From assembly GCF_900109775.1 (NCBI RefSeq), contig NZ_FOAX01000002.1:1054001-1118000 (forward strand): a stretch of DNA of 64,000 nucleotides, written 5' to 3'. The notes beneath the pieces are model-generated. The model had not been told where the DNA came from, ran no database searches, and was given only the letters and a program-made list of their open reading frames with translations. This document shows, piece by piece, positions 1-64,000 of this stretch. The first letter of the stretch is position 1, and each line of letters opens with the position of its first letter. Origin of the DNA: Pseudoxanthomonas sp. GM95. Its GTDB lineage: Bacteria > Pseudomonadota > Gammaproteobacteria > Xanthomonadales > Xanthomonadaceae. The position numbers were made by a program, and so were the translations under genes.

Positions 1-1166
1 GCGCCATCGGCGTGACGGTGTACTTCGGCCAGCGCAAGGGCAGCGCCAGTACCGGCGACCTGCGCGAGGACAGCCTGGCCGCCACGGTCGAGCAGGCCTG
101 CGCGATCGCGCGCTACACCGAGGACGACGAAGCCGCCGGCCTGGCCGATGCAGATCGCATGGCGCGCGAATTCCCCGACTTGGGCGGTTGGCATCCGTGG
201 CAGCTTGATGCCGATGCGGCGGTCGACCTGGCGCTGGCCTGCGAGGCGGCTGGGCGCGCGGCCGATCCGCGCATCAGCAATTCCGATGGCGCCTCGGTCA
301 GCAGCGGGCACGGCCTGTCGGTGTACGCCAACTCGCATGGCTTCATCGGCCGCGAGCGCGGCACGCATCACTCGATCAGCTGCGCGCTGATCGCCGGCAC
401 CGGCGAAGGCATGCAGCGCGACGGCTGGTATTCCACCGCGCTGGCGCGCGAGCTGCTGGAAGCGCCCGAGGCCATCGGCCGGCGCGCGGCCGAGCGCACC
501 GTGGCCCGTCTGGCCCCGCGCGACCTGGCCACCGGCCAGTATCCGGTGCTGTACAGCGCCGAAGTCGCGCGCTCGCTGATCGGCCACCTGCTGGGCGCGA
601 TCAGCGGCGGGGCGCTGTATCGCAAGGCCAGTTTCCTCCTGGACCACGCCGGCAAGCAGATCTTCCCGGACTGGTTCTCCATCGAGGAATTGCCGCTGCT
701 GCGCGAAGGCCTGCGTTCGGGCGCGTTCGATGCCGAAGGCGTGGCCACGGCCAACTCGGCGCTGGTCAGCGACGGTGTGCTGCAGCGGTATGTGCTGGGC
801 AGCTATTCGGCGCGCAAGCTGGGGCTGCGCAGCACCGGCAATGCCGGCGGCATCCACAACCTCAAGATGTCTTCCAACGCCGGCGACCTGGCTTCGATGC
901 TGCAGGGCATGGGCACCGGCCTGCTGGTGACCGAGCTGATGGGGCAGGGCGTCAACGGCGTGACTGGCGATTATTCGCGCGGCGCCGGCGGGTTCTGGAT
1001 CGAGAACGGACAGATCGCCTATCCGGTCGACAACGTCACCGTGGCCGGCAACCTGAAGGACATCTTCGCCGCGATCGAGGCCGTTGGCAGCGACCTGGAT
1101 CCGCGCTCGCACATCGGCATGGGCTCGGTCCTGGTGGGCCGGATGACCGTGGCTGGCGGGCAGTGA
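1..1166 (+). CDS. pmbA: Metalloprotease accessory protein PmbA/TldE (5' truncated by window edge)
   Basis: The frame is open to the left edge and ends in a TGA, so about 385 C-terminal residues of a roughly 450-residue protein are present. The preserved text (AIGVTVYFGQRKGSAST near the start, the glycine-rich NAGGIHNLKM and MGQGVNGVTGDYSRGAGGFW blocks, the MGSVLVGRMTV end) is characteristic of the PmbA/TldE half of the TldD-TldE protease. In that family the active heterodimer matures modified peptides such as microcins and degrades CcdA; the zinc HExxxH motif belongs to TldD, and none is seen here. The true start lies outside the window; a GTG at position 12 is internal. The next gene is 151 bases downstream and looks like a separate unit. 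Confidence 0.93.
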   Translation, partial: AIGVTVYFGQRKGSASTGDLREDSLAATVEQACAIARYTEDDEAAGLADADRMAREFPDLGGWHPWQLDADAAVDLALACEAAGRAADPRISNSDGASVSSGHGLSVYANSHGFIGRERGTHHSISCALIAGTGEGMQRDGWYSTALARELLEAPEAIGRRAAERTVARLAPRDLATGQYPVLYSAEVARSLIGHLLGAISGGALYRKASFLLDHAGKQIFPDWFSIEELPLLREGLRSGAFDAEGVATANSALVSDGVLQRYVLGSYSARKLGLRSTGNAGGIHNLKMSSNAGDLASMLQGMGTGLLVTELMGQGVNGVTGDYSRGAGGFWIENGQIAYPVDNVTVAGNLKDIFAAIEAVGSDLDPRSHIGMGSVLVGRMTVAGGQ

Positions 1167-1317
1167 ATCCCGACGACAAAAATGAATAGGGGAACCCGGT
1201 AAAACCCCGCTGAAATCACTTGCCCGTCACGCCGGAACCGATGCACTGTAGCGGCGTCGGACACCGACGTGACCGAGGTCTGGCCAATCACGGCCAGCCC
1301 CGGACAGGGGGATTCAC

Positions 1318-1761
1318 ATGAAGCGATATCTCTGCCTGCTGGCCTTGGCCACGCTGGCGTTTTTTGCAGTGCCTGCCTTGGCGGCCGACGACCACGTCGC
1401 ACTGGTCAAGACCGTCAGCGGCAACGTCCAGGTGATCCGCCAGGACGCCACCGTCCAGGCTGCCGGCGGGACCACGCTGCTGGTCTCCGATCATCTGGTT
1501 GCTGGCCCCGGCGCCTCGGCCGCGATCGTGTTCAAGGACGGCACGCTGCTGACCCTTGGGCCGGGCGCGGACATCCTGGTGCGCGACTACGTGTTCGAGC
1601 CGAAGGACGGCAAGTTCTCCTTCTCGCTCTACATGACCAAGGGCTCGGCGATCTACGAGTCGGGCAAGATCGGCAAGCTCGCGCCGGACTCGGTGAAGAT
1701 CGACACGCCCAAGGCCACCGTCGGCGTGCGTGGCACCCGTTTCCTGATCGAAGCGAACTGA
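1318..1761 (+). CDS. FecR-domain periplasmic protein
   Basis: A 147-residue protein with an N-terminal signal peptide (KRYLCLLALATLAFF, cleavage near ALA-AD) followed by one FecR domain: a V-x-G-x-V-x(6)-A start (SGNVQVIRQDATVQ), the GASAAIVFKDGTLLTLGPGA core and the closing TPKATVGVRGTRF motif typical of the fold. It lacks the N-terminal tail used by iron-citrate type FecR anti-sigma factors, so it is not a TonB/ECF signal relay. The start has a G-rich ribosome site (GGGGG) a few bases upstream. The OmpA-like lipoprotein starts 7 bases after its stop and the CHASE2/HD-GYP gene follows, so the three are very probably one operon. Role inferred: periplasmic ligand or polymer sensing for that module. 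Confidence 0.85.
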   Translation: MKRYLCLLALATLAFFAVPALAADDHVALVKTVSGNVQVIRQDATVQAAGGTTLLVSDHLVAGPGASAAIVFKDGTLLTLGPGADILVRDYVFEPKDGKFSFSLYMTKGSAIYESGKIGKLAPDSVKIDTPKATVGVRGTRFLIEAN

Positions 1762-1768
1762 GTCGCCC

Positions 1769-2389
1769 ATGTTTGGATGGATGGAACGCGGCCCGCGGTT
1801 CGCGATCGCCTTGCTGGGCGCCTGTGCGTTGTTCACAGGCTGCGCCTCGGTGCCGACCACCAAGGTGACCTTGCTACCGGACCATGACGGCCATGTCGGC
1901 GCGGTCACGGTCTCCAACGCGCAGGGCCAGCAGCGTATCGACCAGGCCTTCAATACCGTCGATGTCGCCAAGCCGACCGTCGGTCCGGGCGCGGCCCGTG
2001 CGGTGGACCAGGCCAGCTTCGAAACCGCGCATCGCACGCTGATCGACGCCCAGCCGTCGCCGCCGCGCAGCTTCGTGCTGAACTTCCTGTTCGACAGCAT
2101 GGAGCTGACGCCGGAGTCCAAGCGGATGCTGCCCGAGGTCCTGGAAACCGTACGCGCGCGCATTCCGACCGAGGTGACCGTGTTCGGCTACGCGGACTCG
2201 TCGGGCACGGCCGAGTACAACCTCAAGCTGTCTGCCGAGCGCGCGCGCGCGGTGGAACGCGTGCTGCGCAAGATCGACCCGAACCTCAAGGTCGAGGTCC
2301 AGTATTTCGGTGATCGCGTGCCGCTGGTGCCGTCGCCGCCGGGCGTGCCCGAGCCGCGTAACCGGCGCGCCGAGATCGTCATCCTCTAG
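1769..2389 (+). CDS. OmpA-family lipoprotein
   Basis: A 206-residue protein with a lipoprotein signal ending at Cys25 (LFTGC lipobox). An OmpA-like peptidoglycan-binding domain follows in the C-terminal half: FVLNFLFDSMELTPES, the VFGYADSSGTAEYNLKLSAERA core, and a closing NRRAEIVI. The family anchors outer-membrane proteins to peptidoglycan. It sits between a FecR-domain protein and a CHASE2/HD-GYP protein with gaps of 7 and 12 bases, so it is most likely the cell-wall-contacting partner of that envelope sensing module; this last point is inferred from context. Confidence 0.85.
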   Translation: MFGWMERGPRFAIALLGACALFTGCASVPTTKVTLLPDHDGHVGAVTVSNAQGQQRIDQAFNTVDVAKPTVGPGAARAVDQASFETAHRTLIDAQPSPPRSFVLNFLFDSMELTPESKRMLPEVLETVRARIPTEVTVFGYADSSGTAEYNLKLSAERARAVERVLRKIDPNLKVEVQYFGDRVPLVPSPPGVPEPRNRRAEIVIL

Positions 2390-2401
2390 CGCCGGGCGTC
2401 C

Positions 2402-4408
2402 ATGAAACCTGTTGCATCGTCGACCAGGCTCCCGCGCCGCGCCGCGTCCATGTTCGTGCTGGCGGCGTTGCTGGTCGCGCTGGCCATCGGCGTGGGTGGC
2501 CTGCTGCACATCGCGGTGGTGACGCGCCTGGACCGCTTCGTGCTGGACACGCTGCAGGTGCAGACCGCGAGCGGTGCGCCCGCGCCCGGCGCGGTGGTGG
2601 TGGACATCGACGAGGTCAGCCTGGCGGCCGTGGGCCAGTGGCCGTGGCCGCGCTATCGGGTCGCGGCGCTGATCGAACGCATTGCCGCCGAGCACCCATC
2701 CGCGATTGCGCTGGACATCCTGTTCCCCGAAGCCGACCGCGCTTCGCTGGCCGATATCCAACAGACCTTCAAGCGCGATTTCGGCGTGGACGTGTCCTTC
2801 GGTGGCGTGCCGGATGGACTGCTGGACAACGATGGTTACCTGGCCCAGCAGATGGGGCAGGCCGGGGTGATCGGCGCGCGCTATTTCTACTTCGACCATG
2901 TCACCCGCACGGAAGGCCCGCTGCGCCCGGGCGTGGGCTTCGACGGGCGCTTGGACCTGCTGGCGCTGGATCGCGCGCCGGGCGTGCTGGACAACGTCGC
3001 GCCGATCGCCGCGCAGACCCGGGTCAGCGGCTTCGTCAACACGCGCGTAGACGCCGATGGCGTGCTGCGCCAGCTGCCGCTGCTGATCGAATACAACGGC
3101 GTGGTCCACGCCAGCCTGGCGCTGGCGGCAACCATGCATGCGCTGGGCGTGGGTTCGGGCACGGTGCTCTCCGATCGCGATGGCCTGTCGATCCAGCTCA
3201 GCCAGCACCGCATCCCCATCGACAAGGCCGGCTACGCGCTGCTGCGCTTCAACGGCCCTTCGTCGGGCTACGCCAGCATCCCGGCGGTGGACGTGCTGAC
3301 CGGCAAGGTCCGCGCCGAAGACCTGCGCGGCAAGATCGTCTTCATCGGCTCCTCGGCCGTGGGCCTCAACGACGTGCACCCGACCGCGGTGGATCGCGAG
3401 TTCTCCGGGTTGAAGGTGCAGTCGGCGATGGCGCAGAACATTCTCGACGACCGCGTCGTGCGCCGCCCGGTCTGGGGTGGCCAGGCGGCGCTGGCACTGG
3501 GCGTGGTCCTGGCGTTGATGCTCGGGCTGCTGTTCGCGGCCGGGCGCGGCATGGTGCTGCTGGCATCGCTGGGCGTGGCAGTAGCCGCGGTTTTGGTGGT
3601 GGTGGGCGCGAGCATCTTCGTCCGCAGCGGCGTGTTCCTGCCGATCGGCGTGCCGCTGCTGGTGCTGGCGACGCTGGTGGTGCTGGCTTTCGTGGCGCGC
3701 TTCGTCCTCAACCATCGACGTGCGCAGCGCTGGCGCCGCCAGTTGGAAAACGCCCGCCAGGTCACGATCGAATCGATGGCCGCCGTGGCCGAAACGCGCG
3801 ATCCGGAAACCGGCGCGCACATCAAGCGTACCCAGCACTACGTGCGCGCGGTGGCCGAGCGCCTGCAGCGCACGGGGCACTACACCGGCACGCTGACGCG
3901 CGAGTACATCGACCTGCTGTTCCTGTCTGCGCCGCTGCACGACATCGGCAAGGTCGGGGTGCCCGACCACATTCTGCTCAAGCCCGGCCCGCTGACGGCC
4001 GAGGAGCAGGTGATCATGCGCCGCCATGCCGAGTTCGGCCGCGAGATCATCTACAGCACGGCCGAGCGGATCGAGGGCGACAACTTCCTGCGGATCGCCG
4101 GCGAGATCGCCGCCTCCCACCATGAGAAGTGGGACGGCACCGGCTACCCGGCCGGGCTTGAGGGCCAGGCCATCCCGCTGTCCGGTCGCATCATGGCCGT
4201 GGCCGACATCTACGACGCGATGATCAGCCGGCGCTGCTACAAGGAGCCGTTCCCGCACGAGGCGGCCAAGGCGCTGATGCTGGACATGCGCGGCAAGACC
4301 TTCGATCCGGTCGTGCTGGATGCGTTCTTCGCCATCGAAGCCCAGGTGCTGGACATCGCCGCGCGCTACAGCGATGACGACGAAGGCGTGGCCGGCAGCC
4401 ACGACTAG
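2402..4408 (+). CDS. CHASE2 sensor HD-GYP cyclic-di-GMP phosphodiesterase
   Basis: A 668-residue inner-membrane protein. Order: one N-terminal membrane segment (about 17-40), a large extracytoplasmic CHASE2 sensor domain (about 45-350, with VVVDIDEVSLAAVGQWPWPR and GKIVFIGSSAVGLNDVHPT), three membrane segments (about 360-435), a short linker, then an HD-GYP domain (about 455-640). The catalytic signatures are intact: HDIGKVGVPD near residue 512, the HHEKWDGTGYP block, and MAVADIYDAM. HD-GYP enzymes hydrolyse c-di-GMP. The gene closes the FecR / OmpA operon, which suggests that the envelope signal collected by those two proteins controls c-di-GMP breakdown. CHASE2 proteins beside FecR/OmpA genes more often carry a nucleotide cyclase output, so the HD-GYP output deserves notice. 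Confidence 0.9.
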   Translation: MKPVASSTRLPRRAASMFVLAALLVALAIGVGGLLHIAVVTRLDRFVLDTLQVQTASGAPAPGAVVVDIDEVSLAAVGQWPWPRYRVAALIERIAAEHPSAIALDILFPEADRASLADIQQTFKRDFGVDVSFGGVPDGLLDNDGYLAQQMGQAGVIGARYFYFDHVTRTEGPLRPGVGFDGRLDLLALDRAPGVLDNVAPIAAQTRVSGFVNTRVDADGVLRQLPLLIEYNGVVHASLALAATMHALGVGSGTVLSDRDGLSIQLSQHRIPIDKAGYALLRFNGPSSGYASIPAVDVLTGKVRAEDLRGKIVFIGSSAVGLNDVHPTAVDREFSGLKVQSAMAQNILDDRVVRRPVWGGQAALALGVVLALMLGLLFAAGRGMVLLASLGVAVAAVLVVVGASIFVRSGVFLPIGVPLLVLATLVVLAFVARFVLNHRRAQRWRRQLENARQVTIESMAAVAETRDPETGAHIKRTQHYVRAVAERLQRTGHYTGTLTREYIDLLFLSAPLHDIGKVGVPDHILLKPGPLTAEEQVIMRRHAEFGREIIYSTAERIEGDNFLRIAGEIAASHHEKWDGTGYPAGLEGQAIPLSGRIMAVADIYDAMISRRCYKEPFPHEAAKALMLDMRGKTFDPVVLDAFFAIEAQVLDIAARYSDDDEGVAGSHD

Positions 4409-4580
4409 GATGCGCGGGCTGGGCTCGCCACGATGACCGTTGCCTGCGGGCATTGACGTAAGCAGGGCGGAAGATGTCTTGGCGGGGGATTGACGCGCCT
4501 GCCGCGCCCCACGACAGTTGGCCGCGGCCCGCCCCCCGGCCGGAAGCGTTCGACCACCCACCCCAGGAATTAGAAAGCTC

Positions 4581-4958
4581 ATGAACGAGTACGAGAACGT
4601 CACCGCTCCGCCCCCGCCGCCGGTTGGCACCGCGCCGCAGGAAGACCGCACCGTCGCCCTGATCGTGCACCTGACCGGCATCGTCACCAGCTTCATCGTG
4701 CCGCTGATCATCTGGCTGGTGAACAAGGACAACCCGTCCAAGGCCTGGCTCAACGACCAGTCCAAGGAAGCGCTGAATTTCCAGATCACCGTCTTCCTGG
4801 CGTTCCTGGTGTGCGGCGTGCTCAGCATCATCGTCATCGGTGGCCTGCTGATGCCGCTGGTCTGGATCGCCAACCTGGTGCTGTGCATCCTGGCCGGCAT
4901 CAAGTCCAACGAAGGCGTCACCTATCGCTATCCGTTCGCGCTGCGCCTGATCAAGTAA
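4581..4958 (+). CDS. DUF4870 small membrane protein
   Basis: A 125-residue protein. The ATG chosen follows an AGGAA ribosome site; an in-frame extension 21 codons upstream is proline-rich and has no such site. After a proline-rich N-terminus comes EDRTVALIVHLTGIV, then a membrane segment, the KDNPSKAWLNDQSKEALNFQIT motif and two further membrane segments, ending YRYPFALRLIK. This is the DUF4870 (Tic20-like) pattern; the function is unknown. A strong intrinsic terminator follows 25 bases after the stop, so it appears monocistronic. Confidence 0.85.
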   Translation: MNEYENVTAPPPPPVGTAPQEDRTVALIVHLTGIVTSFIVPLIIWLVNKDNPSKAWLNDQSKEALNFQITVFLAFLVCGVLSIIVIGGLLMPLVWIANLVLCILAGIKSNEGVTYRYPFALRLIK

Positions 4959-4983
4959 CGGCCGCGTCATTGCGGTCATCGAA

Positions 4984-5009
4984 AGCCCGGCCTCGTGCCG
5001 GGCTTTTTC
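4984..5009 (+). terminator. Intrinsic terminator after the DUF4870 gene
   Basis: Perfect 8-bp stem AGCCCGGC / GCCGGGCT with a CTCGT loop, followed by a T run. Confidence 0.9.
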
Positions 5010-5150
5010 GTGGCAGCCGTGGCGTTAATTGCGCTGAACACCGGCATTCGCGTTGTCGAGCCTGCGCTGAACGCTTTGGCTGTGCGGTCAACCGCCTCGC
5101 GCGTGGCTCGTTTCCCTGTGCATTGCCTGCTTGCCAGAGGACATCCGCGC

Positions 5151-6536
5151 ATGACCCGCCAGACCGCCGTCAGCGCCACCAACCGTTTCGGCCTGGGCGC
5201 CCGCCCGGACGAGATCGCCCAGCTCGGCGATCCGCAGGGCTGGCTGTTGGCCCAGCTGCGCGATACCGCCCAGCCCGCGCCCTTCGACAGCCTCCCCACC
5301 AGCCTGGATTACCTGCAGCAGGACATCGCCCTGCAGCAGGCGCGGCGCGAAGCCAAGCGCGATGGCGGTGACAAGCCCAAGGACCTGGCCAAGGACCTGC
5401 GCCAGGGCCAGGCGCGCGAGCTGACGCTGCGCTACCAGGTCGCGGTCGCCAGCCAGAGCAGTTTCGTCGAACGCATGGTGCGGTTCTGGTCGAACCATTT
5501 CGCCGTGTCCGTGGACAAGCGTGTCGCCGCGCCGTATGCGGCGCCGATGGAGCGTGAGGCCATTCGGCCGCATGTCACCGGGAACTTCGTCGACCTGCTG
5601 CTGGCGGTGGAAACGCATCCGGCGATGCTGCGCTTCCTGGACAACGCGCGGTCGGTCGGTGCCGACTCGATGGCAGCGCAGCGGGCGCGCAGGCGCGATC
5701 CTGACAAGGCGCCCGGCCTCAACGAAAACCTCGCCCGCGAGATCCTGGAGCTGCACACCGTCGGCGCCAACGGCGGCTACAGCCAGGCCGATGTCACCGA
5801 GTTCGCCAAGGCGATCACCGGCTGGGGCGTGCCGATGCCGCAGGACTTCAAGAAGGGCACGGCGACCAGCGCTTTCCTGTTCCGCCCCAACGCGCATGAA
5901 GGCGGCGCGCGCACCGTGATGGGCAAGCGCTATGCCGAGGCCGGCCTGGGGCAGGGCAAGGCGGTGCTGGCCGATCTGGCCGTGCATCCGGCCACGGCCA
6001 GGCATGTGTCTACCAAGATCGCCCGCCACCTGATCAGCGATACGCCACCGCAGGCCGTGGTCGATGCGATGACCCAGGCGTGGTTGAAGAGTGGCGGCGA
6101 CCTGGCCACGGTCTACACCGCGCTTATCCGTCATCCGGCCGCCTGGGATGCGCAGGCGCGCAAGTTCAAGACGCCCGACGATTACCTGGTCTCGGCGCTG
6201 CGCGCTGGCGGTGCGTTGGGCGACCAGCGCCCCCAGGCGTTGGCCGCCTTGTTGAATCGCATGGGCCAGCCGACCTTCACCCCGCGCTCGCCCGCCGGCT
6301 TCGAAGACGACGCTGCGCAATGGAGCGGCCCCGATGCGCTGTGGAAGCGCGTGCAGGGTGCGCAGGCGCTGGCTGAAGGCGTGCCGGAGGACGTGCTCGA
6401 TCCGCTCTCGACCGCCCAGGCGGTGTTCGGCGGCACGCTCGATGCCGACACCCTGACCGCGCTCAAACGCGCCGAATCTCCGCGCGATGGACTGGCCCTG
6501 TTGTTCGCCAGCCCTGCCTTCCAGTGGAGGACTTAG
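5151..6536 (+). CDS. DUF1800 family protein
   Basis: A 461-residue protein. The ATG chosen has AGAGGA nine bases upstream and gives the usual DUF1800 beginning (TNRFGLGARPDEI); an in-frame extension of 52 codons upstream is not family-like. Other family blocks are MVRFWSNHFAVSVDK and NLAREILELHTVGANGGYSQADVTEFAKAITGW. The biochemical activity is unknown. Genes of this family are commonly followed by a DUF1501 gene, as here, 181 bases downstream. No clear signal peptide is visible at the chosen start, although the partner carries a Tat signal. Confidence 0.85.
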   Translation: MTRQTAVSATNRFGLGARPDEIAQLGDPQGWLLAQLRDTAQPAPFDSLPTSLDYLQQDIALQQARREAKRDGGDKPKDLAKDLRQGQARELTLRYQVAVASQSSFVERMVRFWSNHFAVSVDKRVAAPYAAPMEREAIRPHVTGNFVDLLLAVETHPAMLRFLDNARSVGADSMAAQRARRRDPDKAPGLNENLAREILELHTVGANGGYSQADVTEFAKAITGWGVPMPQDFKKGTATSAFLFRPNAHEGGARTVMGKRYAEAGLGQGKAVLADLAVHPATARHVSTKIARHLISDTPPQAVVDAMTQAWLKSGGDLATVYTALIRHPAAWDAQARKFKTPDDYLVSALRAGGALGDQRPQALAALLNRMGQPTFTPRSPAGFEDDAAQWSGPDALWKRVQGAQALAEGVPEDVLDPLSTAQAVFGGTLDADTLTALKRAESPRDGLALLFASPAFQWRT

Positions 6537-6717
6537 GGGCCGCTTGATGCGATTGAAATGCGCCCCGCCATGCACGGCCCTTCGGGTTGCCGTGTCCGAC
6601 GCCAGGCGGGGCGCGCGTGGCTTGAACAGGCGGCCTGCCTGTCGCTGCGCCGCGCACGCCCCGCCTGGCGCCGGACACAACAACGGGACACATCCCAATC
6701 ACATCAAGAGGCCCCAG

Positions 6718-7860
6718 ATGAAACTGACCCGACGTGCCTTCCTCGGCGCTGCAGGTGCGATGACCACGCTGACCCTGTGGCCCTCGCTCGGCCTGGCTGC
6801 GCAGAACGCCAACGACACACGTTTGCTGGTGGTGCTGTTGCGCGGCGGCCTTGATGGCCTGCACACGCTGATCCCCACCGACGATCCGAACTACCGGAGC
6901 CTGCGTGGCGACCTGGCGCCGGGCGATCCACTCAAGCTGGATACCAACTTTGGCCTGCATCCGTCGCTGGCGTTCGCGCATGAGCTGTATGGCAAGCAGC
7001 AGCTGCTGCCGGTGGTGGCGATTGCGCCGCCGTACCAGCAGCGCTCGCACTTCGAAGCGCAGGATTGCCTGGAGAACGGCAGCGCCCGCCCCAGTGGCGC
7101 CAACACCGGCTGGCTCAATCGCTGCGCCGGTGCGATGGCTGGTACCGAGGCGCTATCGATCACCACGGTGATGCCGCTGATCATGCGTGGCCCAGGCGAT
7201 GCCTCGACCTGGTCGCCGCCGTTGCCGGAAGAAGTGAATCCGATCCTGCTGCAGCGCCTGCAGGATCTTTATGCGCAGGACACCGCGCTGGCCGCCAATT
7301 TCCAGCGGGCGATGGCCACGCAGGGCGTGGCCGGCATGGGCGGCGGTGGCGGCAAGGGCCGCATGGCTGCGGCCACTGCCTCGGCGGCCAAGTTCATGTC
7401 GCAAGCCAACGGCCCCCGCATCGCCTTCGTCGAGGATTCGGGCTGGGACACGCACGCCGGTGAGGCGGCGATCCTCAAGAACAAGCTGTCCGAACTCGAC
7501 GATGGCCTGCGCGCTTTCCACGATGGCGCCGCGACGATCTGGGACAAGACCGTGGTCGTGGTGGTCACTGAATTCGGCCGCACCGCCAAGGTCAACGGCA
7601 CCGGTGGCACCGATCACGGCACCGGCGGGCTTGCCCTGCTGGCAGGCGGCGCCGTGCGCGGCGGCCGCATCGCCGGCAACTGGCCCGGCCTCTCACAGAC
7701 CGCGCTCAACGAAGGCCGCGACCTGCGCGTCACCACCGACATGCGCGCGCTGTTCAAGGCGGTGTTGGCTGGCCATCTGCGCGTGGATGAAGGCAAGCTC
7801 GATACCGCGGTGTTTCCGGATAGCGACAAGGTCAGGGCAATGGAGGGATTGCTGGCTTAA
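6718..7860 (+). CDS. DUF1501 family Tat-exported protein
   Basis: A 380-residue protein opening with a twin-arginine signal (TRRAFLGAAGAMTT). Family blocks seen are LVVLLRGGLDGLHTLIP, YQQRSHFEAQDCLE, the DSGWDTH motif and TVVVVVTEFGRTAKVNGTGGTDHGTGG. DUF1501 proteins belong to the alkaline phosphatase/sulfatase-like superfamily, and the DTH and DHG motifs match the usual metal-binding positions; no substrate is established. It is read in the same direction as the DUF1800 gene, and the two are probably co-expressed. The start codon is set by the Tat motif; in-frame upstream sequence is not protein-like. Confidence 0.87.
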   Translation: MKLTRRAFLGAAGAMTTLTLWPSLGLAAQNANDTRLLVVLLRGGLDGLHTLIPTDDPNYRSLRGDLAPGDPLKLDTNFGLHPSLAFAHELYGKQQLLPVVAIAPPYQQRSHFEAQDCLENGSARPSGANTGWLNRCAGAMAGTEALSITTVMPLIMRGPGDASTWSPPLPEEVNPILLQRLQDLYAQDTALAANFQRAMATQGVAGMGGGGGKGRMAAATASAAKFMSQANGPRIAFVEDSGWDTHAGEAAILKNKLSELDDGLRAFHDGAATIWDKTVVVVVTEFGRTAKVNGTGGTDHGTGGLALLAGGAVRGGRIAGNWPGLSQTALNEGRDLRVTTDMRALFKAVLAGHLRVDEGKLDTAVFPDSDKVRAMEGLLA

Positions 7861-7971
7861 GGCTCCTCACTCTCCGTGTGGGCCAGGAATGCGTCACATG
7901 GCAAAGTGCACCTGACACGTCAGGCGCCAGTTCCTTCTGCGCGAGCAGCTATTTCAAACGGAGATTGATTT

Positions 7972-8661
7972 GTGACCGATTCAGTGGAAGGGGCTCAATC
8001 GCTCCTGCAACGCGCTCTTGCTGCACACGGTATTACCGCATCCGCTGTTGAGGGTGTTTTCCATCTTCAAGATGGTCTGCGCCTTACTCCCCTGGTTCAT
8101 GAGATGCCCTCACGAACCGAGGATTTCGTGGTTTCGTTAGAAGTTCTGGCGGAGAGTCCCTTGCTTCAAGGGACTGTGATTTCGGAGAGATTCGCGGGCC
8201 TTGCCGCCGACAAAGCAGCAGCTGTTGCACAAGCTTTCGAAAAATTCTTGTTGGGTGTATTCCACGTCATGCTGGAAGCGCTCAGTAGCCACGTATGCGA
8301 AGCGCCTCAAGCAGAAATTGAACGATGGCAGGGCGTGGACGGCCGTTGGAGGGTCTACAGCGGTCCACTCCTTACTCAGCATTCCAGTAACTCTGTTTTG
8401 TCTGGAAGCTACGGAGAGGCGCTTAAGCTAGTTCAAAGAGAATTTGAAAGAGGGCAGCGACATGGTCCGCACTGGGTTCGCGTTTTTATCGCGGCCTACC
8501 ATGGGCAGATCCAAGCAGCTGAGGTCCTGCTGGATAACCAGAATTGGACCGAAGGCTTGGGCGCACTTGATCAAATTTCTTGGCATGCCAGCGAGGAGTA
8601 TCAAGCAATTCGCCACTTTCTTGTCGCACTGCCAGACACGAGCAGTGGCAGTGACTTCTGA
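7972..8661 (+). CDS. DUF6348-like protein, probably horizontally acquired
   Basis: A 229-residue soluble protein starting with GTG or with a close downstream codon. The middle (TVISERFAGLAADKAAAVAQAFEKF, WQGVDGRWRVYSGP) and the GPHWVRVFIAAYHG segment with LLDNQNW resemble the DUF6348 family, whose role is unknown; this match is from memory of the family. The gene is clearly poorer in G+C than its neighbours: one 60-base line within it has 28 G/C, whereas flanking genes run near 65-70 per cent. No partner gene is adjacent on its strand, and it converges on ispA. A lone accessory or immunity-type gene is possible, but nothing in the sequence proves it. Confidence 0.6.
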   Translation: MTDSVEGAQSLLQRALAAHGITASAVEGVFHLQDGLRLTPLVHEMPSRTEDFVVSLEVLAESPLLQGTVISERFAGLAADKAAAVAQAFEKFLLGVFHVMLEALSSHVCEAPQAEIERWQGVDGRWRVYSGPLLTQHSSNSVLSGSYGEALKLVQREFERGQRHGPHWVRVFIAAYHGQIQAAEVLLDNQNWTEGLGALDQISWHASEEYQAIRHFLVALPDTSSGSDF

Positions 8662-8753
8662 AGCGGAAGTTACAAGCTCGCAGTCTGTTGTCGACTGAGG
8701 AAGATGCCCGCACTTGCCAGGGGAGTACTTCAACTGGACTGCTAGATACTCTG

Positions 8754-9632
8754 CTAGTGCCCGCGCTTGACCGCCAACTCACCCAGCGCAGCTAGCTCCG
8801 CCGCGCGCGCACCAAACGGTGCCAGCAGCGCCCGCATCTGCGTCGCTAGCTCATCGAGCTTCGCCTTCGCGCCGTCCATGCCGAGCAACGCCGGATAGGT
8901 GGACTTGGCCTGCGCGACATCCTTGCCGGCGGTCTTGCCGAGGGTTTCGGAGCTGGCTTCGACGTCGAGGATGTCGTCGCGTACCTGGAAGGCCAGGCCG
9001 AGTGCATCGGCGAAGGCATCCAGACGCTGCAAGGTGTCTTCGTCCGCGCCGCCGGCCAGCGCGCCCAGGCGCACGCTGGCGCGGATCAGGGCGCCGGTCT
9101 TGAGCGCGTGCATGCGCTGCAGGGCGTCGAGCGATTGCAGCTGGCCGGTGGCGTCGATGTCCAGTGCCTGGCCGCCGCACATGCCGGCCACGCCGCTGGC
9201 GCGCGCCAGGGTCTGCAGCCAGGCCACGCGCAGCACTGCGCCGGCATCGCTGCCCGCCAGCACGTCGAAGGCCAGCGTCTGCAGCGCATCGCCGGCGAGG
9301 ATCGCGGTGGCTTCGTCGAAGGCGATGTGCACGGTCGGCTGGCCGCGACGCAGGGCGTCGTCGTCCATCGCCGGCAGGTCGTCGTGGACCAGCGAATAGG
9401 CATGGATCAATTCGACTGCGGTGGCTGGTGCGTCCAGCACAGCTTCTTCAGCGCCGGTCAGCGTGCCGGCGGCGTAGACCAGCAACGGACGCATGCGCTT
9501 GCCGCCGCCAAGGCTGGCGTGGCGCATGGCCGCATGCAGGCGCTGCGGGGCGAGGGTGGGATCGGGGAGCGCCGCTTCCAGCGAGGCTTCGACACGCTGT
9601 GCCCAGCGTGCGAACACGGCCTCACTCGCCAT
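8754..9632 (-). CDS. ispA: (2E,6E)-farnesyl diphosphate synthase
   Basis: A 292-residue short-chain prenyl transferase that condenses IPP with DMAPP and GPP to give FPP for quinones and undecaprenyl phosphate. Both aspartate-rich motifs are present: [12 protein letters not shown] (first, DDxxxxD) and [11 protein letters not shown] (second, DDxxD). The [15 protein letters not shown] block binds the IPP diphosphate. The start [10 protein letters not shown] overlaps the end of xseB by 11 bases, an arrangement usual for the xseB-ispA pair; longer in-frame starts would run deep into xseB. In many proteobacteria dxs follows; here it does not. Confidence 0.95.
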
Positions 9633-9882
9633 CGGGCAGCGGGGCGAAAGGTTCGGCGGTCTCGGGGCGGTCCGGGTCGCTGAGCAGGCGCACGCGCAGC
9701 TCGGCCTGTTCCAGCGCGGTGCGGCAGCTGCGATACAGGCCCACACCGCGCTCGTAGGCGGCCAGCGAGTCTTCCAGGCTCAGATCGCCCTGTTCCATGC
9801 GGCCAACCAGCTGTTCCAGCTCGTCCAGCGAGGTTTCGAAATGCGCAACGGGCGAGGCGTCGGCGGTGGGTTTCTTTGCCAT
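9622..9882 (-). CDS. xseB: Exodeoxyribonuclease VII small subunit
   Basis: An 86-residue protein containing the XseB signature [33 protein letters not shown], a helical hairpin that binds the XseA large subunit. Exonuclease VII degrades single-stranded DNA from both ends. The frame is longer upstream, but [11 protein letters not shown] gives the family length. It overlaps ispA by 11 bases and starts 31 bases after tilS ends, so tilS-xseB-ispA is likely one transcription unit. Confidence 0.95.
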
Positions 9883-9913
9883 GCGCAAAGTGTGGGCGCG
9901 CATGCCGGATGGG

Positions 9914-11221
9914 TCAATCGCGGCTGGGTGGCGACCACGCCAGCCGCGCGCCGCGTTCATCCAGCCAGCGGGCGAATCCGGCGGCCACGATGGCATCGCC
10001 GGCGGCGAGGACTTCACCCTCGGCGTCGCGCAGCAGCGGCAGCTGCAGGCGTTGCCACGGCGGGATGCGCGCGTCCTGCAGCACGTGCTTGAGCGCGTGC
10101 GAATGCGTGCGGCAGGGCAAGGTGATGCGCTCGCCGCCGCGGCGCGCGCCGACCTGCAGCGGTGTGTCGAAGCCGTCCGCGCCGTGCAGTGCCAGTTGAC
10201 CGCCATCGGGCAGCGACAGCGCTTCGCGGCCATCCCACGTGGTCTGCCAATCCTGCGGGAGTGCCGGCGTGTCGCGCCCTGCGTGTAGCTGATCGCCCCA
10301 GCGACACAGCCAAGCGCCGTCCCAGGCGAAGCGCGCCTGCGCATCGCTGCGCGCGGGCAGCAGGCTGGTTTCGAATTGCGCGATGCCGCGCGCTGGAAGC
10401 GGCGGCAATGCGCGCTCGGCAATCCAGTGACGCAGCACGCGGGCACGACGCGAAGGCGGCATCGTTTGCAGGACGAGCATCGACAACACGTGCGGATCGG
10501 CGCTGCGTGCAGCCTGCAGATCGATCGCGTCCTGGGTAGACAGCAGCGCGCTGGCCTGCGCGCTCAGGGCCGCGCTGCGGGCCAGTACGGCACCGGCCTG
10601 CGGCCAGCGCTGGCGCAGCAGCGGCAGGATCTGGTGACGCAGGAAGTTGCGATCCAGCGTCGTATCGGCATTGCTGTCATCTTCGATCCATTCCAGCGTG
10701 TTTGCCTGCGCGTAGGTAGTGATTGCACTGCGCGGCTGGTCCAGCCACGGCCGCCACAGCCAGCCGCTGGCGAAGGCGCGCCACGGCCGCATCGCCGCCA
10801 GTCCTTCCGGACCGGATGCACGCAGGGCGCGCAGCAGGAAGGTTTCGGCCTGGTCATCCTGGTGGTGCGCTGCGACCAGCACTTCGCCGGGCGCCATGAC
10901 CTGGGCGAACGCCGCGTGGCGCGCGCGGCGGGCCGCGGCCTCCAGCCCTTCGCCGGCATTGCGATCGACCTGCACGCGCACGATCTCCAGCGGCACGCGC
11001 AGCCGGGCGCACAGCGCAGCACAGTGCGCCGCCCAAGCGTCGGCGTCGGCCTGCAGGCCGTGATGCACGTGGATCGCATGGATCTCGGCGCGGCCTTGCC
11101 ACTGCGCCACCACCGCATGCAGCAGCGCGGTCGAATCCAGCCCGCCACTCAATGCCACCCGCAGCCTTGGCGGCGGCGTGGAAACGGGCAGGGCGGCGAG
11201 GGCGTCGAGCAGCGCGGACAT
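9914..11221 (-). CDS. tilS: tRNA(Ile)-lysidine synthase
   Basis: A 435-residue enzyme that attaches lysine to C34 of the tRNA-Ile CAU anticodon, changing it to read AUA. It has the PP-loop ATP pyrophosphatase motif [11 protein letters not shown] near residue 26, the [13 protein letters not shown] block and [23 protein letters not shown], followed by the C-terminal substrate-recognition domain (RRGGERI...[17 protein letters not shown]). It leads the minus-strand group with xseB and ispA. Confidence 0.96.
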
Positions 11222-11275
11222 CGGCGAATGGTGCCACGCGGGCAGCGATGCCCCTAGCGCACGGGCCTCACGCGC

Positions 11276-12250
11276 CTAGAGGGCGATCTCGTTCTTGCCG
11301 CGCTCCTGCGGCATCTGGCGCTCAAGCAGCTGCTTGGACGGCGGGGCCGGCGGGCGCCCGATGTTGTGCGTCAGCAGCCAGGCTTGGCAGGCCTTCTGCC
11401 AGTCGCGCATCTGTTCGGGCACCTTGGCGTAGAAGGTGTCCTCGACCACGGGCATGCGGCCGTCGTAGGACTCGGCGGTGCCGGCCAGGCGCGAGCCTAC
11501 GACGTCGCGCATCCGGCGCGTGGGATCGCCACCGTTTTCCAGCAGCCAGTACAGCCGGTCGAAGCGGCCGATGCGCGAATACCAGCTCAACACCGTGTCG
11601 TAGCCGCCGTCGTCTTCGAGCGTGGTGTCCAGATGCGCGCCGGACATGATCAGCGCCTGCACGTTGTCCCAGTGGCCGTTGGAGAAGGCCACGTACAGCA
11701 GCGGCTGGCCGGCGGCGTTGCGGGCGTTGGGGTCGCCGCCGCGCATCAGCAGCTCGACCAGGTAGCGCGAATCGGCCATCGCCGCGGCGCGAACCAGCGA
11801 GGTTTCCGCGCCCGGCCCGATCGTGATGCCGGCCGACTGCATGCGGATATCCGGCGTGGCGCCGGCGTTGAGCAGCAGGTGCAAGCCTTCAGGGTTGTAG
11901 GTCAGCAGCGGCCAAGCCAGCAGCGGTCGGCCCTGGCGGTCGAAGATGGTGTCCGGGTCGATGCCCTGCTCATAGACCATCTTGTCGATCGCATCCCAGT
12001 CGTTGCGGTCCACGGCCCGTGCCATGCGCAGGCCATCGCCGGCGAAGTAATCGGCCGGATCGAGCAGCGCGCTGCCCGAGCCCATGCTCAGTGGCAACAG
12101 CACGTAGACACAGGCGCCCAGCAAGGCGGCGATGACCAGCGCGAGCAGTGCGACCAGCCAGCGGCGCGGGCGCACGCTCAGATGGATCGGGGGCGAAGGC
12201 TGGACGGCGGTGGTCAAGGGCGCGGGTTTCACGGATGGAATATGGTTCAT
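11276..12250 (-). CDS. Membrane-anchored ankyrin-repeat protein
   Basis: A 324-residue protein with one N-terminal membrane segment (about 30-55, WLVALLALVIAALLGACVYVLL) and ankyrin-like repeats in the remaining part (EGLHLLLNAGATPDI, YLVELLMRGGDPNARNAAGQPLLYVAFSNGHWDNVQALIMSGAHLD, RLYWLLENGGDPTRR). The start MNHIPSVKP was chosen because the longer in-frame extension reads across the divergent radA promoter region. The partner bound by the repeats is unknown. It shares an 86-base upstream region with radA. Confidence 0.8.
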   Translation of the reverse strand: MNHIPSVKPAPLTTAVQPSPPIHLSVRPRRWLVALLALVIAALLGACVYVLLPLSMGSGSALLDPADYFAGDGLRMARAVDRNDWDAIDKMVYEQGIDPDTIFDRQGRPLLAWPLLTYNPEGLHLLLNAGATPDIRMQSAGITIGPGAETSLVRAAAMADSRYLVELLMRGGDPNARNAAGQPLLYVAFSNGHWDNVQALIMSGAHLDTTLEDDGGYDTVLSWYSRIGRFDRLYWLLENGGDPTRRMRDVVGSRLAGTAESYDGRMPVVEDTFYAKVPEQMRDWQKACQAWLLTHNIGRPPAPPSKQLLERQMPQERGKNEIAL

Positions 12251-12336
12251 TACGTGGAAACGCGCGCGTGCCGGTCTCGCGCCAGGAGACGCCGCGCCGC
12301 TACAGTGGCCGCCGGATTTCCAAGGGATTGCTTCAT

Positions 12337-13728
12337 ATGGCCAAGGCCACCTCCAAGGCGCGTACCGCCTATGTCTGCGGCGAATGCGGCGCCGAATACA
12401 CCAAATGGCAGGGCCAGTGCAGCGAGTGTAATGCCTGGAATTCGCTGTCGCAGATCGTGCTGGAACCGGCCGCGGGCGCACCGCCGGCCGCGCGCCGCTC
12501 CGGTTGGGCCGGCAAGACCGAGGCGCCCAAGATCACCGCGCTGAAAGACGTGCGCAACGGCGAGGAAGTGCGCGTGTCCACCGGCATCGGCGAGTTCGAC
12601 CGGGTGCTCGGCGGCGGCCTGGTCGAAGGCGCGGTGGTGCTGGTCGGTGGCGACCCGGGCATCGGCAAGTCCACGCTGCTGCTGCAGGCGCTGGCCAGCA
12701 TGGCCGCCACGCTGCCGGTGCTGTACGTCACCGGCGAAGAATCGCTGGCCCAGGTCGCCGGCCGCGCCGTGCGCCTGGACCTGCCGCTGGACGGCCTGCA
12801 GGCGCTGGCCGAAACCGGCATCGAATCGATCCTGCAGCACGCCTCGTCCGCGCGGCCCAAGCTGATCGTGGCCGACTCGGTGCAGACCTTGTGGACCGAG
12901 ACGCTGACCGCCGCGCCAGGCTCGGTCAGCCAGGTGCGCGAGAGCGCCGCGCGCCTGGTGCGCTACGCCAAGGAGACCGGCACCGCCGTGTTCCTGGTCG
13001 GCCACGTGACCAAGGAGGGCGGCATCGCCGGTCCGCGCGTGCTGGAGCACATGGTCGATGCGGTGCTGTATTTCGAAGGCGAGTCGGGCAGCCGCTTCCG
13101 CGTGCTGCGCGCCTTCAAGAACCGCTTCGGTGCGGTCAATGAGCTGGGCGTGTTCGCCATGGGCGACAAGGGCTTGAAGGAAGTCCCCAATCCGTCGGCG
13201 ATCTTCCTGTCCGGCGGCAGCACTCGCCAGCCGGGCAGCTGCGTGATGGTCACGCGCGAAGGCACGCGGCCACTGCTGGTGGAAGTGCAGGCGCTGGTCG
13301 ATGCCTCGCCGCTGTCCAATCCACGCCGCGTGGCCGTGGGCCTGGAAGGCAACCGCCTGGCGATGCTGCTGGCGGTGCTGCATCGCCACGGCGGGATCAT
13401 GGTGGGCGACCAGGACGTCTTCATCAACGTGGTCGGCGGCATTCGCGTGCAGGAAACCGCGGCCGATTTGCCGGCGCTGCTGGCCGTGCTCTCGTCCCTG
13501 CGCGATGCGCCGCTGGCCGAAAAGACGATCGCCTTCGGCGAAGTCGGCCTGTCCGGCGAGATCCGCCCCGTGCCCAACGGCGAGGACCGCCTGAAGGAAG
13601 CGGCCACGCACGGCTTCAAGCGCGCCATCGTGCCCAAGGCCAACGCACCCAAGACCGCGTCGATCAAGGGCATGGAAGTGATCGCCGTCGAGCGCCTGTC
13701 CGATGCGCTGGAGGCGGCGTTCGGCTGA
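12337..13728 (+). CDS. radA: DNA repair protein RadA
   Basis: A 463-residue RecA-like ATPase that promotes branch migration in recombination repair. It has the four-cysteine zinc finger at residues 13-30 (YVCGECGAEYTKWQGQC..C), a Walker A motif GGDPGIGKST, the RadA-specific KNRFG motif (FKNRFGAVNELGVF) and a C-terminal Lon-protease-like domain (VFINVVGGIRVQETAADL, SGEIRPVPNGEDRLKEA). The ATG chosen gives the usual MAKATSK beginning; upstream in-frame residues belong to the divergent promoter. A strong hairpin terminator follows the stop. Confidence 0.97.
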   Translation: MAKATSKARTAYVCGECGAEYTKWQGQCSECNAWNSLSQIVLEPAAGAPPAARRSGWAGKTEAPKITALKDVRNGEEVRVSTGIGEFDRVLGGGLVEGAVVLVGGDPGIGKSTLLLQALASMAATLPVLYVTGEESLAQVAGRAVRLDLPLDGLQALAETGIESILQHASSARPKLIVADSVQTLWTETLTAAPGSVSQVRESAARLVRYAKETGTAVFLVGHVTKEGGIAGPRVLEHMVDAVLYFEGESGSRFRVLRAFKNRFGAVNELGVFAMGDKGLKEVPNPSAIFLSGGSTRQPGSCVMVTREGTRPLLVEVQALVDASPLSNPRRVAVGLEGNRLAMLLAVLHRHGGIMVGDQDVFINVVGGIRVQETAADLPALLAVLSSLRDAPLAEKTIAFGEVGLSGEIRPVPNGEDRLKEAATHGFKRAIVPKANAPKTASIKGMEVIAVERLSDALEAAFG

Positions 13729-13750
13729 AGCCTGCTTGCGGGCGGGAAAC

Positions 13751-13779
13751 AAAAAAGCCGCGGGCAACCGCGGCTTTTT
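13751..13779. terminator. Bidirectional intrinsic terminator between radA and the VOC gene
   Basis: The 7-bp stem GCCGCGG / CCGCGGC with a GCAA tetraloop has six A before and five T after, so it can end radA on the plus strand and the converging VOC gene on the minus strand. Confidence 0.9.
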
Positions 13780-13809
13780 CGTGTGTGCTTCAGCGGGGCC
13801 CGTGCAGGC

Positions 13810-14202
13810 TCAGGCCGGTCGATGCAGCGCGCACAGCTTGTTGCCGTCCGGGTCGCGCACGTAGGCGATGTAAGCGCGGCCCAGGCTGCTTTCGCGCCAG
13901 CCCGGGGCGTTCTCGATCGAGGTGCCGCCGGCGGCGATGGCCGCATCGTGGAAGGCCAGCGCCTGCTCGGGCGAGCTGCACTTGAAGCCGACCGTGCCGC
14001 CATTGGCGCTGCTGGCCGGCTCGCCGTTGATCGGCTGGCTGACGCAAAAGGTGTTGCCGTCGTGGCGGTAGAACAGGCGGACGTGACCGGTGCCGGCGAC
14101 GTTGCGCAGCGGCGCGCCGACGCCCAGCGTGGCCAGCACCGCGTCGTAGAACGCGTTGGCGCGCTCGATGTCGTTCGCACCGACCATGATGTGGTTGAAC
14201 AT
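13810..14202 (-). CDS. VOC (glyoxalase/bleomycin-resistance fold) family protein
   Basis: A 130-residue single-domain VOC protein: it begins MFNHIMVGANDIERANAFYDAVLATLGV and ends YIAYVRDPDGNKLCALHRP, the usual paired beta-alpha-beta-beta-beta layout. His4 and Glu12-like positions at the start and the DPDGNK turn near the end suggest a metal site, but the substrate is not predictable. It lies alone between two hairpin terminators, so it is probably transcribed by itself. Confidence 0.85.
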   Translation of the reverse strand: MFNHIMVGANDIERANAFYDAVLATLGVGAPLRNVAGTGHVRLFYRHDGNTFCVSQPINGEPASSANGGTVGFKCSSPEQALAFHDAAIAAGGTSIENAPGWRESSLGRAYIAYVRDPDGNKLCALHRPA

Positions 14203-14241
14203 GCGTGTCTCCTGTTGAAAGTTGCGTGGGCTGGATAAGGA

Positions 14242-14267
14242 AAAAGCCGCGGTTTCCCGCGGCTTTT
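14242..14267 (-). terminator. Intrinsic terminator of the rpsB-tsf operon
   Basis: The perfect arms AAAAGCCGCGG / CCGCGGCTTTT with a 4-base loop lie 26 bases beyond the tsf stop; read on the minus strand the stem is followed by a T run. Confidence 0.88.
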
Positions 14268-14293
14268 CCGGTGTCACGCTGCAGCGGGCAGGA

Positions 14294-15175
14294 TCAGACC
14301 TGCATCGCCTTGGCGACTTCGGCGGCGTAGTCTTCCACCACCTTCTCGATGCCTTCGCCGACCACCAGACGCTGGAAGCCGGTCACGTCGGCGCCAGCGG
14401 CCTTGGCCACGGCTTCGACGGTGCGCTTGTCGCCGTCCAGGACGTATTCCTGGCCGTACAGGGTCACTTCGCTGACGATCTTGTTGATCTTGCCGGAGAT
14501 GATCTTCTCCAGGATCTCGGCGGGCTTGGCCTTGTCCTTCTCGGACATCTTGGCCAGCTCGATTTCCTTTTCCTTGGCGACAAAATCAGCCGGCACGTCG
14601 GCGGGCTTGTTGTAGGGCGGGTTCATCGCGGCGATGTGCATGGCCAGGCCATTGGCGAGCTCGGCGCTGCCGCCGGTCATCTCGACCAGCACGCCGATCT
14701 TGCCGTTGGTGTGCACGTAGGCGCCGACGGTGCCTGCGCTCTTGGCCCAGGCCAGGCGACGGACCTGGATGTTCTCGCCCAGCTTCTGGATGGCGGTGGC
14801 GCGGGCTTCCTCGACGGTTTCGCCCGAGGCCAGCTTGGCGGTCTTCAGGGCTTCCACGTCGGCGGCGCCGGCGGCCAGGGCAGCGGCGGCCACGGCATCG
14901 ACGAACGCCTTGAAGTTGACGTCATTGGCGACGAAGTCGGTCTCGGAGTTGACCTCGACCAGCACGGCGCTGCCGGTGCCCTGGGCGATGGCCACGCGGC
15001 CTTCGGCGGCCACGCGGTCGGCCTTCTTGTCGGCCTTGGCGGCGCCGGACTTGCGCAGGGCTTCAGCCGCCGCGTTGATGTCGCCGTTGCTTTCGGTGAG
15101 TGCCTTCTTGCACTCCATCATGCCGGCGCCAGTGCGCTCGCGCAGTTCCTTGACCAGGGAAGCAGTGATTTCCAC
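14294..15175 (-). CDS. tsf: Translation elongation factor Ts
   Basis: A 293-residue EF-Ts, the nucleotide exchange factor for EF-Tu. The N-terminal UBA-like domain ([21 protein letters not shown]) and the EF-Tu-contacting SETDFVAND motif are intact, and the C-terminal dimerisation part ends [13 protein letters not shown]. The start is a GTG ([10 protein letters not shown]) with GAGG eight bases upstream; an ATG 18 codons further up gives a non-homologous extension. It lies 133 bases after rpsB with which it forms the universal rpsB-tsf operon. Confidence 0.96.
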
Positions 15176-15308
15176 GGTGATGACCTCAGTTTTGGGTATT
15201 GGTTGGGAAGGCGCTACGCGCCATTCCAAGCGACAACGGCGGGACTAGTGCCCGCCGCTGGGGCCGACGCGCGAACATGGCGCGTCGGCATTGCACGGCG
15301 ATGACGCC

Positions 15309-16091
<783 letters not shown>

Positions 16092-16285
16092 TGCAAAACT
16101 CCAAGGCAGTGGAACCGACCGCGCAATTGGATGCGGTACTGATGGTTCCGGGGTTGGGCCTCCCTGCAGCGTCCGTGGCCGAACCTTCTTGCGAAGGCAC
16201 CCCGGCACGGGCTGTGGCTGCAGGTGTGTATTCGCCGGTGACGCCCGGCGTGGGCGGTCTTGCGGGCCTGATGGCCTCGCGAAGC
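16092..16285 (-). promoter_or_regulatory. rpsB-tsf leader (candidate S2 autoregulatory element)
   Basis: Between the promoter and rpsB the RNA can form a stem immediately upstream of the ribosome site: GGAACC / GGTTCC (16111-16116 with 16144-16149), enclosing ACCGC / GCGGT (16118-16122 with 16133-16137). In enterobacteria the rpsB leader binds S2 and represses both rpsB and tsf; the position and the GGAACC stem fit that, but S2 binding here is inferred. Confidence 0.6.
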
Positions 16286-16291
16286 CGGCGG

Positions 16292-16321
16292 ATTATAGCC
16301 GCGCGGCGCTGGCCGGCGCAA
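16292..16321 (-). promoter_or_regulatory. rpsB promoter
   Basis: On the minus strand a perfect -10 TATAAT (16297-16292) follows a TTGCGC -35 (16321-16316) after 18 bases, which places the start of transcription near 16285. The -35 lies inside a perfect dyad GCCGGCGC-N5-GCGCCGGC (16312-16332). Confidence 0.75.
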
Positions 16322-16342
16322 ATCGCGCCGGCGTCAGGGTGT

Positions 16343-16414
16343 TCAGGCAAACAGCGGGGCGGCGGCCATCAGGATGACGAGCAGCAGCAGACGGCGGGAA
16401 GAGGTCAGGCGCAT
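16343..16414 (-). CDS. Possible 23-residue hydrophobic peptide upstream of rpsB
   Basis: A short frame encodes MRLTSSRRLLLLVILMAAAP followed by LFA and a TGA: a basic N-terminus and one hydrophobic helix, the layout of small membrane peptides. A GGAA lies about ten bases before the ATG. It is read toward rpsB but ends before the rpsB promoter, so it is not part of that leader. A perfect 8-bp dyad (16312-16332) follows the stop. The frame could be chance; no function is proposed. Confidence 0.3.
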   Translation of the reverse strand: MRLTSSRRLLLLVILMAAAPLFA

Positions 16415-16620
16415 GGCGGTGCAGTTCCGGGGGACAGTGGCGGGCGCGGACTGCGCTGGCCTGATCCGGGATATGCAAGGGGCGTGCCAACTTTGAGGTG
16501 GTCCGAAAAGCCTTGCAGAACGGGATCTCGTACGCAGTTTTCGTGCGTTCGATCGTTGGCAGACCTCGCCCGCGCGTCACTTTTCGCCGCGCCGCATCCT
16601 GTGCGTCATCCCGTGTCGCG

Positions 16621-17643
16621 TCAGTAGGTGATGGTGACGGTGATGGTGTCGCTGTAGCTGCCGGGATTGGCGGTCTGCCCGGACAGGACGCGGCCGTAGA
16701 CCGTGGCGGTCTGCGCCGTGCCGGTGCCAGTGCCCTGCAAGGTGTCGGTGTCCAGGCTGTTGCCCCAGCGGTTGCTGCGCGCGCCGTCGCGGTACAGCTC
16801 GTAATTGACGTATTGCGTGCTCGCCCCCTGGCGCATGCGCCGCTGGGTGAGCAAGGCATTGGTGCCGTTGTCCAGGCCGAGCTGCCAGGCCGTGCGAAGG
16901 GTGCAGGTCAGGCCGATGGTCGAGGTCTGGTCGACGTTGGAGGTGATGAAGCCGGCGACGCTGCCGAAATCCAGGTCGGTCGTGCTGTACGCGTAGCACT
17001 GGCCGGGGACCTGGGCGTTGGCGGTGAAGGGAAAGGCGTTGTTGTTGGTCGTGGAGCCGCCGATATTGCAGGCACTGGGGAAGTTGGCCGGTGCGCCGAG
17101 CAGCGGGGTGTCGGCGGCATAAGTCAGCACGGTGTCGGCGTTGGCGAAGGTGCTGCTGTAGCTGCCGGTCGCCAACGCTTGGTTGGCAGGAATGCGCCCG
17201 TAGATCGTGACGGTCTGCGCCTGCGAGCCGCCGACCAGCAAGGGCACCGCATAGTCGAAGTTCAGCACCAGCACGTTGTTGGAGGCGTTGCCGAGCGCCC
17301 CCCAGATCTGGCTGCGGGCCGGGTCCTTATAGGCTTGGTAATTGAGGATGTCGCCCGCGGTGCTGCGCATCTGGCGCGGCGCCATGGACGTGCTCGCGCT
17401 GCCTGGCCCCAGGCCGACGCACAGCGTGACCTTGGTATTGCTCAGCAAGGCCAGCGCAGCGGTGGCGCAGGTCACGGTGAAGGTGGTGGTGGTATCGGTG
17501 GTCTGGGTGTTCGAAGCATTGCCGAACGCCAATACCGTCGGCGTGGTGGCCGTGCAGACCGTGGCGGCGCGTGCATCGGGCGACCAGCCCCATAGCGCCA
17601 GCAGCGCGACGAGCAGGCAATACAGCGGAAAGCGGCGGCTCAT
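16621..17643 (-). CDS. Csu-type fimbrial tip adhesin (two spore coat U domains)
   Basis: A 340-residue secreted protein with a signal peptide (YCLLVALLALWGWSPDARA-A) and two successive SCPU/spore coat U domains, each with the pattern of an early Cys, a T-rich strand, R-R/Q-M-R and a C-terminal Y-S-D/T-x(3)-T-Y donor-like end (TVYGRVLSGQTANPGSYSD..TITY). In archaic chaperone-usher systems the two-domain subunit (CsuE) is the tip adhesin. Its ATG overlaps the usher stop (ATGA). No terminator is obvious after it. Confidence 0.82.
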   Translation of the reverse strand: MSRRFPLYCLLVALLALWGWSPDARAATVCTATTPTVLAFGNASNTQTTDTTTTFTVTCATAALALLSNTKVTLCVGLGPGSASTSMAPRQMRSTAGDILNYQAYKDPARSQIWGALGNASNNVLVLNFDYAVPLLVGGSQAQTVTIYGRIPANQALATGSYSSTFANADTVLTYAADTPLLGAPANFPSACNIGGSTTNNNAFPFTANAQVPGQCYAYSTTDLDFGSVAGFITSNVDQTSTIGLTCTLRTAWQLGLDNGTNALLTQRRMRQGASTQYVNYELYRDGARSNRWGNSLDTDTLQGTGTGTAQTATVYGRVLSGQTANPGSYSDTITVTITY

Positions 17644-20045
17644 CGTGAGATCTCCGGGGCGCAGGTCAGCGGACCGATGCGCGGAATCTGGGCGGGGGCG
17701 ACTTGAGCGGGGTAGTCGAACGCCACGACGCAGCGGCCCGACGGGGTAGTGACCTGCAGGCGGTTCTTCAGCTGCAGGGTGTCCAGGTAGGTTTCGCCGT
17801 CGTAACCGACCACGGTCGACGGGCCATCGGTACCGACTAGCGTGACGGTGCTGCCCACGGCCAGCGGTTTGCCGCTCGCATCGCGCAGGACCACGGTAGC
17901 GGCGCGGACCTGGGTGATGCTGAAGGGGATCTTCAAGCCGGCGCCGGCGCGCGGCGTGACCTGGCGCTCGACCGCATCCACGCGCTGGTCGGCGGGCAGG
18001 TCCAGGGTGTCGATCGAGACCCGGTTGCGCTGCCATGGCTGCAGCGGGGTGACCAGTAGCAGGCCGTCGTCGTTGGTCTGGCCGACCAGGCGGTTTTCGA
18101 GTCGCACCGGCGTGTTCGGCCGGCCGGTGGAGACCACGCCGAAGCCGTTGTCGATCGAGCGCGCGGCCAGCAACCCGCCGCCCATCCAGACCAGGCTGCC
18201 GCTGGTGCTGGCATAGCCATAGGTGTCGCCGCCCTGGTTGGCCGCGCCGAGGGCGTAGCGGCCGACGTCGTTCTGCCAGCCGAGCTCGGCCAGACCGCCG
18301 CTGCCGCCGTCGCCGGTGCGTGCCTGCACCCGCCAGCCCAGGCCGTTGGGACCGCCGTCGCCGGGGATGGCCTTGGACGCCTCGATCACCTGCGTGTTGC
18401 TGTCGCCGTTGCGCTGGGCCGAAACCGAGGCGCGCCGCAGCCCGTCCAGCGCCACCGAGGCCGATAGGTAGATGCTGCGGTCAGCGGCATCGTCCAGGTT
18501 CTGGTTCACCGACAGGTTGGCCGACCAGTCGCGGCCGAAGGTCTGCGACCAGAACAGACCGCCGTAGCGCGTGCTGGGCTCACCGTCGTTGGTCAGGCGC
18601 ACGTAGCTGGCGCTGAACGAGCCGAAGGATGGCACCGCGACGCCGAAGATCACATGGTCGCTGGCGCTGACCGGGATGCTGCCCTGCAGGCTGCCGATGT
18701 CGCGATAGCGGCCGTGGGTGCGCTGGGTGCCGAGGGCCAGGTTGAAGGTGCGGTTGTTCCAGGTGTATTCGAGCGCGGTCTGGCCGCCTTCGTCGCGACC
18801 CTGGCGGCCGTGTGCGTAGGAGGCCGACAGCAGGCCGGCGCCGCCCAGCAGCCACAGCCCGCCGGCGCCGGCATTGCTGACGTTGCCGCCGCCTTCGGCA
18901 TGGCCTTCGATCGTGAAGCCGTCGCTGACGCCGTAGCGGTAAGTGCCGGTGCCCACCAGCGTGCTGCCATAGCTGAAGGAGCGCAGGCCGTAGTCCTCGC
19001 GCAGCACGCCGAAGCCGAGTCCGCCTTCGGACAAACCCTTGGCCAGCAGCTGTTGGGTGCCATAGAAGGAGAAGTTCAGCGTGCGCACCTGGCCAAAGGC
19101 ATCGGTCACCACCACCTGCGCATTGCCGGTGCCGTTGATGCCGGGCAGGGTGGAGAGCTGGAACGGCCCGGCCGCGACCTGGCCGCTGTACTGGCGCAGG
19201 CCATCGACATACAGCTCCACCTGCGAAGGCACGGCTGCTTCGCCCAGGAACGCCGGCAGCGGCGTGGTCACCCGGTAAGGCTGCAGGCCGTAGTTGCGCC
19301 CGATCTGGATGCCGGCCATGCGCACCGAACGTGTCCAGTCCAGCGCGTCGCTGTAGAAATCGCCCAGCTGCAGGGTCAGCGCTTTTTCCGGCAGATCCAG
19401 GCGCCAGTTGGTGTCCAGGCGGACCGGTTCGGCGCGCCATCCGTCGGTGTCGCGGCCTTCGTAGAGGCGCATCACCGAGGTGTTGCTGAGCACGCCATCG
19501 CCAATACCGAACACGCGCAGCTCGGTGGTGGCGGTCAGGTTGGTCTGGTCGGCGTCGCGGTTGGCGTAGAGGTCGTAATTGAGCAGCACGCCAGGCGAGG
19601 ACGAGGCCTGCGGCGCGGTCTCCTGTTGCGGCTTGAGCACGGCCGTGTCCAGCTTCAGTGCCGACAGCGGTGCATCGAAGGACAGCCGCTGCACATCGAA
19701 CTGGTAGCGCACGGCCACGCCCGGCAGCGCGTCCAGCGACACGACTTCCTCGGGTGCGCGCCCTTCCATTCGGAAGCCGATCGTGCGCAGCGTCTGGACC
19801 GACGTCTGCAAACGCCCGCCGCGCAGTTCGAAGCGTTCGATCTGGCCGGTATCGGTCTGGTTGAGGGTGACCTGCAGGTACAGCACCTGGTCGAACATCG
19901 GGCCAGGCGGTGTATCGACGGAAGTCGCAGGATCGTCCGCCGCCGCGGCAGGCTGGATCAGCGGCGCGGTCAGCAACACCCCCAGCAGCCAGGGCCTAGC
20001 GGTTCGCCAGGTCGGGCGACAGTGAGCGCTTGTCCGCTTCACCAT
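17640..20045 (-). CDS. Archaic (Csu-type) fimbrial outer-membrane usher
   Basis: A roughly 801-residue usher. The signal peptide (RPWLLGVLLTAPLIQPAAAA) is followed by the N-terminal chaperone-binding domain, the 24-strand pore (LQLGDFYSDALDWTRSVRMAGIQIGRNYGLQPY, the plug-region start PSQVELYVDGLRQYSGQVAAGPF, ATGxxYRYG repeats) and C-terminal domains (AVGSTVTLVGTDGPSTVVGYDGETYL..C..C). It secretes and assembles the pilin subunits delivered by the chaperone. The ATG chosen overlaps the chaperone gene by 50 bases; a somewhat later start cannot be excluded. It overlaps the adhesin gene by 4 bases. Confidence 0.87.
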   Translation of the reverse strand: MVKRTSAHCRPTWRTARPWLLGVLLTAPLIQPAAAADDPATSVDTPPGPMFDQVLYLQVTLNQTDTGQIERFELRGGRLQTSVQTLRTIGFRMEGRAPEEVVSLDALPGVAVRYQFDVQRLSFDAPLSALKLDTAVLKPQQETAPQASSSPGVLLNYDLYANRDADQTNLTATTELRVFGIGDGVLSNTSVMRLYEGRDTDGWRAEPVRLDTNWRLDLPEKALTLQLGDFYSDALDWTRSVRMAGIQIGRNYGLQPYRVTTPLPAFLGEAAVPSQVELYVDGLRQYSGQVAAGPFQLSTLPGINGTGNAQVVVTDAFGQVRTLNFSFYGTQQLLAKGLSEGGLGFGVLREDYGLRSFSYGSTLVGTGTYRYGVSDGFTIEGHAEGGGNVSNAGAGGLWLLGGAGLLSASYAHGRQGRDEGGQTALEYTWNNRTFNLALGTQRTHGRYRDIGSLQGSIPVSASDHVIFGVAVPSFGSFSASYVRLTNDGEPSTRYGGLFWSQTFGRDWSANLSVNQNLDDAADRSIYLSASVALDGLRRASVSAQRNGDSNTQVIEASKAIPGDGGPNGLGWRVQARTGDGGSGGLAELGWQNDVGRYALGAANQGGDTYGYASTSGSLVWMGGGLLAARSIDNGFGVVSTGRPNTPVRLENRLVGQTNDDGLLLVTPLQPWQRNRVSIDTLDLPADQRVDAVERQVTPRAGAGLKIPFSITQVRAATVVLRDASGKPLAVGSTVTLVGTDGPSTVVGYDGETYLDTLQLKNRLQVTTPSGRCVVAFDYPAQVAPAQIPRIGPLTCAPEISR

Positions 20046-20748
20046 TGATCCTTGCCGAGAAACGGACCTCGCTATAGCGCGCCGCCGCGCCGGGCAATGT
20101 CCAGCGCATGGTCTGTCCGGGCAGTACATAGCCCACCAGGCCCGGGATCACCGGAACCTCGCCGCTGGGCGCTGCGTAGGACAGATCGGCCAGCTGGGCA
20201 TGGCCCGCGCCGGTGTTGTGGACCTCGATGGCAGCGGCGCCGTCGGCTGCGGCCACCACCGTGGCCTGCAGCTGTGCATCGGGCGCCTGCGTCGAAGGCA
20301 GGACGAACACCGGCACCGAATAGCGCAGCACGAACTGCAAGCCCTGCTGCGGATCGCTGCTGGGCAGTTCGTCGACAATGATGCGGTAGGTCATCTCGCC
20401 GGCGATGGGCGAGCGGTCCGGGCGGATCACCCGGACCAGTTGGCGCGCGCCCGGTGCGATGGTCTGCATCGGCGGGCTGGCAATCACGTCCTGGGTGACA
20501 TCCAGCGACTCAGTCCCACCGGACTGGGTCCATCGGAAGACACGCAGCTGGACGTTGACCGGCGCGGTGCCGGTATTGCTCAGCCACAGCGCATCGGCAT
20601 TCTGTGCCGGCGTGAGGGTCACCGACGTGGGGGAAACCTGCAGACTGGCGGCGGAGGCCGTGCTCCCCAGCACCGTCATCAACGCCACCCACGCCCATCG
20701 CATCAGCCCCCGCCAATACTTTGAACGCGTGTCGCAGGTCTTCCCCAT
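19996..20748 (-). CDS. Fimbrial periplasmic chaperone (Csu type)
   Basis: A 250-residue protein with an N-terminal signal (MRWAWVALMTVLGSTASA) and the two-domain PapD-like fold: SLQVSPTSVTLTPAQNADALWLSN, the conserved TQDVIASPPMQTIAPGARQLVRVIRPD strand and YRIIVDEL, then a second domain ending in the ARINGEAD strand. It holds donor-strand-complemented subunits in the periplasm. GAGG six bases before the ATG and only 8 bases from the pilin stop indicate coupling. An alternative ATG 15 codons later lies directly at the signal peptide. Confidence 0.85.
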   Translation of the reverse strand: MGKTCDTRSKYWRGLMRWAWVALMTVLGSTASAASLQVSPTSVTLTPAQNADALWLSNTGTAPVNVQLRVFRWTQSGGTESLDVTQDVIASPPMQTIAPGARQLVRVIRPDRSPIAGEMTYRIIVDELPSSDPQQGLQFVLRYSVPVFVLPSTQAPDAQLQATVVAAADGAAAIEVHNTGAGHAQLADLSYAAPSGEVPVIPGLVGYVLPGQTMRWTLPGAAARYSEVRFSARINGEADKRSLSPDLANR

Positions 20749-20756
20749 GTCGCGCC

Positions 20757-21281
20757 TCAATAGGTGATCGTCGCCGTCACAGTATCCTGATACGAACCGG
20801 TCGCGGGGTTGTTGCCCGCCAGGTTGGTGATCCGGCCGTAGACCGTATACACCTGGTTGAGGCCCAGCCCGGTGCCGGCCTGTGTGTTGGTGCCGGTCGT
20901 GGCGCCCCACACGGCGCTGCGGGTCACGTCGGAATACAGCTGGTAACCAACGTAGTTGTTGGTGGTGATGCTGGCGTTGGTGTTCTTCATCCGGCGCGTG
21001 GTCACGTCACCGGTGGTACCGGCGTTGGAGCCCGCATTGAGGGCGACGGTGTACGGCGTCAGCGGCGTGCACTGCACCGTCAACGTGCCGGTGTTGTCGA
21101 CGTTGGCCGTCGCGGTCGAGGCCGCCGAGCCGAAGTCCACATCGGTCGCCGCAGCCGCGGTGATCGTGCAGGCCTTGGTCACGATGAGCTTGACGTTGAA
21201 GGTGGTGGTGTCCGCAGCGCTGGCGACGCCGCAGGCGGCCAGCAGGGCAACAGCGATGACATTGGGGAGCAGCTGACGCAT
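20757..21281 (-). CDS. Csu-type major pilin (spore coat U domain)
   Basis: A 174-residue secreted subunit: signal peptide (LLPNVIAVALLAACGVASA-AD) and one SCPU domain with TFNVKLIVTKACTITAAAATDVDFGS, the GYQLYSDVTRSAVWG loop and the GSYQDTVTATITY donor-complementing end. It is the first gene of the fimbrial operon and thus the likely shaft pilin. GGAGA six bases upstream supports the ATG chosen; another in-frame ATG lies six codons earlier. The operon is preceded by a sigma-54-type promoter. Confidence 0.82.
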   Translation of the reverse strand: MRQLLPNVIAVALLAACGVASAADTTTFNVKLIVTKACTITAAAATDVDFGSAASTATANVDNTGTLTVQCTPLTPYTVALNAGSNAGTTGDVTTRRMKNTNASITTNNYVGYQLYSDVTRSAVWGATTGTNTQAGTGLGLNQVYTVYGRITNLAGNNPATGSYQDTVTATITY

Positions 21282-21344
21282 GACGTTTCTCCGGGTCATT
21301 CAAGACCGCGAACCGCCGACGAACGTGTCGGCGATGTCCTTCAC

Positions 21345-21359
21345 GCATCTCTCATGCCA
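21345..21359 (-). promoter_or_regulatory. Sigma-54 promoter of the fimbrial operon
   Basis: On the minus strand TGGCATGAGAGATGC matches the RpoN consensus TGGCACG-N4-TTGC with the invariant GG and GC at the correct 10-base separation. The predicted transcription start is some 50 bases before the pilin ATG. No convincing -35/-10 pair for sigma-70 was seen in this stretch. Confidence 0.68.
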
Positions 21360-21455
21360 AATGGTGTGAGCCGGGCTTGCGACCAGGTTTTTTGTGCGGA
21401 TCTGGGACGCCGGTTTCAGTTCCGGGCCGGACGGTGCCAGGTGCGTGCCAGTGCA

Positions 21456-21480
21456 TGTCAGGCGAGGCGCCACCCTGACA
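21456..21480 (-). promoter_or_regulatory. Candidate enhancer (UAS) dyad for a sigma-54 activator
   Basis: The perfect inverted repeat TGTCAGG-N11-CCTGACA lies 97-121 bases upstream of the -24 element of the fimbrial promoter, the range used by NtrC-type enhancer-binding proteins. The activator is not identified in this window. Confidence 0.45.
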
Positions 21481-21626
21481 CGCCGGAGGGCCGATTTTTC
21501 GCCTGAACAGGGTTTTTGCACTGGAAATCCGACGGTTTTACGTCACTGTGAGACTTCCACCTCGTTCCTGTCGCGCTGCAACATCGAGCCGTTCAGGCTG
21601 GGCCGGAATCGGCGATAATGGTGGCC

Positions 21627-22403
21627 ATGAGCATTCAACTGAAATCCGCCGCCGATCTGGAAAAAATGCGCGTCGCAGGCCGCCTGGCCGCCGAAGTGCT
21701 GCAGGTCGTCGCCCCGCACGTGAAGCCCGGCGTGACCACGGCCGAGCTGGATCGCATCTGCCATGACCACATCGTCAAGGTGCAGGACGCCATCCCGGCC
21801 AATGTCGGCTATCGCGGCTATCCGGCCACGGTCTGTACGTCGGTCAACAACGTGATCTGCCACGGCATCCCGAACGAAGGCAAGGTCCTCAAGGATGGCG
21901 ACATCGTCAACATCGACGTCACCGTCATCAAGGACGGTTGGCACGGCGACACCAGCCGCATGTACTTCGTCGGCACGCCATCGGTGATGGCCAAGCGCCT
22001 GGTCGATGTCACCCGCGAGGCCATGTTCCGCGGCATCCGCGCGGTCAAGCCGGGCGCAACCCTGGGCGATGTGGGCCACGCGATCCAGACCTTCGCCGAG
22101 TCCGAGCGTTTCAGCGTGGTGCGCGAGTACTGCGGCCACGGCATCGGCACGATCTACCACGACGAACCGCAGGTGCTGCATTACGGCCGTCCAGGCGATG
22201 GCGTGGTGCTCAAGCCGGGCATGACCTTCACCATCGAGCCGATGATCAACGAGGGCACGCGCTACACCAAGACGCTGCCCGATGGCTGGACCGTGGTGAC
22301 CAAAGACCGCAAGCTCTCGGCGCAGTGGGAACACACCGTGGCCGTGACCGACGACGGCGTCGAAATCCTGACCCGGGTGCCGGGCGACGACAACGACCTG
22401 TGA
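21627..22403 (+). CDS. map: Methionine aminopeptidase type I
   Basis: A 258-residue cytosolic enzyme that removes the initiator Met. Metal ligands are present in the expected order: DGDIVNIDVTVIKDGWHGDTS (Asp, Asp), EYCGHGIGTIYHDEPQV (His), MTFTIEPMIN (Glu) and QWEHTVAVT (Glu). The start MSIQLKSAADLEKMR matches family N-termini; an in-frame ATG three codons earlier is an alternative, and neither has a good ribosome site. The stop overlaps the GTG of glnD (GTGA). Confidence 0.96.
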   Translation: MSIQLKSAADLEKMRVAGRLAAEVLQVVAPHVKPGVTTAELDRICHDHIVKVQDAIPANVGYRGYPATVCTSVNNVICHGIPNEGKVLKDGDIVNIDVTVIKDGWHGDTSRMYFVGTPSVMAKRLVDVTREAMFRGIRAVKPGATLGDVGHAIQTFAESERFSVVREYCGHGIGTIYHDEPQVLHYGRPGDGVVLKPGMTFTIEPMINEGTRYTKTLPDGWTVVTKDRKLSAQWEHTVAVTDDGVEILTRVPGDDNDL

Positions 22404-25030
22404 GCGAGCCGGCGGCCGCCAGCGATGCCGTGCAGCGGCCGCCGATGAGCGCTGATCCCGCCTGCGACAGCGACTGGTCCCAGCAGGCACGTGCCGCGCT
22501 GGCGGCCACCGATGAAAAGCTCTCCCGCCGCTTCGACGATGTGGAGCGGATCGACCACGTGCTGGCGCTGCGCGCGCGCGCGGTCGATCACCTGCTGGGC
22601 GAAGCCTGGCGTCGCTGTTTTCCCGAGGACGTGGGCCTGTCGCTGTTTGCGGTGGGCGGCTACGGGCGCGGCGAGCTGTTCCCGCATTCGGATGTGGACG
22701 TCCTGGTGCTGGGGGATTCCGCGGCCCAGCAGCGCGGCCACGAAGCCCTGGCCCGCTGCCTGGCGCTGGTCTGGGACGTCGGGCTGAAGATCAGCCACGC
22801 CGTGCGCTCGCCGCAGGAGTGCACCGAAGCAGCCGAAGACCAGACCGTGCTGACCGCGCTGATCGAGGCGCGGCCGCTGATCGCAGACGAGGCGGCGATC
22901 AAGGCGCTGGCCCAAGCCGTGTCGCCGGACCAGGTCTGGGCGCCGCGTGAGTTCTTCGCGATCAAGCGCGAGGAGATGCGCCTGCGCCACGCGCGCTTCG
23001 GCGATACCTCCGACAACCTGGAACCGGACATCAAGGACGGCCCGGGCGGGCTGCGCGACCTGCACACGCTGGGCTGGATGGCGCTGCGCACCTTCGGCGT
23101 GCGCGACCTGGAAGCGCTGGTCGGTATGGACCAGCTGGGCCAGGACGAAGCCATCGCGCTGGCTCGCGAACGCCGCGTGCTGGGCCGGCTGCGCTATGGC
23201 CTGCACCTGGTCGCGGGGCGGCCGGAAGAGCGCCTGCGATTCGACTACCAGAAGACCCTGGCCGCCCGCCTGGGTTACGCCGATGCGCCGGGCAGCCTGG
23301 CGGTCGAGCAGATGATGCAGGGCTTCTATCGCAGCGCCGCGATCGTGCGCCGGATCAGCGATCGCCTGTTGCAGCGTTTCGAGGAGCAGTTCGAAGGCGA
23401 GGCCGTGCCGCGCGCGCTGGACGAGGCGTTCGAGCTGCGCCGCAACTACCTGGCGGCCAGCAGCGTGGAGTGGCCGCAGGACATCGGCGATGTGTTCGCG
23501 CTGTTCGCCATCTGGGCCGCGCAGCCGCAGGTCAGCGGCCTGCATTCGCAGACCGCACGCGCGCTGGCCGAAGCCTTGCCGCACCTGCCGGCCTATACCG
23601 CGGCCACGGTTGAACAGCGGGCGCAGTTCCTGGCCCTGATGCGCGGACCACGCGCGGTGGACACGCTGGCCCGGATGGCGCGGCTGGGGGTGCTGAGCCA
23701 GTGGCTGCCGGCGTTCGCGCGCGTCTCCGGGCGCATGCAGTTCGACCTGTTCCATGTGTATACGGTCGATCAGCACACGCTGATGGTGCTGCGCAATCTG
23801 TCCTCGTTCTCCAAGGGACGTGCCGACGAGCGCTTCTCCATCGCCCATGAAGTCTGGCCACGCCTGCGCAAGCCGGAGCTGCTGCTGCTGGCCGGCCTGT
23901 TCCATGACATCGCCAAGGGCCGCGGCGGCGATCACTCCGAACTGGGTGCAGTCGATGCGCGCGAGTTCTGCCATGCGCATGGCCTCAACGCCTCCGATAC
24001 CAGCCTGATCACCTGGCTGGTCGAGCAGCACCTGCGCATGTCGGTGACCGCGCAGAAGCAGGACATCGCCGACCCGGAGGTGATCCACCGCTTCGCCACC
24101 CTGATCGGCGACCGCGAGCACCTGGACTATCTTTACCTGCTGACCTGCGCCGATATCGCTGGCACCAGCCCCAAGCTGTGGAACGCGTGGAAGGACCGGC
24201 TGCTGGCCGATCTGTACTTCGCCACGCGCCGGGTGCTGCGCGAGGGCCTGGAGCAGCCGATGGCGGTGGAGCAGCGCGTGGCCGAAGGACGCGATGCCAC
24301 CCACGCGCTGATGCTGCAGCAGGGCTTCGACGGCGAGACCATCGCGCGCCAGTTCGCCGAGATGCCGATCGAGAGCTTCATGCGCTTCCGCCCCGAGCAG
24401 CTGGCCTGGCAGGCCGGTGCGCTGGTGGATGTGCACCACGGCCAGACCCTGGTCCAGGTGCGTCATATCGACGAAGACGCGGTGGCGATGGAGGTGTTCG
24501 TCCATTCGCCCGACCGCGACGGCCTGTTCGCCGCGATCCTGGCCACGCTGGACAGGCTGGGCTTCGGCATCCACCAGGCGCGCGTGCTGGTCGGTCCGCA
24601 TGGCACGGCCTTCGATACGTTCGAGATCCTGCCGGCCGACAGCTACGCCAACTCCGATCCGGCGCTGGTGGGCGACGCGCTGCGCCGGGCGCTGGAAGGC
24701 GCGCTGGACCAGGTGCGCGTGTCCCAGCGCACCGTGCCGCGTCAGCTGCGGCATTTCCGTTTTCCGCCGCGCTTCGAATTCGGCAACACGCTCGATGGCC
24801 GCTACACGGTGCTGGAACTGGTCGCCCCCGACCGGCCCGGCCTGCTGGCCCAGCTGGCCCAGGTGCTGCGTCTGCAGCGCCTGCGCGTGCACGATGCGCG
24901 TATCGCCACCTTCGGCGAGCGCGCCGAGGACGTGTTCCACCTCAGCGACGAAGCCGACGAACCGCTGACCGGCGAAGAGCGCGACGCCCTGCGCGATGCG
25001 CTGCGTGCCAAGCTCGAAACCGCCGCCTGA
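22400..25030 (+). CDS. glnD: PII uridylyltransferase/uridylyl-removing enzyme
   Basis: An 876-residue bifunctional nitrogen sensor that uridylylates PII under nitrogen limitation and removes UMP when glutamine is high. Domains: nucleotidyltransferase with [20 protein letters not shown] near residue 85, the PII-uridylyltransferase helical domain, an HD domain ([17 protein letters not shown], near 500) for deuridylylation, and two C-terminal ACT domains ([40 protein letters not shown]). The GTG overlapping the map stop was chosen for coupling; an ATG 15 codons later is equally possible. Confidence 0.95.
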
Positions 25031-25067
25031 TTCCCACTCATCCCCACACCCAGGAACTCCCCGCTCC

Positions 25068-25913
25068 ATGTCCGCAGTCGAACTCCAAACCCTCAAGTCC
25101 ACCCTGGAAGACGCCTTCGAGCGTCGCGCCGACCTCACCGCCGACGAGATCGCCGGCCAGGTGCGCCCGGCCGTGTATGCGGCCATCGACGGGCTGGAAT
25201 CCGGTGCGCTGCGCGTGGCCGAACCCAAGGCCGAGGGCGGCTGGCAGGTCAACGAGTGGCTGAAGAAAGCCGTGCTGCTGTACTTCCGCGTCAACGACAT
25301 GGCCGTGGTCGAGGCCGAGCCGGCGCCGTTCTGGGACAAGGTCGAGGCGCGCTTTGCCGGTTACGACGCGGCCAAGTTCAAGGCCGGCGGCGTGCGCGTG
25401 GTGCCGGGCGCGGTTGCCCGCCGTGGCACGTACTTCGGCAAGGACGTGGTGCTGATGCCCAGCTTCACCAACATCGGCGCTTACGTGGGCGAGGGCACGA
25501 TGGTCGACACCTGGGCCACGGTCGGCTCGTGCGCGCAGATTGGCAAGCACTGCCATCTGTCCGGCGGCGCCGGCATCGGCGGCGTGCTGGAGCCGCTGCA
25601 AGCCTCGCCGACGATCATCGAGGACCATTGCTTCATCGGCGCACGCTCGGAAGTGGTGGAAGGCGTGATCGTCGGCCACCACAGCGTGATCGGCATGGGC
25701 GTGTTCCTGAGCCAGTCGACCCGTATCTACAACCGCGCCACCGGCGAGGTCAGCTACGGCTACGTGCCGCCGGGCAGCGTGGTGGTGTCCGGTTCGCTGC
25801 CGTCCAAGGACGGTTCGCACTCGCTGTACGCGGCGGTCATCGTCAAGCAGGTCGACGAAAAGACCCGCAGCAAGACCAGCGTCAACGACCTGCTGCGCGG
25901 CCTGGCTGACTGA
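25068..25913 (+). CDS. dapD: 2,3,4,5-tetrahydropyridine-2,6-dicarboxylate N-succinyltransferase
   Basis: A 281-residue left-handed beta-helix acyltransferase of the succinylase branch of lysine/diaminopimelate synthesis. Hexapeptide-repeat stretches include [54 protein letters not shown], and the [38 protein letters not shown] block is specific to DapD. It sits 37 bases after glnD and is closed by a strong terminator. DapE of the same pathway is encoded 1.6 kb downstream. Confidence 0.96.
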
Positions 25914-25937
25914 GCGGAATCTGCATTGCGATGCATC

Positions 25938-25966
25938 AAACGGGCTGCCTTCGGGCGGCCCGTTTT
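25938..25966 (+). terminator. Intrinsic terminator after dapD
   Basis: The arms AAACGGGCTGCC and GGCGGCCCGTTT enclose a TTCG tetraloop, with one T-G pair, and end in a T-rich run. Confidence 0.92.
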
Positions 25967-26099
25967 GTTTGGAGCGATCGCTCGGCCTTGGCGGCGTGCG
26001 TGGCGTGGCGGCTGTTTTACCGGGGGCTTTCCGCCAGGAAGCAGCAACAGTCGTCGTGCTGGCGCCGCAAGGCCGTGACCGCGTTCGACCCGCCAGCGA

Positions 26100-26115
26100 T
26101 TTGAATCGATCTAAA
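26100..26115 (+). promoter_or_regulatory. LacI-type operator-like dyad before the GH43 gene
   Basis: TTTGAATCGATCTAAA is a 16-base imperfect palindrome centred on CG (12 of 16 positions symmetric), 35 bases before the ATG. LacI-family repressors of sugar genes commonly bind such CG-centred sites. No repressor gene is nearby, so this is tentative. Confidence 0.3.
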
Positions 26116-26149
26116 CTCGGGATTCGACAATCCGGCACGGGAGCGGGGC

Positions 26150-27154
26150 ATGGCATTGGGCAAGGTGGTGATGGGCGCGGCGCTGGCCGCAGCGATGTCG
26201 CTGGGCACGTGGAGCGCGGCGGCGGGTGAGGGCGCGGGCCGCAAGGCCACGTCCGGCAATCCGATCTTCGACGGCTGGTATGCCGACCCGGAAGGCGCGG
26301 TGTTCGACAACAGCTACTGGATCTATCCGACCACGTCGGTCAAATACGCGCAGCAGACCGGCTTCGACGCGTTCTCCTCAAAGGATCTGGTGACCTGGAC
26401 CAAGCATCCGGCGATCCTGAAGATCCAGGACATTGCCTGGGCCAAGAAGGCCCTGTGGGCGCCGGCCGTGGTGGAGAACGGCGGCAAGTACTACTTCTTC
26501 TTCGCCGCCAACGACATCCAGAGCGACAACGAAGTCGGCGGCATCGGCGTGGCCGTGGCCGACAAGCCCGACGGGCCGTATCGCGACCTGCTGGGCAAGC
26601 CGCTGGTGGACAAGTTCCACAACGGCGCCCAGCCGATCGACCAGTTCGTGTTCAAGGACGACGACGGCACCTGGTACATGATTTACGGTGGCTGGAAGCA
26701 CGCCAACATCGTCAAGCTCAAGCCCGATTTCACCGGCGTCGAACCGATGGCCGACGGCACGGTGTTCAAGGAGATCACGCCCGCGCCGGAATACGTCGAA
26801 GGCTCGCTGATGTTCAAGCGCAACGGCAAGTACTACTACATGTGGTCCGAAGGCGGCTGGACCGGGCCGGATTATTCGGTGGCTTACGCGATCGGCGATT
26901 CGCCGATGGGGCCGTTCAAGCGGATTGGCAAGATCCTGCAGCAGGACCCGACCATCGGCACCGGCGCCGGCCACAATTCCATCTTCCGCGGAGACGACGA
27001 CACCTGGTACATCGTCTACCATCGTCACCCGCTGGGCGACCCCGATGGCAACCATCGGCAGGTCGCCATCGACCGCATGGTCTTCGACGCGCAGGGCCAC
27101 ATCCTGCCGGTGAAGATGACCAACGAGGGCGTCGCGCCGCGTCCGCTGCGCTGA
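26150..27154 (+). CDS. Glycoside hydrolase family 43 protein (beta-xylosidase/arabinosidase type)
   Basis: A 334-residue exported enzyme: signal peptide (ALAAAMSLGTWSAAA), then a five-bladed beta-propeller. The three expected acids are visible: general base Asp in GWYADPEGAVF, the pKa-tuning Asp in PIDQFVFKDDDGTWY, and the general acid Glu in EYVEGSLMFKRNGKYYYMWSEGG; HNSIFRGDDDTWYIVYHRH contributes the metal-site His. Family members cleave xylo- or arabino-oligosaccharides; the exact linkage cannot be told. GGGAG six bases upstream fixes the ATG. It stands between dapD and dapE, genes of a different pathway, and is fenced off from dapD by a terminator. Confidence 0.87.
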   Translation: MALGKVVMGAALAAAMSLGTWSAAAGEGAGRKATSGNPIFDGWYADPEGAVFDNSYWIYPTTSVKYAQQTGFDAFSSKDLVTWTKHPAILKIQDIAWAKKALWAPAVVENGGKYYFFFAANDIQSDNEVGGIGVAVADKPDGPYRDLLGKPLVDKFHNGAQPIDQFVFKDDDGTWYMIYGGWKHANIVKLKPDFTGVEPMADGTVFKEITPAPEYVEGSLMFKRNGKYYYMWSEGGWTGPDYSVAYAIGDSPMGPFKRIGKILQQDPTIGTGAGHNSIFRGDDDTWYIVYHRHPLGDPDGNHRQVAIDRMVFDAQGHILPVKMTNEGVAPRPLR

Positions 27155-27197
27155 TCGCGGCGTCCTCACAAGCCAACGCTTTGTGAGACACGCTGCC

Positions 27198-27560
27198 ATG
27201 ACCACCACGCTCTACGGACTGAAGAACTGCGACACCTGTAAGAAGGCCACCAAGTGGCTGGATCGCTTCGGTGTCGCGTATGCCTTCGTGGATTACCGCG
27301 ACAACAAGCCCACGCCCGAGACGCTGGTGGAATGGGCCGGCAAGGCGGGCGGTTTCGGTGCGCTGGTCAACAAGTCCTCGACCACCTGGCGGCAGTTGCC
27401 GGACAACCGCAAGACGCCCGGCAGCGATGCCGAATGGAAGCTGCTACTGCGCGAGCATCCGCAGCTGATCAAGCGGCCGGTGGTGATCACCGACGACGGT
27501 AAGTTGAGCCAGGGCTTTTCGGATAACGGCTTCAAGGCCCGCTTCGGGATCGAGAAGTGA
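27198..27560 (+). CDS. yffB: ArsC/Spx-like thioredoxin-fold protein (YffB type)
   Basis: A 120-residue thioredoxin-fold protein of the ArsC/Spx/YffB group: [20 protein letters not shown] carries a CxxC at residues 11-14, followed by [12 protein letters not shown] and [18 protein letters not shown]. YffB relatives typically sit directly before dapE, as here; a genuine arsenate reductase role is not implied and no ars genes are present. The stop overlaps the GTG of dapE (GTGA). The physiological substrate is unknown. Confidence 0.85.
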
Positions 27561-28699
27561 GCGCATCGTGCAATAGCGCGGTCTTCGATCTGACCGTCGA
27601 TCTGGTCGCGCGCGCGTCGGTGACGCCGGACGACGCCGGCTGCCAGGCGCTGCTCGCCTCGCGTCTTGAGGCCGCCGGGTTTGCCTGCGAACACCTACGC
27701 TTCGGCGAGGTCGACAACCTGTGGGCCACGCATGGCAGCGGCGCGCCGGTGCTGGTGCTGCTCGGCCATACCGACGTGGTGCCGTCCGGCCCGGTCGAGG
27801 CGTGGACCAGCGATCCGTTCAAGCCTGAAGTGCGCGACGGCAATCTGTATGGCCGCGGCACCGCCGACATGAAGGGCAGCGTGGCCGCGTTTGTGGTCGC
27901 GGCCGAACAGTACGTCGTCGCGCATCCCGATCACATCGGCACGCTGGCGGTGCTGGTGACCAGCGACGAGGAAGGCGATGCCATCGATGGCGTGCGCCAT
28001 GTCGCCAACGTGTTCCGCGAACGCGGCCAGCGCATCGACTGGTGCATCACCGGCGAGCCGTCTTCGACCGAAACATTGGGCGATCTGCTGCGCGTCGGCC
28101 GCCGTGGCAGCCTGACCGGCACGCTCACCGTGAAGGGCGTGCAGGGCCACGTGGCCTATCCGCACAAGGCGCGCAATCCGATCCATCAGGCCGCCCCCGC
28201 ATTGGCCGAGCTGACCGCGCGGCATTGGGATGACGGCTACGAGAGCTTTCCACCGACCAGCCTGCAGATCTCGAACATTCATGCCGGCACCGGCGCCAGC
28301 AACGTGATCCCGGGCGAACTGCAGGTGTTGTTCAATCTGCGCTACAACCCGCACTGGGACGCGCCGAAGCTGGAGACCGAGATCACCGCGCTGCTGGCGC
28401 GGCACGGCCTGGAGTACGCGCTGAAGTGGCACCGCAGCGGCGAGCCGTTCTACACGCCGGAAGGCACGCTGCGCAGCGTCGCACGCGAGGTGCTGGGCCA
28501 GTTCGCCGGCGCGCCGCCGGAGGAGAGCACCGGTGGCGGTACCTCGGACGCGCGCTTCATTGCGCCGCTGGGCGCGCAGTGCATCGAGGTCGGGCCGGTC
28601 AACGCCACCATCCACCAGATCGACGAGCATGTGCGCGTGGCCGACCTGGAGCGGTTGCCGGACCTGTACCACGCCCTGATCCAACGGTTGCTCGCGTAA
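27557..28699 (+). CDS. dapE: Succinyl-diaminopimelate desuccinylase
   Basis: A 380-residue M20 di-zinc hydrolase that releases succinate from N-succinyl-LL-diaminopimelate. Metal ligands appear in [12 protein letters not shown] (His), GRGTADMKG (Asp), VTSDEEGDA (catalytic Glu-Glu), TGEPSST (Glu) and [11 protein letters not shown] (His). The dimerisation domain contains [21 protein letters not shown]. The GTG start overlaps the upstream yffB-like stop, indicating coupled translation. It ends 39 bases before the asnB leader frame. Confidence 0.96.
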
Positions 28700-28702
28700 C
28701 AG

Positions 28703-28731
28703 TTGCGCTGCAGCAAACGCCCGGGTTAAGT
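28703..28731 (+). promoter_or_regulatory. Candidate promoter of the asnB leader
   Basis: TTGCGC (28703-28708) and TTAAGT (28726-28731) are separated by 17 bases. The -10 matches the consensus at only three of six positions. The implied start of transcription, near 28738, would make the leader peptide mRNA nearly leaderless, which agrees with the absence of a ribosome site. Confidence 0.4.
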
Positions 28732-28738
28732 TCGCCCC

Positions 28739-28831
28739 ATGCTGTCCAGCCGCGTCAATGTCGTGAACAACAACAACCGCAACAATCTGCGTGCGAATAA
28801 TCGTGCGCGGCCGATGCGGGTCTGCGACTAG
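28739..28831 (+). CDS. Asparagine-rich leader peptide of asnB
   Basis: A 30-codon frame, ATG to TAG, with nine Asn codons: residues 7, 10-13, 15, 16, 20 and 21, including four AAC in a row. Asn at 30 per cent in a GC-rich genome is far above chance. The frame lies between dapE and asparagine synthetase and ends 33 bases before a perfect terminator whose 5' arm can alternatively pair with leader codons 25-28. This is the arrangement of his/trp/thr-type attenuator peptides, where starvation for the end-product amino acid stalls the ribosome. There is no Shine-Dalgarno sequence; leaderless translation is likely. Confidence 0.82.
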   Translation: MLSSRVNVVNNNNRNNLRANNRARPMRVCD

Positions 28832-28891
28832 GCAAAGAACGGAACAGCCAAGGAACCAGAAAGCCCGCATCGGAAGATGCGGGTTTTTTTT
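28811..28891 (+). promoter_or_regulatory. asnB transcription attenuator: antiterminator and terminator
   Basis: Terminator: CCCGCATC / GGAA / GATGCGGG (28864-28883), 8 bp without mismatch, then eight T. Antiterminator: CCGATGCGGG (28811-28820, inside the last codons of the leader peptide) pairs perfectly over 10 bp with CCCGCATCGG (28864-28873). The structures exclude each other. A ribosome stalled on the Asn codons leaves 28811-28820 free and the terminator cannot form; a ribosome that reaches the TAG masks that segment and transcription ends. The mechanism is inferred from layout. Confidence 0.8.
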
Positions 28892-29010
28892 ATGTTTGAT
28901 GCATGCGCAGATCCCTTTGCGATAAGCCCGGCCCTCCATCGCCGGGACCGAAAAAAAAGCCCAACTTACCCACGTCACCGTCTTCGTAAGACATCTCCAG
29001 GAGTTTTCCC

Positions 29011-30699
29011 ATGTGTTCCATCTTCGGCATCTTCGGCCTGCAATCGGGCGATGATTTGGGCGCACTGCGCCGTCAGGCGCTGGACTGCTCGCAGCGCCAG
29101 CGCCATCGTGGTCCGGACTGGAGCGGCGTGTATGTCGACGACGGCGCGATCCTGGTGCACGAGCGCCTGGCGATCGTCGATCCGGCCGGCGGCTCGCAGC
29201 CGCTGCTGAGCGAGGACGGCGCGCTGGCCCTGGCGGTCAACGGCGAGATCTACAACCACCGCGAACTCAAGGCCGAGCTGAAGCAGCCTTACGCCTTCCA
29301 GACCGGGTCGGACTGCGAGGTGATCAACGCGCTGTATCGCGAAGACGGGATCGAATCCTTCCTCAACCGCCTCAACGGGATCTTCGCCTTCGCGCTGTGG
29401 GACAAGGCCAGTGGCCGCGCGATCATCGCGCGCGACACGATGGGCGTGTGCCCGCTGTACTGGGGCCACGACAAGGAAGGCCGCCTGCGCGTGGCCTCGG
29501 AGATGAAGTCGCTGTCCGAGCATTGCGCTGATGTGGCGCAGTTCCCGCCGGGCCACTGGTACGACACCGCCACTGGCGAGCTGAAGCAGTACTACAAGCG
29601 TCCGTGGCGCGACTACGACGCGGTCAAGGATGTGGAAGTCTCCAAGCAGGAGCTGCGCGAAGCCTTTGAAGCAGCCGTGCATCGCCAGCTGATGACCGAC
29701 GTGCCCTACGGCGTGCTGCTGTCCGGCGGCTTGGATTCGTCGCTGGTCGCCGCCGTGGCCGCGCGTTATGCGCGCCATCGCATCGAGGATGGCGACAAGA
29801 CCGAAGCCTGGTGGCCGCGCCTGCATTCCTTCGCCATCGGCTTGAAGGGGTCGCCCGACCTGGCCGCCGCGGCGATTGCCGGTGAATCGCTGGGCACCGT
29901 GCACCACGGCTTCGAGTACACCTTCGAGGAAGGCCTGGACGCGCTGCCGGAAGTCATCAAGCACATCGAAACCTACGACGTGACCACCATCCGCGCCTCC
30001 ACGCCGATGTTCCTGCTGGCGCGCCGGATCAAGGCGATGGGCGTGAAGATGGTGCTCAGTGGCGAAGGCAGCGACGAGATCTTTGGCGGCTACCTGTACT
30101 TCCACAAGGCGCCGAACGCGCGCGAGTTCCATGAGGAGCTGATCCGCAAGCTGGACGCGCTGTACAACTACGACTGCCTGCGCGCGAACAAGTCGATGAT
30201 GGCCTGGGGCGTGGAACCGCGCGTGCCGTTCCTGGACCGCGAGTTCATGGACGTGGCCATGCGCATGGATGCCTCGCACAAGATGATTACCATCGGTGCC
30301 GACGGCAGGAAGCGCATCGAGAAGGCCGTGCTGCGCGAGGCGTTCGAAGGCTATCTGCCCGATTCGATCCTGTGGCGCCAGAAGGAGCAGTTCAGCGATG
30401 GCGTCGGCTACGGCTGGATCGATGGCTTGAAAGCACACGCCGAGGCGCAGGTCACCGATCGTGAGCTGGCCGCGGCCGACAAGCGCTTCCCGGTGAACCC
30501 GCCGCTGACCAAGGAGGCGTACTTCTACCGCACGCTGTTCGAGCAGGCGTTTCCGTCCCCGGCCGCCGCCGAGACCGTGCCGGGCGGCAAGTCGATCGCC
30601 TGTTCGTCGCCGGCGGCGATTGCCTGGGATGCAAGCTTCGCCAACGCGGCCGATCCGTCGGGACGCGCGATCGCCGGCGTGCACGCGCAGGCGCTGTAA
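29011..30699 (+). CDS. asnB: Asparagine synthetase B (glutamine-hydrolysing)
   Basis: A 562-residue enzyme making Asn from Asp, ATP and glutamine. After Met the nucleophile Cys2 (MCSIFGIFG) starts the class II amidotransferase domain (RQRHRGPDWSGVY, LAVNGEIYNHRELK); the synthetase domain has the PP-loop SGGLDSSLVAAVAARYA near residue 238 and LSGEGSDEIFGGYLYFHKAP. AGGAG seven bases before the ATG fixes the start. It is closer to the E. coli AsnB length (554) than to longer amidotransferase relatives. Expression is probably governed by the Asn-rich attenuator upstream. Confidence 0.95.
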   Translation: MCSIFGIFGLQSGDDLGALRRQALDCSQRQRHRGPDWSGVYVDDGAILVHERLAIVDPAGGSQPLLSEDGALALAVNGEIYNHRELKAELKQPYAFQTGSDCEVINALYREDGIESFLNRLNGIFAFALWDKASGRAIIARDTMGVCPLYWGHDKEGRLRVASEMKSLSEHCADVAQFPPGHWYDTATGELKQYYKRPWRDYDAVKDVEVSKQELREAFEAAVHRQLMTDVPYGVLLSGGLDSSLVAAVAARYARHRIEDGDKTEAWWPRLHSFAIGLKGSPDLAAAAIAGESLGTVHHGFEYTFEEGLDALPEVIKHIETYDVTTIRASTPMFLLARRIKAMGVKMVLSGEGSDEIFGGYLYFHKAPNAREFHEELIRKLDALYNYDCLRANKSMMAWGVEPRVPFLDREFMDVAMRMDASHKMITIGADGRKRIEKAVLREAFEGYLPDSILWRQKEQFSDGVGYGWIDGLKAHAEAQVTDRELAAADKRFPVNPPLTKEAYFYRTLFEQAFPSPAAAETVPGGKSIACSSPAAIAWDASFANAADPSGRAIAGVHAQAL

Positions 30700-30742
30700 G
30701 CACGCGCATCTGGCGTTACATCGCTAGGTTGCGGGAACCAAA

Positions 30743-30770
30743 ACGCCCGCCGGATCGCTCCGGCGGGCGT
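30743..30770. terminator. Hairpin between converging asnB and the beta-helix gene
   Basis: Perfect 12-bp arms ACGCCCGCCGGA / TCCGGCGGGCGT with a TCGC loop. A TTTT follows on the minus strand; on the plus strand the T tract is weaker. Confidence 0.8.
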
Positions 30771-30793
30771 GGTCGTTTGCAACAAGGGAAGAT

Positions 30794-31852
30794 TTACGGC
30801 TCGTGGCGCACGCAGTAGCCGTAGCGCTGCGGATCGAGGTCCACGCCCGAGGCGGTGGCCTGGTTGCTGGCCTTCCAGATGTTCGGCTTGAAGTCGGCGC
30901 TGGTGCAGTTGGCCGCCTTGTCCACGCCGATGGTGTAGGTGAAGGGATCCTTGTCGAAGTGGTTGGCATCGAAGGTGTTGTTCTGGCTGACGCTGTTGTC
31001 CCAGCACTGGGTGCTGCCATCGGCGTTACGGAAGCGGATCGCGCAGGTCAGGAACACGCCGGCGCCGTGATTGCCGCTGAAGGTGTTGCCGACGAACAGG
31101 TTGTTGCGCGAGTTGGACAGGTACGCGCCCTGGCTGCCGTTGTTGGACAGGATGTTGTCGCGGATCTCGCTGTCGTTGATCTCTTCGGCGGTGATGCCGG
31201 CGGCAACGTTGTCGTGCACGTGGTTGTCGTGCATCTTCACCTTTGAGGTGGAGTTGAACGACACGCCATCCCAGATCGCGCCGAAGACTTCGTTGTGGTC
31301 CAGGGTGATGTCGGTGCTGTGCTGTTCGGTCAGCAGGCAGGCGCTGCGGCAGTTGCTGGCCTTCAGGCGGGTCAGGCGCACGTTGATGCCCCGACGCACG
31401 ACCACCGCACTGTTGCTCAGGTACGGCCGCTCGGGCATGAATTCCTTCTCGGCCTTGCCACCGATGAAGGTGATGTCGGAGATGGTGACGTTCTGGATCG
31501 GGCGCACGGGGATCTGGTCAACCGAATCGCCAACGACCAGCAGCGGCTGCTGCACGTTGTCGCGCATGTGCAGGACGGTCTTGGGGCCGGCGCCGCGCAA
31601 GGTGGTGTTGTCGCGCAGCAGGGCGATCAGGCCCTGCAGCTGGTAGTCGCCGGCGCCCAGGCACAGCACGGCGGGCGAACCGTCGTTGGGCAGGTCGTTG
31701 ATGGCGCCCTGCAGGTTGTCGGCCGGGCCGACCTTGGCGGTGCAGGCGGGAGCGTCCCGTTCGGCGGCATGCGCCGGCGATGCGATGAAGCACGCAGCCA
31801 GCAGCGTGACGCAGGGCAGGGCGAGGGCGTGGGGCCAGAGGCGTGGGATCAT
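30794..31852 (-). CDS. Secreted right-handed parallel beta-helix protein
   Basis: A 352-residue exported protein with repeated short strands ending in Asn ladders (NVTISDITFIGG, DITLDHNEVFGAIWDGVSFNSTSKVKMHDNHVHDNVAAGITAEEINDSEIRDNILSNNGSQGAYLSNSRNNLFVGNTFSG), typical of parallel beta-helix folds of pectate-lyase and carbohydrate epimerase relatives. The N-terminus can be read as a lipoprotein signal (LLAAC, Cys21) or as an ordinary signal cut after SPAHA. No catalytic residues of a known lyase family are recognisable, so the substrate is open. The four pairs of Cys in the mature part suggest disulphides. Confidence 0.75.
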   Translation of the reverse strand: MIPRLWPHALALPCVTLLAACFIASPAHAAERDAPACTAKVGPADNLQGAINDLPNDGSPAVLCLGAGDYQLQGLIALLRDNTTLRGAGPKTVLHMRDNVQQPLLVVGDSVDQIPVRPIQNVTISDITFIGGKAEKEFMPERPYLSNSAVVVRRGINVRLTRLKASNCRSACLLTEQHSTDITLDHNEVFGAIWDGVSFNSTSKVKMHDNHVHDNVAAGITAEEINDSEIRDNILSNNGSQGAYLSNSRNNLFVGNTFSGNHGAGVFLTCAIRFRNADGSTQCWDNSVSQNNTFDANHFDKDPFTYTIGVDKAANCTSADFKPNIWKASNQATASGVDLDPQRYGYCVRHEP

Positions 31853-32104
31853 TGGAAACCTGTTGCGTAGGGGGTAAAAGCGCCACGGCAGTGGAGATGC
31901 CGCAGTGCAGCAGGCATTGTTGCCGGCGCCGGGTTGGCATCGTGTGCATCAGCGGCGCCTGGCCGATGACATCGTGGCAAGAGCGCCCTGCCGGGCTAAC
32001 CGGCGTTCATGCTTGTCCAAAAAACACGCGTTCTTGTCATGGCAGACGCGATAGTGCAGGCCAGTCCTGCCGTTCCACCCGCAGCAGGTTCAACGAGGAG
32101 TGCC

Positions 32105-32479
32105 ATGGCCAAGCGCCTGCGAGTCCTGATGGTCGATGACAATCCCGAGTTGCTGCGCGTCCTGCAGGAAGGCTTGAGCATGTACGACGTCGATGTGGTC
32201 ACCGCCGAGGATGCGTCGGAGGCCATCGACATCCTGATCCGTGACCAGGCCTTCGATGTCCTGATGAGCGATGTGCTGATGCCCAAGGGGCTCTCGGGCG
32301 TGCAGCTGGTGGAAATGGTGTCGCGCGAGCACCCGCAGATCGCCGTGGTGCTGACCTCCGGTTATCCGCAGGCGCAGCTGCCGACGTTGCCGCGTGGCGT
32401 GCGATTCCTGCCCAAGCCATACCAGTTCGGCGGCCTGATGGCCGCGCTGACCGAGGAAGCCAGCCTGGTCCGAGGCTGA
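32105..32479 (+). CDS. Single-domain response regulator (CheY-like receiver)
   Basis: A 124-residue receiver with no output domain: acidic pair at 11-12 (LMVDDNPELLR), phospho-acceptor Asp56 (VLMSDVLMPKG), conserved Thr in VVLTSGYP and Lys in FLPKPYQFGG. GAGGAG a few bases before the ATG fixes the start; longer upstream readings are not receiver-like. No histidine kinase is encoded next to it, so it is an orphan that must work through an unlinked partner or relay. Confidence 0.88.
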   Translation: MAKRLRVLMVDDNPELLRVLQEGLSMYDVDVVTAEDASEAIDILIRDQAFDVLMSDVLMPKGLSGVQLVEMVSREHPQIAVVLTSGYPQAQLPTLPRGVRFLPKPYQFGGLMAALTEEASLVRG

Positions 32480-32494
32480 CGTGACGCCGCCGGC

Positions 32495-34924
32495 TCAGTG
32501 CGGCTGCAGGGTCAGCGTGTGCTGGGCCTGGCCGGGCAGGAACGGCGTCGGCCGCCCGTGCACCCAGTCCTGGTGGCCCGCACCCCAGTAAGGCGACAGC
32601 GGATGGCCGCTCTGGCCGCCGGGCATGTGGATGATGCCGTCTGCTTCATGGCCGGGCGAGACCACCATGCGTTCGGATGCGCCGAAGCTCGGCGCCTGCA
32701 CGCGCGGCATGTCGCCTGCGCCGGGCAGCGGATCGGCCGGCATGCACAGCAGGCGCTTGGCCCGCCACGGCAGCACGGCCGACAGCGGATGGCAGATCTT
32801 GGCGGTGTTGTGTTCGCCCCAGGTGCGGCTGTCCAGCGGCGCGTCTTCGGACAGTTCATCGCGGACCTGTGCGGCCGCTGCTTCCAGCAGGCGATCCCAA
32901 CCCTGCGCGTCGTTGCAGGTCGACGTGGCGGGTGTGGGGCAGGCGTCCTGGCGCGGCAACAGGTTCGCTGGGCGCTGCTGCAGCAGTGCCCACATCACGC
33001 CTTCGAACTGCGGCAGGCCCGGCGCGACGAAGTCAGGCCCCAAGGCCGCACGCGCGGGCGCAGTCAGGCCGTCCTCCAGCCGGGCCTGCACGGCCAGCCG
33101 CCAGGCGCGGACCAGGCGGAAGCTCACCGATTCGATGTTGGCGTTGCCGTCCCAGTGCGCGGCGGCGCCGCCCAGTTCGCGCAGGGCCGAGCCTTCGGGC
33201 GCCGCGTTGGCCTGGGCCTGCAGCAGCGCCCACCAGCGCTGCAGGAACACCGCGCGGCTGTCCAGCTGCACGGCGAGCAGGGCGCGCTCGTCCAGGCGAT
33301 CCAGCCGCTGCAGGTCGTCGCGGATCTGCTGTGCGCGTGCACCCAGCGCGTAACCGCCGTCGCCGAGCGTGGCCAGCAGCGGGCCGTCGGCCACGCGGTT
33401 GTTGGCGGTCCACAGGCGGCCATCGGCTGGATCGGTCAGCGCGGCGACCTGCGTGGTCGAGATTGGCCACGGCGCGCAGGCCGCCGCCGGCTGGCCGGCG
33501 TCGTCCAGCGCGGCCGAGGCGCTGGGTAACACCAGCCGCTCCGGGCCACAGCCGGGCGCGCGCTGCGGCAGCGGGCCAAGCAGGCGCCAGGCAATGCGGC
33601 CGCTGGCATCGGCCAGCATCAGGTTCTGCGCGGGCACGGCGATGGTGTCGGCGGCCTTCAGCGCGGCGTCCAGGTTGCCGGCGCGCGCGAGATCTGACAG
33701 ACCCAGATTCAGCGCGCCAGGCAGGTGCCCGACCCAGCGCAGCGCCAGCGCCTGGCCGTCGGGAAGCGCCTTGACCAGCGGACCTTCGGCGGTCTCGCGC
33801 ACGTCCAGCGTCTCGTCATCGCCGCCGGCCACGGCGATGCGCTCGTGGTGCACGGTCAGCACGGCGCAGCCGCTGGTGCGCTGGGCGGTGCAGGGCGTGA
33901 CCCGGAACAGATTGGCCGTGTCGGCATAGCCGTTGGTGAAGCCCCAGGCCACGTGTGTATTGCTGCCGACGATCACCGCCGGCAGGCCGGGCAGGCTGAA
34001 ACCGGTCACATCGACCTTGCCACCGGCCGCCTGCGGATCGGAATAGCGCAGGCGCACGCGGAACCACAGGTTGGGTGCGCGCAGGGCCAGGTGCATGTCG
34101 TCGGCCACGATCGCGCGGCCGTCGGCGGTCAGGGTGCCGGCCACGGCGAAGTTGTTGCTGCCCGGCGCCAGCCCTTCAGCGCCGGACGACGACTGATGCG
34201 CGGGCATCGGCAGTTTGCGCAGGTCCACCTGGGCGGCATCGGGCAACGCCGGCGCGGCGCGCGCTTGCCCCTGCAGCGGTGCATCCCAGCTGTTGCCATC
34301 CGCGGTGAGCAGGGCGAACAGCGGCGCCGGCAGGTGCTGCTTGAGCTGCCACAGGCCGAGGCCGCGCTGGTCGTCGGCGTCCTGCAGGTCGAAGTACATC
34401 GCATCGCCGGTCAGCACCGCATCGGCGGCGGTCCATGGCTGCGGCGTCTGGCGCAGCAGCAGGTACGGCCAGGGGCGCGTTTTCAGTGCGGCCAGGCCAT
34501 CGTTGACGCCGGCGGTATAAGCGTCCAGTTCGGCGCGATGCGGACCGGCGAAGACCGCGAGATCGGCTTCAGCCCGCGCACGCATCCGGTGCAGGCGATG
34601 CTGCCGATCCAGCGGCAGCGCCCGTGCGCCGAACAGCGCGGCCAGTTCGCCGGCCGAGGTGCGGCGCATCAGGTCCATCTCGAAGAACCGTTCCTGCGCG
34701 TGCACGTAGCCCAGCGCCCGCGCTGCGTCGTCTGGATTGGCGGCCTCGATGGTCACCGTGCCCAGCGCATCGCGGCTCAGGGTGACCGGCGCGGACAGGC
34801 CAGGCAGGTCCTGCGGCCCATCCAGCGCGGGCAGGCTGCCGCGCAGCAGCGCCCAGCCCAGCAAGCCCGCCAGGACCGTCAAGCCCAGCAGCGTCAACAG
34901 CGTCCATGTGATCCAGCGGGTCAT
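32495..34924 (-). CDS. Penicillin acylase family Ntn-hydrolase
   Basis: An 809-residue precursor of the penicillin amidase family. An N-terminal membrane or signal helix (WTLLTLLGLTVLAGLLGWALL) is followed by the alpha-subunit region (LGYVHAQERFFEMDLMRRTSAGELAALFG) and the autocleavage site, where Ser256 in APGSNNFAVAG would become the N-terminal nucleophile of the beta subunit. DDMHLALRAPNLWFRVRL and VAWGFTNGYADTANLF are family blocks. Family members hydrolyse amides such as acyl-homoserine lactones or beta-lactam side chains; substrate cannot be assigned here. It converges on the receiver gene. Confidence 0.88.
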   Translation of the reverse strand: MTRWITWTLLTLLGLTVLAGLLGWALLRGSLPALDGPQDLPGLSAPVTLSRDALGTVTIEAANPDDAARALGYVHAQERFFEMDLMRRTSAGELAALFGARALPLDRQHRLHRMRARAEADLAVFAGPHRAELDAYTAGVNDGLAALKTRPWPYLLLRQTPQPWTAADAVLTGDAMYFDLQDADDQRGLGLWQLKQHLPAPLFALLTADGNSWDAPLQGQARAAPALPDAAQVDLRKLPMPAHQSSSGAEGLAPGSNNFAVAGTLTADGRAIVADDMHLALRAPNLWFRVRLRYSDPQAAGGKVDVTGFSLPGLPAVIVGSNTHVAWGFTNGYADTANLFRVTPCTAQRTSGCAVLTVHHERIAVAGGDDETLDVRETAEGPLVKALPDGQALALRWVGHLPGALNLGLSDLARAGNLDAALKAADTIAVPAQNLMLADASGRIAWRLLGPLPQRAPGCGPERLVLPSASAALDDAGQPAAACAPWPISTTQVAALTDPADGRLWTANNRVADGPLLATLGDGGYALGARAQQIRDDLQRLDRLDERALLAVQLDSRAVFLQRWWALLQAQANAAPEGSALRELGGAAAHWDGNANIESVSFRLVRAWRLAVQARLEDGLTAPARAALGPDFVAPGLPQFEGVMWALLQQRPANLLPRQDACPTPATSTCNDAQGWDRLLEAAAAQVRDELSEDAPLDSRTWGEHNTAKICHPLSAVLPWRAKRLLCMPADPLPGAGDMPRVQAPSFGASERMVVSPGHEADGIIHMPGGQSGHPLSPYWGAGHQDWVHGRPTPFLPGQAQHTLTLQPH

Positions 34925-35089
34925 GCCGTACTCGTGCGACCGGGACAGGCCGGCCTGTGGGGAAATGATGGGGGCGCACCGTGAAGCCGGAATGGCGCCA
35001 ATCCGGGCTGCAAGTGAAACTGATTCCGATTAGAACACCGCCCGCCGTGATCCGGCACCATGCACGCAGTTTCCAGCCTCGAGCTCCCC

Positions 35090-35575
35090 ATGAAAGGTCA
35101 TCCCGAAGTCGTCGCCTGCCTGATCGAACTGCTGCGCGGCGAGCTTGCCGCCCGCGATCAGTACTTCCTGCATTCGCGCCGTTACGAGGACCAGGGCCTG
35201 ATGGCGCTGTACGCGCGCATCGGCCACGAGATGGAGGAGGAGACCGAACACGCCGACGCGATCCTGCGCCGCATCCTGTTCCTGGAAGGCGACCCGGACA
35301 TGCGTCCGCATCCCTTCACCCCCGGCAAGACCGTGGTGGAGATGCTCGAAGCCGACCTGCAGACCGAGTACAAGGTGCGCGCTGACCTGGCCGCGGCCAT
35401 GAAGCTCTGCGAAGAGAAGCGTGACTACGTGAGCCGCGACATGCTGCTCGCGCAGCTGCGCGATACCGAGGAAGACCATGCGTGGTGGCTGGAGCAGCAG
35501 CTGGGGCTGATCAAGCGCATCGGGCTTGAGCTGTACCAGGTGTCGAAGATTGATGGGGCGCCGGCCAAGGGTTGA
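35090..35575 (+). CDS. bfr: Bacterioferritin-family ferritin lacking the haem-ligand Met
   Basis: A 161-residue four-helix iron-storage subunit starting [30 protein letters not shown]. In an ungapped alignment with E. coli Bfr the ferroxidase residues Glu18, Glu51 and His54 and Tyr25 are kept, but position 52, the Met that binds haem at the dimer interface, is Thr ([11 protein letters not shown]). The closing [29 protein letters not shown] segment supplies the remaining ligands. Such subunits can store iron but should not bind haem themselves. An in-frame ATG ten codons earlier is less family-like. A terminator follows. Confidence 0.92.
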
Positions 35576-35605
35576 TTTGGCTGTCGTTTCGTTGGTCGTT
35601 TGAGG

Positions 35606-35631
35606 AACGCCGGGCATTGCTCGGCGTTTTT
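35606..35631 (+). terminator. Intrinsic terminator after bfr
   Basis: AACGCCG / CGGCGTT arms, extended by an inner GC-ATT-GC, followed by a T run. Confidence 0.85.
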
Positions 35632-35675
35632 CGTTTTGGGTGTGTGGTTTCGTTGAGGTGTGTTTTCTTTGGAAT

Positions 35676-36260
35676 TGGAGCAAGGGCTTTCGTGCGGCTT
35701 CGCCGCCCGACCTACTTTCTTTGCTTGTGCAAAGAAAGCTAGGCAAAGAAACACACTCCGTGCGGCACGCCTGCGCTACGCGCAGATTCGCTATGGGACG
35801 AGGGATTTTTGGAAGGGGCATCCCTGTCCCTTCCAAAAACGACGCGCATCCATGCACGTCGCCCTGCGGGTCCTAGCCTCGTCCCTTCGCCGTGCCTCAC
35901 GGAGGGATTTAGAGCGCAAGCAAAAAGCGGAAGCAAAAAGCAAAGAAGCAGCATCTGCTTGTAGCCAGCCTAAATCTGCATGACGTAAAGCCGAGCTTGC
36001 TCGGCTGCTCTGGCTTTAGCGCTTGCTGTTGCCTAGCTCTTGATCCTCAGCGCCTTTAAAGCGAGCCGAGCACCGCAGGCTGATTGGGTCGAAGAGGCGC
36101 CCTGTTTGAGCGCAGCGAGTTTGGGCGCCGTGCCCGATCAGACGAGGAGCACAGGGGACCGGGCCGAAGGCCCGGCGAGTGTCAGGCGCTGGCGGTTTTG
36201 CTTCCTTTTGCCAAGACAAAAGGAAGGCGCGCCGCGCAGCGGCGTGAAAGCTCTGCTTTG
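35676..36260. repeat. Non-coding element with inverted-repeat ends (MITE-like)
   Basis: The stretch between bfr and tpm holds no credible gene. Its ends are inverted copies of one module: GCTTTC, a GC-rich hairpin (GCGGC-TTC-GCCGC left; GCCGC-TGC-GCGGC right on the other strand), then a polypyrimidine palindrome, CTTTCTTTGC-N4-GCAAAGAAAG (35715-35738) on the left and CTTCCTTTTG-N6-CAAAAGGAAG (36201-36226) on the right. Inside lie more perfect dyads: TTTTTGGAAGGG-N10-CCCTTCCAAAAA (35806-35839), GGGACGAGG (35795-35803) with CCTCGTCCC (35877-35885), and GCCGAGC-TT-GCTCGGC (35990-36005). Base composition is lower in G+C than neighbouring genes. Similar modules recur in xanthomonad intergenic DNA as far as I recall; no transposase is present. 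Confidence 0.55.
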
Positions 36261-36289
36261 GCTTCAAGGCAACGAAGGAAAAGGGACGA

Positions 36290-36946
36290 CTACCTTCGCC
36301 CCAACCGATAAACCGCCGTCTCCAACCGCGTTACCCCTTCCGCTGCAAACCGCGGCTCATACGACAGGATGTCTCGGCGCTCCACATCTTCGATGTCCCA
36401 GTCGGGCGAAAATAACGACCGAACTTCGTCCGGCTCCACCGAAAACGGCGGCCCGTCTTTCTGCGCCTGCGGGTACTCCAGCGTGATCAGCAAACCACGG
36501 CACGCCGCCGGGAGGCACGCATAAAGTTCGGCTACGTAACGCTGCCGCATGGCCTCCGGCAGCGCGATCAACGCCGCGCGGTCGTACACGCCGGCGCAAT
36601 CGGCCAGCACGTCGGCATCCAGGCCGAAGGCGTCGCCGCAGATCAGTTCAATTCCGCCCGCCGCGTAATGCGTGCCGTAGCGCGTTTCCCGCACCTGCGG
36701 CGTCAAACCGTGTTCGGCGAAGAAGGCCTGCACGGCGACCTGCGACAGCTCCACGCCAAGTACGCGATGGCCCTGCGCAACCAGCCAGGCCATGTCCAGC
36801 GACTTGCCGGCCAGCGGCACGAAGACCCGGCTGCCGGCCGGCAGTCCAAGCGATGGCCAATGCTTCTGCAGCAGCGGCATCACCTTGTCCTGGTGGAACC
36901 CGATCCGGTTCGTGTCCCAACGCTCGTGCCAGAACTCCGGGTGCAT
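36290..36946 (-). CDS. tpm: Thiopurine S-methyltransferase
   Basis: A 218-residue SAM-dependent methyltransferase: [26 protein letters not shown] at the N-terminus, the SAM-binding [28 protein letters not shown] loop, and [32 protein letters not shown], all specific to the TPMT family. Bacterial relatives methylate tellurite, selenite and thiopurines. It is separated from parC by 150 bases and read in the same direction; co-transcription is uncertain. Confidence 0.93.
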
Positions 36947-37096
36947 GTCAGTCCTCGTTAGACGAATGCCCTGGCGTCGGCATGGGCCGGGAGAGCGCCT
37001 CCGATGAGAGAAGCGCCCGGTGCGCGGTGTCGGGAAGTGGCGAAACCGCGATGCTTCAGGCCTGCATGCACACCGGCGTGCAGGCGCTGAAGCGGT

Positions 37097-39343
37097 TTAC
37101 GCAACCGCCAGTCCATCCACCTTCTGCCAGCCACGTGGCAGCAACATGCCGCGCGTGGCACGCGTGCCGGTGTAGATGTCCAGGTCCTTGAACGACAGGG
37201 TCATGGTGCGTGCGCCGCTGAAGATCTGCAGCGTGCCGCCCGGCGCGATGGCCACGATGGCCACGACATGCTCGGTGGCCATCTTGGCCTTGGGGATGTC
37301 GATGATCTTGTTGCCTTTGCCCTTGTCCAGCTCGGGCAGGTCGCTGGCGGCGATGGACAGCAGGTTGCCGGCGCTGGTCACCGCCACGATGCGGTCGCTG
37401 CTGGTGTTGGCCACCAGGGCCGGCTGCAGGACCTTGGCGTTGGGGGTGAGGTTGAGCATCGCCTTGCCAGCCTTGTTGCGGCTGGTGAGGTTCTCGAAGC
37501 GGGTCACGAAGCCGTAGCCGTGGCTGGAGGCCAGCACGAAGCGGGTGTCGTTCTCGCCCGAGGCCAGCGCCTGGAACGAGGCGCCGCCCGCCGGCGAGAA
37601 GCGCCCGGTCAGGGGTTCGCCATTGCCGCGCGCCGAAGGCAGGGTGTGCACCGCGGTCGAATAGCTGCGGCCGGTCGAATCGAAGAAGGCGACCTGGTGG
37701 TTACTGCGCGCACGCACGGCGGCCAGCAGGCTGTCGCCATCGCGATAGCCCAGTTTCGCCGTATCGATGTCGTTGCCCTTGGCCGCGCGCACCCAGCCCT
37801 TTTCGGACACGATCACGGTCATCGGCTCGCTGGCGACCAGCTCGGTTTCGTCCAGGGCCTGCGCGGCCTGGCGCGAGACCAGCGGCGAGCGACGCTCGTC
37901 GCCGAACTTCTTGGCATCGGCCAGCAGTTCGTCCTTGACCAGCTTCTTGAGCTTGGTGGTCGAGCCCAGGGTGGCAGTCAGGCGCTCGCGCTCCTTGGCC
38001 AGCTCGTCCTGCTCGCCACGGATCTTCATTTCTTCCAGGCGGGCCAGCTGGCGCAGGCGGGTTTCCAGGATGTAGTCGGCCTGGTCTTCGCTCAGGGCGA
38101 AGCGCGCGATCAGCGCAGGCTTGGGCTCGTCCTCGGTGCGGATGATGCGGATCACTTCATCCAGGTTGAGGAAGGCGGTCAGCAGGCCTTCCAACAGGTG
38201 CAGGCGACGCTCGACCTTCTCCAGGCGGTGCTTGAGGCGACGGGTCACCGTGTCGTAGCGGAAGCCCAGCCACTCGCTCAGGAAGGTGCGCAGGTTCTTG
38301 ACCTGCGGGCGCCCATCCAGGCCGATGATGTTGAGGTTGACCCGGTAGCTCTTTTCCAGATCCGTGGTGGCGAACAGGTGCCCCATCAGCTGGTCGGCAT
38401 CGACACGGTTGGAACGCGGGATCAGCACCACGCGCACCGGATTCTGGTGGTCCGATTCGTCGCGGATGTCTTCCAGCCAGGGCAGCTTCTTGGCGCGCAT
38501 CTGGGTGGCGATCTGCTCGATCACCTTGGACGGCGACACCTGGTAAGGCAGCGCGGTGACGACGATGTTCGCGTTTTCCTTGGCGAAGGTCGCGCGCGCG
38601 CGGACGCTGCCGTGCCCGGTTTCGTACATCGTGCGCAGGTCGGACTGCGAAGTGATGATCTCGGCGGTGGTCGGATAGTCCGGGCCACGCACGTGCTCGC
38701 ACAGGTCGGCGACGGTGGCTTCCGGATCGTCGATCAGGCGGATCAGCGCGCTGACGATCTCGTTGAGGTTGTGCGGCGGCACGTCGGTGGCCATGCCGAC
38801 CGCGATGCCGGTGGTGCCGTTGAGCAGCAGGTGCGGCAGGCGCGCCGGCAGCCAGGTCGGCTCTTCCAGAGTGCCGTCGAAGTTGGGCGACCAGTCGGTG
38901 GTGCCCTGGCCCAGTTCGCCCAGCAGCACTTCGGCGATCGGGGTCAGCTTGGACTCGGTGTAACGCATGGCCGCGAACGACTTGGGATCGTCGGTCGAGC
39001 CGAAGTTGCCCTGGCCGTCGATCAGCGGATAGCGATACGAGAACGGCTGGGCCATCAGCACCAGCGCTTCGTAGCAGGCGCTGTCGCCGTGCGGATGGAA
39101 CTTGCCGATGACATCGCCGACGGTGCGGGCGGACTTCTTCGGCTTGGAGGCCGCGTTGAGGCCCAGCTCGCTCATCGAGTAGATGATGCGGCGCTGCACG
39201 GGCTTGAGCCCGTCGCCGATGAAGGGCAGGGCGCGGTCCAGGACCACGTACATCGAGTAGTCCAGGTAGGCACGCTCGGCGTACTCGCGCAGCGGGATCT
39301 GCTCGAAGCCATGGAAAGTGGGGCGAATCGTCTCGTCGGTCAT
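37097..39343 (-). CDS. parC: DNA topoisomerase IV subunit A
   Basis: A 748-residue type II topoisomerase subunit that decatenates daughter chromosomes together with ParE. The active-site Tyr is Tyr128 ([10 protein letters not shown]); the quinolone-resistance region reads [16 protein letters not shown] with Ser88 and Glu92, equal to the sensitive Ser80 and Glu84 of E. coli ParC. The C-terminal beta-pinwheel is shorter than in GyrA and lacks a GyrA box, which separates ParC from GyrA. The ATG giving [10 protein letters not shown] was preferred over one four codons upstream. Confidence 0.96.
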
Positions 39344-39548
39344 GCGGCACTGCATCTGGAGTGAACCCGGGCGATTTTAGCCTCGCGCCCGTCGCAGCGC
39401 CCGCGACTGGGGTCGCGCGCCTGAGGATCGAGCGGCGCAGACGGCCGGAAACGCAGAAGGCAGGCGCCTTGGCGCCTGCCTTCCAGGGATCACGCATGGC
39501 GCGGGCGAGGCGGCTTCAGTGCCCGCTGGCCCGGCGATCTGCGCGGTT

Positions 39549-40037
39549 TTACAGCTTGCCGTCCAGCGCGTGGCTGGCCTGCACGGCGATCGGGTCGTCG
39601 TGCGCGCCCACGGCGGTGCTGACGCCCACGGCGCCGATCACCTGCTTGTCCACGACGATCGGCTGGCCGCCGGCCAGGGTGGTGAAGCCCAGCGCCAGCA
39701 GGGCCGGGCCGCCTTCGTTGATGCGCTTTTCCATATTGGTGCTGGCCACGCCAAACAGGGCCGAGGTCTTGCCCTTGCGCACGGCCAGTTCGGCGCTGAT
39801 GGCGGTGGCGCCGTCCATCTTGTTGACCAGGATCGGGTAGCCGGCGGCGTCGACCACCGCGACCGAGCCGGTCCAGCCCTGGGCGGCGGCGTATTGGGTG
39901 GCGGCGTCAGCGATGGCCTGTGCGGCGGCCAGGGTCAGCTGCGGCTTGGCCGGCAGGGTGAGTTTCGACTCGGCGGCCGATGCGGCGGTGATGCTGGCCA
40001 GCGAGAAGGCGCCTGCCAGAAGAATGCGTCCGATCAT
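39549..40037 (-). CDS. GlcG/HbpS-family exported protein
   Basis: A 162-residue protein with a signal peptide (ILLAGAFSLASITAASA-A) and a single GlcG/HbpS domain: LTLAAAQAIADAATQYAAAQGW, SVAVVDAAGYPILVNKMDGA, SAELAVRKGKTSALFG and GGQPIVVDKQVIGAVGVSTA. Members bind haem or accompany oxidases and dehydrogenases; the exact job is unsettled. GGAG seven bases before the ATG. It follows the sugar dehydrogenase cytochrome gene by 45 bases and is likely the last gene of that operon. Confidence 0.83.
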   Translation of the reverse strand: MIGRILLAGAFSLASITAASAAESKLTLPAKPQLTLAAAQAIADAATQYAAAQGWTGSVAVVDAAGYPILVNKMDGATAISAELAVRKGKTSALFGVASTNMEKRINEGGPALLALGFTTLAGGQPIVVDKQVIGAVGVSTAVGAHDDPIAVQASHALDGKL

Positions 40038-40082
40038 CAATGTCTCCGGTGGAGGTTGGGGGAGGGGTGACGGGCCAGGCGC

Positions 40083-41459
40083 TCAGCGCGCCTTGCGCAC
40101 GTCCTCGGCGGTCAGCGTGGTCTGCGGATTGCCGAATTGCTGGAACAGGAAGTTGCCCAGGGTGGCGACCTGCGCATCGCTGAGGTCGGTGAAGCCGGGC
40201 ATGAACACCTCGTGGTCGCCGACCTTGCGGTGCAGGCCGTGCAGGATCACCGCGGTCACGTTGCGGGTGTCGTTGTCGCCCAGCACCGTGTTGCCGATCA
40301 GGCGCGGGTATTCGCCCACGCCTTTGCCGGTCACGGTGTGGCAGGTGGCGCAGTTGGCGTTGAACAGCAGCTGGCCATCCAGCGTGTCGCTGCTGGCGTC
40401 GTAGCTGCGGCCCAGGGCGCGGACGTGGTCGATGCCGGCATAGGCCTGGCCGCTGGCGAAGCGCGGCTGCGCGTTGCCTTTGTTTTCCACGGCCGGCACG
40501 GTGCGCAGATAGGTGACCATCGCGTTGATGTCGGCGTCATCGAGCTTGCTGGTGCTGTTCTCGATCACCTCGGCCATCGGGCCGCCGGCATTGGCGTTGA
40601 CCTTGCCGTGGACTTCGCCGGTCTTCAGATAGCGCGCGATGTCCGCATCGCTCCAGCCGCCGAGGCCGCTGTTGGTGCTGGAGGTGATGTTATAGGCATC
40701 CCACAGGCCAAGATCACCGCCGGACAGCGTCGGTCCGGACAGGCCCTGGATGAAGTTGCGCGGGGTGTGGCACTCCTGGCAGTGCTCCATCGTCTGCACC
40801 AGGTAGGCGCCGCGATTCCAGGCTTCGCCCTTGGCCGGATCGGCCTCTTGGCGGCCGGCATGGAAGTTCAGCACGTTCCAGAACGCCATCGCCCAGCGCT
40901 GGTTGAACGGAAAGCCCATCGTGTTGGCCGGCGGCGCCTGCTGGATCGGCGCCAGCGTGCGCAGGTAGGCCACCAGCGCGGTCACGTCCGCATCGGACAT
41001 GCCGGTGTAAGAGGTGTACGGCATCGCCGGATACAGGCGACGGCCGTCCTTGGAGATGCCGTTGCGGATCGCGCCGACGATCTCTTCATCGGTGAAGCTG
41101 CCGATGCCGTCCGTCTTGTCCTGGGTGATGTTGGTCGAATACAGCTTGCCGAAGGGTGTATCGAAGGCCACGCCACCGGCATAGGGCTTGTCCTTGTCGA
41201 TGGTGTGGCAGGCCACGCAGTCGGCCGCGCGCGCCACGTAGGCGCCGCGCTGGATCAGCGCCGCCTGGTCCGCGCCGACCGGCTTGGCCGGCATGTGGAT
41301 CTGCGACTGCTTGGCGATGGTCACGGCCACCGTGGCACCGACGATCACCGCGACCGCCAGCACGCCCAGGCCGATCAGGTTCCGGGTGCGCGCACGTCCC
41401 TGTGCACGCGTGGGAGCCGAACGCAGGGATCGCACCGGCTTCATCGAGGGCGCGCTCAT
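40083..41459 (-). CDS. Tri-haem cytochrome c subunit of a membrane sugar dehydrogenase
   Basis: A 458-residue protein with an N-terminal membrane anchor (LIGLGVLAVAVIVGATVAVTI) and three CxxCH haem sites (CVACH, CQECH, CATCH), each within its own cytochrome c domain, with axial Met candidates in YPAMPYTSYTGM and FMPGFTDLSD. This matches the electron-transfer subunit of FAD-dependent glucose/fructose/gluconate dehydrogenases, passing electrons to ubiquinone. The ATG overlaps the stop of the FAD subunit by four bases. Confidence 0.9.
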   Translation of the reverse strand: MSAPSMKPVRSLRSAPTRAQGRARTRNLIGLGVLAVAVIVGATVAVTIAKQSQIHMPAKPVGADQAALIQRGAYVARAADCVACHTIDKDKPYAGGVAFDTPFGKLYSTNITQDKTDGIGSFTDEEIVGAIRNGISKDGRRLYPAMPYTSYTGMSDADVTALVAYLRTLAPIQQAPPANTMGFPFNQRWAMAFWNVLNFHAGRQEADPAKGEAWNRGAYLVQTMEHCQECHTPRNFIQGLSGPTLSGGDLGLWDAYNITSSTNSGLGGWSDADIARYLKTGEVHGKVNANAGGPMAEVIENSTSKLDDADINAMVTYLRTVPAVENKGNAQPRFASGQAYAGIDHVRALGRSYDASSDTLDGQLLFNANCATCHTVTGKGVGEYPRLIGNTVLGDNDTRNVTAVILHGLHRKVGDHEVFMPGFTDLSDAQVATLGNFLFQQFGNPQTTLTAEDVRKAR

Positions 41460-43081
41460 GCGGCCGCCTTGATGATGCTGTCGGCGGCGAGCAGCGACAG
41501 CGATACGCCGGTCAGGGTGGAGTTCACCGTCGAGGCGGTGGGCATCACGCCGGTGCCGCCGAAGAACAGGTTCTTGTGGTCGTGCGCCTGGGCCAGCTTG
41601 TTGCACACCGAGGTGTTGGGATCGCTGCCCATGCGCAGGGTGCCGGTGATGTGCTGGCTGTTGGTGTAGGTGCCGCGGTCCGAGTACTTGGCCTGGGTGC
41701 CGCCGGTGGCGCGTACGGCCTGTTCGAACAGGTCGCGGCACACGTCGTAGCCCTTGTGCACGTACTCGGGGAAGCGGTAGTGCACTTCCATCTTCGGGAT
41801 GCCCCAGGCGTCCTTCTGGCCGCTCAGGACGATGCGGTTCTCCGGGTCGGGCAGCATCTCGAACATCGACTTGAGCAGCACGAAGCGCTCGGCGTCGTGC
41901 TTGATCTTGTCGTTGAGCTCGTTGCCGTAATAGCCCTGGGCGACGTACTTCTCGGTGAGGTAGCGCGTGGGGTTGTCGTTGTGCACGTCGATGCGGATCG
42001 CCGAGCGCTCGCCGCGGAAATCGCCATCGCGGGTGTTGTTGATGCTGCCCGGGCACATCGGGCCACGGCCCAGGTAGAGCGGCTCGTCGGCGATGTATTC
42101 GGCGGCGCTGGCCGGGTGGTCCATCAGGTTGCGGCCGACCTGGTCGGTGGCATTGGCCACGCCGTTCGGATTGCGCGCATCGGTGGACATCAGCAGGATC
42201 TTGACCGTCTCCATCGCATTGGCGGTCAGCAGGAAATGCTTGCCGGTGACGCGATGGACCTGCTTGTGCTGGTCGATGAAGTGCACCGCCTGGACCTGGT
42301 TGTCCGCGCCGGTCTCGATCTTGAACACCACCGCGTTGGGCACCAGGTGCAGGCCCAGCTTCTGCGCGCGGCGCACCGACATGCTGCCGTTGTATTGCGC
42401 GCCGATCGGGCACACCGGCATGCAGTTGTTGTTGCCGCAGCAGGCCGGGCGGTTGTCGTACACGGTGCTGTTGCGCGCCTGCGGGCCGGGCACGACTTTC
42501 AGGTCCAGGCTGTCGTAGCGCTGGCGCAGGCGTTCGAAGCCGTAGGACAGCGGCAGCACGTCCATCGGATACGGCGCGCTGCGCGGTGAGCCGTAGTCGC
42601 CGCCCGCCAGCGGGCCACCACCGGAGACACCCATCTCGCGCTCGGCTTCCAGGTAGAACGGCTCGAGTTCTTCGTAGCTGATCGGCCAGTCGGTGGCGAT
42701 GCCGTACAGCGACTGCAGGCGCATGTCGTTGGGGATCAGGCGCCAGGCCTGGCCGGCCCAGTGCCAGGTGGTGCCGCCGACGCCGCGGATGTACTGCGCG
42801 GTGTAGGGCGCCGGGCCTTTCTGGATCAGGTAGCCGTTGTCGTGCGGGATGAAGTTCGGATGCGGCGCCCACGGCTGCATCGGATACGGCGCCATGTGGT
42901 TGTTCTTGTAGGCACCGGCACGGTAGTTGGAGACCAGCTCGGCCTGGTCCAGCGGGCCGCCGGCTTCGAGCATCAGCACGCTCAGGCCCTGGGCCAGCAG
43001 CTTGACTGCCGCTGCGCCGCCGGCCGTGCCGGCGCCGACGATGACCACATCGGCCGACAAGGATTTGGACGCATCAGACAT
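41456..43081 (-). CDS. FAD/Fe-S catalytic subunit of a membrane sugar dehydrogenase (GMC oxidoreductase)
   Basis: A 541-residue GMC enzyme. The FAD dinucleotide fold is at the N-terminus (DVVIVGAGTAGGAAAVKLLAQG), GVGGTTWHWAGQAWR lies near 100-114, and the C-terminal NSQHITGTLRMG and TASTVNSTLTGVSLSLLA segments hold the catalytic His and Asn. A cysteine cluster (C214/C215, C220, C224 in CCGNNNCMPVCPIG) equals the three-iron cluster site of bacterial FAD-glucose dehydrogenase. With the small Tat subunit and the tri-haem cytochrome it forms an alpha-beta-gamma periplasmic dehydrogenase; the sugar oxidised cannot be told. It overlaps the small-subunit gene by eight bases. Confidence 0.9.
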   Translation of the reverse strand: MSDASKSLSADVVIVGAGTAGGAAAVKLLAQGLSVLMLEAGGPLDQAELVSNYRAGAYKNNHMAPYPMQPWAPHPNFIPHDNGYLIQKGPAPYTAQYIRGVGGTTWHWAGQAWRLIPNDMRLQSLYGIATDWPISYEELEPFYLEAEREMGVSGGGPLAGGDYGSPRSAPYPMDVLPLSYGFERLRQRYDSLDLKVVPGPQARNSTVYDNRPACCGNNNCMPVCPIGAQYNGSMSVRRAQKLGLHLVPNAVVFKIETGADNQVQAVHFIDQHKQVHRVTGKHFLLTANAMETVKILLMSTDARNPNGVANATDQVGRNLMDHPASAAEYIADEPLYLGRGPMCPGSINNTRDGDFRGERSAIRIDVHNDNPTRYLTEKYVAQGYYGNELNDKIKHDAERFVLLKSMFEMLPDPENRIVLSGQKDAWGIPKMEVHYRFPEYVHKGYDVCRDLFEQAVRATGGTQAKYSDRGTYTNSQHITGTLRMGSDPNTSVCNKLAQAHDHKNLFFGGTGVMPTASTVNSTLTGVSLSLLAADSIIKAAA

Positions 43082-43637
43082 GGGTGGGGGCTCCCTGCGA
43101 AACGGTGGCGGGTGCATCGACCCAGAAGTTCGGGCTGCCGGTGCAGTAGCTCGGCGGCTGCACCACGTCGGCCATCACCTGGTTGCTGGCGGTGGTCTCG
43201 AAGCCGAAGCAGTTGCGTACGCCGTCCTTGTCCTCGGCCGTGCCCAGATACAGCGCGGTGTTCATGCGCAGGAACAGGTCCTTGAGCGCGGTGCCCTTGG
43301 TTTCCAGGGCGGCCAGGCGCGCGGCCGGGTCGGCGATGTCGGCGACCTGGGTCAGTGCGTCGCCCAGCTGCGCGGCGGTGGCTTCCAGTCCGGGCAGCAC
43401 GCCGGACAACGTGTGGAAGGTGCGATTGATCAGCACGCGGTCCACGCCGATGCTGCCGGACAGCGTGTCGGCCAGTGCGATGAAGGCGCCCGGCGCCGGT
43501 GCCAGCGCGTCGAGCGCGGCTGCGGTGGCCGGCTGTGTCGCGGCGCTCGCCGCGCTACCGCCGCCGATCGCCAGCAAAGTGGCGCCGGCGCCCAGGCTGG
43601 CGCCGCCGGCCAGCAGGAAATTGCGTCTGCTTACCAT
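43074..43637 (-). CDS. Tat-signal small subunit of the sugar dehydrogenase
   Basis: A 187-residue protein starting with a twin-arginine signal (MVSRRNFLLAGGASLGAGATLL). The mature part (LDALAPAPGAFIALADTLSGS, LKDLFLRMNTALYLGTAE, CFGFETTASNQVMADVVQPPSYCTGSPNFWVDAP) matches the gamma or small subunit of FAD-dependent glucose, fructose and gluconate dehydrogenases. That subunit is known to carry the folded catalytic subunit, which lacks its own signal, through the Tat pore. AGGA seven bases upstream fixes the ATG. First gene of the operon. Confidence 0.87.
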   Translation of the reverse strand: MVSRRNFLLAGGASLGAGATLLAIGGGSAASAATQPATAAALDALAPAPGAFIALADTLSGSIGVDRVLINRTFHTLSGVLPGLEATAAQLGDALTQVADIADPAARLAALETKGTALKDLFLRMNTALYLGTAEDKDGVRNCFGFETTASNQVMADVVQPPSYCTGSPNFWVDAPATVSQGAPTHV

Positions 43638-43676
43638 CTGAATTCCTTGTTGAAAGGGAGGCTGCAAACGGCGCGC

Positions 43677-43694
43677 TTGCCGATGGATCGGCAA
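43677..43694 (-). promoter_or_regulatory. Operator-like palindrome before the sugar dehydrogenase operon
   Basis: TTGCCGAT-GG-ATCGGCAA is a perfect 8+8 dyad 40 bases upstream of the first ATG, where a repressor would block transcription. The binding protein is unknown; the nearby LysR product usually prefers T-N11-A sites. Confidence 0.45.
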
Positions 43695-44102
43695 AGACGG
43701 GCCGTCACCCCGCGTGCGAGCGGAGTTGCGTGGAATGCGCGAAGAGGGAGGTGGCGATCAGCCCGGTGCGGGTGGCCCGGCCGCCGGCAGATGCTGTTTC
43801 GAGCGTCGCGTGATGCGTGCGCGGGTCGTCGCACCCGGGTGTGCACGCTGCGGTCTAGGCAATCGGACGCTTGGCATCAATCAACTGGGGCGTGGTGTCC
43901 GCTTGCGCGGAACGCCTGGCTTGTTCCTGGCTTCGTGAGGGGCTGTTGCGTGCGTCCTGGGACGGCCTCTGCAGCAGCGATGCGAATTGTGGCACGCCAA
44001 AAAACAGCTGAATCGGGGCTTGGCGACGGGTTTGGAAAGACACAATCGCCACTGCGGCGGTAATGCGTCGATTCCTGACGCGAACCCGCCAATTGCCGGT
44101 TT
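43695..44102. other. Intergenic stretch without a supported gene
   Basis: Between the sugar dehydrogenase operator and the LysR gene. Open frames here lack family likeness and ribosome sites. It presumably holds the operon promoter, but no convincing -35/-10 pair was identified. Confidence 0.5.
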
Positions 44103-45026
44103 TCAGCCAGATTCCGGACCCAATGACAGCGGACCTTCGGCCAGCTGCGCCTTGATGAAAGCGATGCAGCTGCGGATGCGTGGCGTGTGCGCGGCGGTGC
44201 TGCTGCACACCGCCCAGATGTTGGCGTCCTGGGTGTAGTCGGGCAGCACCTGCCGCAGTTGCCCGCGCTTGAGCTCGGCCCAGATGTCCCAGTCGGACAT
44301 CAGCATCACACCCAAGCCCGCCAGCGACCAATCCACCACCACGTCGGTGGCGTTGCAGCCCATGCCGTGTTCGAGCCTTACGACTTCATCGCCGTGCGGG
44401 CCGCTCAGGCGCCACTGGCCGAAGACCTGCTCGCGGTCGCGATAACGCAGGCAATCGTGCTGCGCCAGTTCCTGCAGGGTGTGCGGCGTGCCGCGCCGCT
44501 GCAGGTAGTCGGGCGACGCGCACAGGATGCGGCGGCCGCGCCACAGGTGCTGGGCGACCAGGTGGTTCTCGGTCGGCGGGCCGATGCGAATGTCGATGGT
44601 GTAGCGCTCGTCCAGCTCGCGCGCGGGCTGGTCGGTGGTTTCCAGCCACACTTCCACGCCCGGGTGTAGCCGGCGGTAGGCCTGCATGATCGGGCCGATC
44701 CGCCGCCGCGCCAGGCGCGGGCTGGTGACGATGCTGATCCGTCCCGCCGGCGCGGTCTGCGAATCCAGCACTGCGCCATCCATCGCGCGGCTGGCCACCA
44801 CGATCTGCTGTGCCCATTCCAGGATCGCTTCGCCGGCCGCGCTCAGGCGCACCTGGCGCGTGGTGCGGTCGAAAAGTTTGGCGTTGAGCTGGCGCTCCAG
44901 CGCGGCGATGCGCTTGCTGATGTAGGCCGAGGAAAACCCCAGCTCGGTCGAGGCACCGATGAAACTGGAGTGGCGCGCGACCGAACAGAACAGCCGCAGG
45001 TCGCCGACGTGGTAATCTTGGTTCAT
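44103..45026 (-). CDS. LysR-family transcriptional regulator
   Basis: A 307-residue regulator with an N-terminal winged helix-turn-helix (DLRLFCSVARHSSFIGASTELGFSSAYISKRIAALERQLNAKLFDRTTRQVRLS) and a substrate-binding domain (GRISIVTSPRLARRRIGPIMQAYRRLHPGVEVWLETTD..DIRIGPP). It resembles DmlR-like members. It is read toward the sugar dehydrogenase operon, not divergently from a target, so the usual location rule does not reveal what it controls. The SLC13 permease gene starts upstream on the same strand and ends 82 bases before it. Confidence 0.88.
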   Translation of the reverse strand: MNQDYHVGDLRLFCSVARHSSFIGASTELGFSSAYISKRIAALERQLNAKLFDRTTRQVRLSAAGEAILEWAQQIVVASRAMDGAVLDSQTAPAGRISIVTSPRLARRRIGPIMQAYRRLHPGVEVWLETTDQPARELDERYTIDIRIGPPTENHLVAQHLWRGRRILCASPDYLQRRGTPHTLQELAQHDCLRYRDREQVFGQWRLSGPHGDEVVRLEHGMGCNATDVVVDWSLAGLGVMLMSDWDIWAELKRGQLRQVLPDYTQDANIWAVCSSTAAHTPRIRSCIAFIKAQLAEGPLSLGPESG

Positions 45027-45107
45027 GCAGGGCGCGGGCCGCGTGGCGCGCGTGGGTCAAACGTGGGGCGCCTAGTGTGGCACCGGCGTTTGCCGCGATC
45101 GCATCAA

Positions 45108-46925
45108 TTACCAGGGCAGCAGCGGGCCGCCCAGCCACAGCCAGCGCGCCATCCAGGCCGTGGCCAGCGCGATCAGCACGGTCAGCGGCACGCCCACGCG
45201 CAGGAAGTCGCCGAAGGTGTACTGGCCCGGGTTGAGGATCAGCAGGTTGCCGTGGTGGCCGATCGGCGTGAGGAACGAGGCCACCGCGCCCATCGCGATG
45301 CACATCACGAACGGCGTCGGCGGCTCGCCCAGCGCCGTGGCCATGGCCAGCGCAATCGGCGTCAGCAGCACCGTGGTCGCCGCATCGGACAGGATCTGGG
45401 TCAGCAGCGCGGCGCTGGCGAACATCACCAGCAGCAATGTCAGCGCGCTCCAGTGCTGGGCGTGCTCGCTGAGCAGGCTGGCGAACCACGCGGCAGTGCC
45501 GGTCTTTTCCATCGCGATGCCGAGCGGGATCACGCCGGCGATCATCACGAAGATGCGCACGTCGATTTCCTCGTAGGCGCGCTCCACGCCGACGCAGCGG
45601 GTGATCACCATCGCCACCGCGCCGGCGAGGAAGGCGATCTGAGGACTCAGCCACCCGGTGGCCGCGGCCACGACCGCGCCCACCATGATCGCCAGGGCCA
45701 GCGGCGCGCGCTTGCGGGTGCGCTTCTGCGCCTCGAACGGCATCAGCATCAGGAAGCCGTGATGCTGGGCCAGCTTGCCGAAGGTCTGTTGCCGGCCCCA
45801 CAGCACCAACAAATCGCCTTCTTCCAGTTTCAGCTCGGACAGCTCGCCATGCAGCCAGCCTTCCTTGCGCCACAGGCCCACCACCACCACGCCCAAGGTA
45901 TGCAGGAAATCGATGCTGGACACGCTGCGACCCAGGAACTCGGAGTTGGGCGCGACCACGGCCTGCACCAGTTGTTCTTCACCGAGGAGGTCCGTCTTGC
46001 GGTCTTCATCCTCTTTGGGCTGCTCGCCGTACTTGACCACAGCGTGCAGCGACAGGCCGGGCTCGTCTTTGATCGAGGCGATCTCGTCGGGCGAGGCGCG
46101 CACCAGCAGCACGTCGCCCTGGCGCAGCGGGCTGTCCACATGCTGGTTGCGGCGACGCATGCCGTGGCGCAGCCAGTCCACCACCTGCAGGCGTTCCTCG
46201 AAATTCTTGCGGAACTCGCCGTGGGTCTTGCCGATCCACGGTGAATCCTCGTCCACCACCAGTTCGGTGTAGTAGCGCTCCAGGCGCATGTAGCTGTCGC
46301 TGGACGCCTCGCCGCTGCGCTTGGGCACCAGCCAGCGGCCCAGCAGCATGTAGGCCGTGCCGATCAGCACCAGCACCGCGCCGATCGGCGTGATCGCGAA
46401 GAAGCCCAGACCTTCCTGGCCCGAGCGCTTGAGCAGGTCGTTGGCCAGCAGGAAGGCCGGTGCGCTGATCAGGGTCAGCGTGGTGCCCAGCGAGGCGGCC
46501 AGCGACATCGGCATCAGCAGGCGCGAGGCCGCCAGCTTCTGGTCGCGCGCCAACCGCATCAGGATCGGCAGCATCATCGCGGTGATCATCAGGTGGTGCG
46601 AGAACGCGGCCAGCGCCGCAGTCGCCGGCATCACTACCGCGATCGTGCGCCACTCGCTGCCGCCGGCGGCCTTGCCGATCGCATGGCCGATCCGGTCGGT
46701 GATGCCGGTGGCGGCCAGACCGGAGGACAGCACGAACACCGCCGCGACGATGATCGCCGGCTCGCTGGAAAACCCGGACAGCGCTTCGCGCGGATTGAGG
46801 ATGCCGGTCAGCGCCAGGGCCAGCATCGCCAGCATCGCCACCAGGTCCACGCGCAGCTTCTCGCTGACGAACAGCACCAGGGTGACGGCCAGAATGGCCA
46901 GGAACAGGAGTTGTTGGGGTTCCAA
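45108..46925 (-). CDS. SLC13-family permease with two TrkA-C domains
   Basis: A 605-residue membrane transporter. The N-terminal half of the permease (QLLFLAILAVTLVLFVSEKLRVDLVAMLAMLALALTGI, ATTGITDRIGHAIGKAAGGSEWR) and the C-terminal half (FLTPIGHHGNLLILNPGQY) flank two RCK/TrkA-C regulatory domains (about 210-390). Relatives move sulfate, dicarboxylates or other anions with sodium; specificity is unknown. A TTG start is preferred because AGGTGA lies five bases upstream; a GTG three codons earlier is an alternative. Confidence 0.85.
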   Translation of the reverse strand: MEPQQLLFLAILAVTLVLFVSEKLRVDLVAMLAMLALALTGILNPREALSGFSSEPAIIVAAVFVLSSGLAATGITDRIGHAIGKAAGGSEWRTIAVVMPATAALAAFSHHLMITAMMLPILMRLARDQKLAASRLLMPMSLAASLGTTLTLISAPAFLLANDLLKRSGQEGLGFFAITPIGAVLVLIGTAYMLLGRWLVPKRSGEASSDSYMRLERYYTELVVDEDSPWIGKTHGEFRKNFEERLQVVDWLRHGMRRRNQHVDSPLRQGDVLLVRASPDEIASIKDEPGLSLHAVVKYGEQPKEDEDRKTDLLGEEQLVQAVVAPNSEFLGRSVSSIDFLHTLGVVVVGLWRKEGWLHGELSELKLEEGDLLVLWGRQQTFGKLAQHHGFLMLMPFEAQKRTRKRAPLALAIMVGAVVAAATGWLSPQIAFLAGAVAMVITRCVGVERAYEEIDVRIFVMIAGVIPLGIAMEKTGTAAWFASLLSEHAQHWSALTLLLVMFASAALLTQILSDAATTVLLTPIALAMATALGEPPTPFVMCIAMGAVASFLTPIGHHGNLLILNPGQYTFGDFLRVGVPLTVLIALATAWMARWLWLGGPLLPW

Positions 46926-47099
46926 GGCGGTCACCTGCGAAGTACTGCGGCGGACCTTATCGCACAGGGCCGCGCGAACGCCGTGTCTTGGCCGGCGACG
47001 CGGGAGAAGCGAAGGCGGGCGCGTTCGCCGCGTCTTGCTGCGTGTCGAGGCCTGCGCGATCGGTCTAATCCCGATGGTCCGAAAAATCGCAGGCAACAA

Positions 47100-47125
47100 A
47101 AAACCCCGCTTGCGGCGGGGTTTTT
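47100..47125 (-). terminator. Intrinsic terminator of the downstream tRNA-Leu gene
   Basis: CCCCGC-N5-GCGGGG stem; on the minus strand it is followed by a T run, 12 bases after the tRNA 3' end. Confidence 0.85.
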
Positions 47126-47136
47126 CATCTGAGTCA

Positions 47137-47223
47137 TGGTGCCCGGGAGAGGACTCGAACCTCCACGGAGTTGCCCCCGCTAGCACCTGAAGCTAGTGCG
47201 TCTACCAATTCCGCCACCCGGGC
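47137..47223 (-). tRNA. tRNA-Leu(CAG)
   Basis: An 87-base tRNA with encoded CCA. Acceptor GCCCGGG pairs with CCCGGGC; the anticodon stem CTAGC / GCTAG encloses TTCAGGT, giving anticodon CAG (reads CUG); the long variable arm (class II) and the T-loop GTTCGAGTC are present. Differs from its neighbour 230 bases upstream chiefly by one acceptor pair. Confidence 0.97.
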
Positions 47224-47420
47224 GACTCAGGGGGCGCATTCTGCGGATGTGACGGCAGGGTGTCAAATGTTTTTTCAAACTTTTTGCATTGGCGTCGCCG
47301 TGGCGGGCGACGCAGTGCGCGTGCGTCGCTGCTGCGGAGTGCAGTGACGTGCGGGCGGTGAAGTCGGGTGCGTTTCCTGCATCGACACTGGCCAGCTGCG
47401 CGGGCCAAATCGCAGGCAAA

Positions 47421-47446
47421 AAAAGACCCGCTTTCGCGGGTCTTTT
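47421..47446 (-). terminator. Intrinsic terminator of the upstream tRNA-Leu gene
   Basis: Perfect 11-bp arms AAAAGACCCGC / GCGGGTCTTTT with a TTTC loop; the minus strand continues in T. It lies directly after the tRNA and separates the two tRNA genes. Confidence 0.9.
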
Positions 47447-47454
47447 CTTCGTCT

Positions 47455-47541
47455 TGGTGCCCAGGAGAGGACTCGAACCTCCACGGAGTTGCCCCCGCTA
47501 GCACCTGAAGCTAGTGCGTCTACCAATTCCGCCACCTGGGC
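47455..47541 (-). tRNA. tRNA-Leu(CAG), second copy
   Basis: An 87-base tRNA with encoded CCA and the same body, anticodon loop (TTCAGGT) and variable arm as the neighbouring copy. The acceptor is GCCCAGG / CCTGGGC, a compensated change of one base pair relative to the other gene. Confidence 0.97.
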
Positions 47542-47631
47542 AAGCGGCGCGTATGGTGCAGTGCGGTCTGGGGAATGTCAACGCGAACGTTGCGCGAAGG
47601 TGGAAACGCCGGTGGGGTGTACCATTTGCGC

Positions 47632-50202
47632 ATGACAAAAAACTCTGGAACAGGCGGGCGCAAACCCCCATCGGACAAGGCCCCGGCCTCGAAAAAGGCA
47701 GCGCAGGGCACGGGGGGCAAGAAAGGCGCCGGCAAGTCCAAGCTCCCACCGTGGATGCCCGAGTCGATGACCGCACCCGCGGCGTCCTCCGGCAAGGGCG
47801 GCAAGCCGGGCAGCGGCGGCCCACGCAAAGGGCCGCGCAGTGGCCATGACAACAACCCGCAGGGCGGCCCGCGGCCGTTCGAGCGTCGCGGCCGCAGTGC
47901 GCCGCGCGTGGTGGTGCCCGCGCAAGGGGTGGGCCAGGCCGGCTTCACCGATCCGCATGCCGCGCGCGAGGCCGAGCGCTATGCGCAGCCCATCGCCAGC
48001 CGCGAAGTGATCCTGGGCACGCTGTCGGCCAGCGATGGCCCGCTGACCGCCGAGGAAGTGGCCGGCAAGCTGGACCTCACCGCGCCCGACCGTTTCGAAG
48101 CGTTGGGCAAGCGCCTCAACGCGATGGTCCGCGACGGCCAGCTGCTGCTCAACCGCCGCGGCGGCTACGCGCCGACCGAGCAGATGGACCTGGTCGCCGG
48201 CGTGGTGATCGCCAATCCGGAAGGCTTCGGCTTCCTGCGGGCCGAGGCCGGTGGTGACGACCTGTTCCTGCCGCCGTTCGAGATGCGCAAGGTCATGCAT
48301 GGCGATCGCGTGCTGGCCAGCGTGACCGGCATGGACCGTCGCGGTCGTCGCGAAGGTGCGATCGTCGAAGTGCTGGAGCGTCGCGTGAACCGCCTGATCG
48401 GCCGGTTCGCGATGGAGTCCGGCGTCAGCTTCGTGGTACCCGACGACAAGCGCATGCAGCGCAACATCATGATCCCGCCGGACGCGCGCGCCGATGCGCG
48501 CGATGGCCAGCTGGTGGTGCTGGAACTGACCCATGCGCCCGATGGCCGTCGCGATCCGATCGGCAAGATCATCGCCGTGCTCGGCGACAAGCTGACCCCG
48601 TCGCTGGTGGTCGAGACCGCCATCCACGGCCACGAGCTGCCTTACGAATTCCCGCCCGAAGTCCTAGCCGAAGCCACCGCCGTGCCGTTGACGGTGGAGC
48701 CGTCGATGATCGCCGGCCGCGTCGACCTGCGCGATCTGCCGCTGGTCACCATCGACGGCGCCGACTCCAAGGATTTCGACGACGCGGTCTACTGCGAATC
48801 CAACCGCAAGGGCCTGCGCATCAGCAACCGTTCGGGCTATCGCCTGGTGGTGGCCATCGCCGATGTCTCCAACTACGTGCGTCCCGGCACGCCGCTGGAC
48901 GAGGAGGCACAGAAGCGCGCGACCTCGGTGTACTTCCCCGGCTTCGTCGTGCCGATGCTGCCGGAGACCATCTCCAACGGCATCTGCTCGCTGAATCCCA
49001 AGGTCGACCGCATGTGTTTCGTCTGCGACATGCAGGTGGACAAGAACGGCGAGATCGGCGCGGCCAAGTTCTACGAGGCGGTGATGCGCTCGCACGCGCG
49101 CCTGACCTACGACCAGGTATGGAAGGCCGTGGGCGAGGACGACGCGCAGGCCCAGGCCGAGATCGGCCCGGACGTGCTGCCGCACGTCAAGCGCCTGCAC
49201 GAGCTGTACGGCCTGCTGTCCAAGGCGCGCGAGAAGCGCGGCGCGATCGAGTTCGAGACCAGCGAAGTGCGATTCGTCCTGGACAACCGTGGCGAAGTCA
49301 CCCAGGCCGGCATGCAGGTGCGCAACGACGCGCACAAGCTGATCGAGGAATGCATGATCGCAGCCAATGTGCAGGCCGCGCGCTTCCTGCTGGAGAAGGG
49401 CATCCCCGCGCCGTATCGCGTGCATGAGCGGCCGCCGGAGTCCAAGTACGCCGATCTGCTGGAATTCCTCAAGGAGTTCAAGCTGTCGATGCCGGCCTGG
49501 AGCAAGGTCGAGCCGCGCGATTTCACCGCGCTGCTGAAGAAGATCCGCCAGCGTCCCGATGTGGCCCTGCTGGAATCGGTGCTGCTGCGCAGCCAGAGCC
49601 TGGCCGTCTACACGCCGGACAACGCTGGCCACTTCGGCCTGGCGCTGGATGCGTACGCGCACTTCACCTCGCCGATCCGTCGCTATCCCGACCTGCTGGT
49701 GCATCGCGCGATCAAGTACGCGCTCACCGGCGGCAAGGCCGAGAAGTTCCAGTATTCGCCGCGCGAGATGGCCGCGCTGTCGCTGCAGTGTTCCGAGCGT
49801 GCGCGCCGGGCCGACGAGGCCGAGCGCGAGGTCGACGAGCGCTACCGTGCCGCGTGGATGGAACAGCACGTCGGCGGCATCTTCGATGGCGTGATCAGCG
49901 GCGTGACCAGTTTCGGCCTGTTCGTCGAACTGAATCAGTCCAAGGTCAACGGCCTGGTCCACGTGACCCAGCTGCCGCACGACTATTACCACTTCGATCC
50001 GATCCGCAAGACGCTCTCGGGCGAACGCCGCGACACCGAATTCCGCCTGGGCGATGCGGTCAACGTGCAGGTGATGAAGGCCAGCATGGAAGAGCGCAAG
50101 ATCGATTTCCGCCTGGTCGAAAAGCGCGTCGAAGGCGAGCCCGAAGCCGGCGAAGACGTGCCGCGCGCCTTCCCGGCCAAGCGCAAGAAGCAGAAGTACT
50201 GA
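47632..50202 (+). CDS. rnr: Ribonuclease R
   Basis: An 856-residue 3'-5' exoribonuclease that degrades structured RNA and works in stress and rRNA quality control. Order: a basic, low-complexity N-terminus (GGRKPPSDKAPASKKAAQGT), a winged-helix and two cold-shock domains, the RNB catalytic domain with DGADSKDFDDAVYCE near residue 376 (metal-binding Asp cluster), an S1 domain near 750 (GGIFDGVISGVTSFGLFVELNQSKVNGLVHVTQL) and a basic tail (FPAKRKKQKY). The ATG chosen lies 19 codons inside a longer frame that begins just beyond the tRNA. rlmB follows after 79 bases, the usual partner. Confidence 0.95.
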   Translation: MTKNSGTGGRKPPSDKAPASKKAAQGTGGKKGAGKSKLPPWMPESMTAPAASSGKGGKPGSGGPRKGPRSGHDNNPQGGPRPFERRGRSAPRVVVPAQGVGQAGFTDPHAAREAERYAQPIASREVILGTLSASDGPLTAEEVAGKLDLTAPDRFEALGKRLNAMVRDGQLLLNRRGGYAPTEQMDLVAGVVIANPEGFGFLRAEAGGDDLFLPPFEMRKVMHGDRVLASVTGMDRRGRREGAIVEVLERRVNRLIGRFAMESGVSFVVPDDKRMQRNIMIPPDARADARDGQLVVLELTHAPDGRRDPIGKIIAVLGDKLTPSLVVETAIHGHELPYEFPPEVLAEATAVPLTVEPSMIAGRVDLRDLPLVTIDGADSKDFDDAVYCESNRKGLRISNRSGYRLVVAIADVSNYVRPGTPLDEEAQKRATSVYFPGFVVPMLPETISNGICSLNPKVDRMCFVCDMQVDKNGEIGAAKFYEAVMRSHARLTYDQVWKAVGEDDAQAQAEIGPDVLPHVKRLHELYGLLSKAREKRGAIEFETSEVRFVLDNRGEVTQAGMQVRNDAHKLIEECMIAANVQAARFLLEKGIPAPYRVHERPPESKYADLLEFLKEFKLSMPAWSKVEPRDFTALLKKIRQRPDVALLESVLLRSQSLAVYTPDNAGHFGLALDAYAHFTSPIRRYPDLLVHRAIKYALTGGKAEKFQYSPREMAALSLQCSERARRADEAEREVDERYRAAWMEQHVGGIFDGVISGVTSFGLFVELNQSKVNGLVHVTQLPHDYYHFDPIRKTLSGERRDTEFRLGDAVNVQVMKASMEERKIDFRLVEKRVEGEPEAGEDVPRAFPAKRKKQKY

Positions 50203-50281
50203 GCAACATCCGATGCAGGCGACGGCGGCCGCCATGGTTGTCGTCGCCCGTTCCGCAAGCCACTGACAAGTCAAAGATGCA

Positions 50282-51031
50282 ATGAGCAGCAAGCAGAATT
50301 CATGGATCGTCGGCGTCAACGCCGTCGCCTCGTCCATCGACAACGACGCCGACAACGTGCGCGAAGTCCTGATCGACGGCAGCAGCAAGAACGCGCGCCT
50401 GGTCGAGATCGAGGAAAACGCGCGCCGCAAGGGCATCGAGGTGCGCAAGGTCAACACCCAGGCGCTGGATGGCGTCGGTGGCCAGGTGCGTCACCAGGGC
50501 GTGGCCGCGCGCTACGCCGCCGCCAAGACCTGGGATGAATCCGAGTTGCCCGCCCTGATCGAAGCGGCCGAAGGGCGCGCGCTGGTGCTGGTGCTCGATG
50601 GCGTGCAGGACCCGCACAACCTCGGCGCCTGCCTGCGCAGTGCCGCCGCCGCGGGTGTGACCGCGGTGGTGATTCCCAAGGACAAGTCGGTCGGTCTGAA
50701 CGCCACCGTGCGCAAGACCTCGGCCGGTGCGGCCGATCGCCTGCCGGTGGTGGCGGTGACCAACCTGGCGCGCGCGCTGCGCGAGATCCAGAAGCTCGGC
50801 GTGTGGATCTACGGCCTGGCCGGCGAGGCCGAGACCTCGCTGTATTCGCTCGACCTCAAGGGCAACATCGCCCTGGTGCTGGGCGGCGAAGGCGACGGCA
50901 TGCGCCGCCTGACCCGCGAACACTGCGACGGGCTGGTCAAGATCCCGATGCCCGGCGATATCGAGAGCCTCAACGTCTCGGTCGCCACCGGCGTGACCCT
51001 GTTCGAGGCGGTCCGCCAGCGCGGCCTGTAG
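50282..51031 (+). CDS. rlmB: 23S rRNA (guanosine-2'-O-)-methyltransferase RlmB
   Basis: A 249-residue SPOUT methyltransferase that modifies G2251 in the peptidyl-transferase P loop. The three SPOUT motifs are clear: LVLDGVQDPHNLGACLRSA, NIALVLGGEGDGMRRL and IPMPGDIESLNVSVATGVTLFE. The N-terminal substrate-binding domain begins WIVGVNAVASSI. It follows rnr on the same strand, as in E. coli, and the sensor cyclase gene begins 24 bases after it. Confidence 0.95.
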   Translation: MSSKQNSWIVGVNAVASSIDNDADNVREVLIDGSSKNARLVEIEENARRKGIEVRKVNTQALDGVGGQVRHQGVAARYAAAKTWDESELPALIEAAEGRALVLVLDGVQDPHNLGACLRSAAAAGVTAVVIPKDKSVGLNATVRKTSAGAADRLPVVAVTNLARALREIQKLGVWIYGLAGEAETSLYSLDLKGNIALVLGGEGDGMRRLTREHCDGLVKIPMPGDIESLNVSVATGVTLFEAVRQRGL

Positions 51032-51055
51032 TCCGCGCCCAGGGGAACACCACAG

Positions 51056-54000
51056 ATGCGGGTCGGGGGACGCACGCATGACAGACACCACGCGCCGCAG
51101 CCGATGACGCTGCGGTGGTTGCACGCGTGCCTGTGCGTGTGGATGGCGGGCGTCCTGATGCTCGGCGCGTGGCTGGCGCCACTGCCTGCGCGTGCGGCGG
51201 TGCTGGCGCCTTCGCCGCCGCTGCGCGATTACGCCATCGACCTGTGGACCTCGCGCGACGGCCTGCCGCATAACTCGATCCGCGACATCGCCCAGACCGC
51301 CGACGGTTATCTGTGGTTCGCCACGTGGGAAGGGCTGGTCCGCTACAACGGCCTGGACTTCACCACTTTCGACCGCAGCACGCGGCCGGCGCTGGCCGAC
51401 AACGGCATCGGCGGGTTGTATGTCGATCCGAAAGGCGCGCTGTGGCTGAGCGATTCGCGCGGCAACGTCAGCCGCTATACGCCTGACGGCAAGCTCAAGA
51501 TCTGGCCGCGTCCGGCCGCCGTGCCCGAGGTGCTGATCCCAGCGATGGCGATGGACCATCGCGGCAACCTGTGGATGCTGTTCGAAGGCCGCGGCCTGGC
51601 CCAGCTGACGCCCGACGGGCGCACGCTGTACGAGGCGCCGAAGGACGATTCGCCGCTACGCACCGCGTACACACGCATGGTGATCGACGCGCGCGACCGC
51701 ATCTGGGTGGGCAGCAATGAAGGCCTGGTGATCCGCGACCCCGATGGCACCGTGCATGCGGCCTCGAAGGACTACGGGCTGCCGGCGGGCTTTGCCTGGC
51801 CGTACATGGCGCCGGACGGCACGCTGTGGGTGGTGGCGCAGGATTGCCTGTATCGGTTGGAAGGCGAGGCGCTGGTCATGGTCCACCAGTTGCCCGACGC
51901 AGGCCGCCTGACTGCGTTATTGGAAGATCGTCACGGCGATCTGTGGATCGGCACCGAGAGCATCGGCGTGCTGCGCGCCGGCAAGTACGGGATCGAACAT
52001 CTGTCCTCCGGTTTGCCGCTGCCACGCGGCCGCATCACCAGCCTGAAAGAAGACGCCGAGGGCAGCGTCTGGGTCGGCGCCAATGGCGGCCTGTTCCGCC
52101 TGCGCGAAACGCTGTTCACCAACACCACCGCGCGCGATGGGTTGGGCTCGGACTACGTGCGTGCGGTGCTGCAGGACGTGGGCGGCGACCTGTGGGTTGG
52201 CAATTCGACCGGGCTGGACCGGATCGGGCCGGAGCGCAGGATCAGCCATGTCGATTTGCCGACCAGCACCGGCAAGCCGCCGTCCGTCCTGAGCCTGGCG
52301 CAGCAGCGCGACGGCACGCTGTGGATCGGCACCGCCAACGACGGCCTGTATCGCCGCGCACCCGATGGCGCCGTGCAGCGTTACGGCGCGGAGCAGGGTC
52401 TGGCCGCGGGCACCGTGCGTGGTGTCAGCGTCGGCCTCGACGGCGTGGTGTGGTTAGCGACCCAGCGCGGCGTGGCGCGCGTGGACGGCGATCGGGTGGT
52501 GAGCCCGCCCGGCGTGCCGCAGACGCTGACCACGGCGGTCTACAGCGAAGCCGGCGCGGTCTGGGTCGGGACGCTCGAAGGCGCGCTGGTCCTGCGCGGC
52601 GACCAGGTTCAATCATTGCCGCTGGAAGCGCTCGGCGGTGGGCGCACGGTGTTCGGCTTCATCCGGCTGGGCGATGCGATGTGGATGAGCACCGACCGCG
52701 GCCTGTATCGCGTGCGCGGCGGTAAGCTGGCGCGCGTGGGGCTGGAGCAGGGCGTGCCGGTGGACGCGGTGTTCCAGTTGATCCCCGATCGCGATGGCCA
52801 CCTGTGGCTGACCAGCAATCGCGGCGTGCTGCGTACCGACCTGGCCAGTCTCGATCGCGTGGCAGATGGCCTGCAGCCGCGCGTGGTGATGACCGGCTAC
52901 AACGAGATGGACGGGATGGCCAGTTCGCAGGCCAATGGCAGTTCCGGCCCGACCGCGGTGGTGCGCGAGGACGGCACGCTGTGGGTGGCCACGGCCGGCG
53001 GCGTGGCCACGGTCGATCCGCGGCGATTGCAGTGGTTCCGCGAGCGCCCGTCGCCGCCGGTGGTGATCGACGATGTCGAACAGGATGGCCTGCCGCTGCC
53101 GTGGCGCGATACGCCGGCGCTGAAGCTGGAGGGCGGCCATCGCCTGAGCGTGAGCTACGTCGGCCTGAGCTACCTGCTGCCCGAGCGCACCGAGTACCGC
53201 ACGCGCCTGGAAGGCCTGGACAACGAATGGGTCAGGCGCGGTCGCCAGCGCAGCGTGGAGTTCATCCGCCTGCCGCCGGGCGACTACACGCTGCATGTCT
53301 CGGCGGCGCATCCCGATGGCCCGTGGAGCCAGCGCGAAGCGGTGCTGCATTTCAGCATCGCGCCGTTCCTGTGGCAGCGCCACAGCGTGCAGGCTGCGGC
53401 AGGCGCGCTGCTGTTGCTGCTGCTGTTCGGCCTGTATCGCTATCGCGTGCATCGCTACCAGACGCGCACCAAGCGCCTGACCCGTCTGGTGGACGAGCGC
53501 ACCCGCGATCTGCAGGTGCAGGCGCAGCAGCTGCGCGACGCTGACCGCGACAAGACCGGCCTGCTGCATCAGCTGCTGCTGCAGTCCGAGGCTTTCGAAC
53601 GCCAGGCGCGCGAGGACGTGCTCACCGGCCTGCCCAACCGGCGCGCGCTGGACGAGCGCCTGGAGCAGGAGATCGCGCGCGCGCGCCGGGGCGGCCAGCC
53701 GCTGTGCATGGCGATGCTGGACGTGGATCACTTCAAGAAGGTCAACGACCAGTACTCGCACGGCGTGGGCGATGTGGTGCTCAAGCAGGTCGGTGCGCTG
53801 CTGGTGCGCCATGCGCGCGATGCCGACATGGCGGCGCGCAGCGGCGGCGAGGAGTTCTGCCTGGTGTTCACCGATACCGCATTGGAGCAGGCCGCGCAGG
53901 CGTGCGCGCGCTTGCGGGAGCTGTTCCACGGACAGGCGGGGTGGGGCGGCATCGATGGCCTGCAGATCACCTTCAGCGCCGGCCTGGTGCAGCTGGAGGA

Positions 54001-54094
54001 CGGCGATGTCTCGCCGGCCTCGCTCTACCAGCGTGCCGATCGCCTGCTGTATCGCGCTAAGCGCAATGGCCGCGACCGCATCGAGCACGACTGA
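51056..54094 (+). CDS. Two-component-propeller sensor diguanylate cyclase
   Basis: A 1012-residue membrane protein. A signal or membrane segment (LHACLCVWMAGVLMLGAWL) is followed by two-component-regulator propeller repeats (about 60-650; recurring GDLWIGT, GTLWIGT, GVWLATQRGV units), a Y_Y_Y domain (about 690-770, LSVSYVGLSYLLPERTEYRTRLEGLDNEWV), one membrane helix (about 780-800), a coiled segment and a GGDEF domain (about 850-1010) with the active signature SGGEEF and DVDHFKKVNDQYSHGVGD. It should make c-di-GMP in response to an extracytoplasmic ligand. AGGGGA nine bases upstream supports the ATG chosen over a later one. Confidence 0.9.
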   Translation: MRVGGRTHDRHHAPQPMTLRWLHACLCVWMAGVLMLGAWLAPLPARAAVLAPSPPLRDYAIDLWTSRDGLPHNSIRDIAQTADGYLWFATWEGLVRYNGLDFTTFDRSTRPALADNGIGGLYVDPKGALWLSDSRGNVSRYTPDGKLKIWPRPAAVPEVLIPAMAMDHRGNLWMLFEGRGLAQLTPDGRTLYEAPKDDSPLRTAYTRMVIDARDRIWVGSNEGLVIRDPDGTVHAASKDYGLPAGFAWPYMAPDGTLWVVAQDCLYRLEGEALVMVHQLPDAGRLTALLEDRHGDLWIGTESIGVLRAGKYGIEHLSSGLPLPRGRITSLKEDAEGSVWVGANGGLFRLRETLFTNTTARDGLGSDYVRAVLQDVGGDLWVGNSTGLDRIGPERRISHVDLPTSTGKPPSVLSLAQQRDGTLWIGTANDGLYRRAPDGAVQRYGAEQGLAAGTVRGVSVGLDGVVWLATQRGVARVDGDRVVSPPGVPQTLTTAVYSEAGAVWVGTLEGALVLRGDQVQSLPLEALGGGRTVFGFIRLGDAMWMSTDRGLYRVRGGKLARVGLEQGVPVDAVFQLIPDRDGHLWLTSNRGVLRTDLASLDRVADGLQPRVVMTGYNEMDGMASSQANGSSGPTAVVREDGTLWVATAGGVATVDPRRLQWFRERPSPPVVIDDVEQDGLPLPWRDTPALKLEGGHRLSVSYVGLSYLLPERTEYRTRLEGLDNEWVRRGRQRSVEFIRLPPGDYTLHVSAAHPDGPWSQREAVLHFSIAPFLWQRHSVQAAAGALLLLLLFGLYRYRVHRYQTRTKRLTRLVDERTRDLQVQAQQLRDADRDKTGLLHQLLLQSEAFERQAREDVLTGLPNRRALDERLEQEIARARRGGQPLCMAMLDVDHFKKVNDQYSHGVGDVVLKQVGALLVRHARDADMAARSGGEEFCLVFTDTALEQAAQACARLRELFHGQAGWGGIDGLQITFSAGLVQLEDGDVSPASLYQRADRLLYRAKRNGRDRIEHD

Positions 54095-54160
54095 GCCAGG
54101 CTGGCGCCGGCGCGCCAGATCCAGCGCATCACGCTTGCCGATGTCAGGCTGTGGCCGCGT

Positions 54161-54703
54161 TCAATGCACCACGTTGCGGACGAAGCGCAGTGGTGCCTCG
54201 CCCTCGTTGCAGTAGGCGTAGTCGCCGGCGTGGCTGGGGAAGACCAGATGGTCGCCGGCCTCGACGTGCTGGGTGACGCCGTGCTGCTCCAGGGTCAGCC
54301 GGCCTTCGACCACGTAGATCAGTTCGCACCAGCCCTCAGGGTCGGCGCCGGAGCGATAGCGCTCGCCGGGCATCAGCGTCCATTGCCACAGTTCCACCTG
54401 GTGTGCGGCCGGCACGCTGGACAGCAGCACGCCGCGCGATTGCGGGTCCGCGCCGCGCCAGGCCAGCGCATCCACGCGGGACTGGTCGCCGCCGGCATCG
54501 GCCTTGAGCAGGTCGGCGAACTGCACGCCCAGCGCTTCGGCCAGCCGGTCCAGCGTGTTGAGGCTGACATTGGCGTCGCCCGACTCGATCGCCACCAGCA
54601 TCCGCCGGCTGACCTGCGCGCCCTCGGCCAGCGCCTGCTGGCTCAGGCCGGCCTGCTGGCGCAGCCGGCGCAGGTTGCCGGCGACGTGCTCGAGCACGCT
54701 CAC
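54161..54703 (-). CDS. XRE-cupin transcriptional regulator
   Basis: A 180-residue regulator: an N-terminal XRE helix-turn-helix (AGNLRRLRQQAGLSQQALAEGAQVSRRMLVAIESGDANVSLNTLDRLAEALGV) and a C-terminal cupin (LMPGERYRSGADPEGWCELIYVVEGRLTLEQHG, AGDHLVFPSHAGDYAYCNEG). The GTG was chosen because longer in-frame starts run through the operator pair in the shared promoter. It is divergent from an RhtA-like exporter gene, and two copies of one palindrome lie between them, so it probably represses both genes until an amino acid or related ligand binds the cupin; that is inference. Confidence 0.85.
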   Translation of the reverse strand: MSVLEHVAGNLRRLRQQAGLSQQALAEGAQVSRRMLVAIESGDANVSLNTLDRLAEALGVQFADLLKADAGGDQSRVDALAWRGADPQSRGVLLSSVPAAHQVELWQWTLMPGERYRSGADPEGWCELIYVVEGRLTLEQHGVTQHVEAGDHLVFPSHAGDYAYCNEGEAPLRFVRNVVH

Positions 54704-54722
54704 GGAAGCGGATTCGCTGGGT

Positions 54723-54740
54723 TGCGCACTATATTGCACC
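54723..54740 (-). promoter_or_regulatory. Operator 1 of the XRE-cupin / exporter divergent pair
   Basis: TGCGCACTATATTGCACC, an imperfect palindrome 20 bases before the regulator GTG. On the minus strand it contains the -10-like TATAGT. Its 14-base core GCGCACTATATTGC recurs exactly, inverted, in operator 2. Confidence 0.65.
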
Positions 54741-54758
54741 TCGCTAGACTGGCGGTTC

Positions 54759-54776
54759 TGCGCAATATAGTGCGCA
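54759..54776 (+). promoter_or_regulatory. Operator 2 of the XRE-cupin / exporter divergent pair
   Basis: TGCGCA-ATATAG-TGCGCA, a perfect 6+6 dyad 33 bases before the exporter ATG, containing the -10-like TATAGT. Centres of the two operators are 36 bases apart, about 3.4 helical turns. Confidence 0.68.
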
Positions 54777-54809
54777 GGCTCCTGTGCTTCCAGTCTTCCG
54801 GGTCTGCCC

Positions 54810-55688
54810 ATGTCGTCCTCGCGTTCCTCTTCCGTGCTGTTCCCGGTGGCCCTGCTGTTGGTGTCGATGGTGTCCATCCAGGCCGGCGCCAGCCTGGCCA
54901 AGAGCCTGTTCCCGGCGATCGGGGCAACGGGCGCGACCGCCTTGCGGCTGGGGATCGGCACGCTGTTGCTGTGGGCCGTGTTCCGCCCGTGGAAGCTGGA
55001 CTGGCGTGCGCTGCCCTGGCCGATGCTGCTGGGCTACGGGCTGTCGTTGGGCGTGATGAACACCTTGTTCTACATCGCCCTGCAGACCGTGCCGCTGGGC
55101 ATCGCGATCGCGCTGGAGTTCACCGGTCCGCTGGCCGTGGCGGTGCTGGGCTCGCGCCGCGCGCGCGATCTGCTCTGGGCGGCGCTGGCGATCGGCGGCC
55201 TGTTGCTGCTGGTGCCGTGGCCGGGCGCGCAAACGTCGCTGGATCCGCTGGGCATGGCCTGCGCGCTGGGGGCCGGCGTGTGCTGGGCGCTGTACATCCT
55301 GTTCGGCCAGAAAGCCGGCGCCGAGCACGGCGCGCAGACCGTGGCACTGGGATCGACGATCGCCTGCGTAGTGGCCGTGCCCTGGGGCGTGGCCCATGCC
55401 GGCAGCGCGCTGCTGGCGCCCGAACTGCTGCCGGCCGCGCTGGGCGTGGCGGTGCTGTCGATGGCCTTGCCGTATTCGCTGGAGATGATGGCGCTGACCC
55501 GGCTGCCGACTCGCACCTTCGGCATGCTGATGAGCCTGGAGCCGGCGCTGGGCGCGCTGTGCGGGATGGTGCTGCTGCACGAGCAACTGCGTCCGCTGCA
55601 GTGGCTGGCGATCGCGGCGGTGGTGGCGGCCTCGGCCGGCGCGACGCTGGGCAACCAGGCGCCGGTGGCCGCGCCGGTGCCGGATTAA
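54810..55688 (+). CDS. RhtA-like EamA-family exporter (threonine/homoserine type)
   Basis: A 292-residue inner-membrane protein with ten predicted helices and two EamA repeats (GASLAKSLFPAIGATGATALRLGIGTLLLW; MMALTRLPTRTFGMLMSLEPALGALCGMVLLHEQL). Members of the RhtA branch export threonine, homoserine and similar compounds; the exact substrate is open. It is divergent from the XRE-cupin regulator and shares the doubled operator. Confidence 0.85.
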   Translation: MSSSRSSSVLFPVALLLVSMVSIQAGASLAKSLFPAIGATGATALRLGIGTLLLWAVFRPWKLDWRALPWPMLLGYGLSLGVMNTLFYIALQTVPLGIAIALEFTGPLAVAVLGSRRARDLLWAALAIGGLLLLVPWPGAQTSLDPLGMACALGAGVCWALYILFGQKAGAEHGAQTVALGSTIACVVAVPWGVAHAGSALLAPELLPAALGVAVLSMALPYSLEMMALTRLPTRTFGMLMSLEPALGALCGMVLLHEQLRPLQWLAIAAVVAASAGATLGNQAPVAAPVPD

Positions 55689-55692
55689 GGCG

Positions 55693-56349
55693 TCAGCTGC
55701 CGGTGCCGCGCGGGCGCGGCCACTGGTTGGCGATGTTGCAGAACAGCCGCGCGGTCTGCTCGGCGTCATACACGGCCGAGTGCGCTTCTTCCGAATTCCA
55801 CTCCATGCCGGCGGCCTGCACAGCGCGCGCCAGCACGGTCTGGCCATAGGCCATGCCGCCCATCGTCACCGTGTCGAACACACTGAAAGGATGGAAGGGA
55901 TTGCGCTTGTGCTCGGTGCGCGCGACCGCGGCGTTGAGGAAATTCAGGTCGAAGTGCGCGTTGTGGCCGACCAGGATCGCGCGCTGGCAGCCATGCTTCT
56001 TCACCGCCGCACGAATCGGCGCGAACACATGGTCCAGCGCGTCCTTCTCCGGCTTGGCCAGGCGGAATGGATGGTCCAGCACGATGCCGGTGACCTCCAG
56101 TGACTTGGGATCGATCTCCAGCCCCGGCGCCGGTTCCAGGTGCGCGCACGAGGTGTCGCCGAGGATGAAGCGGCCCTGGTCGTCGAGGTCGATCGGCACC
56201 GCGGCGATTTCCAGCAGGGCGTGGCGGTTCCAGTCGAAGCCGCCTGTTTCCACGTCCACCACCACGGGCAGGAAACCGCGGAAGCGGCGGGCCATGGGCG
56301 AAACGGACGGGGAGGCGGCGGGCGAGGGTGTCGCGGAGGTGTCTTGCAT
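55693..56349 (-). CDS. rnt: Ribonuclease T
   Basis: A 218-residue DEDDh exonuclease that trims the 3' ends of tRNA and other small RNAs. The catalytic set is visible: VDVETGGF (Asp, Glu), [11 protein letters not shown] (Asp) and [11 protein letters not shown] (His, Asp). The [29 protein letters not shown] segment is RNase T-specific. The chosen ATG gives a short, Ser/Pro-rich N-terminal tail compared with the family; a second ATG at MARRFRGF, 18 codons later, is also plausible. It converges on the exporter, with stops four bases apart. Confidence 0.92.
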
Positions 56350-56407
56350 GGGCGAAAGCCTAGCAGACAGGCTCAAACCGCTGGCTTCCATCGCCGGCCT
56401 GCGCACG

Positions 56408-56434
56408 AAAAAGGCGCGCCCCGAAGGACGCGCC
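56408..56434 (-). terminator. Intrinsic terminator of the RcnB-like gene
   Basis: On the minus strand GGCGCG-N10-CGCGCC is followed by TTTTT, 28 bases after the stop. Confidence 0.8.
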
Positions 56435-56461
56435 CGTTGTTTCCGATCTCGCCTGCGACGG

Positions 56462-56779
56462 TTAGCGGCCGGCGGCGATCACGCTGGTGATGATGCCGGT
56501 GGCGACGGCGACCATCACGTAGTTGTTGTCGACCCGGCGCCACTCATGACCGCGCGGCGGCGGGGCCAGATGGTGGCTGCGATAGTCGCGGACGTACTCG
56601 CCGCGATGACCGTCACCCAGGCGTTCGCCACGGGCGTAATGATGCGGGCCATCGTCATGGTGGCCCGGCGGCGGGCCGCGGCGATCGTCATGGCGATCAT
56701 CGTGATGCTGCGGAGCGGCCATCGCGGTGCCGCTTGCCGCCAGGGTCAGGGCCAGGACAAAAGTGGACATGCGTTTCAT
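56462..56779 (-). CDS. RcnB-family periplasmic protein
   Basis: A 105-residue protein with a signal peptide ([18 protein letters not shown]), a His/Asp-rich low-complexity stretch ([24 protein letters not shown]) and the RcnB-type end ([36 protein letters not shown]). In E. coli RcnB helps nickel/cobalt homeostasis; the His-rich part here would suit metal binding, but the family is broader than that. It is alone between rnt and phoU. Confidence 0.8.
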
Positions 56780-56935
56780 GGCGTTTCTCCTTGTTGCGGT
56801 GAGTGCCCGGAGATCCCGGGCTCGCAAGCAGGTTGCGCCGATAAACATGAACGGCCTGGTAATTTTTATTACCGCCCGTGGCCCCGAGTCAGCAATGCGA
56901 AATGTGGCTTCACATCCCGCATTTCCGCACGCGTG

Positions 56936-57652
56936 TCAGAGCGCGCCGGTGAACGAGGTTTCGTCGCGCTTGTCGCGCGGCGGCAGCGGCTTGTCGCCCC
57001 GCACCAGGAACCACACGTTCTCGGCGATGTTGGTGGCGTGGTCGCCGATGCGCTCCAGGTTCTTGGCCATGAAAAGCAGGTGCGTGCATGGGGTGATGTT
57101 GCGCGCGTCTTCCATCATGTAGGTCAGCAGCTCGCGGAACAGCGCGGTGTACAGCGCGTCCAGCTCGGCATCGCGCTCGCGCACCTGCACGGCCAGCTCG
57201 GCATCGTTCTCGCGGTAGGCGGTCATGGCATCGCGCACCAGCTGCGCGGCCAGCTGGCCCAGCGCACGCAGGCCGGTGGCATGCGGCACCGGCGGCAGCG
57301 CGTTGAGCGCCATCGAGCGCTTGGCCACGTTGGCGGCGTAGTCGCCGATGCGTTCGATGTCGGTGGGGATGCGCAGGGCGGCCAGGATCTCGCGCAGGTC
57401 GCGCGCCATCGGGCCGCGCAGCGCCAGTTGCATGACGTCGTGGCTGACCTGCGATTCCAGCGCGTCGATGGCTTCGTCGTTGGCGATGATGCGCTGGGCG
57501 GCACGATCGTCGCGGCGGTCGACCACGTCCATCGCCGCTTCCAGCTGCGCCACGGCGATCTCGCCCATGTGCAGGATCTCGCCGGCCAGACGGCGCTGCT
57601 CTTCGTCGTAGCTCTTGACGATGTGTTCGTGCGGGAGGTTGTTGGAAGGCAT
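56936..57652 (-). CDS. phoU: Phosphate signalling protein PhoU
   Basis: A 238-residue protein with two tandem PhoU three-helix repeats, each ending in the metal-binding motif: REILAALRIPTDIERIGDYAANVAK and MFMAKNLERIGDHATNIAENVWFLV-like text. It links PstB to the sensor PhoR and keeps phosphate uptake in check. AGGA six bases before the ATG. It follows pstB after 193 bases that contain a stem GCCTGGCC-N6-GGCCAGGC (57778-57799), so its level may differ from that of pstB. Confidence 0.95.
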   Translation of the reverse strand: MPSNNLPHEHIVKSYDEEQRRLAGEILHMGEIAVAQLEAAMDVVDRRDDRAAQRIIANDEAIDALESQVSHDVMQLALRGPMARDLREILAALRIPTDIERIGDYAANVAKRSMALNALPPVPHATGLRALGQLAAQLVRDAMTAYRENDAELAVQVRERDAELDALYTALFRELLTYMMEDARNITPCTHLLFMAKNLERIGDHATNIAENVWFLVRGDKPLPPRDKRDETSFTGAL

Positions 57653-57845
57653 GAGAGGTCCTGGAAAGCGTGGAGTGCTTTGAGTGGTGTGCCGCCATCC
57701 GTGGCGGGGCGATGCGGCTTGCGTTGTGGGGTGCTGCTGCCATCCATGGCGCGACATCGGGGCTTCGTTCAACGCCGGCCTGGCCGTCCATGGCCAGGCG
57801 TTCAGAACGCGTCAGGCGCCGGCTGGCGCCCGACGAGCGCGTTCT

Positions 57846-58703
57846 TCACCCGAATCGACCGGTGATGTAGTCCTCGGTCTGCTGCTTGGACGGACGCGAG
57901 AAGATGGTCGAGGTGACGTCGTGTTCGATCAGATCGCCCAGGTACATGAAGGCGGTGTAGTCCGAGACGCGCGCGGCCTGCTGCATGTTGTGGGTGACGA
58001 TGGCGATGGTGTAGTCGCGCTTGAGTTCCTCGACCAGCTGCTCGATGCGGCTGGTGGAAATCGGGTCCAGCGCCGAGGTCGGCTCGTCCAGCAACAGCAC
58101 GTCGGGCTTGAGCGCCACGGCGCGCGCGATGCACAAACGCTGCTGCTGGCCACCGGACAGGCCCAGCGCGCTTTGCCCCAGCTTGTCCTTCACTTCGTCC
58201 CACAACGCGCCCTGGCGCAGGGCATGCTCGACGCGGTCGCGCATGTCGGCCTTGTTCAAGGTCTCATGGTGGCGGATGCCGTAGGCCACGTTCTCGAAGA
58301 TCGTCATCGGGAACGGCACCGGCTTCTGGAACACCATGCCGACCTTGCTGCGCAGGCGGTTCATCGGGTACTTGGGCGAGAGGATGTTCTCGCCGTCCAG
58401 CAGCACTTCGCCGCTGGCCTTGAGCTTGGGGTACAGCGCGTAAATGCGGTTGAAGATGCGCAGCAGCGTGGACTTGCCGCAGCCCGACGGGCCGATCAGC
58501 GCGGTGACGCGCTTTTCCGGGATCTGCAGGTTGATGTTCTTCAGCGCGTGGAAGCTGCCGTAGTGGAAATCCAGGCCGCGGGCTTCCAGCTTCACGTCGG
58601 CCGGCGGCAGCACGCCGCGGTCGGTGGTGACGGGCGTCAGGCGTGGTGTCGGGGCGGAGTGCTGGACATCGTTCATGGTGGGATCCATCGATAGGTCAGT
58701 CAT
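57846..58703 (-). CDS. pstB: Phosphate ABC transporter ATP-binding protein
   Basis: A 285-residue ATPase energising phosphate uptake through PstCA: Walker [12 protein letters not shown], the PstB-specific [18 protein letters not shown], signature [14 protein letters not shown] and Walker [14 protein letters not shown]. The N-terminus is about 30 residues longer than in E. coli. AGGA six bases before the ATG supports the start, which overlaps the pstA end by eight bases. Confidence 0.96.
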
Positions 58704-59547
58704 TGGAGATCCTGTTGCGCAGCAGGAAGAAACGCGCGCCCAGGCTGACCAGCAGCACGAACACGGTCAGCACCAGCGCACCGGCCCAGGCCAGGGTCTG
58801 CCAGGATTCATAGGGGCTACCGGCGAACTGGTTCATCACCACCGGCACCGAAGCCATCGGGCGGAAGACATTCGTGCTCCAGAACTGGTTGCCGAAGGCG
58901 GTGAACAGCAGCGGCGCGGTCTCGCCGGAGATGCGGGCCAGGGCCAGCAGGATGCCGGTGATGATGCCGGCCGAAGCACTGCGGTAGAGCACCTGCATGG
59001 TGACCTTCCACTGCGGCACGCCCAGCGACAGCGCGGCCTCGCGCATCTGCGGCGGCACCAGGCGCAGCATTTCATCGGTGGTGCGGACCACGACCGGCAG
59101 CACGATGAAGGCCAGCGAGATCGCGCCGGCCAGCGCCGAGAAGCCGATCACCGAGACCACCATCGCGTAGACGAACAGGCCCAGCACGATCGACGGCGCC
59201 GACAGCAGGATGTCGTTGACGAAGCGCACCACGGTGCCGGCCTTGCGGGCGTTGCCATACTCCGAGAGCCAGGTGCCGGCCAGCACGCCCAGCGGCGCGC
59301 CGATCACGATCGCCAGCACGCACATCACCGCGCTGCCGAAGAAGGCGTTGAGCAGACCACCGTCCTGCATCGGCGGCGGGGTGTTCATGGTGAACAGGTT
59401 GAGGTTGATGCCGGCGATGCCCTTGGCGATCAGGGTCCACAGGATCCAAGCCAGGAAGATCAGGCCGAAGATCGCCGTGGCGCACGACAGCAACAGGGCG
59501 ACGACATTGACGACGCGGCGGCGCAGGTAGAGGGCGGGAGCGGACAT
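58696..59547 (-). CDS. pstA: Phosphate ABC transporter permease PstA
   Basis: A 283-residue permease with six membrane segments and the EAA loop [70 protein letters not shown], typical of PstA. The start [11 protein letters not shown] follows directly on the pstC stop (TGATG). A much longer in-frame reading would enter pstC and is rejected. Confidence 0.95.
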
Positions 59548-60512
59548 CAGTTGCCCTCCTTGCGCGAGAGCTGCAGCAGCATGTAGCGGGCGATGGCCAG
59601 CACGACGAAGGTCACCGCGAACAGCACGAAGCCCAGCAGCAGCAGCGCGGAGCGGTAGGTCTCGGTGGCCTCGCCGAAGTCGTTGGCGATCAGCGCGGCG
59701 ATGGTGGTGCCCGGCATCAGCAGCGACACCGACAGCGACACGCTGTTGCCGACCACGAAGGCCACGGCCATCGTTTCGCCAAGCGCGCGGCCCAGGCCGA
59801 GGAAGATGCCGCCGATCACGGCCGAGCGGGTGTAGGGCAGGACGATGTCCCAGCTCACTTCCCACTTGGTCGAGCCCAGTGCGTAGGCCGATTCCTTCAG
59901 GCGCGTGGGCACGGTCAGGAAGACCTCGCGCATCACCGAGGAGATGAAGGGGATGACCATGATCGCCAGCACGAAGCCCGCGGTCAGGATGCCGATGCCC
60001 AGCGGCGGACCCTGGAACACCGGGCCGATCACCGGCAGTTCGCCCAGGGTGTCGTTGAGCCAGGGCGTCACGTACTCGGTCATCATCGGGACCAGCACGA
60101 ACAGGCCCCACATGCCGTAGATGATCGAGGGAATGCCGGCCAGCAGTTCGATGGCCGTGCCGATCGGGCCACGCAGCCAGCGCGGCGCCACTTCGGTCAG
60201 GAAGAAGGCGATGCCGAAGCTCACCGGCACCGCGATCAGCATCGCGATCAGCGCGGTGACCAGGGTGCCGTAGATCGGCGCCAGCGCTCCGTACTTGTTC
60301 TCGACCGGGTTCCATTCGCTGGAGGTGATGAAGTTCAGGCCCTGGTCGAGCAGGACGTGGCGGCCACCCCACAGCATGGAGAGGGCGGCACTGGCCAGCG
60401 CGGCCAGCACGAAGATGACCGTGCCTACCAGGATCCAGCGGAAGATGCGGTCGGCACGCGCATCGCGCGTGTCACGGGTAGAGCTGGCGGCGGGAAGCGT
60501 CGCTGCGTTCAT
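59547..60512 (-). CDS. pstC: Phosphate ABC transporter permease PstC
   Basis: A 321-residue permease. After a short cytosolic tail comes the first membrane helix (WILVGTVIFVLAALASAALSML), SSEWNPVENKYGALAPIYGTLVTALIAMLIAVPVSFGIAFFLTEVAP, IELLAGIPSIIYGMWGLFVLVP and the EAA loop ESAYALGSTKWEVSWDIVLPYTRSAVIGGIFLGLGRALGETMAVAFVVGN. It begins the pstC-pstA-pstB block, 354 bases after pstS. Confidence 0.95.
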   Translation of the reverse strand: MNAATLPAASSTRDTRDARADRIFRWILVGTVIFVLAALASAALSMLWGGRHVLLDQGLNFITSSEWNPVENKYGALAPIYGTLVTALIAMLIAVPVSFGIAFFLTEVAPRWLRGPIGTAIELLAGIPSIIYGMWGLFVLVPMMTEYVTPWLNDTLGELPVIGPVFQGPPLGIGILTAGFVLAIMVIPFISSVMREVFLTVPTRLKESAYALGSTKWEVSWDIVLPYTRSAVIGGIFLGLGRALGETMAVAFVVGNSVSLSVSLLMPGTTIAALIANDFGEATETYRSALLLLGFVLFAVTFVVLAIARYMLLQLSRKEGN

Positions 60513-60640
60513 GGGGTGCGGTGCGCTCGCATGAGGACCAGGGAAGGGAAGCGGGAAGCGTGCAGCCGGGATGTTTCAGTGCGTCGTGCGGGGAAGGGTT
60601 TTGAGCGCCCTGCCTTCGCGTCGAATGCCATCTTTCAGGT

Positions 60641-60824
60641 CGTAATCCCCGCAGGCGGGGATCTATGGACTTGCTTTCAATCGTCATTCCCGCGAAAGCG
60701 GGAACCCAGGGACGTTGTTTTTGATGCTTCATCTGGAAAAGCCGAGGCAACAGCAACCGCAACATCCCTGGATGACCAGCCATTCGGCTGTGGAAAAGCA
60801 CTTCCCGCTTTCGCGGGGATGACG
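60641..60824. repeat. REP-like palindromes between pstS and pstC
   Basis: Three related palindromes: ATCCCCGC-AG-GCGGGGAT (60645-60662); TTCCCGC-GAAA-GCGGGAA (60687-60704); and an inverted copy, TCCCGC-TTTC-GCGGGG (60803-60818). The second and third are 24-base units agreeing at 22 positions in opposite orientation, 95 bases apart, the layout of a paired REP element. The CGTCATTCCCGCGAAAGCGG unit is a common dispersed palindrome of such genomes and resembles neisserial dRS3. Confidence 0.8.
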
Positions 60825-60866
60825 CAACGGCAAAGGCGCCCGCGGAACCGCGGGCGCGCCGTTGCG
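60823..60866 (-). terminator. Nested hairpin directly after pstS
   Basis: Outer arms CGCAACGGC / GCCGTTGCG (60823-60831 with 60858-60866) enclose an inner 10-bp stem GCGCCCGCGG / CCGCGGGCGC (60836-60845 with 60848-60857). There is no T run, so it is more likely an mRNA-stabilising or partial terminator element that lets pstS be made in excess of pstCAB. Confidence 0.65.
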
Positions 60867-61967
60867 TCACTTGAACTCGGAAGCCCAGTACGCCTCGATC
60901 TGGGTCACCAGCGGCGCCGGCAGCGGCACGTAGTGCAGTTCTTCGGCCTGCTTCTGGCCGTTCTCGAAGGCCCACTTGAAGAACGCCAACGTGTCGGCGC
61001 TGCGCTTGGCGTCGGACGGCTGCTTGTGCATCAGCATGAAGTTGGTGGCGGTGATCGGCCACGCCTTCTCGCCCGGCGCGTTGGTGATGACCAGATTGAA
61101 GTCCTTGGCACCGGCCCAGTCGGCGCTTTCGGCCGCGGCGGCGAAGGTCTCGGCGCTCGGCTCGACCCACTGGCCGGCTGCGTTCTGCATTGAGGTGTAC
61201 GGCATCGAGCTCTGCAGCGCGTAGGCCAGCTCGACGTAGCCGATCGAGTTCTTGATCTGCTTCACATACGAGGCCACGCCTTCGTTGCCCTTGCCGCCCA
61301 CGCCGCCCGGCCACTGCACCGAGGTGCCTTCGCCGACCTTGTCCTTCCACTCCGGGCTGACCTTGGACAGGTAGTTGGTGAAGTTGAAGCTGGTGCCCGA
61401 GCCGTCCGAGCGGTGGACCAGGCTGATCTTGGCATCGGGCAGCTTCACGCCCGGGTTGGCCGCGGCGATGGCCGCGTCGTTCCACATGGTGACCTTGCCC
61501 AGAAAGATGTTGGCCAGCAGCTCGCCGGTCAGGCGCAGCTTGCCGGCTTCGATGCCTTCCAGGTTGACCACCGGGACCACGCCGCCGATGGCGGACGGGA
61601 ACTGGCCGAGGCCGGCCTGGGCCAGCTCATCGGACGAGAGCGGCTTGTCGGATGAACCGAAATCCACCGTGCCCGCCTTGATCTGGGCGATGCCGCCGCC
61701 CGAGCCGATCGACTGATAGTTGACCTGGTTGCCCGTGGTGCCGGCGTAGTCGGACGACCACTTGGACACCAGCGGATAGATGAAGGACGCGCCAGCGCCG
61801 GAGACCTGGGCCGCGTTGGGATTCTGCGCGGCCGGTGCAGCGGCAGCGGTGCCATCGGCGGGCGGGGTGGCCGTGTTGTTGGCCTGGTCGGCGGGCTTGC
61901 TGCACGCAGCGACGGCCAGGGCGACGGACAGGGACAGCAGGGCCACGCGGGCCGGCTTGAGGTTCAT
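60867..61967 (-). CDS. pstS: Phosphate-binding lipoprotein PstS
   Basis: A 366-residue periplasmic binding protein. The signal ends in a lipobox (AVAAC, Cys22), followed by an Ala/Pro-rich linker and the phosphate-binding fold: GAGASFIYPLVSKWSSDY, SIGSGGGIAQIKAGTVDFGSSDKPL, HRSDGSGTSFNFTNYLS. Soluble PstS is usual in enterobacteria; here it should be membrane-tethered. Expression is probably under PhoB (Pho-box-like array upstream). It is first in pstS-pstC-pstA-pstB-phoU. Confidence 0.95.
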   Translation of the reverse strand: MNLKPARVALLSLSVALAVAACSKPADQANNTATPPADGTAAAAPAAQNPNAAQVSGAGASFIYPLVSKWSSDYAGTTGNQVNYQSIGSGGGIAQIKAGTVDFGSSDKPLSSDELAQAGLGQFPSAIGGVVPVVNLEGIEAGKLRLTGELLANIFLGKVTMWNDAAIAAANPGVKLPDAKISLVHRSDGSGTSFNFTNYLSKVSPEWKDKVGEGTSVQWPGGVGGKGNEGVASYVKQIKNSIGYVELAYALQSSMPYTSMQNAAGQWVEPSAETFAAAAESADWAGAKDFNLVITNAPGEKAWPITATNFMLMHKQPSDAKRSADTLAFFKWAFENGQKQAEELHYVPLPAPLVTQIEAYWASEFK

Positions 61968-62016
61968 CGAACAGCTCCAGAATGTGCCGGCGCGAGCCAG
62001 CAGGTGACGCTATTGG

Positions 62017-62045
62017 ATGATGCTTTTGTTACAGCGTCATGACGC
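62017..62045 (-). promoter_or_regulatory. Candidate Pho box array of pstS
   Basis: On the minus strand three 7-base units lie 11 bases apart: GCGTCAT-GACG-CTGTAAC-AAAA-GCATCAT. The last two with their A-rich spacer match 13 of 18 positions of the CTGTCAT-N4-CTGTCAT consensus. The array ends 50 bases before the pstS ATG. It overlaps a perfect 18-base palindrome ACAGCGTCATGACGCTGT (62031-62048). Confidence 0.5.
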
Positions 62046-62085
62046 TGTGACCGGCGGCGTGTCCCGAGGCCCGTTGCAGGCCCGG

Positions 62086-62126
62086 AAAACCACGCAGGCG
62101 CGGGCTTTTGGCCCGCGCCTGCGTGG
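62086..62126 (-). terminator. Intrinsic terminator of the dipeptidase gene
   Basis: Perfect 16-bp arms CCACGCAGGCGCGGGC / GCCCGCGCCTGCGTGG around a 5-base loop; on the minus strand the stem is followed by TTTT. It separates the dipeptidase from pstS. Confidence 0.85.
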
Positions 62127-62243
62127 AAGTGACTGGATGGACAGCCGGTCGCCGAAGCCGCGACCTGCGAGCCGCATCACATTTGTGGGCGCGGGTCATG
62201 ACACTGGCGTGTCGCTGTCATGACGCTGCGGCTTGCGCGCCTG

Positions 62244-63491
62244 TCAGTCCAGGATCGCCTTGACCGCGTCCGGGTCGGCGGCCGCCTGCACTTGGCCGAT
62301 CAGGCGGATCACGTTGCCGCCCCAGACGTTGGCGATCTGGGCTTCGGTATAGCCGGCATCGAGCAGGCCCTGGGTGATCTTGGGCAACAGCGACACATCC
62401 TCGAGCCCGGTGACGCCGCCGCCGCCATCCCAGTCAGCGCCCAGGCCGACATGGTCGGGGCCGGCGACTTCGATAATATGCAGGATGTGCTTCATGTAGT
62501 CGTCGAAGGTGGCGCGGCGCACGCCGAATTTGGCGTTGAGCGCCTCGCGCTGCTGGGCGAGCTGCTTGAACTCGGCTGGGGTCAGCTCGCGCGGGCTGCG
62601 GCCGCCGAACTGGGTCATCAGCCCGCGTGCGGCGGCCTGGTATTCGGGCGTGCGCTGGGTCGGGATGATGTAGGCGCTGAGCGAGTTGACCTGGATCACG
62701 CCGCCCTTGGCCGCCAGCTTGCGGATGCGTGCGTCGTCGATGTTGCGCGGGTGTTCGTTGACCGCGTCGGCGGCGGTATGCGACAGGATGATCGGCGCCT
62801 TGGACAGTTCCAGCATCTGGTCGAACACCGTATCGGAGGCATGCGACTGGTCCAGCACGATGCCCAGCTTGTTGGCCTCGGCGATCATCGCCTTGCCCTT
62901 GGGGCTCAGGCCATTCCATTCCGGTCCCTTGGGGTCGGTGGAGGAATCTGCGAAGTCGTTGTTGCTGGTGTGGACCAGGCTGAGCATGCGCAGGCCCAGC
63001 TTGTAATAGGCGCTCAGCAGGCTGGGATCGGATTCCAGCGGATAGGCGTTCTCCATGCTGATGTAGACGATCTTCTTGCCGGCCTTCTTGATGCGCGCCG
63101 CGTCGTCGGCGGTGGTGGCGATCTCGAACTTGTCGGCGTTGGCCGCGGCCATCTCGCGGATCTCGGCCAAACGCTTGAGGCCGAAGTCGCGGGCCTTGAG
63201 GTTACCTTCGGGCGTGCGCGGGCCCTGGCCGGTGTAGACCACCCAGAAGCCGCCATCCAGCAGGCCTTCCTGCATGCGCGGGTAATCGACCTGGGTGCCG
63301 TCTTCATCGGCGTGGTGGTGATCCAGGATGCTCCAGCCCGGACGGCTGAAATTGGCCGGCGTATCCAGGTGCGTGTCCAGGGTGATGATGCGCTGCTGCA
63401 GCGCCTTGGCCTTGCTGAGGTCTTCGGCCTGGGCGGAAGCAACGGTGGACAGCAACAGCGAAACGGCAAGCGCAAGCACGGCGTGCTTCAT
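62244..63491 (-). CDS. Exported membrane-dipeptidase family (M19) protein
   Basis: A 415-residue protein with a signal peptide (AVLALAVSLLLSTVASA-QA). Zinc ligands are in the family order: His-x-Asp in IITLDTHLDTPANF, Glu in VYISMENAYPLE, His in LDQSHASD and ILSHTAADAV, and the terminal GLGADWDGGGG. M19 enzymes cut dipeptides, including D-amino-acid-containing ones. AGGAG six bases before the ATG. It is alone, bounded by a strong terminator. Confidence 0.9.
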   Translation of the reverse strand: MKHAVLALAVSLLLSTVASAQAEDLSKAKALQQRIITLDTHLDTPANFSRPGWSILDHHHADEDGTQVDYPRMQEGLLDGGFWVVYTGQGPRTPEGNLKARDFGLKRLAEIREMAAANADKFEIATTADDAARIKKAGKKIVYISMENAYPLESDPSLLSAYYKLGLRMLSLVHTSNNDFADSSTDPKGPEWNGLSPKGKAMIAEANKLGIVLDQSHASDTVFDQMLELSKAPIILSHTAADAVNEHPRNIDDARIRKLAAKGGVIQVNSLSAYIIPTQRTPEYQAAARGLMTQFGGRSPRELTPAEFKQLAQQREALNAKFGVRRATFDDYMKHILHIIEVAGPDHVGLGADWDGGGGVTGLEDVSLLPKITQGLLDAGYTEAQIANVWGGNVIRLIGQVQAAADPDAVKAILD

Positions 63492-63757
63492 GGTCACTCC
63501 TGGATGGGGAAGGGCGGGGGCGAACGACGCCGGGTCCAGACCGCCTGCGCTGCAGGTGGCAGGCGACGCAGCGGGCTTGAAGCCGGTGGCCCTGCAACAT
63601 AGCCAAAAAGCACGCGGCCGTGTCGGCAACGCGCGGCTTTACCTGCATCGCGCACGCGGCCTATGCTCGGGGCAGGGGAAACCAGTGACGTAGCGGCACG
63701 CCGACTTCGAGCGGCGGTTGGCGGCGTTCGACCACGATATTTCTGGAGAGATCAGCG

Positions 63758-64000
63758 GTGGCTCAATTGGGTGCGTTTGGACGTGTTGCATGGCCGTGTC
63801 TTCCGCTGCTGCTGGGCCTGATGTCGCCCGGCGCGATTGCCGCCAACGTCGCGCCCAAGGGCGATGCCGCGCTGGTCACCGAAGGCGAACGCAGCCGCTT
63901 TGTCAGCACTGGCCGCTATGCCGAGCTGCAGCCCTTGATCGAGCGCTTCGCGCAGGCCTATCCGCAGGCGGTGCGGCTGGAAACCTTCGGCACCTCGCCC
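63758..64000 (+). CDS. M14 zinc carboxypeptidase family protein (3' cut by window end)
   Basis: The first 81 residues are present. A GTG with GGAGAG eight bases upstream starts a signal peptide (WPCLPLLLGLMSPGAIA-AN), then FVSTGRYAELQPLIERFAQAYPQAVRLETFGTSP, which corresponds to the opening helix and strand of M14 peptidases (Y-x(2)-L-x(4)-P-x-V-x-L-x(3)-G-x-S). The catalytic domain lies outside the window, so activity cannot be judged. Confidence 0.68.
   Translation, partial: MAQLGAFGRVAWPCLPLLLGLMSPGAIAANVAPKGDAALVTEGERSRFVSTGRYAELQPLIERFAQAYPQAVRLETFGTSP

Follow-up and report, generated by a model that had tools for sequence, protein, structure and literature searches.

What controls asnB in this window of 64,000 nucleotides (the whole stretch of DNA analysed), and what part might be played by the Asn-rich reading frame that lies between this gene and dapE? 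The elements in question all lie on one strand and follow one another closely:

27557-28699, plus strand: dapE, directly upstream and on the same strand as the leader and asnB
28739-28831, plus strand: leader frame MLSSRVNVVNNNNRNNLRANNRARPMRVCD, 30 codons, 9 of them Asn
28757-28759, plus strand: an additional Asn codon, AAT, in the same leader frame
28766-28801, plus strand: putative regulatory Asn codons, with four AAC at 28766-28777, AAC-AAT at 28781-28786 and AAT-AAT at 28796-28801
28777-28781, plus strand: candidate segment 1, CCGCA, between Asn codons, with its partner at 28815-28819 around an inner hairpin at 28787-28810
28811-28820, plus strand: segment 2, 5′ arm of the predicted antiterminator, CCGATGCGGG, in the last leader codons and ending 8 nt before the stop codon
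28864-28873, plus strand: segment 3, the shared arm CCCGCATC(GG) = CCCGCATCGG, exact complement of segment 2
28876-28891, plus strand: segment 4, 3′ arm GATGCGGG plus the T8 tract of the intrinsic terminator
28864-28891, plus strand: the whole terminator, CCCGCATC-GGAA-GATGCGGG, then eight T
29011-30699, plus strand: asnB, glutamine-hydrolysing asparagine synthase B (NCBIfam NF006949, PRK09431), the gene proposed to be controlled

A sequence-only reading of the locus had proposed an asparagine-responsive attenuator, citing a 30-codon frame with nine Asn codons, four of them consecutive, whose end would pair over 10 bp with the 5′ half of an 8-bp terminator carrying eight T, ahead of a gene that makes the sensed amino acid. 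Each of these elements is borne out. The frame and its Asn run lie at 28739-28831 and 28766-28777, and CCGATGCGGG is the exact reverse complement of CCCGCATCGG, which comprises the terminator 5′ arm plus two loop bases. The 8-bp terminator with its eight T occupies 28864-28891, and the asnB product matches the PRK09431 equivalog model at 875 bits (cut-off 499, E 1.6e-263).

We consider it highly probable (about 93%) that this region acts as a transcription attenuator of the ribosome-mediated trp/his/thr type, sensing charged tRNA-Asn and controlling asnB. Three observations, developed below, support the proposal: the conservation of an Asn-rich frame, covariation in both helices, and the presence of the leader at loci without DapE upstream. 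We infer the response to Asn-tRNA charging, the translation of the frame, ribosome stalling and the start site from sequence. In this model, transcription would begin at or near the leader ATG, with a ribosome trailing RNA polymerase through the Asn codons. When Asn-tRNA is ample, the ribosome would reach the stop codon and cover segment 2, such that the 3:4 terminator would form before asnB. Under Asn-tRNA shortage, it would instead stall within the Asn run and leave segment 2 free; the 2:3 helix would then form once segment 3 is made, segment 4 would stay single-stranded, and polymerase would read through into asnB.

The genome also encodes AsnRS (asnS, 633 bits, cut-off 342.6), and charging of tRNA-Asn should therefore follow the supply of free asparagine, a requirement of the model. 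The 4.35 kb surrounding asnS in the same genome gave no frame with 4 Asn in 14 codons, and so no sign of a second target. The first 1600 bases of the genome's own hisG locus contain no His-rich frame. Across both strands of the 4.69-Mb genome, the pattern AAYAAYAAYAAY occurs 6 times, with two overlapping occurrences (reversed control, 4), and the NN-x-NN pattern AAYAAYNNNAAYAAY has 2, one of which is the window leader (reversed control, 4). With counts this near to those of the reversed controls, Asn runs are rare in this genome and not over-represented. Two loci elsewhere in the genome that match AAYAAYAAYAAY (L168 and L172) carry Asn/Ser-repeat frames, e.g. LSNSNSNSNSN; two of the frames share the start GAEDxxLSN and may belong to a repeated element. 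A separate observation from the window is a pair of tRNA-Leu genes on the minus strand (47137-47541), both with anticodon CAG and about 230 bases apart.

We next consider how widely the leader is shared. From named genomes, we took the best 80 AsnB loci, treating the closest 42 and the 38 more distant ones apart. Among the closest 42, 39 are Lysobacterales (counting L003, which is labelled Pseudomonadota only), and all 39 have an Asn-rich frame before asnB, with 3-8 Asn in the best 14 codons. The other three (L013, L026 and L041) lack the leader despite AsnB proteins 73-82% identical to that of the window. They are labelled Holophagales, Rhodococcus and Deltaproteobacteria, and these loci without an attenuator perhaps reflect transfer of the gene minus its leader, or perhaps mislabelled contigs.

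In a wider search of 299 genomes of the order, 214 proved to have a close AsnB, and 80 upstream regions were fetched from among these, picked for genus spread. The families sampled in this way were f1, f12, f2 and f9, with f7 and further families of the order left out. An Asn-rich frame is present in all 69 regions from f1, f12 and f2; at the 11 f9 loci, where AsnB is more distant, every upstream frame has at most 3 Asn per 14 codons. Seven fetched stretches are identical to named loci, including Thermomonas, Lysobacter, Arenimonas and Stenotrophomonas for f1 and Fulvimonas for f12, and from these matches f1 would correspond to Xanthomonadaceae and f12 to Rhodanobacteraceae. Combining the window, the 39 named loci and 62 fetched stretches (the 7 identical ones removed) gives 102 distinct regions, which represent Xanthomonadaceae, Rhodanobacteraceae and a third family. 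In every one of them an Asn-rich short frame precedes asnB, with between 3 (the weakest) and 8 Asn in its best 14 codons. A start could be scored in 100 of these, the remaining two (L109 and L111) lying too close to the border of the sequence fetched. A T-tailed hairpin follows in 98 of the 100, 19-39 nt past the first base of the stop codon; in the two exceptions (L018 and L020) the hairpin is present and the T tract is unclear. The analyses below draw on the 98 leaders with a terminator, on 93 that were modelled (5 were dropped because their best duplex lies far from the stop codon), and on an alignment, A1, of 90 leader ends from which duplicates and far duplexes were removed.

If the leader end acts as an antiterminator, its pairing with the terminator 5′ arm should persist as the sequences diverge, and the earlier reading had named compensating changes in both stems as its check and lost antiterminator pairing as evidence against it. 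Pairing holds through two-sided changes in relatives. For the ten antiterminator pairs, defined on the window sequence and followed through the 90 rows of A1, 77.5% of cells are paired, against 69.8% with shuffled partners and at most 42.4% with slid ones, and the covariation score is 0.188 against 0.101 when shuffled, a value reached by none of 500 shuffles. The terminator behaves similarly, with 91.9% of cells paired (83.0% shuffled, at most 50.6% slid) and a covariation score of 0.301 against 0.155 (0 of 500). Because the rows are related, which inflates the shuffle control, we note that the slid control agrees in direction with these covariation scores. Changes on both sides are seen at 6 of the 10 antiterminator pairs (shuffled mean 5.0; 6 is reached in 5 of 500) and at 5 of 10 terminator pairs, the latter not above shuffles (338 of 500 do at least as well). 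In neither helix does the count of pair types exceed shuffles, at 15 against 16.0 for the antiterminator (455 of 500 reach it) and 14 against 13.6 for the terminator (259 of 500). The antiterminator core, GCGGG and its complement, is nearly constant in A1, and the three outer pairs fail to form in 40-48 of the 90 rows.

Duplex energies gave a second view of the same pairing. Summed over leaders, each leader end with its own terminator arm yields -1932 kcal/mol, compared with -1658 ± 29 kcal/mol when arms are permuted and -1758 kcal/mol for the best of 2000 permutations. In 92 of 98 leaders, the duplex made by the leader end is stronger than that of the stretch immediately before it. Own pairing outdoes pairing with an average foreign arm in 80 of the 98 leaders and not in all. 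In five of the 98 (L104, L110, L114, L145 and L148) the strongest duplex lies elsewhere within the leader. As judged from these alignments, the predicted antiterminator and terminator have one arm in common, and both covary.

The position of the antiterminator relative to the codons suits the model. Across the 98 leaders, the median distance from its predicted end to the stop codon is 2-3 nt, and in 77 of them the nearest upstream Asn codon starts 6-15 nt before the first base of the antiterminator. Assuming a footprint in which 12 nt are covered past the first A-site base, a ribosome within the Asn run would free segment 2 and one at the stop codon would cover it. When RNA was folded up to segment 3 with a ribosome placed at the best Asn codon, all 93 modelled leaders formed 5 or more expected 2:3 pairs. 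The 2:3 helix is also predicted to form before segment 4 in RNA free of ribosomes (median 8.6 expected pairs), and a stalled ribosome adds more than one 2:3 pair in only 41 of the 93. Once segment 4 is included, the equilibrium model often lets the terminator win despite a stalled ribosome, including at most of the window's Asn codons. Since equilibrium often favours the terminator at this stage, the proposed switch must rest on the order and timing of synthesis. The minimum-energy fold of 28739-28891 includes the 1:2 hairpin, and that stretch as a whole has a z of -3.2 against shuffles. In relatives, the folding model has 2:3 usually outcompeting 1:2 before segment 4 is made, and segment 1 as a default guard there is weakly supported.

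The region upstream of the frame suggests where the leader transcript may begin:

28703-28732, plus strand: proposed promoter, with -35 TTGCGC at 28703-28708, an 18-nt spacer and -10 TAAGTT at 28727-28732

In the window, this -10 ends 6 nt before the leader ATG. Similar TTG-type -35 and -10-like boxes precede 100 leaders, with a -10-to-start distance of 6 nt in 61, 7 in 34, 8 in 3 and 5 in 2, though these distances are partly circular, since a promoter profile guided the choice of start and only distances of 4-9 nt were searched. The starts comprise 98 ATG and 2 GTG codons. A Shine-Dalgarno-like 4-mer is found before 19 of 100 leader starts compared with 87 of 100 asnB starts. A generic sigma-70 scan at strict thresholds found no promoter at the window leader. 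The spacing of the boxes and the scarcity of Shine-Dalgarno-like 4-mers suggest that the leader transcript is probably leaderless, beginning at or near the leader ATG. PMC7298713 reports such a start for the trpL transcript of Sinorhizobium meliloti, which begins with the leader ATG.

A leaderless frame on a short terminated RNA raises the alternative that the RNA or its peptide acts mainly in trans, in the manner reported for rnTrpL and peTrpL of S. meliloti, with cis control of asnB being secondary. Such an RNA would indeed arise here, as it does in S. meliloti (PMC7298713). The features that are conserved are nonetheless those that cis control needs, namely the Asn codons, the 2:3 and 3:4 pairing and the position before asnB, and we regard a mainly trans-acting leader as improbable, although it is the rival that fares best.

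What, then, is preserved within the frame itself? In the 98 leaders with a terminator, AAY accounts for 606 of the 3401 in-frame codons, compared with 4 and 5 of 3303 in the other two frames. As the compared frame was chosen by its Asn density, this excess arises partly by choice, and the independent control is the 629-kb scan described below. The in-frame codons are divided between AAC (329) and AAT (277); with both common, it is the amino acid that is kept rather than the bases. Leader length ranges from 20 to 45 codons, and the Asn clusters differ in context by genus, as in NNRNNLRANNRARPMRVCD, NNNNRNNASLPRAGD, NNNNRANNNANRWRARA and NNNANNNPRIDGWAGV. A frame that had drifted and lost its Asn codons in relatives had been named beforehand as an outcome that would count against the attenuator; we find instead that Asn stays in frame in leaders that differ in length, in their other residues and in the choice between AAC and AAT.

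Asn is not the only enriched residue, and a leader that senses something other than Asn-tRNA, such as arginine supply or, through an arrest peptide, ribosome-targeting stress, has to be weighed. Relative to four window proteins, Arg is enriched 2.6-fold in the 100 leaders, with at least 3 Arg in 93 of them, and drug-sensing leaders exist as a kind, exemplified by an Arg-Leu-Arg uORF (PMC8632094). Asn is enriched further, at 7.2-fold, with at least 3 in 100 of 100 leaders, and Asn-Asn occurs in 98 leaders compared with 20 for Arg-Arg. Arg codons also sit in the GC-rich pairing arms, which may explain their abundance; peptide sequence and spacing vary by genus, unlike what would be expected of an arrest peptide; and the controlled enzyme itself makes Asn. 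We reject an arginine or drug sensor as the main function, and sensing of anything other than Asn-tRNA appears slightly less probable still than a mainly trans-acting leader.

A simpler explanation would be that the hairpin is a plain terminator of dapE and the Asn-rich frame a product of chance. dapE does adjoin the leader on the same strand, ending at 28699, and a DapE match is found in the fetched upstream stretch of 12 of the 42 close loci. However, of the 30 loci where no DapE match lies upstream, 27 keep the leader; 24 of these 27 have at least 1.6 kb of upstream sequence and the other three fewer than 900 bases. A strict scan, which asks for an ATG frame 15-50 codons long, 4 or more Asn within 14 codons and a T-tailed hairpin downstream, passes 33 of 40 Lysobacterales sequences upstream of asnB. 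Elsewhere in the same 629 kb, on both strands, it passes none, with three more frames that all lack a terminator. Asn is moreover kept in frame, nothing comparable lies elsewhere in the 629 kb, and a plain dapE terminator would not be expected to show 2:3 covariation. We therefore reject this explanation, which seems very improbable. Least credible of all, and rejected, is a T-box or metabolite riboswitch controlling asnB: a folded 5′ region with a terminator is common to these classes, but the conserved part here is a reading frame with its codons, and no Rfam family reaches its gathering score in the leader region.

The Asn-responsive attenuator thus remains the preferred reading for the Lysobacterales, and the more distant loci suggest that it may have a counterpart elsewhere. 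None of the 38 more distant loci passes the strict scan, yet one of them, on a metagenome-assembled contig labelled Rubrivirga (Rhodothermales; L075), has a leader with a non-ATG start. The strict scan thus misses some leaders. Four relatives of this locus (L182-L185, AsnB 78-95% identical) share an Asn-rich frame with it before asnB, with 3-5 Asn; a further match, L180, is L075's own genome, and the count of five genomes leaves out L191, whose AsnB is close (88%) over residues 219-551 only. In these five leaders, AAY accounts for 19 of 122 codons in frame and for 1 and 0 of 117 in the other frames. A terminator beginning GCGGC, with a T tract, starts 27-30 nt after the beginning of the stop codon, and the leader ends can pair with the terminator arm at -13.8 to -19.2 kcal/mol, though foreign arms pair equally well. 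The start codons may be ATG, GTG or TTG and are uncertain. These five are the only matches to frame plus terminator in 45 kb, both strands included. No such leader is found at Rhodothermales AsnB homologues of 63-67% identity (L186-L190), nor, as read by eye, at L222 (69%).

In peptides and arms alike, the Rhodothermales leaders are unlike those of Lysobacterales, a difference that points to a separate origin, and we regard them as a probable second origin; transfer of the leader followed by divergence is the alternative. On balance, we favour the view that Asn attenuation of asnB arose at least twice, once, in leaderless form, before Xanthomonadaceae and Rhodanobacteraceae diverged, and again, with other peptides and arms, in Rhodothermales, members of an unrelated phylum. 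If true, this would make Asn a regular member of the amino acids sensed by attenuation. In Photobacterium (L077), an isolated Asn-rich frame lies 135-54 bases before asnB and has no terminator; it is absent from the 29 relatives read, of which L201 has an unrelated Asn-rich stretch, also with no terminator.

The sequence-only reading knew of no attenuator for asparagine synthetase, and none surfaced in the titles and abstract openings of the openly licensed literature searched. The main earlier survey of proteobacterial attenuators, by Vitreschak in 2004, reportedly lists no Asn case in its abstract. In the portions of the sources available, the main text of PMC2965389 holds no match for 'asparagine' or 'asnB', and PMC1262725 none for 'asparag'. 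The mechanism is a classical, known kind of attenuation; what seems to be new is that it serves asparagine, that it is conserved across the families sampled in this order and that it has probably recurred. The likely leaderless start and the second lineage go beyond what had been noted before. With this leader, Asn would join the amino acids known to us as sensed through ribosome-mediated attenuation, and would do so in the order to which Xanthomonas, Stenotrophomonas and Lysobacter belong. The leader would also offer a direct, codon-replaceable reporter of Asn-tRNA charging and, being widespread, a natural test of the coupling between leaderless leader frames and attenuation, to which the Rhodothermales leaders add a case of probable convergent evolution.

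Among known systems, the Asn-specific T-boxes of Firmicutes also place asparagine genes under the control of tRNA-Asn charging through a terminator, but there the tRNA binds the RNA directly, with no ribosome or leader peptide involved. The closer likeness is to the threonine, histidine and tryptophan operon leaders, in which a short frame rich in codons for the end product, followed by an antiterminator and terminator that share an arm, stands before a biosynthetic gene. The asnB leader differs from these in its amino acid and gene, in its likely leaderless start and in having segment 2 inside the frame beside the stop codon. At a loose threshold, the top same-strand Rfam matches were Thr_leader (20.8 bits, gathering 55) and Leu_leader (19.9 bits, gathering 50), and the leader peptide gave no match to NCBIfam or Pfam models, even at E values up to 10. 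The genome's own thrA leader (L175, about 1229-1358) reads MTHLPTTANASTACLAAPGACVTGTTTITTTRGFRVWMAVQA, a Thr-rich frame placed likewise, with a promoter-like stretch, judged by eye, that ends just before the ATG; it would have the same likely leaderless design and, if functional, would sense Thr instead. The S. meliloti trpL attenuator, as described in PMC7298713, resembles the predicted asnB leader in its ATG-start transcript, and differs in sensing tryptophan, in belonging to an alphaproteobacterium and in having a known start where that of the asnB leader is predicted. Finally, PMC8632094 describes uORFC-8-2, a candidate attenuator of cysS in Rhodobacterales that came from a comparative search. 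Like the asnB leader, it combines tandem cognate codons in a leader frame with a terminator, but its amino acid is cysteine and the gene it precedes encodes a tRNA synthetase.
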